Shown: in pieces, positions 1-38,034 of the stretch
Numbering within the stretch: the first letter of the stretch is position 1
Layout: every line of letters starts with the position of its first letter
Source of the DNA: Acidobacteriota bacterium
GTDB taxonomy: Bacteria; Acidobacteriota; Terriglobia; UBA7540
Reading direction: 5' to 3'
DNA length: 38,034 nt
NCBI GenBank assembly: GCA_902812415.1
Contig: CADDZJ010000034.1
Coordinates: forward strand, 1 to 38,034
The notes under the pieces: model-generated
Seen by the model: the letters and a program-made list of their open reading frames with translations, nothing else
The model's database searches: none
Told to the model about the DNA's origin: nothing
Translations under genes and position numbers: made by a program

Positions 1-123
1 CAATTTCCAAAATTCCTTGTATCTTTAAGAAACTAAATGGCTTATGAACTTAATTTGTTCGTTGCGCATTAACAAACAGAAAATAATAAACTTAACTGAA
101 AAATGGGGAAATTGTTCGCCATT
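1..123. repeat. AT-rich dispersed repeat, copy 1
   Basis: This stretch aligns without gaps to 18480-18602. By eye 15 of 123 positions differ, about 88% identity. It is AT-rich in an otherwise GC-rich window. It contains a short dyad, TTTGTT then AACAAA, around an 11-nt loop. It may extend to the left beyond the window. On the minus strand both copies can be read as peptide, but many differences would change amino acids, so it is probably not coding. Confidence 0.85.
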
Positions 124-146
124 TTGTAGCAGGTAATTGGGCCAAA

Positions 147-221
147 CTGCCCTGAAAAATACGCCGAGACTGGCAGGTGTTTTGGTTGCGTGCCGAAATA
201 TCGGCGCATTTTTCAGGGCAG
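147..221. repeat. long inverted repeat, 21-bp arms
   Basis: The left arm (147-167) and right arm (201-221) are reverse complements at 20 of 21 positions, separated by 33 nt. The single mismatch pairs position 161 with 207. The loop contains a further short GGCA/TGCC complement. The structure lies about 24 bp beyond the AT-rich repeat. I found no second copy in the window. It could be a miniature element, a strong hairpin in RNA, or a protein-binding site. Confidence 0.75.
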
Positions 222-345
222 AATGACATGCAGAGGCGCTCAGCGTCAAAATGGCAGGGGAAAAGAATTCGGAATGATGGGCGAAGGTTCAGCATGACAT
301 CGCAGGATGGCAGCCAGCCAAGTTCAAAGCGTGTGTATTGGAAGG
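222..345. other. gene-free stretch downstream of the xylanase
   Basis: Together with the two repeats to its left, this makes a gene-free left end of 345 bp. Several short frames are open, but none has a convincing ribosome-binding site or recognisable product. I see no clear T-run terminator after the xylanase stop. Confidence 0.5.
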
Positions 346-1473
346 CTACTGCAGGCTGTGATGCTCAATTTCAAGCCGTCGCTCAATAGTTTTGGGATTT
401 TTCCGGGCGGCTTGTGCGAACGCCTTCAACACGGCCCGGTAGGCAGGCTTGGGCCGGTAGTTCGCGTCAAAGAGCAAGGCGTCGCCCTTTTCGCCCCTGG
501 TGTAATGAGGGATCCAGGAATACTTATCGGTGAATCCCCAGGTTTGGAAAGCTGTGCATCCGGGCTGTTCAGCGCAAATAGTGGCCATTTCCCCGTAAAT
601 TTTCGCCTGCCTGGAAAGATCAGCGCGATGAAGGGGCTTTCCGCTCGCATTCATCGGAAGAGCTACATCCATTTCGGTGATATGGACCTGGACGCCCAAA
701 GCGGCAAGCCGGGCGATATTGGCGGCTACGGATGTGGGAATCTGATTCAGATCCATCAGGTGCATTTGCAGTCCCACGCCATCGATGGGCACATGGCGGC
801 GTTTGAAATCCTTCACCATCGCGTAGATGGCGTCGGATTTGGCGTTCAATCCCTCGGCGGCATAGTCGTTGTAAAAGAGCAAGGCTTTCGGATCGGCCTG
901 GTGCGCCCAGCGGAACGCCTGCGCAATGTAAGCGGTTCCCTGGCCGGCCAGCCCGATTCCAGGTCGGTCGTACCAGAGGGTGTGCTTCAATTGCCCATTG
1001 CGGTCAAAAGCTTCGTTCACAACATCCCAGGCGAATACTTTGGCGCGATAATGGCTGACCACGGTTATGATATGGTTCTTCATGATGCTGCGCAGTTCAT
1101 CCGGAGTGAAGTGACCTTCAGTCAGCCACGCCGGATTAAAGACGCCCCAGAGCAGGTTATGACCGCGAACCTTCATCTGGTGGGCTTCGGCGAATTCGAC
1201 AACCTGATCGCCCGCCGTAAAGTTGAATTGGCCGCGAGCCGGTTCTGTGGCTTGCCACTTCATGGCGTTCTCGGGCTCCGCCATGTTGAACTGGCTGGCC
1301 AGCATTTCGGCATAGAGGGGTTCGGAAAATCGCGCAGGGTCCACGGCCGCTCCCACCAGCAAACCCAGTTTTTGAGCCTCTTTGCGCAACGACTGGGCAA
1401 AACAGACGGGTTGCCCTACAATCGGGAGAGCGATAAGGACTGTCAGGAAATTCGGACTGATTTTGAATCGCAT
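346..1473 (-). CDS. secreted endo-1,4-beta-xylanase, GH10
   Basis: This 375-residue protein is a glycoside hydrolase family 10 enzyme, which cleaves internal beta-1,4 bonds in xylan. Residues 1-26 form a signal peptide, with likely cleavage before the Q of FAQS. The rest is a single GH10 barrel. The acid/base glutamate is in WDVVNEAF (E154) and the nucleophile is in HITEMDV (E267). The substrate-binding motif RGHNLLW is also present. There is no carbohydrate-binding module. The start at 1473 has a GGAG Shine-Dalgarno site about 7 nt upstream. A longer frame reaching 1701 would read through the repeat at 1491-1590 and is rejected. The gene is divergent from the MetE-like gene. Xylanase is the best call; cellulase side activity occurs in the family. 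Confidence 0.93.
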   Translation of the reverse strand: MRFKISPNFLTVLIALPIVGQPVCFAQSLRKEAQKLGLLVGAAVDPARFSEPLYAEMLASQFNMAEPENAMKWQATEPARGQFNFTAGDQVVEFAEAHQMKVRGHNLLWGVFNPAWLTEGHFTPDELRSIMKNHIITVVSHYRAKVFAWDVVNEAFDRNGQLKHTLWYDRPGIGLAGQGTAYIAQAFRWAHQADPKALLFYNDYAAEGLNAKSDAIYAMVKDFKRRHVPIDGVGLQMHLMDLNQIPTSVAANIARLAALGVQVHITEMDVALPMNASGKPLHRADLSRQAKIYGEMATICAEQPGCTAFQTWGFTDKYSWIPHYTRGEKGDALLFDANYRPKPAYRAVLKAFAQAARKNPKTIERRLEIEHHSLQ

Positions 1474-1490
1474 CGCACTCCTCACAGCGC

Positions 1491-1590
1491 GGCGGAGCCG
1501 CAACGAATGTGGCGCGGCCGTCTCGGCCGTGGGCGCGGGTGGGACGCCCGCGCCAGGCAAGGAAAATTGGCGCAAGCCGCAAACATTTTG
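1491..1590 (+). repeat. GC-rich hairpin repeat, copy 1
   Basis: This 100-bp element matches 2847-2947 in the same orientation, with one 1-nt length difference. It has two hairpins: CGGCCG-TCT-CGGCCG, and GGCGCGGG pairing with CCCGCGCC. It ends in CGCAAGCCGCAAACATTTTG. It lies only 17 bp upstream of the xylanase start codon, so it is probably within that gene's promoter or leader. Frames through it give AVSAVGxGGTP-type peptides, which I regard as spurious. Confidence 0.88.
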
Positions 1591-1772
1591 ATCATTCGCA
1601 GCACAGATACAATGTCTTGATCGCTTCAGGGCCGCCGTGATGCGCTCCGTCGAAGGGTGCGATGAAGCGCGCCGCGCGGTGAATGCATATTTATCCGTCA
1701 TTCGGCTTCGACAGTCAAGACGCTTCGCTGGGGATGAGCTGCGTGAAAATCTGAGGATACAAAAGGACCGTC

Positions 1773-2798
1773 ATGAAAAATGGATTGCCTCTTCTGCCCA
1801 CCAGCGTCGTGGGCTCCTATGCCAGGCCCGCATGGGTTTGGACCGCTCTTGAAGCGGCCCAGCGCGGCGAACTGGGCCCCGCCGACCTCAAGGAGGTTTT
1901 GGACGATGCGGTCGATATGGCCCTGCGCGACCAGGAGGACGCAGGGGTGGACGTTGTCTCCGACGGCGAAATGCGGCGCGCAGGGTTTTTCACCGCCGAG
2001 TTTTACGCGCACCTGACAGGACTGAGAGCGCTTGAACCGGAGCGGCGAAAGGGCCCGGCCGGACACGACCAGCAGCATCGCTTTGAAGTGCTGGAGCCGA
2101 TCTCGGCGCCGCAGGGACTGGGCGTGGTGGCGGAGTATCAATATGCTCGCAACCGCGCCAGGCGGCCGATCAAAGTTACGATTCCAGGCCCATTTACGCT
2201 CTCGGGCCGACTCGCCACCGGCGGCGTCTACAAACAGCGATTGGACGCCGCCTGGGCCTTTGTCCCCATTCTCAATGCGGAGCTGAAAGCGCTGGTGGCC
2301 GTCGGGGCCGACTTCATCCAGATCGATGAGCCTTCGCCCGCGATTCATCCGGAGAGCAAGGCGGAATTTGCAGCGCTCTTTAATGCGGCGGTCGAGGGGA
2401 TCGCAGCGCGCCTGGCCGCTCATCTGTGCTTTGGCAACTATGCCGGTCGCCCGCTGGGCAAAAGGTCCTACTCCATGATCCTGAATCAGATGATGGAGTA
2501 CCGGGTGGAGCAACTGGTTCTGGAATTTGCGAATCGGGAGTTGGCAGAGCTTCCGCTATGCCGGGAAATCAGCCGGCATCGGGAACTGGCGATCGGCCTG
2601 GTGGATGTAAAGAGTTACTATCTTGAGACCCCTGCGGATGTTGCGGAGCGCATCCGCCAGGCGCTGGAATACGTGCCAGCGGAAAAGCTGACGATTGTCC
2701 CCGACTGTGGCTTCAGCCAGACCGCGCGCTGGGCCGCCCGCGCAAAGTTGCGCGCCATGGTTGACGGCGCGCGCCGAGTCCGCGCGGAACTTAAGTGA
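1773..2798 (+). CDS. MetE C-terminal-like methyltransferase (cobalamin-independent Met synthase family)
   Basis: This 341-residue protein corresponds to the catalytic C-terminal barrel of cobalamin-independent methionine synthase and lacks the N-terminal half of full MetE (about 750 residues). The zinc ligands are recognisable: H217 and C219 in HLCFG, E251 in LEFANRE, and C312 in PDCGF. IDEPSPAIH and the N-terminal TSVVGSYARP are also typical. Stand-alone short forms are common. Some act with corrinoid proteins or other methyl donors, so the methyl donor here is unknown. The ATG at 1773 has an AAAAGGA site 5 nt upstream. The gene stands alone between two direct hairpin repeats, divergent from the xylanase gene. 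Confidence 0.88.
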   Translation: MKNGLPLLPTSVVGSYARPAWVWTALEAAQRGELGPADLKEVLDDAVDMALRDQEDAGVDVVSDGEMRRAGFFTAEFYAHLTGLRALEPERRKGPAGHDQQHRFEVLEPISAPQGLGVVAEYQYARNRARRPIKVTIPGPFTLSGRLATGGVYKQRLDAAWAFVPILNAELKALVAVGADFIQIDEPSPAIHPESKAEFAALFNAAVEGIAARLAAHLCFGNYAGRPLGKRSYSMILNQMMEYRVEQLVLEFANRELAELPLCREISRHRELAIGLVDVKSYYLETPADVAERIRQALEYVPAEKLTIVPDCGFSQTARWAARAKLRAMVDGARRVRAELK

Positions 2799-2846
2799 GA
2801 GACTGGAGGAATGCCGCATTCGGGCTTGCTGAGTATGAACCAGCGT

Positions 2847-2947
2847 GGCGGAGCCGCAACCCATGTGGCACAGCCGTCTCGGCCGTGGGCACGGGCGGGA
2901 CGCCCGTGCCCACGCAAGGAAAATTTGCGCAAGCCGCAAACATTTTG
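2847..2947 (+). repeat. GC-rich hairpin repeat, copy 2
   Basis: This 101-bp copy has the same orientation as 1491-1590 and begins 48 bp after the MetE-like stop codon. Its main stem is GGCACGGG with CCCGTGCC. Compared with copy 1, one G has become A and the opposite C has become T, so the base pair is kept. The first hairpin (CAGCCG-TCT-CGGCCG) has one mismatch. Confidence 0.88.
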
Positions 2948-3467
2948 ACCGTTAGGATTCTTCGCTCGCAAAGTTTATCCGAGAATGACAGGGCGCCAAT
3001 CATCCAAGACAATCGGCTATCGAGGTCATCAGATTTGAGCCAAATTCCGCCCCGTGACGCCTCGTTTCGAGAATATCCCTTACTACGTTGTTGTATTTCT
3101 AGGCATCGGGAATCTTCCGTATTGCCAGACGGTCAAGGATTTCCTATCCTGTTAATGACTGGAGTAAACTTGCGGGGGTGGCCGGCGAGCAAAGGACGCC
3201 TTGGGCTCTCATCAAGGCAAGCCTTCCACAGTGAGCTGAGTTGCTTTTTCGCATCATACCAAAGCGTATAGACCGCTAGCGGCGAGGGTATTCGGAAAGT
3301 TCCCGTAATGATCATGGCTGCCCTTCAAGAAGCGGTGAGCAGGCTTATTCCCTGCCAGGTTGCTCCAACAGGAACTACAAGGGCAGAGATCATACGCCTC
3401 TGCTTAAAGCTTGAGTGGCGGATGAGTTCCGTGGCTTGGGATTGTCCGCCATCGCGGGAGGAAGGTC
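2948..3467. other. intergenic, no gene recognised
   Basis: This 520-bp stretch precedes the response regulator. Near 2960-2995 it has a short motif like the TCGCTCGGAATGACAG end of the dispersed element at 13895-14037. Short frames (for example 3308-3502) have no recognisable product and lack a Shine-Dalgarno site. The last bases form the GGGAGGAAGG ribosome-binding site of the next gene. Confidence 0.5.
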
Positions 3468-3920
3468 ATGTCTTTAATGCCACTCAGCTTAGCATCCATT
3501 AAACCTGTCAAACCGTTGAGCGCCGAAGGACAGCCGGCAGGCCAACCCGCAAGGATTCTGATGGTGTCCGAGGATGTCCAGGATCTGAAGGATTGGAGCC
3601 AGATCTTTAATCGCCGAGGCTATGGCGTGCGGGCTTGCGCTTCATACAATGAAGCGGCCCGCTGCCTGGAATCAGAAAAGTGCGATCTGATTCTGGTTGA
3701 TCAAGGCAGCCCCGCGTTTGAAGGGCGGGTCATTCTGGAATCGGCGGCGAAAGCAAACCGGAGATCTCCGGTTCTCGTTCTGGCGCGCTCTCACGATATG
3801 CACTGTTATCTCGAAGCCATGCAGTTGGGCGCGGCGGATTATCTGGAGAAACCCTTGCCTGCGCCGCAGATCGTTCGGCTGGTTGAGAGATACTTACCCT
3901 ATCATACAACCGCAGCCTGA
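3468..3920 (+). CDS. single-domain response regulator (receiver only)
   Basis: This 150-residue protein has a receiver domain from about residue 28 to 145, after a 27-residue proline-rich N-terminus. It carries the acidic pocket E35-D36, the phospho-acceptor D78 in LILVDQ, and the conserved lysine K128 in YLEKPL. The usual Thr/Ser switch is unclear, because the strand after beta-4 reads VLVLARS. There is no output domain, so it probably acts by protein interaction, like CheY or Spo0F. The start is fixed by GGGAGGAAGG just upstream. No histidine kinase is adjacent, so its partner is unknown. Confidence 0.85.
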   Translation: MSLMPLSLASIKPVKPLSAEGQPAGQPARILMVSEDVQDLKDWSQIFNRRGYGVRACASYNEAARCLESEKCDLILVDQGSPAFEGRVILESAAKANRRSPVLVLARSHDMHCYLEAMQLGAADYLEKPLPAPQIVRLVERYLPYHTTAA

Positions 3921-3996
3921 ACGAGGCGTTCCTATTCAGCCTGGTCTGCGCCTTCAGGGACAAGACCTTGCTGCGGCCTGCAAATGACAGCGGCAA

Positions 3997-4018
3997 CACC
4001 CCTGCTGGAGGGGTAGTG
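3997..4018. other. hairpin after response regulator
   Basis: ACCCCT and AGGGGT form a 6-bp stem with a 5-nt loop about 80 bp after the response-regulator stop. No T-run follows, so it is not a classical Rho-independent terminator. Confidence 0.4.
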
Positions 4019-4022
4019 CGCG

Positions 4023-4085
4023 TGTACGCCGTTCAGGGCAGGCTCTCAGCGCCGATAATCGCCGATGGGGCCAGGCGCGCTACAG
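4023..4085. repeat. TGTAG-type dispersed element, degenerate copy
   Basis: This copy shares TTCAGGGCAGGCTCTC with the elements at 12416-12495 and 17903-17981, and ends in GCGCTACAG. The left end (TGTACGCC) is less well conserved. The element occupies the gap between the response regulator and the DUF2934 gene. Confidence 0.6.
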
Positions 4086-4171
4086 CGCAGGCGCTGCTGA
4101 TTTGCTGAGGGGGGCAATCAACCCCGGCCGAAGTGTAAATCTATAAAAAGAACGTGTAGGAGAACGATTGC

Positions 4172-4639
4172 ATGAGGAAAATCAAGACGCTGAAGACAAA
4201 AAGCGATAATTCCAATCTGCGAATTCTTTCTGGCGAGGACCTCGATAGCTTGAAAAGAACCATCCGGCAATTGGTGGAAAATTGCGCCTATCGGCATTAT
4301 GAGGCCCGCGGTCGCCAGGATGGTCACGCTCTTGAAGATTGGCTGCGCGGGGAAGCCGAAGTCCTGCAACCTGCTCAGGCAAAAATTGAGGAGTCTGGCG
4401 AGACGCTGACCGTCACAATGGAGGCTAAAAACCTTGACGCCGCCACGCTACAAATTGGCATTGAACCAGAGCGCGCCATCATCTGCCTGGGAAAGCAGGA
4501 AAATTCTGAGCAGTCCTTCAGTCTGGAGTCGGTCAGGGTTATTGATTTTCCTCACAGGGTTGATTCAGCAAAGGCAGGAGTGGACTTCAAGAGAGGCAGG
4601 TTCTCTTTGAAGCTGCCGAGGGCCACTTCGGCCTGCTGA
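4172..4639 (+). CDS. DUF2934 protein with possible Hsp20-like C-terminus
   Basis: This 155-residue protein has a recognisable DUF2934 segment at about residues 28-66 (AYRHYEARGRQDGHALEDWL). That short helical domain is frequent in Acidobacteria and Proteobacteria and has no known function. Residues 78-150 are predicted beta-rich, with VTMEAKNLDAATLQIGIEP, and end in FSLKLPR. This resembles the small-heat-shock (alpha-crystallin) fold, which would suggest a chaperone or stress role. The Hsp20 assignment is a tentative inference. The ATG at 4172 has a TAGGAGAA site upstream. The gene converges with the AsmA-like gene, which ends 30 bp away. Confidence 0.75.
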   Translation: MRKIKTLKTKSDNSNLRILSGEDLDSLKRTIRQLVENCAYRHYEARGRQDGHALEDWLRGEAEVLQPAQAKIEESGETLTVTMEAKNLDAATLQIGIEPERAIICLGKQENSEQSFSLESVRVIDFPHRVDSAKAGVDFKRGRFSLKLPRATSAC

Positions 4640-4669
4640 AAAGCGCGGCAAACGGCGCCCCTCAGCTTC

Positions 4670-6220
4670 TTACTTGATTAACTTGCCGAGATCGAGCCCA
4701 AAGGCAGGTTGATCTTTCGTTCCCGTAATCTTGATCGGAAGAACGGTTCCCGCACCCTTGCGGGCAAACAACGGATCGATGGGTTTCAGCAGAAGCGATT
4801 TGATTCCCGTAGTCATCTGCGACAATTTGGCCTCAAGCCGTAACGTGCCATGGAAATCGAGGTTCTCGCTGATTAAGCCGTAGCTGCCGTGGAGCTGGAC
4901 GGAGGCGCCCGGCACGCTGAACGACAGGCTTGAGAACGTCATTTTGCCGCCCTTCAGGACAAAGCGTCCTTTCAGGTTGAAAACGCTGCTTCCGGAATTG
5001 TCAGACGCCTGAACGCCCTGACCCTTGCGGCTGAGGCTTTCGAGCCGCTGCTGCACATTCAGACTGGTAAACCGCGCGGACTGGATCGTGAAGCCGCCAT
5101 TCAGGATCAAGCGTCGAGCGACATCTTCCTCGCCCGGCGGGAGGTTGAATTTCGTTTTCAGGTTGATGTCGCCGGTCATCAAGGGCTTTGAGGATTTCAC
5201 GGCAAGCCGAAGCAGGTCTTCAATGCGAGCCTGACCTGCGCTCACATCCAGCAAAACTGCTCTTCCCTTAATGCCTGTTGTCCGCAGCACTCCTCCGCGA
5301 GCTACGATCGAGGATTGAAGAAACTGCGCTTCCACCGGCCGCAACAGGGTGTCGCCATTCGTCCCATCCACCACCGCCGTAAATTGCGTTTTCAAGTGAA
5401 CGCGATTGCCGCTGATCCCAATGGCAAAATCGGGCGTATCTGTCTCGCCTTGAACCCTAATGCGATTCAGCACGCCGCCGTACTTCCCATGCGAGGATAA
5501 AATTCCCGCGATCCCCCGGATGGTTGAAAGATCAGCGTCTCGAAACGCATAGCTCCCCGCAACCGGCGTTAAACCTGGATTATCCGGATTCCAGGGCCCG
5601 AAGGTTCCGGTGGATTGAATCTCGCCTATCGGCTTGGGATTCGTCAGAGTGGCTTGAAAAGACATGGCCTGGCCTCTTCCCGCCGATTCGAGTCGTAGCC
5701 TGGATATTGCGAACACGTGCGGGAGCTTGCCGGGCGTGCGAGGCAGGATGCTGAGGACTGTACCATCGGCGATGATCTCTCCCAGCGTAAAAGGCGGAAG
5801 GCGGCGCCGAGTTTTCCTGGTCTGCGGAGGGTTTTCCTGTCGAGGCGGGATATTCAGAACGAAGCCCTCCAATCGCAAACGTTTCAGACGCCTGGGATGG
5901 CTCAGTAGTCCCAGCCAGCTCTCATCGAAGGCGAATCTTTTGATTAAGGCCACAGGAAGCGCGTTCCTGCTATCTCTGGATTTCAGAACCAAACCTTCGC
6001 CGGTGACATAAATATGGGGAAATAAAGATACGTTAAAACTCTTAAGCTCAACCTGGCATCGGTAGTGTTCTTCCAGCGCGTGAATGGCCCATTTTCGGCT
6101 CAGCGGAGAAAGGTGAACGTCCACTTCGATCAGAACGACAATTGCGCCGAGAATGACGACGCCTAAAATGATCAGCCATTTCCGCCTGGCGTGCCTTGGA
6201 GCCGGTTCCGGTTGTTGCAT
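4670..6220 (-). CDS. AsmA-family membrane-anchored protein
   Basis: This 516-residue protein has a short cytoplasmic N-terminus, one membrane segment (about residues 14-33), and a long periplasmic region rich in beta strands. The segment after the membrane span (SRKWAIHALEEHYRCQVELKSFNVSLFPHIYVTGEGLVL) is typical of the AsmA N-terminus. Members of this family are bridge-like proteins linked to envelope lipid transport and outer-membrane homeostasis. The C-terminus (residues 440-516) has AsmA-like strands and ends ITGTKDQPAFGLDLGKLIK. It starts 16 bp after the treZ stop and is probably the last gene of the malQ-treZ transcript. The functional link to sugar metabolism is unclear. Confidence 0.85.
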   Translation of the reverse strand: MQQPEPAPRHARRKWLIILGVVILGAIVVLIEVDVHLSPLSRKWAIHALEEHYRCQVELKSFNVSLFPHIYVTGEGLVLKSRDSRNALPVALIKRFAFDESWLGLLSHPRRLKRLRLEGFVLNIPPRQENPPQTRKTRRRLPPFTLGEIIADGTVLSILPRTPGKLPHVFAISRLRLESAGRGQAMSFQATLTNPKPIGEIQSTGTFGPWNPDNPGLTPVAGSYAFRDADLSTIRGIAGILSSHGKYGGVLNRIRVQGETDTPDFAIGISGNRVHLKTQFTAVVDGTNGDTLLRPVEAQFLQSSIVARGGVLRTTGIKGRAVLLDVSAGQARIEDLLRLAVKSSKPLMTGDINLKTKFNLPPGEEDVARRLILNGGFTIQSARFTSLNVQQRLESLSRKGQGVQASDNSGSSVFNLKGRFVLKGGKMTFSSLSFSVPGASVQLHGSYGLISENLDFHGTLRLEAKLSQMTTGIKSLLLKPIDPLFARKGAGTVLPIKITGTKDQPAFGLDLGKLIK

Positions 6221-6236
6221 ACGGCCTTTTCTTACC

Positions 6237-8099
6237 CTACCGCCTTCGTCCGAAAAACGCCAAGGACCTTGGACTCAATTTCAATTCCAACGAGCCTGTC
6301 GAGTGGAACCGCGCTGGAAGAGCGCTTCCGCTCCCCAGCCAGCGCTCCTCCGCGGAATCAAGTTCTTTGTCCCAATCACCCTCGGGAAACGCGATATTTA
6401 AAGTCGCTGGATGCTCGCTGAAGTTGAAGATCATCAGAGCTTCTCCAGAATCGCTCCATCGGCGAATCACAAGCGCTTTTTTCGGTTCAAATCCCATCAC
6501 TTCCATCCGCTCCTTGCTAGGATTCACCAGCCCGGGATGAGTGCGCCGAATCTCGATTAATTTCCAATAGAACTCGCATAAAGTGCGATGAGGTTCCTGA
6601 GAGCGCAGCCCGTGGTTGAGTCTGGAACGGAGGAAAGTCTGTTCATTCTGGGGATCGGGAATTTGACCCTGCCATTGAAACTCAGCGAATTCCTCAAGCC
6701 GACCCTTTCGGACTGCTTCGATCAGCTTTGGATCGGAATGGCTGGTGAAATACTGAAAGGGGGCGGTTTCACCGTATTCCTCACCCATGAAAAGCAGCGG
6801 AATGAAGGGTGAAAGAATGGTGACTCCGGCGGCCAGTTTGAGTCCTTCGGTTGTGATTCTCTGTGCCAGGCGATCTCCCAGCGCCCGATTCCCAACCTGA
6901 TCGTGATTCTGCGCAAAGACGACGAATTGCCAGGCGGGAATTGACCGTGAAGAATTGCCGTGGCGGCGCTTGCGAAAAACAGAGTACTGGCCGGAATATA
7001 CGTAGCCTTCCTGAAACGCGGTCGCCAAATCGCTGATTCTTCCGAAGTCAGCATAATATCCAGCGCGCTCATCGGTGAGCAAGGTGTGCAGCGCGTGGTG
7101 AAAATCATCGTTCCATTGGGCGTCCAGGCCGTAGCCGCCAAGCTCCTGCGGCCGGATGACGCGCGTGTCATTCAGATTGCTTTCAGCAATCAGGTAAATC
7201 TGTCGGCCTTGAGCCTGGGCAAACGCATGAACGGCTGCGGATAACTCGCCCAGAAACGGCCGGGCGCTTGGGTCGACGATGCCATGTATGGCATCCAGGC
7301 GAAGAGCGTCGATGTGAAATTCCGCCAGCCAATAGAGCGCGTTCTCGATAAAGAAGCGGCGGACTTCATCGCTCCGAGGTCCATCAAAATTGATGGCCGA
7401 CCCCCAGGGAGTGCGATAACGATCCGTGAAGTATGGCCCGTATTCGCCCAGGTAGTTTCCTTCCGGGCCGAGGTGGTTATAAACCACGTCCAGCGTCACC
7501 GCAAGTTCGCGCTGATGGCAAGCGTTAACAAGCCTTTGCAACCCAGCCGGCCCGCCATAGCTATGCTGGACGGCAAATGGGAAAACGCCGTCATATCCCC
7601 AGTTCCTACTGCCCGGAAACTGCGCAACGGGCATCAATTCAATGGCCGTCACACCCAGTCTCTTCAGATCATCGAGATGCGGAATGATGGCGTCAAACGT
7701 GCCTTCGGGCGTGTATGTGCCGACATGAAGCTCATAGAGAATATAACTTTCCAGGGGCAAGCCCCGCCAGCCCGCATCATTCCATTGAAAAGCTCCGGAA
7801 TTCCAAATCTGCGAGGGCTGATGGACTCCTTCGGGCTGAAACCGGGAGGCCGGATCGGGCCGCTCGGCCTGGTTGTTCAGGCGGTAGACGTAACGAGCCT
7901 CTGGATTGATTTCTTCAACAACGGTCCGGAAGTAGCTGCGATCTTCCAGGTTCATGCGGACCACGCGCTCGCGCGGGAAGAGGATTCGCAAATCGACCGT
8001 TTTCGCTTTCGGAGCCCACACCTGAAATTGCCAATCTCCGTTTTCGAGCGCCGTTGCGCCGAGCGTCAGCATTGGGATTGGGTTTCTGAGATTATCCAT
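6237..8099 (-). CDS. treZ: malto-oligosyltrehalose trehalohydrolase
   Basis: This 620-residue GH13 enzyme releases trehalose from maltooligosyl-trehalose. It has an N-terminal E-set domain (FQVWAPKAKTVDLRI), the GH13 barrel and a C-terminal beta domain. The catalytic residues are D269 in DALRLDAIHGI, E306 in LIAESNLND and D400 in QNHDQVGN. The TreZ signature GTYTPEGTFDA is present. The ATG at 8099 overlaps the malQ stop by 8 bp, which implies translational coupling. A TTG start at 8141 is possible but would overlap malQ by 50 bp. TreY, which makes the substrate, is not in this window. Confidence 0.93.
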   Translation of the reverse strand: MDNLRNPIPMLTLGATALENGDWQFQVWAPKAKTVDLRILFPRERVVRMNLEDRSYFRTVVEEINPEARYVYRLNNQAERPDPASRFQPEGVHQPSQIWNSGAFQWNDAGWRGLPLESYILYELHVGTYTPEGTFDAIIPHLDDLKRLGVTAIELMPVAQFPGSRNWGYDGVFPFAVQHSYGGPAGLQRLVNACHQRELAVTLDVVYNHLGPEGNYLGEYGPYFTDRYRTPWGSAINFDGPRSDEVRRFFIENALYWLAEFHIDALRLDAIHGIVDPSARPFLGELSAAVHAFAQAQGRQIYLIAESNLNDTRVIRPQELGGYGLDAQWNDDFHHALHTLLTDERAGYYADFGRISDLATAFQEGYVYSGQYSVFRKRRHGNSSRSIPAWQFVVFAQNHDQVGNRALGDRLAQRITTEGLKLAAGVTILSPFIPLLFMGEEYGETAPFQYFTSHSDPKLIEAVRKGRLEEFAEFQWQGQIPDPQNEQTFLRSRLNHGLRSQEPHRTLCEFYWKLIEIRRTHPGLVNPSKERMEVMGFEPKKALVIRRWSDSGEALMIFNFSEHPATLNIAFPEGDWDKELDSAEERWLGSGSALPARFHSTGSLELKLSPRSLAFFGRRR

Positions 8100-10230
8100 G
8101 CTTTTGCTTAACTCCCTGTCGCTCTCGATTGACTTGCTCAAGGGCGTTCCCGACTCGCGGCAAGCGCGTAAGTTCGTCCTGCTTGTAGCGCAACCTGGAC
8201 CGCCAATTGGCTTCCGGCGGGCTTGCCGGGACGTTTTGAGGTTTGAGTTCCATCCAGAGGTCCTCCAGGTTCACCAGAACAAGCGCGGCGGGGCTTGCGC
8301 TCAGAAACTGCAAGGATGCCCGAAGATAATCCTCGGCCCGAGGATGCTTCTTCGCAAGCCAGCCCGCCTGTTTCAGTGTTTTTTCAAGCCACGCAATCGA
8401 AGCGTGGCGGGCTTTGCGTTCCGCCTGAACAGCATCGTTTGAAACCAAACCCATGCGGATTCGGTCTTCAATATCCAGGCCGCGGAGATAGGCTGCGAAG
8501 GGAGGCATATCATGAGTGTTGAGGCTTGCAATATGATCGCGGGTGGGAACCTTAACCCATCCTTTCTTCGGGCAAGCCAGTTCGTATTGAAGCACGTATA
8601 ATTGCTTGATGTTGTGGCGGGCCATCGCCGCATCGACATAAGCCGGAACCGTGCCCAGATTTTCGCCGGCGATAGATGCTTTGTAGCGATGGGATTCCAC
8701 GAGCAGAATGGCATAGAACTCGTCTGCGCGATAGCGCACAAAAACTCCATCGCGGGCTTCGCATCCTTTGGGAATCCAGTAAAGCCGGTGCAATCCCATG
8801 ATGTGGTCGATCCGCAGGAGGCCGGCATGCTCCAACTGATGGCGCAGACAGGCGATGAAGTAACTATACCCTTGTTCTCGAATCGCTTCGGGATGAAGGG
8901 GAGGGAAATTCCAGTTCTGCCCCCTGGTGAAAACCGCATCGGGTGGCGCTCCTCCGCTCATTTCGCGGACAAACGCGCCTCGCTCGCGCCAGACATCATA
9001 TCCGGCAGGATGAATTCCCAGCGGCAAATCCATGCACAAGCCTGATCCTTCCTTGCGAGCGGAACCGGAAGCCCTCTTAAGCTGCTCATGCGCCTGCCAC
9101 TGAACATATTGATGGTAGCGTTCGCACTCTGGATCGTAATCCGGCGCGCGAAGATGTCCGTCTCTTAACCTTTCGGGCCATTCAGTCCAGGGAGCGCGCA
9201 GCCGCTCGCATACGGCGCGGAAACGCGCGTAGTCGCGGATGGCAGGGTGCGAGCGCAGAAAGCGCTCAAAGTCCTTGTGGCGATCAGAAGCCGTTCCATA
9301 AAAGCATGCGGCCAGCTTTTGCAGAATCTTGCGCTTCGCTGTCATCGTCCGGCGATAGTCCACCCATTTCGACCTGCTAAGAGATCGCATCTCGTTCCGG
9401 AACTCCGCTGATTCGAATAGTGAACGCGCGGAAGGGCAATTCTTAAACTCCTGGATCTGGCTCACGTTCAGATAAAACTCATTCCACGCCAGCCGGCTTG
9501 CAGGCGCATAGGGGCTTGGATCAAAAGGCTCATCGAGGAACGACGCCAAAAGAGGCAAGGTCGAGATCGTGCTGCCGCCCAGTTTATGAGCCCATTCGAG
9601 AAGCGAGGTTAAGTCTGAAAAGTCGCCTGCCCCCCAGCTTGAATGCGAACGGAGGGCGTAAAGCGGAACAAAAAGGCCCCAGGCGCGGCTGGAGCGCATG
9701 GCTGAATGTTCGTAGGCTTTGTGTGGCGCTACTACGACCATGCTGCGGGCTGTTTTGCCCTTTAGCTCTATTTGAAGGTGGTGATAGCCGCAAGGATACC
9801 GAGTCGGAAGCGTCAGGCTTCTGACATTATAACGAACGCCATCCACCTGGACGGCTTTGCCGCGCAGCAGAGTCGAGGTCTTCAAATTCCAGGTCTGAGT
9901 TTCTCCGCCTTCGAGCCTGAGGTGACAGGCGATAGAAGCTCCCTCATATTTTGCGGGAAGCCGAATCGGCAACACGGCTTCGCGGCCTTCATAAGTTACT
10001 GAGACCGGCTCGATCGCGCTTGCCCACCGTTGGCGCTCGCGCTCCCGAAAGGCATGGGGAACATCTTCGAGCCTCGCAATTGGCGCGCCCAAAGCGCGCA
10101 GCGCCGCCATGAGCGATTCAATGGGTGTTTTTCTTCGGCGGCCTCCAACGTCGCGGTAGCTTGCTTGCACGCGATAAAGCCGGGCCAGTTTATGAAGTTT
10201 TCCCACTAACTTTTCCGTGCCTGAAGTCAT
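8092..10230 (-). CDS. malQ: 4-alpha-glucanotransferase (amylomaltase), GH77
   Basis: This 712-residue enzyme transfers alpha-1,4-glucan segments between maltodextrins. An N-terminal extension of about 180 residues, partly beta-rich and starch-binding-like, precedes the GH77 barrel, as in the long MalQ type. The catalytic residues are D475 (LLRIDHIMGLHR), E523 (IAGENLGTVP) and D574 (LNTHDMPPFA). The ATG is at 10230; no strong Shine-Dalgarno site precedes it. Its start is only 72 bp from the start of the divergent BON gene, so the promoters must overlap or lie within the neighbouring reading frames. With treZ it forms a glycogen/trehalose operon. Confidence 0.94.
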   Translation of the reverse strand: MTSGTEKLVGKLHKLARLYRVQASYRDVGGRRRKTPIESLMAALRALGAPIARLEDVPHAFRERERQRWASAIEPVSVTYEGREAVLPIRLPAKYEGASIACHLRLEGGETQTWNLKTSTLLRGKAVQVDGVRYNVRSLTLPTRYPCGYHHLQIELKGKTARSMVVVAPHKAYEHSAMRSSRAWGLFVPLYALRSHSSWGAGDFSDLTSLLEWAHKLGGSTISTLPLLASFLDEPFDPSPYAPASRLAWNEFYLNVSQIQEFKNCPSARSLFESAEFRNEMRSLSRSKWVDYRRTMTAKRKILQKLAACFYGTASDRHKDFERFLRSHPAIRDYARFRAVCERLRAPWTEWPERLRDGHLRAPDYDPECERYHQYVQWQAHEQLKRASGSARKEGSGLCMDLPLGIHPAGYDVWRERGAFVREMSGGAPPDAVFTRGQNWNFPPLHPEAIREQGYSYFIACLRHQLEHAGLLRIDHIMGLHRLYWIPKGCEARDGVFVRYRADEFYAILLVESHRYKASIAGENLGTVPAYVDAAMARHNIKQLYVLQYELACPKKGWVKVPTRDHIASLNTHDMPPFAAYLRGLDIEDRIRMGLVSNDAVQAERKARHASIAWLEKTLKQAGWLAKKHPRAEDYLRASLQFLSASPAALVLVNLEDLWMELKPQNVPASPPEANWRSRLRYKQDELTRLPRVGNALEQVNRERQGVKQKHG

Positions 10231-10302
10231 AATTCAGCTAAAATAGCTTGCAAGCCTTCGATGGCTCAGAAAGCCGGATACATTCAAAGAGCAATGGGGG
10301 TC

Positions 10303-10890
10303 ATGATGTCGAGACGTCATCTGACGCAATTGGCGGCGGTCTGCGCCCTCGTTTTGGCTGGTCTCGCGCCAGCCGCCGCAGGAAGCTTGTGGGCGATAGC
10401 AGCTTTTAGCACTGGACAGGCGCGCCCTCAAAGGACGCCTGCTTATTTGGTGCGCGAGGTGCGTCACCAACTCTTGCTGCTGCCGTACTATTCCATTTTC
10501 GACAACATCGAGTATCAGGTCCGCGGTTACACCGTCGAACTGACTGGCGAGGTGGTTCGTCCGAGCCTGAAGTCTGAGGCGGAAAATGTGGTGAAGCATA
10601 TCGAGGGCGTCGAAAAGGTCATTGATGATATCAAGGTTTTACCGCCTTCCACCTCCGATGATCGAATCCGCCTTGCTGAATATCGGGCAATCTATGGTTA
10701 TCCCACTTTGAATAAGTACGCGCTGCAAGCTGTGGGACCGATCCACATTATTGTGGATAACGGACGCGTGACCTTGGAAGGCGTTGTGGACAATCAGGGT
10801 GATAAGAACATCGCTGGAATTCGAGCCAACGGCGTTCCAGGGGTGTTTTCCGTAGCAAACCATCTTCGCGTGCAATCCGGCAAAATATAA
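10303..10890 (+). CDS. exported protein with two BON domains
   Basis: The protein has a signal peptide (RRHLTQLAAVCALVLAGL, ending near APAAAG) followed by two BON domains at about residues 49-113 and 121-190. BON domains bind phospholipid or membranes, as in OsmY and some secretins. A periplasmic envelope-stress role is likely. The second domain has the usual DNGRVTLEGVVDNQGDKNIA pattern. The start is chosen at 10303 (ATGATG) because GGGGGT lies just upstream and the signal peptide then begins MMSRRH. Starts at 10261 or 10294 are possible but lengthen the basic N-region. The gene is divergent from malQ and converges with the phospholipase-like gene. Confidence 0.85.
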   Translation: MMSRRHLTQLAAVCALVLAGLAPAAAGSLWAIAAFSTGQARPQRTPAYLVREVRHQLLLLPYYSIFDNIEYQVRGYTVELTGEVVRPSLKSEAENVVKHIEGVEKVIDDIKVLPPSTSDDRIRLAEYRAIYGYPTLNKYALQAVGPIHIIVDNGRVTLEGVVDNQGDKNIAGIRANGVPGVFSVANHLRVQSGKI

Positions 10891-10957
10891 GGGCGTGGTA
10901 AGTGACGGCAAGCCCATGAACGACCGCCCTCAGACTTGGCTCGTCGCCGCTCGCGCT

Positions 10958-12304
10958 TCACTGCCTCTGAGCGGCAACCTGCTGAGCCGGGTAAGCCTGC
11001 AAATTGGCCAGTTCCTTTAATAGCTCCTGCCAGCGCTTGGGATTTTTCTTGGTTGCGACCGGCGCGTTCGGGTTCTGATAAAAACTCAGAATATTCGCGC
11101 GTAGTTCCGGGCTTACTCCGGCAAAGCGCTGGCGGGCGAGCTTGTGGAGCAACCGGGCGTAGGTCTTGTCGGCGAGCACATAATCGCCCGCGTGAGTAGG
11201 TTTTCCGGTGTCGAGATCGCGGTCTGTAAAGGCCGGACCATCCACGTTCACTTTGGCCAGCAAGGCCCGATAGCGATCGATGGTGATTCCAAAGCTGTGG
11301 ATAAACATGGCCTGAGTTCTGGGAGTCGGGGGCTTAAATGCCAGGGTTTGCAGTCGCCCCACCTTTGGCAGAATCTGGAACAGAAACACCAGGGCACGAG
11401 CGACGAGGCTCAACCTCGCATCGGCCTCGTCCCATCGTCTGAAAATGAATTGCGGTCTCCGATAGTGGCGGTTCCAGACTCCCTGGTAGTTTTCCGGCGA
11501 CAGCCGGTAACCCAGCCGCATGCGCGCCAGATCTGGATTGACCTTGCGGATGGCCTTTTTCTTCTTTTTCCAGGCAATTTGCGTGATTCGCGGGATAATC
11601 TCGCTCGCCCCCTGGCGATAGATCGCGAGGGTCAAACTCTTACAGAGGAAAAGATGGTCAAAATCGATCCCGTAGGTGGATTGGAACGCGCGCGCAAGCA
11701 GCGGCTCGGCAACCTTGAATCCGATGAAATTTTGATAGGTCTTGGGCAAGTAACCGGCGCCCGCAATCTGCGCAACGTCGAAAGAAAACTCCACCATGAC
11801 GTGCGCCTGCGGATTATCCTCGAAGGTCACAATCCTGCCATATTTCTTTGCGAGTCCGGGATACATAATGGGTACAGAGAGGTTCACAGCCAGGGGATGG
11901 CCGGTGTTGTCGGCTACGTAATGCGAGAGCGCTCCCAGGGCGAAGGCGTATTCATCCAGATTCTGCGCCTGATCGAGCAGCGCCACAATGAAGTCTCCGC
12001 TGCGAACGTAATGGGTGAGGTCGCTGAAAAAGCGGTTTCCGAAAGGGTAATATCCCATGTCTTGAATCACGCTTCCCCCGTAAGCATATGCGTGCGCTTC
12101 GCGCAGCATTTGCGGGGTGGCATGGGGGTAACGCTTCAGCAGAAGAGGGATGATGACGGGTCCCCAAAGCGTGTCAATAATCGCCTCATGGCTCAAAACC
12201 GAGTACCCGTACACCCGCGAAGTCAGGGAGAAGAATGTTCCCAGAATCAGCCCTACCAGAATTGTGTGAGAGCAGGCGCGGCTCAGCATGATGCGATTCA
12301 TCAT
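10958..12304 (-). CDS. zinc-dependent phospholipase C-like protein, exported
   Basis: This 448-residue protein has an N-terminal signal sequence (about residues 1-33) and an all-helical zinc-dependent phospholipase C-type domain. The likely metal ligands are H39 in VLSHEAI, D82 in VIQDMGYYP, H98 in LTHYV, and H128, D132 and H136 in LSHYVADNTGHP. E154-region motifs such as HVMVEF follow. The C-terminal ~200 residues are not recognised. In this family many bacterial members are annotated only by fold, so the lipid substrate is unproven. The start at 12304 has no clear Shine-Dalgarno site. Confidence 0.82.
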   Translation of the reverse strand: MMNRIMLSRACSHTILVGLILGTFFSLTSRVYGYSVLSHEAIIDTLWGPVIIPLLLKRYPHATPQMLREAHAYAYGGSVIQDMGYYPFGNRFFSDLTHYVRSGDFIVALLDQAQNLDEYAFALGALSHYVADNTGHPLAVNLSVPIMYPGLAKKYGRIVTFEDNPQAHVMVEFSFDVAQIAGAGYLPKTYQNFIGFKVAEPLLARAFQSTYGIDFDHLFLCKSLTLAIYRQGASEIIPRITQIAWKKKKKAIRKVNPDLARMRLGYRLSPENYQGVWNRHYRRPQFIFRRWDEADARLSLVARALVFLFQILPKVGRLQTLAFKPPTPRTQAMFIHSFGITIDRYRALLAKVNVDGPAFTDRDLDTGKPTHAGDYVLADKTYARLLHKLARQRFAGVSPELRANILSFYQNPNAPVATKKNPKRWQELLKELANLQAYPAQQVAAQRQ

Positions 12305-12415
12305 ACAAAGCGCCGCTTTTTAGCACAACTATCCGCCACGAGGGACGCATCCATTGCGGTCCTTCCGCCTGAGCGCCGCTGAACGATCGATGGCTGCGAA
12401 TGATGATGACTCTCC

Positions 12416-12495
12416 TGTGGCGGCGCTGTCCCTTCACTTCGTTCAGGGCAGGCTCGCGGCGCCGAAAAAGGGCGGTGAGGACACCGGGGCTACAG
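12416..12495. repeat. TGTAG-type dispersed element
   Basis: This 80-bp element starts TGTGGCGGCGC and ends GGGGCTACAG. It contains TTCGTTCAGGGCAGGCTC, shared with 4023-4085 and 17903-17981. It sits in the 285-bp gap between the phospholipase-like gene and the lmo0937-type peptide gene. Nothing else is recognised in that gap. Confidence 0.65.
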
Positions 12496-12589
12496 AAAAT
12501 GCCGCCACCATCATTCGTAATCCTCAACGAATTCCAGTATGATGAGGTCCTTCGTGATCCGCGCATCCGCCGCCGGGATAACTGTTCTT

Positions 12590-12742
12590 CTACGTTGCGT
12601 GACCACGACCCCGGATGAGGTGGACGATCAGAGAGATGATGGCCAGGATAATCAGAATATGAATCAAGGCGCTGGCAACGTGAAAGACAACGAAGCCGAA
12701 GATCCAGGCGATCAGCAGAATAATAAATAAACCTAGCAGCAT
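12590..12742 (-). CDS. lmo0937-type small membrane protein
   Basis: This is a 50-residue peptide with two hydrophobic helices (LLGLFIILLIAWIFGFVVF and LIHILIILAIISLIVHLI) and a basic tail RGRGHAT. It fits the lmo0937/DUF5670 family of small membrane proteins of unknown role. An AGGAGG site 9 nt before the ATG at 12742 fixes the start. A longer frame to 12805 is rejected. Confidence 0.83.
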   Translation of the reverse strand: MLLGLFIILLIAWIFGFVVFHVASALIHILIILAIISLIVHLIRGRGHAT

Positions 12743-12844
12743 GAATTGACGCCTCCTGTGTTCTCGTCGAACAGCCTGGTGTTGCATTCGTAAATTAGCC
12801 CACATATCTTGCCCTCCTCACCCGCCCCGATTCGCCGGGGCATA

Positions 12845-12915
12845 CTCTCCCCCTTGGGGGAGAGGGCAGAAAGAAATAGAACCTTGCTCCCCTCGCCCCC
12901 TTTGGGGGAGAGGGG
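12845..12915. repeat. tandem GC-rich hairpins
   Basis: Two related hairpins lie in series. The first is CTCTCCCCC-TT-GGGGGAGAG (9-bp arms, 12845-12864). The second is CCCCTCGCCCCC-TTT-GGGGGAGAGGGG (12889-12915, one mismatch). Similar CTCTCCCCC/GGGGGAGAG intergenic hairpins are common in many bacteria. No T-run follows either one. Confidence 0.75.
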
Positions 12916-12930
12916 TTGAGGGGCGCGCGA

Positions 12931-12952
12931 ATCGTTTTCAGCAACCTGCTAG
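12931..12952. repeat. terminal fragment of the AGCAG element
   Basis: The sequence ATCGTTTTCAGCAACCTGCT followed by AG matches the right end of the element at 13895-14037. Its CTA supplies the stop codon of the DUF1328 gene on the minus strand. No left half is visible here. Confidence 0.55.
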
Positions 12953-13116
12953 ATCCGCCGCCGGGTTAAATGAGAAATCAGACTGACCAGAAAGATGATC
13001 AGGAAGATAATGAACAAGATCTTGGCAATGCCCGCCGCAGCGGCAGCTATTCCGCCAAAACCCAGGAATGCTGCAATAATCGCAAGAATCAAAAACACAA
13101 CAGCCCAATACAGCAT
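12949..13116 (-). CDS. DUF1328 small membrane protein
   Basis: This is a 55-residue protein with two membrane helices ([20 protein letters not shown] and an Ile/Leu/Phe-rich second helix) and a C-terminal SHLTRRRI. It matches the YtjA/DUF1328 family, whose function is unknown but which often sits with stress genes. AGGAGGAAACA precedes the ATG at 13116. The stop codon lies inside a repeat fragment. Confidence 0.87.
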
Positions 13117-13149
13117 TGTTTCCTCCTCGATTTTCCTCGCCATGCCGGG

Positions 13150-13728
13150 TTATCCGTCACCGCCTGCGGCGGTGCGTGGAAGAGGACGGTCGCTCTTAGC
13201 GTAATCGGCGCCAGCTTCACCTGCGGAAGAGATATCCTCGGCGCCGGTAATTTCCAGAACCTCCTTCGCGCGCTTCACCCAATCGGAATCGTCGCAATGG
13301 ACAGACAGCAGGATGCCGCCGTTTCTGACCCGGCCCTCGTAGCGCTTCGCTTCATATTCAGGAATGCCCATTCCCGCAAGAGCGCCGGCAATGCCGCCGA
13401 TTGCTCCACCCACGCCGAGGCCGGCCAGCGCCGTCACAATGGGTCCTGCGGCGATGAAGGGTCCTACTCCGGGAATCGCCAGAGCGCCGATGCCAACCAG
13501 CCATCCCAGGGCGCCTCCGAGAACTCCTCCAGCCAAGCCCCCGGTGGCCGCGCCCTCCGGGGCTTTGGTGCTCTTTTCATGAGCGAAATCCTTGGAGCCT
13601 GTATTTTCCGGAAAGAGAACAGAAATATCCGTATTCCGAAATCCTGCCGCCTTGAGCGTATCCACGCCGCTCTCCACGCTTGCATAATTGGGGTAGATGC
13701 CGAAAACAGCTCGATTTTTCTGCGCCAT
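13150..13728 (-). CDS. general-stress-type protein with glycine-zipper region
   Basis: This 192-residue protein begins with a domain like the heat/general stress proteins of the YflT/GSP17M kind (AVFGIYPNYASVESGVDTLK, then DISVLFPEN). A glycine- and alanine-rich hydrophobic stretch (about residues 63-130) follows, with GxxxG repeats able to form a membrane hairpin. A second alpha-beta segment near the end (GGILLSVHCDDSDWVKRAKE) resembles the first half of the fold. GGAGG upstream of the ATG at 13728 decides the start. It is the first of three small membrane or stress genes read in the same direction. A link to the electron-transfer complex subunit ActD (DUF3341) was considered; the evidence is weaker. 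Confidence 0.75.
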   Translation of the reverse strand: MAQKNRAVFGIYPNYASVESGVDTLKAAGFRNTDISVLFPENTGSKDFAHEKSTKAPEGAATGGLAGGVLGGALGWLVGIGALAIPGVGPFIAAGPIVTALAGLGVGGAIGGIAGALAGMGIPEYEAKRYEGRVRNGGILLSVHCDDSDWVKRAKEVLEITGAEDISSAGEAGADYAKSDRPLPRTAAGGDG

Positions 13729-13894
13729 CTGAAAGCCTCCACAAATCCAGATGGAAAACTCGCGCCTGAAAGTCTGAGAGCTCGCAGATTGATCCCCGTG
13801 AATCTGGATTTTTTGTCTCTCCACCTTTAGGCTAGGGCTGATGGGCATGGAGCGCAATCAACAAGAGTCGGTAGTCTGCCTTGGAATTCACCCT

Positions 13895-14037
13895 AGCAGA
13901 TTTCTGAAAAATTCATCCAACCTGTCATTTCCAGGAGTCGAAGGCGGCGGGGAATCTCGTAAATTTTTTATTGGCAGGGCAAGATTCCTCGTTTCGCTCG
14001 GAATGACAGCCTCAGAATCGTTTTTCAACAACCTGCT
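13895..14037. repeat. 143-bp miniature element with terminal inverted repeats
   Basis: The left end (AGCAGATTTCTGAAAAA, then CCTGTCATTTCC) and the reverse complement of the right end (AGCAGGTTGTTGAAAAA, then GCTGTCATTCC) match imperfectly over about 38 bp. Partial right ends occur at 12931-12952 and 16295-16332. There is no coding capacity, so it resembles a non-autonomous element. It lies in the 432-bp gap between divergently transcribed genes; nothing else is seen there except the GGAGG site before the regulator at 14161. Confidence 0.7.
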
Positions 14038-14160
14038 GGCCGTTGAATTCAGGGGAGTGATGCGCTGGATTGTTCGCTTCGGTAAACTTCCCCTCCAATT
14101 CGGGAAATCCCCGTATTGTCCTTTCTGTAAATCCCGTCATAGACTCGGCACTGGAGGCGC

Positions 14161-14802
14161 ATGAGTCCCGTTCGGATATTGATAGCGGATGATCACGAGA
14201 TCGTGCGCATGGGGATGCGCGCCCTGCTTGAAGGGCATGCCGGCTGGGAGGTGTGCGGAGAGGCGAATGACGGAAAGGAAGCTGTAGAAAAAGCGGGCAA
14301 ACTTCATCCGGATATCGTTATTGTGGATGTGACCATGCCCCAATTGAACGGCCTGGAGTCGGCTCGCCGCATTCTATCGACGAGCACGAACGTCAAGGTG
14401 CTCATCCTGTCCATGCACGAGTCAGAAAAATTGGTGGAGGAAGCCTTGGAGATGGGCGCTCACGGTTTTCTGTTGAAATCCGACGCCGGACGTCAGCTGA
14501 TTGCCGCCGTCGAAACCATCCTGAAGGGACGGCGCTTCGTAAGCTCCAAGCTTGCGAAGGCGATGGTTAGCCCTCTTCCGGAAGCGGCTTCCTTCTCTCC
14601 TGAGGCAACCCTGACCCGCAGAGAGCGCGAAATCCTGCAGCTTTTAGCGGAAGGCAGAACCAGCAAAGAAGTGGCCCTGGCGCTGAATATCTCAACCAAG
14701 ACAGCCGAGACCCACCGGACGAACATCATGCAGAAACTTAACCTGCATTCCATCACTGAACTGACCCGGTATGCCATTCGAAACAAGATCGTTCAGCCGT
14801 AG
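14161..14802 (+). CDS. NarL/FixJ-type response regulator
   Basis: This 213-residue two-domain regulator has a receiver (residues 4-120: D10, D11, phospho-acceptor D56 in VDVTMP, S84, K106). A LuxR-type helix-turn-helix follows at about 148-210 (LTRREREILQLLAEG, then SKEVALALNISTKTAETH). GGAGG lies 5 nt before the ATG. No sensor kinase is adjacent. It is clearly similar to the regulator at 15229-15933, which it faces. The targets are unknown. Confidence 0.94.
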   Translation: MSPVRILIADDHEIVRMGMRALLEGHAGWEVCGEANDGKEAVEKAGKLHPDIVIVDVTMPQLNGLESARRILSTSTNVKVLILSMHESEKLVEEALEMGAHGFLLKSDAGRQLIAAVETILKGRRFVSSKLAKAMVSPLPEAASFSPEATLTRREREILQLLAEGRTSKEVALALNISTKTAETHRTNIMQKLNLHSITELTRYAIRNKIVQP

Positions 14803-14874
14803 GATGGGATGAAAGGAAGGTGAACGGCGCCAAAAAGGAAACGCTGGCGCGGGGTTGGTTCCGGAGAAGAGCGG

Positions 14875-14997
14875 ATGTACGAGCACATCAAGCGGAACGC
14901 TCGGAAGGAAGGCCGTCATGGCCAGCGGGCCAAGGAAGTCGCCGCGCGCACGGTGATGAAGCATCACAAACAGGAAGGGCACAAAAAGGGACACTGA
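14875..14997 (+). CDS. small basic protein, 40 residues
   Basis: The frame reads MYEHIKRNARKEGRHGQRAK, then EVAARTVMKHH, and ends in HKKGH. It resembles short proteins with a YEHIK...G....A..IAARTVNK pattern, often loosely annotated as plasmid-stabilisation proteins; the role is unknown. GGAG lies 8 nt before the ATG. The same frame continues upstream as APKRKRWRGVGSGEER, which also looks like the family, but reaches a TGA at 14821-14823. An ATG at 14809 in that frame is followed by only four codons before the TGA. Either the short form is real or the 5' end is broken. Confidence 0.55.
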   Translation: MYEHIKRNARKEGRHGQRAKEVAARTVMKHHKQEGHKKGH

Positions 14998-15090
14998 TTA
15001 GCCTTGAGACGAGTGAGAAGTCGCCCGCGGCGAACAGCCAAGCATCGAGGAATGGTAAGCGACATCTCGGAAATTGTGAAAAAATCTCGC

Positions 15091-15158
15091 TGTAGCGGCG
15101 ATCTGTGATCGCCGGTTTTTATTTTCCAAAACTTCGGCCAACATCGTTCGCCGCTACA
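15091..15158. repeat. 68-bp miniature element with perfect 10-bp terminal inverted repeats
   Basis: TGTAGCGGCG (15091-15100) and CGCCGCTACA (15149-15158) are exact reverse complements. The interior also contains GATCTGTGATC. The ends resemble those of the TGTAG-type elements at 12416 and 17903, but the interior differs. It lies between the small basic ORF and the second regulator. Nothing else is recognised from 14998 to 15228. Confidence 0.75.
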
Positions 15159-15228
15159 AGGGCGCGGATTACTTTATTCACACTTATCACGCGCCACAAA
15201 CTGCTTGCTGCGCATTGCTTTGCTTCCA

Positions 15229-15933
15229 TCAAGGCTCGATCAATCGGTTGCGCACCGCGTAGTGGACCATGTCGCACACCGAGCGGAAATTCAGTTTGCG
15301 CATGATGTTTGCCCGGTGAGTTTCGGCAGTTTTCACGCTCACTCCCTGCATGGCGGCCACTTCTTTGTTCGAATGGCCCTCGGCGAGCAGTTGCAGGATT
15401 TCACGCTCTCGCGCCGTTAGAGGGCCTGAGATGCGCTTGTCCGTGGCCGTCAGGGCCAGATATCCTCGAAGCAGCATGCGGGCCACGCTTGAGGTAAAGA
15501 ATGGCTTCCCCTCGGCAAGCGAAATGATAGCTGACACCAGATCGCGGGCGGCGTCGTTCTTAAGCATGTAGCCGTGAGCCCCCGCTCGCAGAACATCGTT
15601 GACGAGTTGCTCGGATTCGTGGACCGTCAGGATGAGCACTTCCGTTTCAGGGCGATGTTTCACAATTTTTCGGGTCGCCTCGAGGCCGTTCAGTTCAGGC
15701 ATGCTGATGTCCAGAACAACGACGTCGGGTTTGAGTTCAATGCTTTTTTCGACGGCCTCTCTTCCCGTTCTCGCTTCGCCTGACATTTCTACGCGCGGCT
15801 CGGTTTCGAGCACCGCTCGCAGGCCCTGACGCACGACATCATGATCGTCTGCGATAACAACGCGAATTTTTTCGCTTTGTGAATCGGCATAAACGGCGTT
15901 GCCCTTCTCAATCTCCTCGGTGGTCATTCCCAT
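15229..15933 (-). CDS. NarL/FixJ-type response regulator
   Basis: This 234-residue regulator has a receiver at about 22-140 (D29, D30, phospho-acceptor D75 in VLDISMP, lysine in YMLKND). A LuxR-type helix-turn-helix follows at about 170-230 (LTAREREILQLLAEG, then VSVKTAETHRANIMRKLNF). It is a close paralogue of the protein at 14161-14802. The start at 15933 is chosen because AGGAGG lies 5 nt upstream; a longer frame to 15996 lacks such a site. No kinase is adjacent. Confidence 0.93.
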   Translation of the reverse strand: MGMTTEEIEKGNAVYADSQSEKIRVVIADDHDVVRQGLRAVLETEPRVEMSGEARTGREAVEKSIELKPDVVVLDISMPELNGLEATRKIVKHRPETEVLILTVHESEQLVNDVLRAGAHGYMLKNDAARDLVSAIISLAEGKPFFTSSVARMLLRGYLALTATDKRISGPLTAREREILQLLAEGHSNKEVAAMQGVSVKTAETHRANIMRKLNFRSVCDMVHYAVRNRLIEP

Positions 15934-16375
15934 TCCGGCCTCCTGATTTTTGCTGGCGCAAAGTTCTTCCTCAGGCCTTAATGGATCCGGCTCCAAAAGG
16001 CGAAATTTGAAGCGCTTGCAGTATCCCGCGCTTAGGTGGGATCACCGGTCTCTGTAAATATGAGGGAGCAATCGATTCGCCAAAAACGCTGGCGTTACGC
16101 TAAATGAGGATTTTTCAAAAGGATAGCAACCCGGGCAGCTTTCGGATCGTAGGTAATATCTTGACGAATCGGGTAAATATTTCTGACCTGCGAAACGGCC
16201 GCGATGAGTGAAGAGTGACGAGCAGAAGCAACCGGAACCGCGGATTGATTTTTGCTCATCCCTCATCACTTTTCACGAGTTTTTTCGGCCCCCCTCGGAA
16301 TGACAGGCTGGATGAGTTTTTCAGTAACCTGTCAGCCCTTGTGCATTTCCAGCAGTGGCAAGAGGGACGACTTCT
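15934..16375. other. intergenic with repeat fragments
   Basis: This region carries the right end of the AGCAG element at 16295-16332 (TCGGAATGACAGGC, then TTTTTCAGTAACCTG). It also has AACGC-TG-GCGTT near 16087 and an imperfect inverted pair, GATGAGTGAAGAGTGA near 16203 against TCATCCCTCATCACTTTTCA near 16257. I see no gene in it. It must contain the promoter of the minus-strand regulator. Confidence 0.5.
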
Positions 16376-16990
16376 TTGAAAGCATTTATCAACCATTTTT
16401 TCATCGTCCTTTTTCACCTGGGTGGATTCGGACTTCTGGCCCTCGGAGTACTGGATTCCTCTTTCCTTTTCACCCCATTCGGCAACGACGTGCTCGTGAT
16501 TGCAATGACCGCCCGAAAACACATCCTCATGCCCTATTACGTCGCCATGGCGACGGCGGGTTCCATGATCGGATGCCTGATTCTCAACTTGGTTTGCCAG
16601 AAGGGCGGGGAGCAGAGTTTGGAGAAGCGGGTATCCCGTCGGCGGCTCGATTATGTGAAAACACGTTTTAAGAAGAATGCCGTGTGGACGCTTACTCTGG
16701 CTTCGTTGATGCCGCCTCCATTTCCCTTTACCCTGTTCGTCATGGTGGCTTCGGCGTTAAATTATCCCCGAACCAGGCTCCTGACAACGATTGGACTGGC
16801 AAGACTCATCCGATTTTCCGTTGAAGGCTTGCTGGCCATTTGCTTCGGAAAAGGGATTCTCCGCCTAGCTCATTCGACAAAACTGGAATATGCCGCTTTG
16901 GTTCTGGGGATCGTTTCGGTGGCGGGCAGCGGCTTTTCAATCTATACCTGGACACGTCAAAGCAAGGTCACCGCTCGTCGGGGATGTTGA
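16376..16990 (+). CDS. VTT/DedA-like (YqaA-type) membrane protein
   Basis: This ~204-residue protein has four to five membrane helices. It has the SNARE-associated/VTT-type signature FLFTPFGNDVLVIAMTAR near the start and a PPPFPFTLFVMVASALNYPR loop in the middle. A helix, LEYAALVLGIVSVAGSGFSI, lies near the end. The family includes lipid scramblase or flippase-like proteins (for example undecaprenyl-phosphate recycling). The start is uncertain. TTG at 16376 has AGAGGGA 8 nt upstream, whereas GTG at 16355 lacks a site. The stop is firm. Confidence 0.8.
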   Translation: MKAFINHFFIVLFHLGGFGLLALGVLDSSFLFTPFGNDVLVIAMTARKHILMPYYVAMATAGSMIGCLILNLVCQKGGEQSLEKRVSRRRLDYVKTRFKKNAVWTLTLASLMPPPFPFTLFVMVASALNYPRTRLLTTIGLARLIRFSVEGLLAICFGKGILRLAHSTKLEYAALVLGIVSVAGSGFSIYTWTRQSKVTARRGC

Positions 16991-17120
16991 TCAACCGCAT
17001 GAGGGTTCAGCTTCTACAGCATCGTACTTTTGGGATTGCTGGTTTTACCGGATAGTCAAGGAGATGGATCTGTTTAAAATAAGTAGGGTACTTCACGAGA
17101 GGAGATAAGGAGGGTAACTC

Positions 17121-17807
17121 ATGTCAAAACGCACGATAGTCATTCTTCTTGGGTTGTTGATCGCCGGTTTTGCATCTCTGGCGATGTCGGCGACTTCGAG
17201 CCGCAGCGACGATATCGAACGCATCCATCACGCCGCCGAAGTATTTCAGGAAATCATGAGCACGCCCGACAAGGCCGTGCCGCAGGAGTTGATGGAATCG
17301 GCGAGGTGCATTGCCATTATCCCCGGCGAAAAGAAATTTGCCTTCATGGTGGGCGGTAATTACGGCAAAGGCCTGGTTACTTGCCGAACTTCCAAGGGCT
17401 GGAGCGCTCCAGCATTTCTGGCCGTCGGCGGAGGAAGCTATGGTTTTCAGATCGGGGGATCGTCAACGGACATTGTGATGATCTTCAGAAATCGAAACGG
17501 TTTGGACAGCTTGTTGAGCGACAAATTCAAAATCGGCGCTGATGCGACGGCTGCCGCGGGCCCTGTGGGCCGTCATGCCTCTGCTGGCACAGACATCAAG
17601 CTTAATTCGGAGATTTTGACCTACGCGCGCAGTCGCGGAGCGTTCGCTGGCGTAAGCCTGAATGGCGCCGTGGTGCAACCTGATGAGTCCGGCAATGCGG
17701 CTCTTTACGGCTCGAACGTCCGCACCAAACAGATTGTGGACGGCGGCGTGGCAGTGCCGAGTGCCGCGCATACTTTAATCAGCGAGATCACCCGCTACAC
17801 CAAGTAG
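17121..17807 (+). CDS. SYLF-domain (Ysc84-type) lipid-binding protein, exported
   Basis: This 228-residue protein has a signal peptide (residues 1-23, ending LAMSA) and a SYLF domain covering most of the rest. Hallmarks are ESARCIAIIPGEKKFAFMVG, GKGLVTCR, and the late GADATAAAGPVGR and AYARSRGAFAGVSLNGAVV-type stretch (here TYARSRGAFAGVSLNG). SYLF proteins bind phosphoinositides in eukaryotes; bacterial roles are unproven. GGAGGG before the ATG supports the start. The gene is separate from the VTT gene by 130 bp. Confidence 0.9.
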   Translation: MSKRTIVILLGLLIAGFASLAMSATSSRSDDIERIHHAAEVFQEIMSTPDKAVPQELMESARCIAIIPGEKKFAFMVGGNYGKGLVTCRTSKGWSAPAFLAVGGGSYGFQIGGSSTDIVMIFRNRNGLDSLLSDKFKIGADATAAAGPVGRHASAGTDIKLNSEILTYARSRGAFAGVSLNGAVVQPDESGNAALYGSNVRTKQIVDGGVAVPSAAHTLISEITRYTK

Positions 17808-17902
17808 CTTTGCGCTTCAAAATACCCACCCATAAGGTTCGAACGGGTATGCCGCGGACTTTCGTTGGGTTAGACTTGTAAATTTATAGCGACAGCATTC
17901 TC

Positions 17903-17981
17903 TGTAGAGCCGGCGCCCCTTCGCTCCGCTCAGGGCAGGCTCTCACCCGCGTTTTTTGCCGCTGGGGACAGTGCCGCTACA
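17903..17981. repeat. TGTAG-type dispersed element
   Basis: This 79-bp element starts TGTAGAGCCGGCGCC and ends GCCGCTACA. It contains CGCTCAGGGCAGGCTCTC as in 4023-4085 and 12416-12495. It follows the SYLF gene by 95 bp. Confidence 0.68.
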
Positions 17982-17994
17982 GCGGGTAGCAGGT

Positions 17995-18025
17995 GGCCAC
18001 GGTCAGCGTTTTTTGACTGTGGGCC
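17995..18025. other. strong hairpin
   Basis: GGCCACGGTCA (17995-18005) pairs with TGACTGTGGGCC (18014-18025) through 11 pairs with one bulged G and an 8-nt loop. A second inverted repeat, GGTCAACC and GGTTGACC, lies at 18050-18073. Both sit in the 500-bp gap after the SYLF gene. Confidence 0.6.
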
Positions 18026-18139
18026 TTTCGTCCTTGTAGATAGACCCATGGTCAACCCAATAGCCGGTTGACCGTGATTACCAACTCGGTGATTGCGGCA
18101 ACCCGCCAGGCATACGCTTTCCACGCATCGGTCCAAGCA

Positions 18140-18236
18140 GGTTATCGCGTCAAAGAGGGCGCAGCAAGCTGCAAACCTCGGGTTGACGGAGCTTGGGGAA
18201 AATGGTAACCTATTGGTAATAGCGGTGCGCTTTTTT
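18140..18236 (+). ncRNA. candidate structured RNA with nested stems
   Basis: Four nested stems can be drawn: GGTTA/TAACC (18140-18144 with 18206-18210), CGTCAA/TTGACG (18148-18153 with 18183-18188), GAGG/CCTC (18155-18158 with 18176-18179) and GCAGC/GCTGC (18161-18165 with 18168-18172). A short AGCG-GTG-CGCT stem plus six Ts follows at 18221-18236 and could be a weak terminator. I could not match it to a known riboswitch class. A small ORF starts 75 bp downstream. It could also be chance pairing. Confidence 0.35.
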
Positions 18237-18311
18237 CCCCTCCAACGCGCGCCTGGTTTTTAACTTTCCCCTCGATTGATGACGAAATTCCCGTTTTGGC
18301 GGAGGAGGATT

Positions 18312-18515
18312 ATGCCCCTGACAGATTGGAAGCGGCTGGCCGCCAATCGCACCACGCCTCCGAAATCCACCGGCCTGCTCTGGGAAAAGAGAATGTTTAG
18401 GGTCGATGAGCGCGAAAAAGAATCTATCGCCTTGAAAACAGGAATGTTATTGGCTTATTGTTCGTTCATCCTTTACCAACAATTTCCAAGAATCCTTGTA
18501 TCTAAAAGATTTTAA
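18312..18515 (+). CDS. hypothetical small ORF running into a repeat
   Basis: A 67-residue frame starts MPLTDWKRLAANRTTPPKST after GGCGGAGGAGG, a strong ribosome-binding site. Its last ~12 residues are encoded by the AT-rich repeat beginning at 18480, so the original end may have been displaced. No family is recognised. Confidence 0.4.
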   Translation: MPLTDWKRLAANRTTPPKSTGLLWEKRMFRVDEREKESIALKTGMLLAYCSFILYQQFPRILVSKRF

Positions 18516-18602
18516 ATAGCTTATGGATTTAATTTGTTCGTTGTGCATTAACAAACAGAAAAGAATAGACTTAACTAAAAAATGGGGAAATTGTTCGTCA
18601 TT
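18480..18602. repeat. AT-rich dispersed repeat, copy 2
   Basis: This is an ungapped match to 1-123, in the same orientation. Divergence is greatest in the first 50 bp. The segments TAATTTGTTC, AACAAACAGA and AAATGGGGAAATTGTTCG are unchanged. The repeat overlaps the end of the small ORF at 18312-18515. Confidence 0.85.
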
Positions 18603-18741
18603 GGATGATATGGAATTATGCTCAATCGGGCAGCAGTGGGAGGGCCATCGCGCGCGGAGCGCCTCGAACGGTCTCAATGGTATAATCCGGCAATGGCAAC
18701 CTAAGGGACACTCTGGTTGGAAAACATCAAGGGGAAGCGCA

Positions 18742-19173
18742 GTGAACGGCTGGACACGAGCAACCGTTGTCATGGCCGCAGGAGGGGCATCCGGAGCGGC
18801 GATTGCAACTTCTTTTCTTTTGGGCCGCAAACTCAAAAACTGGGTCCGAGCCCGGCGCTCCAAGAGTCCGGAAGAGCTTGAACGGCTTCGCCGATTAGAT
18901 ATCCAGCAGAGGGGGCGCATAACTTCCGCGCAAATTGTAGACTTGATCGAAGATAGCTCTGGAAATGCCCCAAAGCAGGTGGTGGTTTACCGCTATGAAG
19001 TTGCGGGCGTAATGTATGAGGCGGCGCAGGATGTCTCTTCCTTTACGGAAGCCGATTGGCTGGCAGGAATTCTGCCGGGCGCAATTTCGAGCGTGAAGTA
19101 TGATCCTCGCAAACCGGGCAATTCGATTATCGCCTCCGAGGATTGGAGCGGCTTGAACGTGAATCGCAAGTAG
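18742..19173 (+). CDS. small membrane-anchored protein, DUF3592-like
   Basis: The GTG at 18742 follows AAGGGGAAG and gives a 143-residue protein. Residues 4-28 form a hydrophobic N-terminal segment (TVVMAAGGASGAAIATSFLL). A soluble domain follows with VVYRYEVAGVMYEAAQDVS and VKYDPRKPGNS, the pattern of DUF3592-type domains of unknown function. An in-frame extension to 18523 would be encoded by the AT-rich repeat and is rejected. Confidence 0.65.
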   Translation: MNGWTRATVVMAAGGASGAAIATSFLLGRKLKNWVRARRSKSPEELERLRRLDIQQRGRITSAQIVDLIEDSSGNAPKQVVVYRYEVAGVMYEAAQDVSSFTEADWLAGILPGAISSVKYDPRKPGNSIIASEDWSGLNVNRK

Positions 19174-19299
19174 CCGGCGATCTGAAACTAAGGGACGCCA
19201 GTTTTCTACGGCCAGCCAGATTTGTGGGCAAGGGGCGCGCGAATTGCCGTTCAAAGCATCGTTCATTCAATTCATCGGCTTGACCCTCATCCTTATCTC

Positions 19300-20850
19300 A
19301 TGACACTGCAGGAGAAGATCGAAGAACTCCGCCGCCGGAACGCCGAGGCCGAGCGCGGAGGCGGCGCCGACCGGCAAGCGCGGCAGAAATCTGCCGGCAA
19401 GCTCTCGGCTCGCGAGCGCCTTGACTTGCTTTTTGACGAGGGCACGTTTGAAGAAGTTGATAAATTGGTGGAACATCGCTGCCAGGATTTCGGCCTTGCG
19501 TCACAGCGCATTCCGGGCGATGGCGTCATTTCCGGCTACGGGCGCATCAATGGGCGGCTCGCCTACGCCTTTGCTCAGGATTTCACCGTCTTTGGCGGCT
19601 CTCTGAGCGAGGCCAATGCCGCGAAAATCTGCAAAGTGATGGATTGGGCGTTGAAGGTAGGCGCGCCTATCATTGGTCTGAATGATTCTGGCGGCGCGCG
19701 CATCCAGGAAGGGGTCGCCTCGCTCGCCGGATATGCCGACATTTTCCTGCGCAACACCCTGGCCTCGGGCGTGATTCCGCAGATTTCCGCCATTCTCGGG
19801 CCGTGCGCAGGCGGAGCCGTCTACTCGCCGGCGATCACCGATTTTACGATCATGGTGGATAAATCCAGCTACATGTTTGTGACGGGCCCGGACGTGATCA
19901 AGACCGTGATGCACGAGAATGTCACCAAAGAAGCTCTGGGAGGCCCCCTGACTCACAATACGCTGAGCGGCGTGGCTCATTTCCTGGCTTCGGACGATCA
20001 GGACTGCTTGGCGCTCATCCGCGAGCTGCTTTCCTTTATGCCGCAAAACAACCACGAAGATCCGCCCTATCTTGAGACGCGAGACCCCTTCGATCGTCAG
20101 GACGAATCTCTTGATACGCTCGTTCCGGCAGAATCGGACAAACCCTATGACATCAAGCAGATCATCCACCGGGTGGTGGATGACGGATATTTTCTGGAGG
20201 TTCAAGAACATTTTGCCAAGAACCTGGTGGTGGGTTTTGCGCGCCTCGGCGGGCAGAGCGTCGGAATTGTGGCCAACCAGCCGGAAGCGCTGGCCGGATG
20301 CCTGGATATTAATGGCTCGGTGAAAGGCGCTCGCTTCGTGCGCTTCTGCGACGCCTTCAATATTCCCATCGTGACTTTCGTTGACGTGCCGGGCTTTTTG
20401 CCGGGCACGGAGCAGGAATTTGGTGGCATCATCCGCCACGGCGCCAAGCTGCTGTTTGCGTTTGCTGAATCCACCGTTCCCAAGGTCACCGTGATTACAC
20501 GCAAAGCTTACGGCGGCGCTTATTGCGTCATGTCCTCCAAGCATCTTCGCACGGATGTGAACTATGCGTATCCCACGGCGGAAATCGCCGTGATGGGCGC
20601 CGAGGGCGCGGTGAACATTGTCTATCGGCGCGAATTGCAGAAGGCTGAAGATCCGGAAACGCAGCGGAAAGCGAAGGTCGAGGAATTTCGGGAACGGTTC
20701 GCCAATCCGTACATTGCGGCGGAGCGCGGCTATATCGACGCCGTCATCATGCCGCGCGAAACGCGTCCCAGGCTGATTGCAGCGCTGCGCATGCTCGAAA
20801 CCAAGCGGGAATTATTTCCTCCCAAAAAGCACGGGAACATTCCGCTATAA
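19300..20850 (+). CDS. acyl-CoA carboxylase, carboxyltransferase (beta) subunit
   Basis: This 516-residue protein is the biotin-dependent carboxyltransferase of the propionyl-CoA carboxylase/methylmalonyl-CoA decarboxylase group (PccB/MmdA-like). It moves CO2 from carboxybiotin to an acyl-CoA. The two crotonase-type halves are clear, with SGGARIQEG at about 130 and [24 protein letters not shown] at about 360-383, then [15 protein letters not shown]. The N-terminus ([17 protein letters not shown]) is typical and supports the ATG at 19300 over a TTG at 19222. No biotin carboxylase or biotin carrier gene is nearby, so its partner is encoded elsewhere. Propionyl-CoA is likely but not certain. Confidence 0.94.
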
Positions 20851-20927
20851 GCCGCTGCCACGACTCGGCGCGGAGCAACGCCAGGAAAAGGCGATCTTGC
20901 CGCAACCACGGTGTGAGGAGAAATCCG

Positions 20928-21734
20928 ATGGCTCTGAAAAAGAGCTGCTCCTATCAGCATTACACGTGGCCTGAAATCCGCGAAATCGTTCCGCGCCAGC
21001 CGGTGGTGGTGTTGCCCATCGGATCGGTCGAGGACCACGGACGGCATTTGCCGCTCGACGTGGACAACTTTCTGATTGGCTCGATCTGCGAAGAGGCGGC
21101 GCGACGGATGGATGGCGAGATGCTGCTGTTGCCGCCGGTGCCTTACGGATTTGAGGAACACCATCTCGATTTTCCGGGCACGATTGACATTCAGATGGAG
21201 CACCTGCTTCACTTCGTGCTGGATATCACGCGCAGCGTTGCGCATCACGGCTTTCGGCGCATTCTTCTGGCGGACGGGCACGGCTCCAACATGCCCATTC
21301 TGGACCTGGCGGCGCGCCGCACCGTGCTTGAGACGGAAGCGCTCTGCGCCGCTTTCATCTGGCCAAGCCTTGCGCGCGAAGCGATCGAGCGGGTGCGGCA
21401 ATCGGAAAGGCCCGGAGGCATGGCCCATGCTTGTGAGCTTGAAACCTCCGTCTATCTTTACCTCGATGAATCTCGCGTCCAAATGGACAAGGCTCAGAAG
21501 GAGATCGGAATGTCGCCTTCCCGATTTATCTGGATGGACCTGATGAGCGCTTCGCCCGTGCTGATGATGGACCACTGGTCGCGCTTCAGCAAGAGCGGGG
21601 TTGTAGGTGATCCGACGCTCGCTTCCAAAGAAAAGGGCCGGGAGATTTTCGAGGCTGTTGTGACTGGGTTGATGGATTTAGTGAAAGAGTTCAAGAACTA
21701 CCCGCGCGGCTCGCGCGAGGACCTGCATGCGTAG
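20928..21734 (+). CDS. creatininase-family amidohydrolase
   Basis: This 268-residue metalloenzyme has the family motif GSVEDHGRHLPLDVD (E35, H37, D46), then ADGHGSN (H118) and HACELETS (E170), which together bind two metal ions. The family hydrolyses amides in creatinine, formamidopyrimidines and mycofactocin precursors, so the substrate here is open. A GAGGAG site precedes the ATG at 20928. The gene follows the carboxylase by 77 bp on the same strand and may share its transcript. It converges with the enolase-superfamily gene. Confidence 0.9.
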   Translation: MALKKSCSYQHYTWPEIREIVPRQPVVVLPIGSVEDHGRHLPLDVDNFLIGSICEEAARRMDGEMLLLPPVPYGFEEHHLDFPGTIDIQMEHLLHFVLDITRSVAHHGFRRILLADGHGSNMPILDLAARRTVLETEALCAAFIWPSLAREAIERVRQSERPGGMAHACELETSVYLYLDESRVQMDKAQKEIGMSPSRFIWMDLMSASPVLMMDHWSRFSKSGVVGDPTLASKEKGREIFEAVVTGLMDLVKEFKNYPRGSREDLHA

Positions 21735-21796
21735 ACCCCATCGACCCTTCAATGCTGTCCGGGCAGCAAGGGGAATGGCCGCGTCGACTGCGCTGG

Positions 21797-22915
21797 TTAG
21801 GCCACTCGAAAGCGCGCGACGGCTTGTTCATCCAAGTCAATCCCCAGCCCCGGTTCCTGCGGCATTTCAAGGCAACCATTCTTGGCGCGGATTTTCTGGC
21901 GAGTCAGAAATTCCCGGAGATTGGTGTTTTCCTGGGCGACAAACTCGGCGATGAGCGCATTGGGAACTGAATTGAGCCAATGGAGAGCCGCGCAGACATT
22001 GATGTAAGTGGTGAATCCGTGATTGGCGACGGGCAAGCCGTGATCGGCGGCCAAAGCGGCGATCTTCATGGCTTCGGTAAAACCTCCGCATCGCGTCAGG
22101 TCAACCTGAACCACGTCGATGTTTCCCTCTTCAATCAGGCGTCGGAAAGTATTCCGCGCGCTTTCCTCCTCGCCTGCGGCAATGCGGACCGGCGTGGCCT
22201 GGCTCAGCTTCCGATAGCCTTCATAATCGTCGGGCGAGAGCGGCTCTTCGAGCCAGAAGATCCCGTATTCCGAAAAAGCCTGAGCCCGCTGAATCGCGGT
22301 CTTGGCGTCCCAGGGCAAACCGGCGTCCACCAGCAGATCAATCTCTTTCCCCAGGCCCTCTCGGGCTTTGGCAACAAGGGCGACATCCTGGTTGGCGTCC
22401 TGGCCCATCGGCCCCCAGCCAAACTTGACCGCTGTAAAGCCCTGGCCGGCGATGCGGCGAGCGATCTCTGCCGTCTCTGCCGGCGTATTTCCAAACAAGA
22501 CGCTGGCGTAGCAACGGATGCTCTTTCGGAATCCTCCTCCCAGAAGCTTCCACACCGGCATCCTGAGTTTCTTTCCCTTGATGTCCCACAAGGCCATATC
22601 AATGCCGCTCATCGCGTGCAGGCCAATTCCAAAGCGACCGGCATAAATGTTGGCGCGGTACATCTTGTGCCAGAGATATTCGGTTTCAAAAGGGTCTTCG
22701 CCGATCAGAAGATGCTTTAAGCCTGAGGAAGTCGTATGAGAATAAGGCCCCAGGATCATTCCCCGAACCGCCAGGGGAGCGGAATCCACCTCTCCGATTC
22801 CCGTGATGCCCTCATCGGTGTGGACCTTCACGATCAAGGCGTCCTGTCCGCTGTCGCACTGCTCTTTGACTTCCGGCAAACTGACGTAAATCGCTTCAAC
22901 ATCCGTAATTTTCAT
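21797..22915 (-). CDS. enolase-superfamily protein (mandelate racemase/muconate lactonizing type)
   Basis: This 372-residue protein has an N-terminal capping domain and a TIM barrel. Residues fitting the mandelate-racemase subgroup are K164 in AVKFGWGP, metal ligands D197 (LLVDAG), E223 (FWLEEPL) and E249 (AAGEEESAR), and the D272/H299 acid-base pair (VQVDLT and VANHG). Most such proteins dehydrate sugar acids; racemases also occur. The second lysine of the usual KxK motif is replaced by G. The start at 22915 is chosen from the MKITDVEAIYVSLPE N-terminus; the longer frame to 23044 is rejected. It is the last gene of the carbohydrate locus. Confidence 0.9.
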   Translation of the reverse strand: MKITDVEAIYVSLPEVKEQCDSGQDALIVKVHTDEGITGIGEVDSAPLAVRGMILGPYSHTTSSGLKHLLIGEDPFETEYLWHKMYRANIYAGRFGIGLHAMSGIDMALWDIKGKKLRMPVWKLLGGGFRKSIRCYASVLFGNTPAETAEIARRIAGQGFTAVKFGWGPMGQDANQDVALVAKAREGLGKEIDLLVDAGLPWDAKTAIQRAQAFSEYGIFWLEEPLSPDDYEGYRKLSQATPVRIAAGEEESARNTFRRLIEEGNIDVVQVDLTRCGGFTEAMKIAALAADHGLPVANHGFTTYINVCAALHWLNSVPNALIAEFVAQENTNLREFLTRQKIRAKNGCLEMPQEPGLGIDLDEQAVARFRVA

Positions 22916-23089
22916 GACAGGTTCTCGTTCCCTCCAGCGCGCCACATCGGATGGAAAGGCGGCGCCGATTCGAGTACGCATTCCGCAATTCTTCAGCGTC
23001 GGCGGAAGCGGAGAAACCGCAAGGTTATGCCCTAAGCTTCGCACCGCATACTGTACCCTGATGATGCTGACTCAACGCCTGCCTGACGG

Positions 23090-23797
23090 CTAAGGCAACA
23101 ACCTTTCAGAAGTGGCCGGAAATGTCACCGAGCGGCGGAAACACTCGGCAAAGCGAACGCCGGCCTGGAGCCCGCGAAAGCCCGAGCAGATTTCCATGAA
23201 CTCGATGTAGCTCATATTGTACTGGTCTTTCAGCCATTCGGCTTGACTTGCGTGGGCGGCCAGCATCCTCCTCTTGGTTTCGATGGTCGCAGTGATATCG
23301 ACGTATTCCTCGGGAGAGAAGTTGATCCCGGCGATGGTGTCCATGAAATACAGGGCCGGGATTTTCTCGCACGGTGGATGCTTGGTCTTGATGTTGGGAA
23401 CCGTCGTCATGACGCGAATATTCCAGAGGATTTGCCCGGTGGTCAGATGATCCGGGTGATAGTCGTGCAAGGGATCGTGTGTGATGACCACGTCCGGGCG
23501 CGTCTCGCGGATAAGATCAATATAACGATGTCGCGTTGATTCATTGTCATAGAGGAATTCATCCGGGTAACCCAGCCAGTGAAGCTCGGCTCCGATGATT
23601 GCGGCGGAGGCCCGCGCCTCCCGCTCGCGGATGCGCGCAATTTCCTCCTTGGGCAGCCGAGGCGATCCCACTTCGCCGTTGGTGGAAATCGCCATAAAGA
23701 CGCGATCCCCCCGAGCCGCATATTTGGCCAGAGAACCCGCGCACAGGATTTCAAGATCGTCAGGATGGGCGCCAACGGCCAGGATGCGCATGTTCAT
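23090..23797 (-). CDS. PIG-L family zinc deacetylase
   Basis: This 235-residue protein carries the metal-binding AHPDDLE motif (H11, D13, D14) and the second motif HPDH (residues 114-117). Family members remove acetyl groups from N-acetylglucosamine derivatives or related small molecules (LmbE/MshB/BshB type). The gene starts 23 bp from the stop of the DMT transporter and is co-directional with it. This suggests the imported molecule may be N-acetylated, although that is inference. Confidence 0.92.
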   Translation of the reverse strand: MNMRILAVGAHPDDLEILCAGSLAKYAARGDRVFMAISTNGEVGSPRLPKEEIARIREREARASAAIIGAELHWLGYPDEFLYDNESTRHRYIDLIRETRPDVVITHDPLHDYHPDHLTTGQILWNIRVMTTVPNIKTKHPPCEKIPALYFMDTIAGINFSPEEYVDITATIETKRRMLAAHASQAEWLKDQYNMSYIEFMEICSGFRGLQAGVRFAECFRRSVTFPATSERLLP

Positions 23798-23820
23798 TGC
23801 GTAAATCTCTCGTTAAAACC

Positions 23821-24690
23821 TCAGCCTATCGATAAAAGAACCAAGGCTATCACTGCCATGCCCACGCCGGCAATGGTGCGGGCGTAAATCTTTTGCTTCA
23901 GAACCCAGATCCCCAGTAGCACACCGACCGGGATCACCAGACCATTCGTAATAGGGTACACCACAATTCCTGCTTGAGAGCTGACACGGGCAACCGCAGC
24001 GAGCGCCGCAATCGTCAGCATGATGCCAGACCAGTGAGTTCCAGCGGCGGCCATGCTGATCGCGATCAGCCCGCGATCCCGGTTGAGAGTTCGACCTTCG
24101 AGAAGGCGGTAGGCCAGCACCAGCAGGAAGCCGATGCCGTAAAGGTAGGTTGTGAAAAGCGCTGAGAAGCCCTCCGACACGAATCGCAACAGGATGGGCA
24201 GCCACGCGTTAAAGAAGAAAGCCAGGGCGATATACTTCATCCATCCGAAAGACCGCTCTTTCGCGGTCGTCCCTTGAAAGCCTCCTCCGATCACCACAAT
24301 GGAGAGAACGGTGAAGACGATCGCAATGGCTTTGCTGGCCGTGAACGTATCGTGAAACCAAAGAATAGAAAACAGAATCGGAAGGATCATCGACAGGTTC
24401 ACGATGGTCCAGTTGGCGCCGATATCCTTCTCGCGGCACGCCATCAGGTAACTGCCCAGAGAACCCACGAAGGTTGCTGCGCCCAGAATGCCGAGAACTA
24501 ATAAGCGCGAATCAAAGACGAGCGAGCAGGAAGAAAGCGATATCACCAGGCCAATCACGAAGCCGGTGAATTGCATATAGAGGACAACATCCCAAATCTG
24601 ATAACGGCGCTTTCCAGCGGCCTCGTAGGCGACGCCCAACAATCCGTAAACTGTCGCCGCCAATAAAGCGAGCAGAATGCCCTGGGCCAT
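23821..24690 (-). CDS. DMT/EamA-type membrane transporter
   Basis: This 289-residue protein has ten predicted membrane helices in two five-helix halves, the drug/metabolite transporter arrangement. The second half contains SSQAGIVVYPITNGLVIPVG. Substrates in the family range from nucleotide sugars to amino acids. It lies between the Tat-exported glycosidase-like gene and the deacetylase, and is the only inner-membrane transporter in the locus. It is therefore the best candidate for import of the released sugar. Confidence 0.87.
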   Translation of the reverse strand: MAQGILLALLAATVYGLLGVAYEAAGKRRYQIWDVVLYMQFTGFVIGLVISLSSCSLVFDSRLLVLGILGAATFVGSLGSYLMACREKDIGANWTIVNLSMILPILFSILWFHDTFTASKAIAIVFTVLSIVVIGGGFQGTTAKERSFGWMKYIALAFFFNAWLPILLRFVSEGFSALFTTYLYGIGFLLVLAYRLLEGRTLNRDRGLIAISMAAAGTHWSGIMLTIAALAAVARVSSQAGIVVYPITNGLVIPVGVLLGIWVLKQKIYARTIAGVGMAVIALVLLSIG

Positions 24691-24769
24691 GCTCAGATGA
24701 TGTCCTTTCGCGAGGGGATTGGATCAGTATTGTGGCGGCTTTTGGCCTTGTCGCTCGCGCGCGATCGCA

Positions 24770-27700
24770 TCACTCATAATGGGCCGTCACGTTCAGTTCC
24801 TTTGTCGCCGCCGGCAGCTTGATCCACTCCCTGGCCGGGTCGAATTCCTTCCAGGCGTGGCCGTTCACCGTAACTTTCTTGAGGGCGGCCTGCCTGGGAT
24901 GCCTGAAGCGAAGATAGAGATTCGCCGGTGGGTTACGCCTGGGAGGATTGACTGTGGCCTCGATTCTGCCCTGACTCACGAGGGATCGAATGTGATAGGA
25001 GAGTTCGCCGAAATGGCTGGGCGCCTGGCTGACAGCGATCTGCTTGCCATCCTCCAACCACCTCCGAGGTGTGCCGCGAGCCAGAAAGAGATCGCTGCCG
25101 ATTTCCATGAGGAGCATGAATCTGAGTTGATGGAAGAACCATCCCTCCTCGTGCGTCTTGTTGGGCTGCCCGCCGCCGAAATCGAGTTCCTCCTGAAAGG
25201 TCAAGGTTTGGGGATCTGAGATAGCCGCCAGAGTGTTAAAGAAGCCGCGCAGGAAGTTTGGAATCTGATCCCGCAGCAGGTAAGCCTCCTGATAATGGCA
25301 GTAGTAAGGCTGAAGCTTTCCGAAGCCGCCCATATTGAACCAGTCCGTGGCCAGCGTGTCGAGATCGACGCGCGAGGGTAGCGGCGTGAACATGAAGAAG
25401 TAGTCTTCCAGATAATTCAGCATGGAAGTCACTTCCGGACCATTCGGATCAACGACTTCACTCTTGAGGAGGTGGAAGGGGCCAATGGTTACGTCGTAGG
25501 CATAACCGTGACGGCGATCCGGATCGACCGAGTCTTTGACTTCGCTGCTGAAACCCCGCAGCCCAAGGTAAGGAGGAACAGACGGAACGGACGTGTTATC
25601 GCGCAGCCGCGTCAGCGGGGATACAACGATGCTTTCCTTGAGCGCTCTCTGAATCGCGCGAAGATAATCCTCCGCTTCGGCGGCAATCCGCGCAGCGTTT
25701 TCGGGATCGACATCTCGCAGAGCCTGGGCGGATTTCTTGAGGCCGAGATAGAAGTAGCCGTTCAGCATGAAGCTGTATTCCCAGTCTCTCGGATCGGCGA
25801 CGCAGCCTGCGGGCGCCAGGCCATAGGAGAGCGGCTTCGTGCCATCCGGCAGCAATTTCCTGGTCCGGTTGCGTTCGCGGAGGATAAAATCGCAGCCCGC
25901 AACGATATGCGGAGCCGCCATGCGCAGCCAGCCCTGATCGCGGGTGTAGAAGTAGTGCTCTGCCAGCGTCCAGAGGATCGCCCCCTGATCAATTGTATAG
26001 ATGGGCCAGAAGTGATAAAAACCGCCTTCTTTGGAGACGTAATCTCCCGCCGGCATCGAATCTCCCTGCGTCGAAAGCCACGCCTTCAGGCAATCCTGCA
26101 CGCGCTGATCGAGGCCGCGCATTTCCAGAGCCTGCATCACCGGGCTGCTTTCGCTTCCAATGCTTCCGTAAAGCAGCATGGCCGTGTTCGGATAGTACTC
26201 TCCGCGCTTTCCATCCTTGGTAAGCGCCAGCAGGAAATGGTGCAAGCTTGCGTTGTAGACGTTCTGCAAATGAGGATCGGGGATGCTGATCTGCATGCCC
26301 TCGGCCAGCCGGTTCTTCCAATACTGCGCGGTTGAATCGTGAAGCTTTTGATAATCGAGAGCCATGAATTCCGATGCGCCAGTTGATGCCGGCAGTGGCT
26401 GGCCGGGGATTATGGTTTGAATGACGTGCTCTTCGCCGGGACCTAAAAGCACGGAGTAACGCGCGGCCTCCACCGCAGGCTCCAGGAAAAGAGCGCCTCG
26501 GCTCTGGGTGTTGACGCAACAAACGATATACTTCTCATCGTTTTCGGTCACGAGGATTGTATTTCCCTCCAGGCTCGCGGCCCAGGCGTTTTGGACGCCG
26601 GCTGGTATCGGACCGTACCCAAGATTCCCGCCGGCGGGTTTCCAGGGCTTGATGTAATAGCTCGCCAGGTTGGGGATTGTCGAGTTATTTCGAATTCTCA
26701 GCCGGGAAATCATCAAGGCGGGCTCATTGCCCATCAGTCTGGATTCGTCAAGCGGCTCTGAGGAATGCTGAAGAACGCCGTAATCTGCGCGTTCGAAAGC
26801 AAGCTCATTCTCGCTCCAGCTTGTGATGATGATGGGCAGCCAGCCCTCCTCCAGTCGTTGCTGCTTCTGCCTTTCCGTTGCAAACAAACCGGCAGTGTTC
26901 GCCGCAGCGCTGTGGAACAGCACGGGCTGCTCCGCCGTGTCGAAGTAAACCGCAAACTGAGGCGTCATGGGATGACCAAAACTGGGATCGTTGCTTCCGA
27001 CCACCAGGTGTCCATCCGGGGCAATTCCAAACTTGTGATTGTTGGCCTCCGCGCCCACGAACGAAAGCGTAACGCGCCGGGCGTGAATGTGGCGGTAGGC
27101 GTTCTCAATGCTCTGCTCGGGATGATGGGAAACCGCATCGATGATTCGGGATTTCCCCTGATTCTGCCGGCGATAAGACGCTCGATCGAGAGGGAGTGAA
27201 TTCTTCCGGATATAAACTCCGAAGTCGGGCGCATCGATGGGTTGCTCTTCCAACACTTCTCCGGGCAGAAATGAGAACTCGCAGGCCTTCGTGCGGAGAG
27301 TTAGAATCGAGCGGTCCACATCCATGCCGTACGCATAGAGCACCGTGGCTTCAATTCCGGCAATCTTCCCGCCGCCCGCAGAAGAAGACCAGGAAAACCG
27401 GCCAGTAAGTTGCGTTGAGCCCACGGGTCTGATTTCCAAAACTTCGCTGTTATACCTTTCGAGCTTCCCATCGTGCGCTCTCTCCGGCCCGCTGTGGCCC
27501 CACTCAATGCGAATATCTCCGCGTTTCCACTTTGAAGGCCCGTACACCGCCAGACGCTCAATGGCGACCTGCTTCTGATTCTGGAACCGCAGACGAAGCT
27601 TGCAGGTCCTTCGACGAGGGAAGGCGAAGGTCCAGACTGGCCCCTCGATCTGCGCTGAAACGCCCTCGATTTCGGTTTCGTCCAGGCTCTGCCAGGCCCC

Positions 27701-28108
27701 CTGCCGGGCGGTGATGCCTGTCCAGTATTCCAATAACTGCTTTCCGGGGGCAGGAGCGCTCTCCGCAGAAACGTATTGAATGACCACTCGTTCGATGGTG
27801 CGAAACTCCGGCCACTCGACGCCGAGATCGGCTTCGCCTTCTTTCCCTGGCAGGTTGGCAATCCGTAACGCGGATGAGGAGCCTGGGTGCACGATAGAAT
27901 GCGCCCGCAAAAATGGAGTTGCATCAGGATTCAACCAGGATTTGAGCTCGCCATAGCTCGCAAGATTCACCGGCTGGCCCGCCTGCAAAGCGTCCAGCCG
28001 GGAAATTCCGGTGAATGGGACGCGGGGCTCGCCGGCCTGAAGCCATCCTGCGGATTCCGATAACAGGGCAACGCCTGCGCAGCTTGATAGAAACTTGCGG
28101 CGATTCAT
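24770..28108 (-). CDS. large Tat-exported (alpha/alpha)6-barrel glycosidase-like protein
   Basis: This 1,112-residue protein starts with a twin-arginine signal (NRRKFLSS, then CAGVALLSESAGWLQAG). The first ~190 residues after the signal look like a galactose-binding-type beta-sandwich. A long beta-rich part follows to about 590. From about 600 to 1,010 there is a helical barrel of the six-hairpin glycosidase type, with YYPNTAMLLYGSIGSESSPV, HFWPIYTIDQGAILWTLAEH and a WEYSFMLNGYFYLG segment. A small beta domain ends it. I cannot place it in a numbered GH family or name the catalytic acids. ATG 28108 has GGGGGA upstream. It is likely periplasmic. Confidence 0.75.
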   Translation of the reverse strand: MNRRKFLSSCAGVALLSESAGWLQAGEPRVPFTGISRLDALQAGQPVNLASYGELKSWLNPDATPFLRAHSIVHPGSSSALRIANLPGKEGEADLGVEWPEFRTIERVVIQYVSAESAPAPGKQLLEYWTGITARQGAWQSLDETEIEGVSAQIEGPVWTFAFPRRRTCKLRLRFQNQKQVAIERLAVYGPSKWKRGDIRIEWGHSGPERAHDGKLERYNSEVLEIRPVGSTQLTGRFSWSSSAGGGKIAGIEATVLYAYGMDVDRSILTLRTKACEFSFLPGEVLEEQPIDAPDFGVYIRKNSLPLDRASYRRQNQGKSRIIDAVSHHPEQSIENAYRHIHARRVTLSFVGAEANNHKFGIAPDGHLVVGSNDPSFGHPMTPQFAVYFDTAEQPVLFHSAAANTAGLFATERQKQQRLEEGWLPIIITSWSENELAFERADYGVLQHSSEPLDESRLMGNEPALMISRLRIRNNSTIPNLASYYIKPWKPAGGNLGYGPIPAGVQNAWAASLEGNTILVTENDEKYIVCCVNTQSRGALFLEPAVEAARYSVLLGPGEEHVIQTIIPGQPLPASTGASEFMALDYQKLHDSTAQYWKNRLAEGMQISIPDPHLQNVYNASLHHFLLALTKDGKRGEYYPNTAMLLYGSIGSESSPVMQALEMRGLDQRVQDCLKAWLSTQGDSMPAGDYVSKEGGFYHFWPIYTIDQGAILWTLAEHYFYTRDQGWLRMAAPHIVAGCDFILRERNRTRKLLPDGTKPLSYGLAPAGCVADPRDWEYSFMLNGYFYLGLKKSAQALRDVDPENAARIAAEAEDYLRAIQRALKESIVVSPLTRLRDNTSVPSVPPYLGLRGFSSEVKDSVDPDRRHGYAYDVTIGPFHLLKSEVVDPNGPEVTSMLNYLEDYFFMFTPLPSRVDLDTLATDWFNMGGFGKLQPYYCHYQEAYLLRDQIPNFLRGFFNTLAAISDPQTLTFQEELDFGGGQPNKTHEEGWFFHQLRFMLLMEIGSDLFLARGTPRRWLEDGKQIAVSQAPSHFGELSYHIRSLVSQGRIEATVNPPRRNPPANLYLRFRHPRQAALKKVTVNGHAWKEFDPAREWIKLPAATKELNVTAHYE

Positions 28109-28321
28109 GTTTTGATTTTCCCCCAAATCCCTGGCGCACTTACTCCCGGAGCTTTGCTGGGTGCGCGAGGTGTTTTTGAGATATGCCCGAGGCGTGAGGT
28201 CGGTCAGCCTTCGCCACGAGCTTTTGCCCCCGGTGGCGCGAGGGATCGTCGAGGGACCCGGCGACGCGGCATGAATCCGATGCCTGGCAAGTCCGCCTTT
28301 GACACGCCAAGACCTGGATAT

Positions 28322-29713
28322 TTACTGGACGGCCGCCCGCGTCAGTAGCAACCGGTATTGAGCGTTGCGTTCCCCCTTTTTGATCCTATTGTGAGCTTCA
28401 AATTGAGCCTGGGCTAATTGCTTTTCACCCATGCGCTCGTAAATCTGCGCGAGCACGTAATGGGCTCTCTCGTGCTCCGGATCGAGACGAATCGTCTCCT
28501 TCAGTTCGGCAATGGCCTTGGGATCGTTATGTTCCGCTTCATAGGCCTTGCCGAGCACGAAATGATCGCGGCTGGAGCGCGGCTCCAGGGCAACCGCGCG
28601 TTCGAGCGCCGGAATTGCGGATGTCAGCAGATATCGGTCCTGAACGCTCTCGTTGAGCAGCCCTGCGCCCACCAGATACCATCCGGTCGGATTTGATGAA
28701 TCGATTGCCTGAAGCCTCTTGCCAAGCTCAACCATGGCCTTTCCGCGGCCGGCGTCTTCGTAACACTCTCCGAGCGCGCGGTAGGCAGGCTCAAATTTCG
28801 GGTTTGAGGCAATCAACGCTTCCAACAAGCGAGTCGCTTCCTCGCGTCGATTTTCCAGAATGTAACTTACCGCTAAACCGAATTGCACCTGGGGTGAATG
28901 GGGAAGCCGCTTCGCAGCCACCTGAAACATTTCCAGCGCTTCGTGGTAGGCGCGGTAATGGGCCAGGAACTCGCCAACATCCATCAGGAAATCCGTGTTG
29001 TCCGGATCAAGTTGCAGCGCCTTCTGAAGATGCTCGAGGGCCGGTTTGGGCTGATTCAACTTGAATTCCGCATACCCCAGCAAATTGTTCCAGTAAGCCG
29101 AATTTTCCAGCGGGCGTTGCGTTGCAAGGAGAAGGCTTTGCGCTTTCACGTATTGCCCCTGGTTGATTAGATCCGCCGCCTGGCTCGCCAACGATCCCCC
29201 CACGCTGAGCCACGCCTTGCGAATTTGCGGATCTTCCGGCGCCAGGCGCTCGGCGCGGTCGAGCGCCTGGAAAGCCTCTTCCGGTCTGCCAAGCTTCAGA
29301 AGCGCGGAGGCCTGATTGAACCACACCGATGGAACCTTGGAATCCAGACTGATTGACCGCTTGAACGAGGCTAAAGCCTTCGAGGGCTGGCCCAGAGTCA
29401 GATAGTTAGCGCCAAGATTATTCCAGCCTTCCCAGACTCCGGGTCTGAGCCTGACGATCCGCTCAAAGTAAGGTGTGGCCCGCTCCGGATGGCCGGACTG
29501 CGCTTCGCAAACGCCAGCGGCATTGAGCGCTCGAACGTCCGTGGAATTCATCACCTTCGCAGCTTTAGGGCTTCCGAGCGCCGCCGCGCAATTCCCAGGT
29601 TGCTCTGCCGCAGCTCCTTGAACCAAGCGCGGACCTTGAACCTGCGCATAGGCCGTACACGTTAAGATTCCGCATAAAAGGAGCCTGCTGAGAGCGTTCC
29701 GTTGAAACGCCAT
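28322..29713 (-). CDS. exported TPR-repeat protein
   Basis: This 463-residue protein has a signal peptide (residues 1-23, cleavage after TCTAYA). About eight to ten tetratricopeptide repeats follow, with the usual W/LG/Y/A/P pattern, for example YWNNLLGYAEFKLNQPKPAL and FVLGKAYEAEHNDPKAIAEL. It starts 6 bp after the receptor stop and is almost certainly cotranscribed. No SusD is present, so it may be the receptor's periplasmic or outer-membrane partner for substrate capture; this is inference. Confidence 0.86.
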   Translation of the reverse strand: MAFQRNALSRLLLCGILTCTAYAQVQGPRLVQGAAAEQPGNCAAALGSPKAAKVMNSTDVRALNAAGVCEAQSGHPERATPYFERIVRLRPGVWEGWNNLGANYLTLGQPSKALASFKRSISLDSKVPSVWFNQASALLKLGRPEEAFQALDRAERLAPEDPQIRKAWLSVGGSLASQAADLINQGQYVKAQSLLLATQRPLENSAYWNNLLGYAEFKLNQPKPALEHLQKALQLDPDNTDFLMDVGEFLAHYRAYHEALEMFQVAAKRLPHSPQVQFGLAVSYILENRREEATRLLEALIASNPKFEPAYRALGECYEDAGRGKAMVELGKRLQAIDSSNPTGWYLVGAGLLNESVQDRYLLTSAIPALERAVALEPRSSRDHFVLGKAYEAEHNDPKAIAELKETIRLDPEHERAHYVLAQIYERMGEKQLAQAQFEAHNRIKKGERNAQYRLLLTRAAVQ

Positions 29714-29719
29714 TGGAAT

Positions 29720-32700
29720 TCAGAAAATGAACTTCGCCGCCAATTGCAGGATCCGGCCAGGCGAAGACCCGAAAACTCTTCCGTACCCCGGATCGTTCAC
29801 GGTTGCATCGGGAAGAGCAAACGAGGTTTGGTTAAATACATTGAATCCTTCTAGGCGGATTTGCAATCTCCTTTGCTCGGAAAATATCGGGAACTCCTTA
29901 TAAAGCCCCAGATCGAAGTCGCGGTAGCCGTCGCCCCTCAGGATGTTGCGGCCTGCATCGCCCCGGCGGTAAACCGGCGGACCGGGAGGCGGCGCAAAGC
30001 AGGCGGTATTAAACCAGCGCTGAGGGGTGGGGTTCGAGAGATGAGGATCGCATCCTGCCACCACATCGGCCCACGTACTCGTCCCGGTATTCGAGGGATC
30101 GCCGAAGGCCGCCGGAGTGAAAGGAAATCCTGAATGGAGCGTGATAATCGGCGCCAGAGTCCAACCACCCAGCAAGGCATGGGTGACGCCTTTGGAACCT
30201 TGGAAGACAGGCAGGTTGTAGACGGCGCCCAGCGTAAAGTTGAGTGGAAGGTCGAAGTCCGAAACTCCTCGATTCAGATTCGGGTGGTATGGGTCGTAAT
30301 AGCCATCCGCATCGGTGCTGTCATGATCGATGCTTTTTGACCACGTGAATGCCGACAGAAGAGAAAGGCCGTGAACGAAGCGCCGCTCGACTTTAAATTG
30401 CATCGAGTGGTAAATCGATGAAGCGGATTGCTCGTTCCATTGGATGTAGCCGAAATCAGGATAAGGACGCCGGGGCTGAACCTCACCCGGGCCCGGCAGC
30501 GGCACATTAATTCCTCTGACCCCCTGGAGGTCTGTTCCCTTGCTCCCCACATAGCCAAGCTCGGCGGAAAAATGGCCCGGCAATTCCCTTTGCACCGAGA
30601 AGTTCCATTCTTGCGCATAGCCAAAGTCCGTCGCGCTGGGATCGTGCGCAAAAAGGGTGGCGAATTGGCTGAATGCCGAGCCTTTGGGAAGGAAGTTCTG
30701 AATCGTCCGAGTTGGAATCACCGGATCGTTCAAGATGCCGGACTCCCGTATGAGAAACGGCGCTGACTCAAATTCGCTCTCCCGGTTTCCGTCAAGCTGA
30801 ACGTAGTAGATGCCGTAGCCGCCTCGAATCACGGTCCTATCTGTGGCGCGATAGGCCAAGCCGAATCGCGGCGCAAGGTGATTGTAGCCCACCGCCCGCA
30901 AATAAGTGGGATTGATCCCAACCTGGCTGGCGTAAACGGAAAACTGCTGATAGAAGGGCCAGGAAAGATTCACGGAGCTGATGGGGTTGGGGATAGCGAC
31001 CGATTGCGGGGTGGGGACCACGATGGCTCCCTGGCCGTTTCGGGCCGCGGGATCGAAATTCGCAAAATGACCGTACTTTTCCGCCGTGGGCCAGTTGATC
31101 TCATAGCGAACGCCCAGAGTCAAGGTGAGTTTCTGCGTCGCCTTCCAGTCATCGTTGAAGTACATCCATTGGTTTTTCAGGCGCTGATAGTACCAGCCCG
31201 GCGGAACGTAGCGGCTGGCTGAGAAAGGAATTCCCAGAAAGTAGTCGGCAATGCCCGCGCCGGTGTTTCCCGAGCTTTCGGGATTCGTCGTGTAAGTGCC
31301 GGTGAAGCTGAACGTGCCGCTGCCTTGACCGCTGGTGGTCAAATTCTGTTGCCAGTCTCGAAACGTCTCCCCCATCTTAAACGTGTGGCGCCCGCGAACC
31401 ATCGTATAGTTGGCTGTGTACTCAAAGTTGTTCGAGATGTAATTCAGCAGAAAACCCTGGGGCAGGCCGGTGTATCCGGCAATCGACATCACCGGATAAC
31501 TGGGATATACGCTCGAAATGCCCGGCCCAAATCCCTGGATGCCCAGGACCTGATCGTAATCCTGGCTTAAGCCAAGATTAGGGGTATTAAACAGAAGGTT
31601 CGCCCGGCTGGCGGCAAACCGCGCCTCGAGAAGGTTTGTGGGGTTAATCACGTGAGTCCAATCTAAAACTCCGTTGTAACTATAAGGAAGCTTGGGATTC
31701 GCGCCCGGATCAACAGGGTCCAGGCCGTGATAGGGGCCGAAACTTCCATCGTTCTCGCGCGTAAACGAGAACCGGCCGGTCAAGGTATCATTCTGGCCGA
31801 TCCGATGATCAATCTTCGTCGTGGTCTGATTGGAGGAAGTGGGAACGCTGAGGAGGCGCTGCAAATTCCCCGTGACCCCCGGAAGGTTGGGAAGCGGAAT
31901 CCAGTTCGGGGCCAGGAAAAACTTGGAGACTGGATTGATCCGGCTCAATGGAATCTGATTGCCCGCAAAGGGGTCGCGGAGATAACTTCCGGGCTTGTTG
32001 GGGTCAGGCCGGGTGGTGGCCGGGTCGTACAATTGAGTCGGCAACTCGGAAAAATCTCCCGTGCGCATTTGCGCCGTAGGGACGGTGGCGAAAAAGGTCT
32101 CGCCTTGCCGCAGCCGCAACCCTTCGTAAGCGAAGAAGAAGAACGTGTGATCTTTCCCGTTGTAGACTTTGGGAACCCACACCGGCCCACCCACCGTAAA
32201 TCCGAATTGATTGCGCTTCAAGGGCTCGACCGATGGGGCGAAGAAGCTTCTCGAATCAAAAGCGTCGTTGCGAAGAAACTCGTAGGCGTCGCCGTGGAGT
32301 TGATTGGTGCCCGACTTGATTGAAACATTCACCACGCTGCTGCCGTACCCGAATTGGGCGGACATGTTGGAAGTCTGCACTTTGAATTCCTGGATCTCGT
32401 CAATGGAAGGCCGCCAGAGAATCCCTCGTCCGTTTTGGTTTGAATCATCCGCGCCGCCCACCGTGAACAGCACCTGCCCGGGCCGTCCTCCGTTTGAGAC
32501 ATTCATGGTTTCATTCGTGGTCAGCGCGCTTGCGCCGGCGTTCAATCCCGCGCTCGTTTGAAAATTCGTGGTTGAAACCGTTCCGGGCGAGAGCAACTGG
32601 AGCTGCTGAAAATCGCGGCCGTTCAAAGGGAGTTGAGCCACTTCGGTCGATCCGACCACCTGGCCGACGCTGGCGTTTTCCGTATTCAGCATGGGGGGCG

Positions 32701-33085
32701 CGGCGCTGACGCTGACGGTTTGCGTGGCCAGGCCCACCTTCATCTGCACGTCCTGGCGCAGGGCGGCATTCACTTCCAGCTTGATGGCCGTGACTTTTGC
32801 AGTCAGGAAGCCTTGCGCGGCGACCTCCAGATCATACGTTCCCACGGGAAGATCGGAAAAGGTGTAATTGCCGGTCGAGTCCGTCTTCATCTCTCTCATG
32901 AAGTTCGTGCCGACATTTCGGACCGTGATCGTCGCTCCCGGCACGGCGGCGCCGCTCGGATCGGTGATCAGCCCTGTGATGACGCCCACCGAGCTGCCCT
33001 GGCTGAATGCCGTCGCCGGATAGAGAACGACGGCCAATAAACCGACGGCCAGCAAAGCTTCCATTCGCATTCTGAAGCGCAACAT
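29720..33085 (-). CDS. Oar-like TonB-dependent receptor with carboxypeptidase-regulatory domain
   Basis: This 1,121-residue protein has a signal peptide (residues 1-28), then a carboxypeptidase-regulatory-like beta-sandwich (about 33-115: TGLITDPSGAAVPGATITVR, then LPVGTYDLEV). A plug domain (about 120-270: NGRDFQQLQLLSPG, then VNVSIKSGTNQLHGDAYEFL) and a beta-barrel follow. It ends in Phe (LAAKFIF), as outer-membrane barrels do. The ribosome-binding site GGAGGTGAG is close to consensus. Such receptors are numerous in Acidobacteria and import oligosaccharides or other large solutes. It is the third gene of the locus; the ligand is not known. Confidence 0.93.
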   Translation of the reverse strand: MLRFRMRMEALLAVGLLAVVLYPATAFSQGSSVGVITGLITDPSGAAVPGATITVRNVGTNFMREMKTDSTGNYTFSDLPVGTYDLEVAAQGFLTAKVTAIKLEVNAALRQDVQMKVGLATQTVSVSAAPPMLNTENASVGQVVGSTEVAQLPLNGRDFQQLQLLSPGTVSTTNFQTSAGLNAGASALTTNETMNVSNGGRPGQVLFTVGGADDSNQNGRGILWRPSIDEIQEFKVQTSNMSAQFGYGSSVVNVSIKSGTNQLHGDAYEFLRNDAFDSRSFFAPSVEPLKRNQFGFTVGGPVWVPKVYNGKDHTFFFFAYEGLRLRQGETFFATVPTAQMRTGDFSELPTQLYDPATTRPDPNKPGSYLRDPFAGNQIPLSRINPVSKFFLAPNWIPLPNLPGVTGNLQRLLSVPTSSNQTTTKIDHRIGQNDTLTGRFSFTRENDGSFGPYHGLDPVDPGANPKLPYSYNGVLDWTHVINPTNLLEARFAASRANLLFNTPNLGLSQDYDQVLGIQGFGPGISSVYPSYPVMSIAGYTGLPQGFLLNYISNNFEYTANYTMVRGRHTFKMGETFRDWQQNLTTSGQGSGTFSFTGTYTTNPESSGNTGAGIADYFLGIPFSASRYVPPGWYYQRLKNQWMYFNDDWKATQKLTLTLGVRYEINWPTAEKYGHFANFDPAARNGQGAIVVPTPQSVAIPNPISSVNLSWPFYQQFSVYASQVGINPTYLRAVGYNHLAPRFGLAYRATDRTVIRGGYGIYYVQLDGNRESEFESAPFLIRESGILNDPVIPTRTIQNFLPKGSAFSQFATLFAHDPSATDFGYAQEWNFSVQRELPGHFSAELGYVGSKGTDLQGVRGINVPLPGPGEVQPRRPYPDFGYIQWNEQSASSIYHSMQFKVERRFVHGLSLLSAFTWSKSIDHDSTDADGYYDPYHPNLNRGVSDFDLPLNFTLGAVYNLPVFQGSKGVTHALLGGWTLAPIITLHSGFPFTPAAFGDPSNTGTSTWADVVAGCDPHLSNPTPQRWFNTACFAPPPGPPVYRRGDAGRNILRGDGYRDFDLGLYKEFPIFSEQRRLQIRLEGFNVFNQTSFALPDATVNDPGYGRVFGSSPGRILQLAAKFIF

Positions 33086-33155
33086 AACTCACCTCCCTGG
33101 AGATGACGATAAGCGCCGGAATTCTCCCCGCGTTCGCCCGCATGGTTTCCAAGCG

Positions 33156-34178
33156 TCACAGTTGCAAGACGACCTTTAAGGCTCCGTCCTTCTGATGACG
33201 CACGTAGTCATAGGCCTTGGCAGTCTCCTCAAGAGGAAAGGTGTGGGTGATCAGCCGCTTCAGGTTCAAGCGGCCGGTCTCCACCAACGCGATGACTTCA
33301 TCCCAGTATTTCCGGTCGGAAAGAGAACCGTAGACGACGAGATCCTTCAGGATGATGGGTACGATTGAAACCTGCGGAAGAGGATCAGGATACACGCCGT
33401 AGAGCACCACCCTGCCTCCCGGAGCCACCGCTTCGAGCGCCTGTCGAAAGGATTCCGCAGTGCCTGCGCAGTCCATCACCAGATCCACTCCCCGTCCTTG
33501 AGTTTCCTGTTGAATGACCTGAGCCAGGTCCTCTTTGTGAATATGAATGGTCCGATCGACACCAAGCGATTTTCCCAGTTCAAGCCGCTTTCCCGAGTCG
33601 CCTGAAAGGAGCACGCAGCGCGCGCCCAAGATCCGCGCCACCTGACTTGCCACCAGCCCCGCAGGTCCCGGACCTTCAATGAGCACGATATCGCTTGAGC
33701 GAATGCCCGGCTTTCTCAGGGCGGCATAGACTTCCATATCCAGGATGGCGGCCTCTTCCATCGAAATGGAGTCAGCAATTGGATGAATGTTCTCTTCCGG
33801 CAGGACCAGCCATTCCTGGCATCCCCCATCGCGGGTGAAGCCCAATTCATAGCCTGTGACGCAGAATTGACGGCTTCCTGCGCGACAGAAATAGCATTGC
33901 CCGCAGCCAACGACCGAATCGCATGTGACGCGGCTGCCGATACGAGCGCGCGTCACCTGAGAACCCACTTGCTCGACGATACCCGCAATCTCGTGACCCA
34001 AAACCCGCGGCGGCTGCACCTGGGGAAATCGCCCATCGAGGATGTGAATATCGGTCCGGCAAATGCCTACCGCCTTGACCCGTATCAGGACTTCGGTCGG
34101 GCCGAGCGAACTCGCGTCCGGAGCAGGCGCTTCCACTAACTCCACCCGGCCATCGCCAGACCATATTGATCGTTTCAT
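33156..34178 (-). CDS. zinc-dependent alcohol/polyol dehydrogenase
   Basis: This 340-residue medium-chain dehydrogenase has catalytic-zinc ligands C40 (in GICRTDIH) and H62/E63 (LGHEIAG). The structural-zinc cysteines are C92, C95, C98 and C106 (CGQCYFC, then C). The nucleotide-binding GPGPAGLVASQVA also follows. It probably oxidises a sugar alcohol or sugar with NAD(P)+. The ATG at 34178 gives the usual N-terminus MKRSIWSGDG; a TTG at 34223 would add 15 residues. The 5' leader from the predicted promoter is about 80 nt. It is the first gene of the operon-like run. Confidence 0.9.
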   Translation of the reverse strand: MKRSIWSGDGRVELVEAPAPDASSLGPTEVLIRVKAVGICRTDIHILDGRFPQVQPPRVLGHEIAGIVEQVGSQVTRARIGSRVTCDSVVGCGQCYFCRAGSRQFCVTGYELGFTRDGGCQEWLVLPEENIHPIADSISMEEAAILDMEVYAALRKPGIRSSDIVLIEGPGPAGLVASQVARILGARCVLLSGDSGKRLELGKSLGVDRTIHIHKEDLAQVIQQETQGRGVDLVMDCAGTAESFRQALEAVAPGGRVVLYGVYPDPLPQVSIVPIILKDLVVYGSLSDRKYWDEVIALVETGRLNLKRLITHTFPLEETAKAYDYVRHQKDGALKVVLQL

Positions 34179-34264
34179 AAAAAAGCGAGCATTTAAGTTG
34201 AAATTCTCAAAACGGGCCTGCAAATTCCAATCAGCGAACGATAAAAGCCATTCGTAGCTGATTA

Positions 34265-34293
34265 TCTATAACTCAGGCCGTACGGCCTGTCAA
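34265..34293 (-). promoter_or_regulatory. sigma70-type promoter of the dehydrogenase-receptor operon
   Basis: Read on the minus strand, TTGACA (34293-34288) is followed by a 17-bp spacer and TATAGA (34270-34265), with more AT just downstream. The -35 box is a perfect match to consensus. It is positioned to give a leader of about 80 nt before ATG 34178. A palindrome fills the spacer. Confidence 0.7.
34274..34289. promoter_or_regulatory. 16-bp palindromic operator candidate
   Basis: CAGGCCGTACGGCCTG is a perfect 16-bp palindrome. It spans most of the spacer and the last two bases of the -35 box, so a bound protein would block RNA polymerase. The adjacent ROK repressor is the natural candidate. 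I did not find a second copy upstream of the other genes in the locus. Operator function is inference. Confidence 0.6.
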
Positions 34294-34417
34294 CCACTTT
34301 TTTATAAAATGTAGTTAAGTAGGCATAGAAAACAAACAGTCCTGGCCATTTCCATTGATTACAGCGTCTTGGATCGTAAATCGGAAAACCTTTGCGTCGA
34401 AGGGGAGCGTTCCAGCC

Positions 34418-34431
34418 GGTCTGATCAGACC
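34418..34431. other. 14-bp palindrome at the ROK stop codon
   Basis: GGTCTGATCAGACC is a perfect palindrome overlapping the stop codon of the ROK gene (TGA, 34427-34425). It could form a GGTCT-GATC-AGACC hairpin at the end of the mRNA or bind a protein. No T-run follows. Confidence 0.5.
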
Positions 34432-35645
34432 TTCCGTCGGACCGGCAACGTGCGCTGAAGGACCTTCTCTGAGACCAGGAGCGTCGAGCCGCGCGCCCAG
34501 TCAATTTCACTTAACTCTGAAAGCTCAATCGACACCTGGTTAGCGGGATTGGGCATCGCCCGTTCCTGGACCAGGCGCTGGATCGAGGGCAGCAGCCATC
34601 GCCCAATCCCCTGAATCAATCCGCCACCCAGGATAATCAATTCCGGATTCAACAGATTGATGAGGCTCGTCACGCCTGTGGCGACGTGCAGGCTGGTTTC
34701 AGAAAGCAGCCCCAGGGAGAATCGGTCGTTGGCTTCAGCCGCCCGGGCGATCGAGTCCAGATTCAACTGTCCGCCATTCTCGCGGGCAATGCGATACAAC
34801 TGGCTGCTTAATCCGGTTGCCAGCGCTTCTTCGGCCCGGTGGATAAGGGTTGAAGCGGAGACCATCACTTCCAGGCAGCCGCGATTGCCACACGAGCACA
34901 GCGGCCCGCGCTCGTCAATCGTGGTATGACCGAATTCCCCCGCGAAGCCTCCCGTACCCGTGTAGAGTTGCCCGTTCAGGAAAAGCGCGGCGCCGGTTCC
35001 CGCTCCCAAGGCAAGATAAATGAATTCTTTCGCGTTCTGCGCTTTGCCAAAGCGCTTTTCAGCCAGGGCCATCGTCCTGGGCGTGTCATCCACTTCGACC
35101 AGAGTTTTAAAGCTCCGCTCAACGATGCTCTTGACGGGCACGTCCGTCCAGGAAGGGACTTTGGGCCATGACAATGTAATTCCCTTTTCGCGATCCAGGA
35201 CGCCGGCGATTCCGATGCCGATACCTGAGAGTTTTTCAGGCTTCACACGGGCCTGCCGGAGAAGCTCCTGAATAAGGCTCAGCATATGTTGCAGAGCCAC
35301 TTCCGGCCCTTTGTCCACCTGGCTCTTGTCGATCCGGTGAGCCAGGACGTCGCCGCTCAGGTTGGTGATCACAGCGCGGAGATTGATCGTACCCATGTGG
35401 ATGCCCACCAGCCGCCCGATATCGGGATTGATGGCGAGCAACGTGGGAGGCCGACCGCCGGAGGAGACTCCAGCGCCCACCTCAACGACCAGTCCCTCCT
35501 TGAGAAGGCGTTCGGCCAGCTTCGAGACCAGGAAGGTGCTGTAGCCGGCGTAATCCGCAAGCTGGCTCCGTGAAATGCGCCCGTGGGTATAAATCAGCGA
35601 GAGAAGCCGAAGCAGGTGTGAGCGCAGCGACTTGATCTTAGGCAT
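34425..35645 (-). CDS. ROK-family transcriptional repressor (NagC/XylR type)
   Basis: This 406-residue protein has an N-terminal winged helix-turn-helix (about residues 8-60: ISRSQLADYAGYSTFLVSKL). A ROK sugar-kinase-like sensor domain follows. It carries the zinc motif CSCGNRGCLE and GHTTID upstream of it, and the nucleotide-type GAGTGAALF. Such proteins release DNA when a sugar binds. It lies directly upstream of, and co-directional with, the locus whose promoter contains a palindrome, so it is the likely regulator. The sugar inducer is unknown. Confidence 0.93.
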   Translation of the reverse strand: MPKIKSLRSHLLRLLSLIYTHGRISRSQLADYAGYSTFLVSKLAERLLKEGLVVEVGAGVSSGGRPPTLLAINPDIGRLVGIHMGTINLRAVITNLSGDVLAHRIDKSQVDKGPEVALQHMLSLIQELLRQARVKPEKLSGIGIGIAGVLDREKGITLSWPKVPSWTDVPVKSIVERSFKTLVEVDDTPRTMALAEKRFGKAQNAKEFIYLALGAGTGAALFLNGQLYTGTGGFAGEFGHTTIDERGPLCSCGNRGCLEVMVSASTLIHRAEEALATGLSSQLYRIARENGGQLNLDSIARAAEANDRFSLGLLSETSLHVATGVTSLINLLNPELIILGGGLIQGIGRWLLPSIQRLVQERAMPNPANQVSIELSELSEIDWARGSTLLVSEKVLQRTLPVRRKV

Positions 35646-35685
35646 GCCAACGCCTTTCAGCGGTTGATTCCTGATTCAAAATCGA

Positions 35686-35695
35686 GAAACGTTTC
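35686..35695. promoter_or_regulatory. GAAACGTTTC palindrome upstream of the ROK gene
   Basis: A perfect 10-bp palindrome lies 41 bp upstream of the ROK start. The central CG resembles operators of LacI-type regulators. It may control the ROK gene, but 10-bp palindromes can occur by chance. Confidence 0.3.
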
Positions 35696-35769
35696 CCTTC
35701 TCCCCTTGGCTCTCTGGATTTCCGCGCGCTTCACCCTTAATCTTACGCGGCGAGGGGGATTCCCTGAAG

Positions 35770-37980
35770 TCAAGGACCGGCAAGGTGGGGTTGCGCGACG
35801 CCAGCATTGCGATTAATCGTTGCCACGATCGTCGAGGGTGACTGCGAGCGGAACGTAAAAACTTTGCCGTTTCGGAGACGAACGTAGAAGTCTCCGTGGA
35901 GATCGGTTCCCCAATTAATGCCTTGGAGGGGAGACTGAAACGAATCCTTGCTATTGCTGGCGTGGTAGGCGATGGCGTCCTTTGTGACCACCAGCGTTCC
36001 CTGACAGGAGCCAAATTTGTGCAGGTGAGTCACTCTGAAGCTGGCGGCCTGTGCCGCCGTTGGCGCGCTTGACCCTGCAGCGGTCGCCGAGCCAAGGCTG
36101 TTTGGAGTTGCAATCACCGAAGGATGCGGGCCTTCCGCGCCCTCGGCCTTGGCGGTCACGAATGCCGTCCCTCCGGGCGAAACATTGATGCTGTACTGGT
36201 AGCCCGGAAAGCCTGGGTATCCCAGCCGAAGCTGGTGCGTTCCTGCCGCAACGTTCCTCACCACAATCTGCCCGGAATTATTGACGGTGCCCGCTTCTTT
36301 GCCGTCGATGTAAAGGATGGCGCCCGGCGAACTCGTCAGCACCAGGTCGCCTGACGGGCCGGAGGTTTCGACGGGCGCGGGGACTGAAGCCGTGCTCCTG
36401 GTTTGAGCTGGCTGAGCGGGTTGCGGTGATGCGGGTGGGGGAGAGGACTTGGCCAGAAGCTTCTGGGTCTCCGCTTTCTGGGTTTTTGGAGCCTTGGTGG
36501 CTGGGGATTGGGCTTCGGTCTTGCGTGAAATCGTTTTTGCGCCTGGCGTTTCAGTCAAAGTACTCTCGGCGGGTTTTTCAGAAGCGACGCTCGGGCTCGT
36601 TGAAGGCAGAGAAGCAGCGGGCGATTGCGCGGGCGGTTGGCCCGTCGAGTTTGGCAAACTAGCCGAATTTGCTGAGCTTGTCGAATTGGAGTTGGCTGAA
36701 GCGGCCGCGGCAGTGGTGGAATGGTGGACCTTGTAGTGCCACACCGCGAATCCACCGACCGCCGCCAACGTCACTACCAGCAAGGCCACAACCCATCTGA
36801 GACCCCTGGCGCTTGCGGCTTGGGGTGCTGAGGCTACCGCTGGCGTCGCCGCAGTCGTCGGAGCCGTTGATGCCTGAGACGGAAACGCCTGGGTTCCGGG
36901 CGTGGGTCCGGCAGCAGGCGACCGCAGGGTGGGGACGCCGCCTGCGCCTAAAACCTGCGTGGCTCCCACTTCGGCCGGAGCGGCCTGAGCCGCCAGGCCT
37001 GCAGCGTCCCCGGCTTTTGCCCCGTCATTCAGGACACCGTTCAATTCTTCGATCAGGGCCCTGCCGGTCGCCGGGCGGAGTTCCGGCTTCTTCTCCAGGC
37101 ACTTCATCACGATTCCGGCGAGGGCAGGCGAAATCTGCAAATCGGGCCTCGCCTCGAGAATGGGCCGAGGCGGCGTGTTGATGTGCGCCATCAGCAATTC
37201 CATTGTGGTGTCAGCCTTGAAAGGCAGCTCCCCAGTCAGCATCTGGTACATGACGACGCCCAGCGAGTAAAGGTCGCTGCGGCCGTCGAGCTCACCGCTG
37301 CGCCTCCCCATCGCCTGCTCGGGCGACATATACTGAGGCGTCCCGATGACCACTCCCGTGCCGGTCAGCGTCATCTCTCCGGTTTCCGCAAGGTGAGCTT
37401 CCCGAAACTTGGCAATCCCAAAATCCAGGACCTTGGCTTGCTCTCCTTTTGGCGTCTGGACGAGCACAATGTTCGCCGGCTTGATATCCCGATGAATCAT
37501 CCCCAGGTGATGCGCCGCGTCCAGCGCAGAGGCTACTTGTTTCACAATCGAACAGACCACAGGAACCGGCAACGGGCCGCGCGCCTGAATCCGGTTTTTC
37601 AGGCTCTCCCCTTCGATGAATTCCATCACCATAAACGGACGGCCATCTTCCGATTCATCGATATCGTCCACGCGCACGGCGTTCGGATGGTCGAGCTTGC
37701 GCGCGATCACAGCCTCTTGCTTGAAGCGCTTCACGAACAGCTCATCACTCAGCAGTTCCGGGTTGATCACTTTGAGCGCGCGCAACTCGCCAAACAGCAC
37801 GTGATAGGCTTTGTAAACCGCGCCCATCCCCCCTTGACCCACCTTCGAGAGAATGCGGTACTTTCCGCGAATGATGGCGCCTTCAGACCAGGCTCCCGCT
37901 TCGACAAGAGGCGTTCCATCACGCGGGCAATGGCTGTAATCGTTGGGATAGGTTGCGCGGCAGGCGGTGCAGCTTTTCAT
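35770..37980 (-). CDS. membrane Ser/Thr protein kinase with zinc ribbon and PEGA domain
   Basis: This 736-residue protein begins with a small zinc-ribbon-like segment (CTAC at residues 4-7, then CPRDG). A kinase domain follows at about 40-315: GQGGMGAVY, K70, E89, HRDIKPAN (D165), DFG (D187) and SPE (E221). After a linker comes one membrane helix (about 394-414). A Ser/Pro/Thr-rich stalk and an extracellular PEGA domain (about 543-612) follow. The last ~90 residues form an unrecognised beta-rich domain (ASFRVTHLHKFGSCQGTLVV to the end). ATG 37980 has GAGGGG upstream. It probably senses envelope conditions; its substrates are unknown. Confidence 0.93.
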   Translation of the reverse strand: MKSCTACRATYPNDYSHCPRDGTPLVEAGAWSEGAIIRGKYRILSKVGQGGMGAVYKAYHVLFGELRALKVINPELLSDELFVKRFKQEAVIARKLDHPNAVRVDDIDESEDGRPFMVMEFIEGESLKNRIQARGPLPVPVVCSIVKQVASALDAAHHLGMIHRDIKPANIVLVQTPKGEQAKVLDFGIAKFREAHLAETGEMTLTGTGVVIGTPQYMSPEQAMGRRSGELDGRSDLYSLGVVMYQMLTGELPFKADTTMELLMAHINTPPRPILEARPDLQISPALAGIVMKCLEKKPELRPATGRALIEELNGVLNDGAKAGDAAGLAAQAAPAEVGATQVLGAGGVPTLRSPAAGPTPGTQAFPSQASTAPTTAATPAVASAPQAASARGLRWVVALLVVTLAAVGGFAVWHYKVHHSTTAAAASANSNSTSSANSASLPNSTGQPPAQSPAASLPSTSPSVASEKPAESTLTETPGAKTISRKTEAQSPATKAPKTQKAETQKLLAKSSPPPASPQPAQPAQTRSTASVPAPVETSGPSGDLVLTSSPGAILYIDGKEAGTVNNSGQIVVRNVAAGTHQLRLGYPGFPGYQYSINVSPGGTAFVTAKAEGAEGPHPSVIATPNSLGSATAAGSSAPTAAQAASFRVTHLHKFGSCQGTLVVTKDAIAYHASNSKDSFQSPLQGINWGTDLHGDFYVRLRNGKVFTFRSQSPSTIVATINRNAGVAQPHLAGP

Positions 37981-38034
37981 TACCCCTCAAGACCCCGCTA
38001 ACGACTTGCTGAAGTATAGCACGAGAGATCGCCT

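Follow-up and report, generated by a model that had tools for sequence, protein, structure and literature searches.

A probable promoter with a perfect palindrome in its spacer, downstream of a ROK regulator gene in a Terriglobia bacterium

Introduction

In classical repressor occlusion, for example in TetR-type systems, operators lie in the spacer between the -35 and -10 hexamers. The locus described here resembles those systems in having a compact palindrome placed exactly in a promoter spacer, but differs from them in that the palindrome has no identified partner protein and no conservation.

The neighbouring gene encodes a ROK-family regulator. The XylR site of this family reads GTTT-N7-AAAC (PMC9104551), and the RokB site before novH reads TTTGTTC-N11-GAACAAA (PMC4856308). 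A similar T-rich/A-rich organisation has been ascribed to the sites of RokA, CysR, Mlc, NagC, RafR, and the Thermotogae ROK proteins, but five RokB sites in the genome follow another layout, so ROK sites can vary (PMC4856308).

We analysed a stretch of 38,034 nucleotides (the window) from an Acidobacteriota bacterium of the class Terriglobia (contig CADDZJ010000034.1). The original prediction had read, near the end of a ROK gene, a promoter whose spacer holds an operator of the ROK protein, possibly of a new type.

Results

The ROK gene and the genes after the promoter

The ROK protein combines a ROK domain containing the CxCGxxGC motif (CSCGNRGC, aligned with the solved relatives Lmo0178 and Mlc) with an N-terminal helix-turn-helix, as expected for the family. 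A weak MarR-type HTH match in Pfam and matches to the NagC and Mlc models all fell below the respective cut-offs. The ROK gene is located upstream and has the same orientation, so that the promoter points away from it and toward the zinc dehydrogenase gene, and the genes do not form a divergent pair. The positions of all features are listed in Table 1.

Table 1. Features of the ROK-dehydrogenase locus, in window coordinates
Feature	Position	Strand	Remarks
Zinc-dependent dehydrogenase, promoter-proximal gene	33156..34178	-	Pfam ADH_N, ADH_zinc_N; 75% identical in G008
Probable remainder of the transcription unit	21797..33085	-	Putative extent, from gene orientation and order
-10 hexamer TATAGA	34265..34270	-	TATAAG in G008; TATA kept, same 17-bp spacing
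Spacer, 17 bp	34287-34271	-	Between TTGACA and TATAGA
Perfect 16-bp palindrome CAGGCCGTACGGCCTG	34274..34289	.	Candidate operator; overlaps last 2 bases of TTGACA
-35 hexamer TTGACA	34288..34293	-	6/6 kept in G008
Upstream element ATAAAAAAGTG (A-tract and GTG)	34295..34305	-	11/11 kept in G008
ROK-family regulator, 406 aa, N-terminal helix-turn-helix	34425..35645	-	Pfam ROK, 5.6e-53

The genes that probably complete the transcription unit encode an Oar-like outer membrane protein, a TPR protein, a 1112-aa protein, an EamA transporter, a PIG-L deacetylase, and an enolase-superfamily enzyme. The 1112-aa protein of this putative sugar operon (24773-28108, minus strand) has no Pfam or NCBIfam match. 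In the orthologous locus of genome G008, the run consists of the dehydrogenase, a sugar-aminating-type aminotransferase, an Oar-like protein, a GH3-like glycosidase (assigned by eye), a transporter, and a galactonate-dehydratase-like enzyme. The locus can reasonably be read as an operon for sugar oxidation with its own ROK regulator nearby. Regulation of the dehydrogenase operon by the ROK protein, and the site used for it, are inferences.

Promoter elements are conserved in the orthologous locus

Read on the minus strand, the sequence is ATAAAAAAGTGG-TTGACA-GGCCGTACGGCCTGAGT-TATAGA. The hexamers, the 17-bp spacer, and the perfect 16-bp palindrome of the original prediction were all verified letter by letter, and the ROK gene, said to end about 130 bp away, has a stop codon ending at 34425, a measured 135 bp from the palindrome. 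The spacing falls within the 16-18 bp of sigma-70-type promoters, both here and in G008. A sigma-70 consensus scan nevertheless called no promoter at 34265-34293, because the final T of TATAAT is absent from TATAGA, as it is from the TATAAG of G008. We argue for promoter function from conservation and not from a consensus match. An alternative -10 hexamer, GATAAT (34266-34261), was set aside, as it would require a 21-bp spacer.

Searches for orthologs of the ROK protein in 399 genomes of the class and of the dehydrogenase in 299 yielded a single orthologous pair, in G008 (GTDB contig JASHOS010000039.1, Terriglobia bacterium), with proteins 74-75% identical to those in the window. Of two GTDB contig scans for orthologs, the first confirmed none and the second returned the G008 contig alone. 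The next dehydrogenase (genome G068, 54%) is not accompanied by a ROK gene within the 4 kb visible, and its short upstream gap contains no matching promoter.

When the two promoters were aligned on TTGACA, ATAAAAAAGTG-N-TTGACA-N17-TATA was conserved at 21/21 named positions: 11/11 in the upstream element, 6/6 in the -35 hexamer, and 4/4 in TATA (4/6 over the whole -10 hexamer). In the spacer, 7/17 positions are identical, compared with 31/79 in the flanks (background 39%). This retention of the promoter elements around a spacer that stays at background supports the account that we prefer (see Discussion). Judged by its conserved letters, the segment from 34265 to 34305 on the minus strand is very probably a real promoter. 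It shares with sigma-70-type promoters that carry an upstream A-tract the A-tract itself, TTGACA, the 17-bp spacing, and a TATA-type -10 hexamer, and these features are kept in an ortholog and recur in relatives. It is unlike them in that the -10 hexamer has no final T in either genome and in that GTG-N between the A-tract and the -35 hexamer is constant.

The upstream element recurs with unrelated spacers

A search of 61 genomes gave 13 occurrences of the pattern AAAAAGTGNTTGACA and 0 of a reversed control pattern. Five of these copies, four in the window's own genome and one in genome G004, are part of a single repeated cassette, which brings the number of independent occurrences closer to nine. 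The copies precede the dehydrogenase gene, Oar-like genes and, by eye, also Rrf2-like and BlaI-like regulator genes. Across relatives the element is followed by unrelated spacers, and no other spacer among these copies has a dyad exceeding 5 pairs. The AAAAAGTGNTTGACA module has the appearance of a promoter element in general use rather than of a site for ROK proteins.

The repeated cassette is an observation in its own right. Its near-identical copies (about 125-218 bp, 97-100% identity; loci L068-L071 on own-genome contigs C85, C145, C152, and C219, and L084 in G004) contain AAAAAAGTGCTTGACA and a poly-G run in the -35/-10 spacer that differs in length between copies. They precede different Oar-like outer membrane protein genes, and every copy lies near a contig end. 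The cassette also occurs, 98% identical, in a second genus. These features suggest a phase-variable or moving promoter cassette, although a contig binning error is possible.

The palindrome is remarkable for its position

A perfect 16-bp palindrome is unremarkable by itself. The window holds five; dinucleotide shuffles average 0.9, and at least one is present in 60% of them. In a genomic background of 438 kb (the window plus 400 kb of stretches from its own genome), there are 17 perfect palindromes of at least 16 bp, 12 of them in coding sequence. Their density is slightly higher in intergenic DNA (5 in 64 kb) than within genes (12 in 374 kb), which is the pattern expected of operators. The position of CAGGCCGTACGGCCTG is remarkable: among 25 promoter-like sites in the 438 kb, it alone has a perfect spacer dyad of more than 8 bp, where we estimate that about 0.02 such cases would be expected by chance (25 sites x 16 centres x 17/438,034), a figure to be treated with caution because it was calculated post hoc on a site chosen as striking.

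Further perfect intergenic palindromes of 16-18 bp in the same genome, exemplified by GTCTCATACGTATGAGAC and TTCAAAGCGCTTTGAA, are possible operators (L091 7297, L091 15038, L095 9468, and L103 6354). The segment around the ROK stop codon (34415-34446) contains GGTCTGATCAGACC, a perfect palindrome of 14 bp (34418-34431), together with a 10-bp inverted repeat; its fold is no better than those of shuffles.

Occlusion of RNA polymerase by some lineage-specific repressor is possible. If the palindrome were the operator of another, unlinked dimeric regulator, its exact spacer position and rarity would be explained and its loss in G008 would be easier to accept. This reading is nonetheless unlikely, as the genome holds no regulon-like set of sites: near matches to CAGGCCGTACGGCCTG show no enrichment (34, against 48 with the reversed control), and the top two fall within or overlap open reading frames.

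The original prediction assigned the palindrome to the adjacent ROK protein, which would block RNA polymerase between the -35 and -10 hexamers. The ROK gene is directly upstream and is still beside the dehydrogenase gene in G008, and a palindrome exactly in the spacer is a rare coincidence. The helix-turn-helix segments of the two ROK proteins differ very little (GYSTFLVSKLAERLLKEGLV and GYSNFLISKLTDRLLKEGLV), from which one would expect both proteins to use the same operator. However, the counterpart of the palindrome in G008, CAACCCGTTTCGCTTC, retains only 3 of the 8 dyad pairs where 2 are expected at random, although recognition helix and promoter are retained; in this one comparison, a thin test, the palindrome is not conserved as a ROK operator would be, an outcome that the original prediction had named as speaking against it. 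A second copy of CAGGCCGTACGGCCTG was sought before the ROK gene and is absent, and no spaced ROK-type dyad common to the two ROK-dehydrogenase gaps was found.

The form of the palindrome also differs from that of most described ROK sites, as had been predicted for NagC and XylR. It shares with the operators of XylR, RokB, NagC, and Mlc a dyad symmetry by a promoter and the adjacency of a ROK gene and sugar genes. In those sites a gap separates a T-rich from an A-rich arm, whereas CAGGCCGTACGGCCTG is GC-rich, gapless, and not conserved; no compact GC-rich palindrome is among the ROK sites described in PMC9104551 and PMC4856308. Assignment to the adjacent ROK protein is thus quite improbable. 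With the palindrome lost in G008 and no family of like genomic sites, the proposed new operator type is unsupported, and a Terriglobia ROK repressor using a compact gapless GC-rich 16-bp spacer palindrome, with an operator that shifted between genera while the recognition helix hardly did, is more doubtful still; if true, this would represent a new kind of ROK operator, positioned precisely within the spacer of the promoter under its control.

Finally, an RNA hairpin (CAGGCC-GUAC-GGCCUG) that ends or protects the 3' end of the ROK transcript is predicted to fold stably (-14.9 kcal/mol, z -3.2) and comes after the ROK stop codon on the strand of that gene, but is highly improbable: it is lost in G008, lies between conserved promoter hexamers, and is absent from the terminator scan, and we rejected a terminator here for want of a T-run after the palindrome on the ROK strand.

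Discussion

We lean toward an account in which a real promoter contains a spacer palindrome that is not a conserved operator of the adjacent ROK protein. The A-tract with GTG, TTGACA, 17 bp, and the TATA-type -10 hexamer would form a Terriglobia promoter with a transcript start predicted near 34258, about 80 bp ahead of the dehydrogenase ATG (34178). It would drive the dehydrogenase gene and the subsequent sugar-catabolic genes, and the palindrome may be incidental sequence or a young lineage-specific site. Counting against this account are its dependence on one ortholog, the rarity of a long perfect spacer dyad, the intergenic excess of palindromes, and the failure to find an alternative ROK site common to both gaps. 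From the sequence comparison, the palindrome is probably not the binding site of the adjacent ROK repressor. The promoter half of the original prediction therefore stands, its hexamers, spacing, and upstream A-tract being conserved in one ortholog, but the operator half, judged on that one comparison, does not.

One ortholog was enough to take away the main support for the ROK link, which illustrates how easily perfect promoter palindromes are over-read. To our knowledge, promoters in the acidobacterial phylum are little mapped. An evidence-based promoter is now available for an acidobacterial sugar operon, together with a recurrent upstream and -35 module, AAAAAGTGCTTGACA, in Acidobacteriota.
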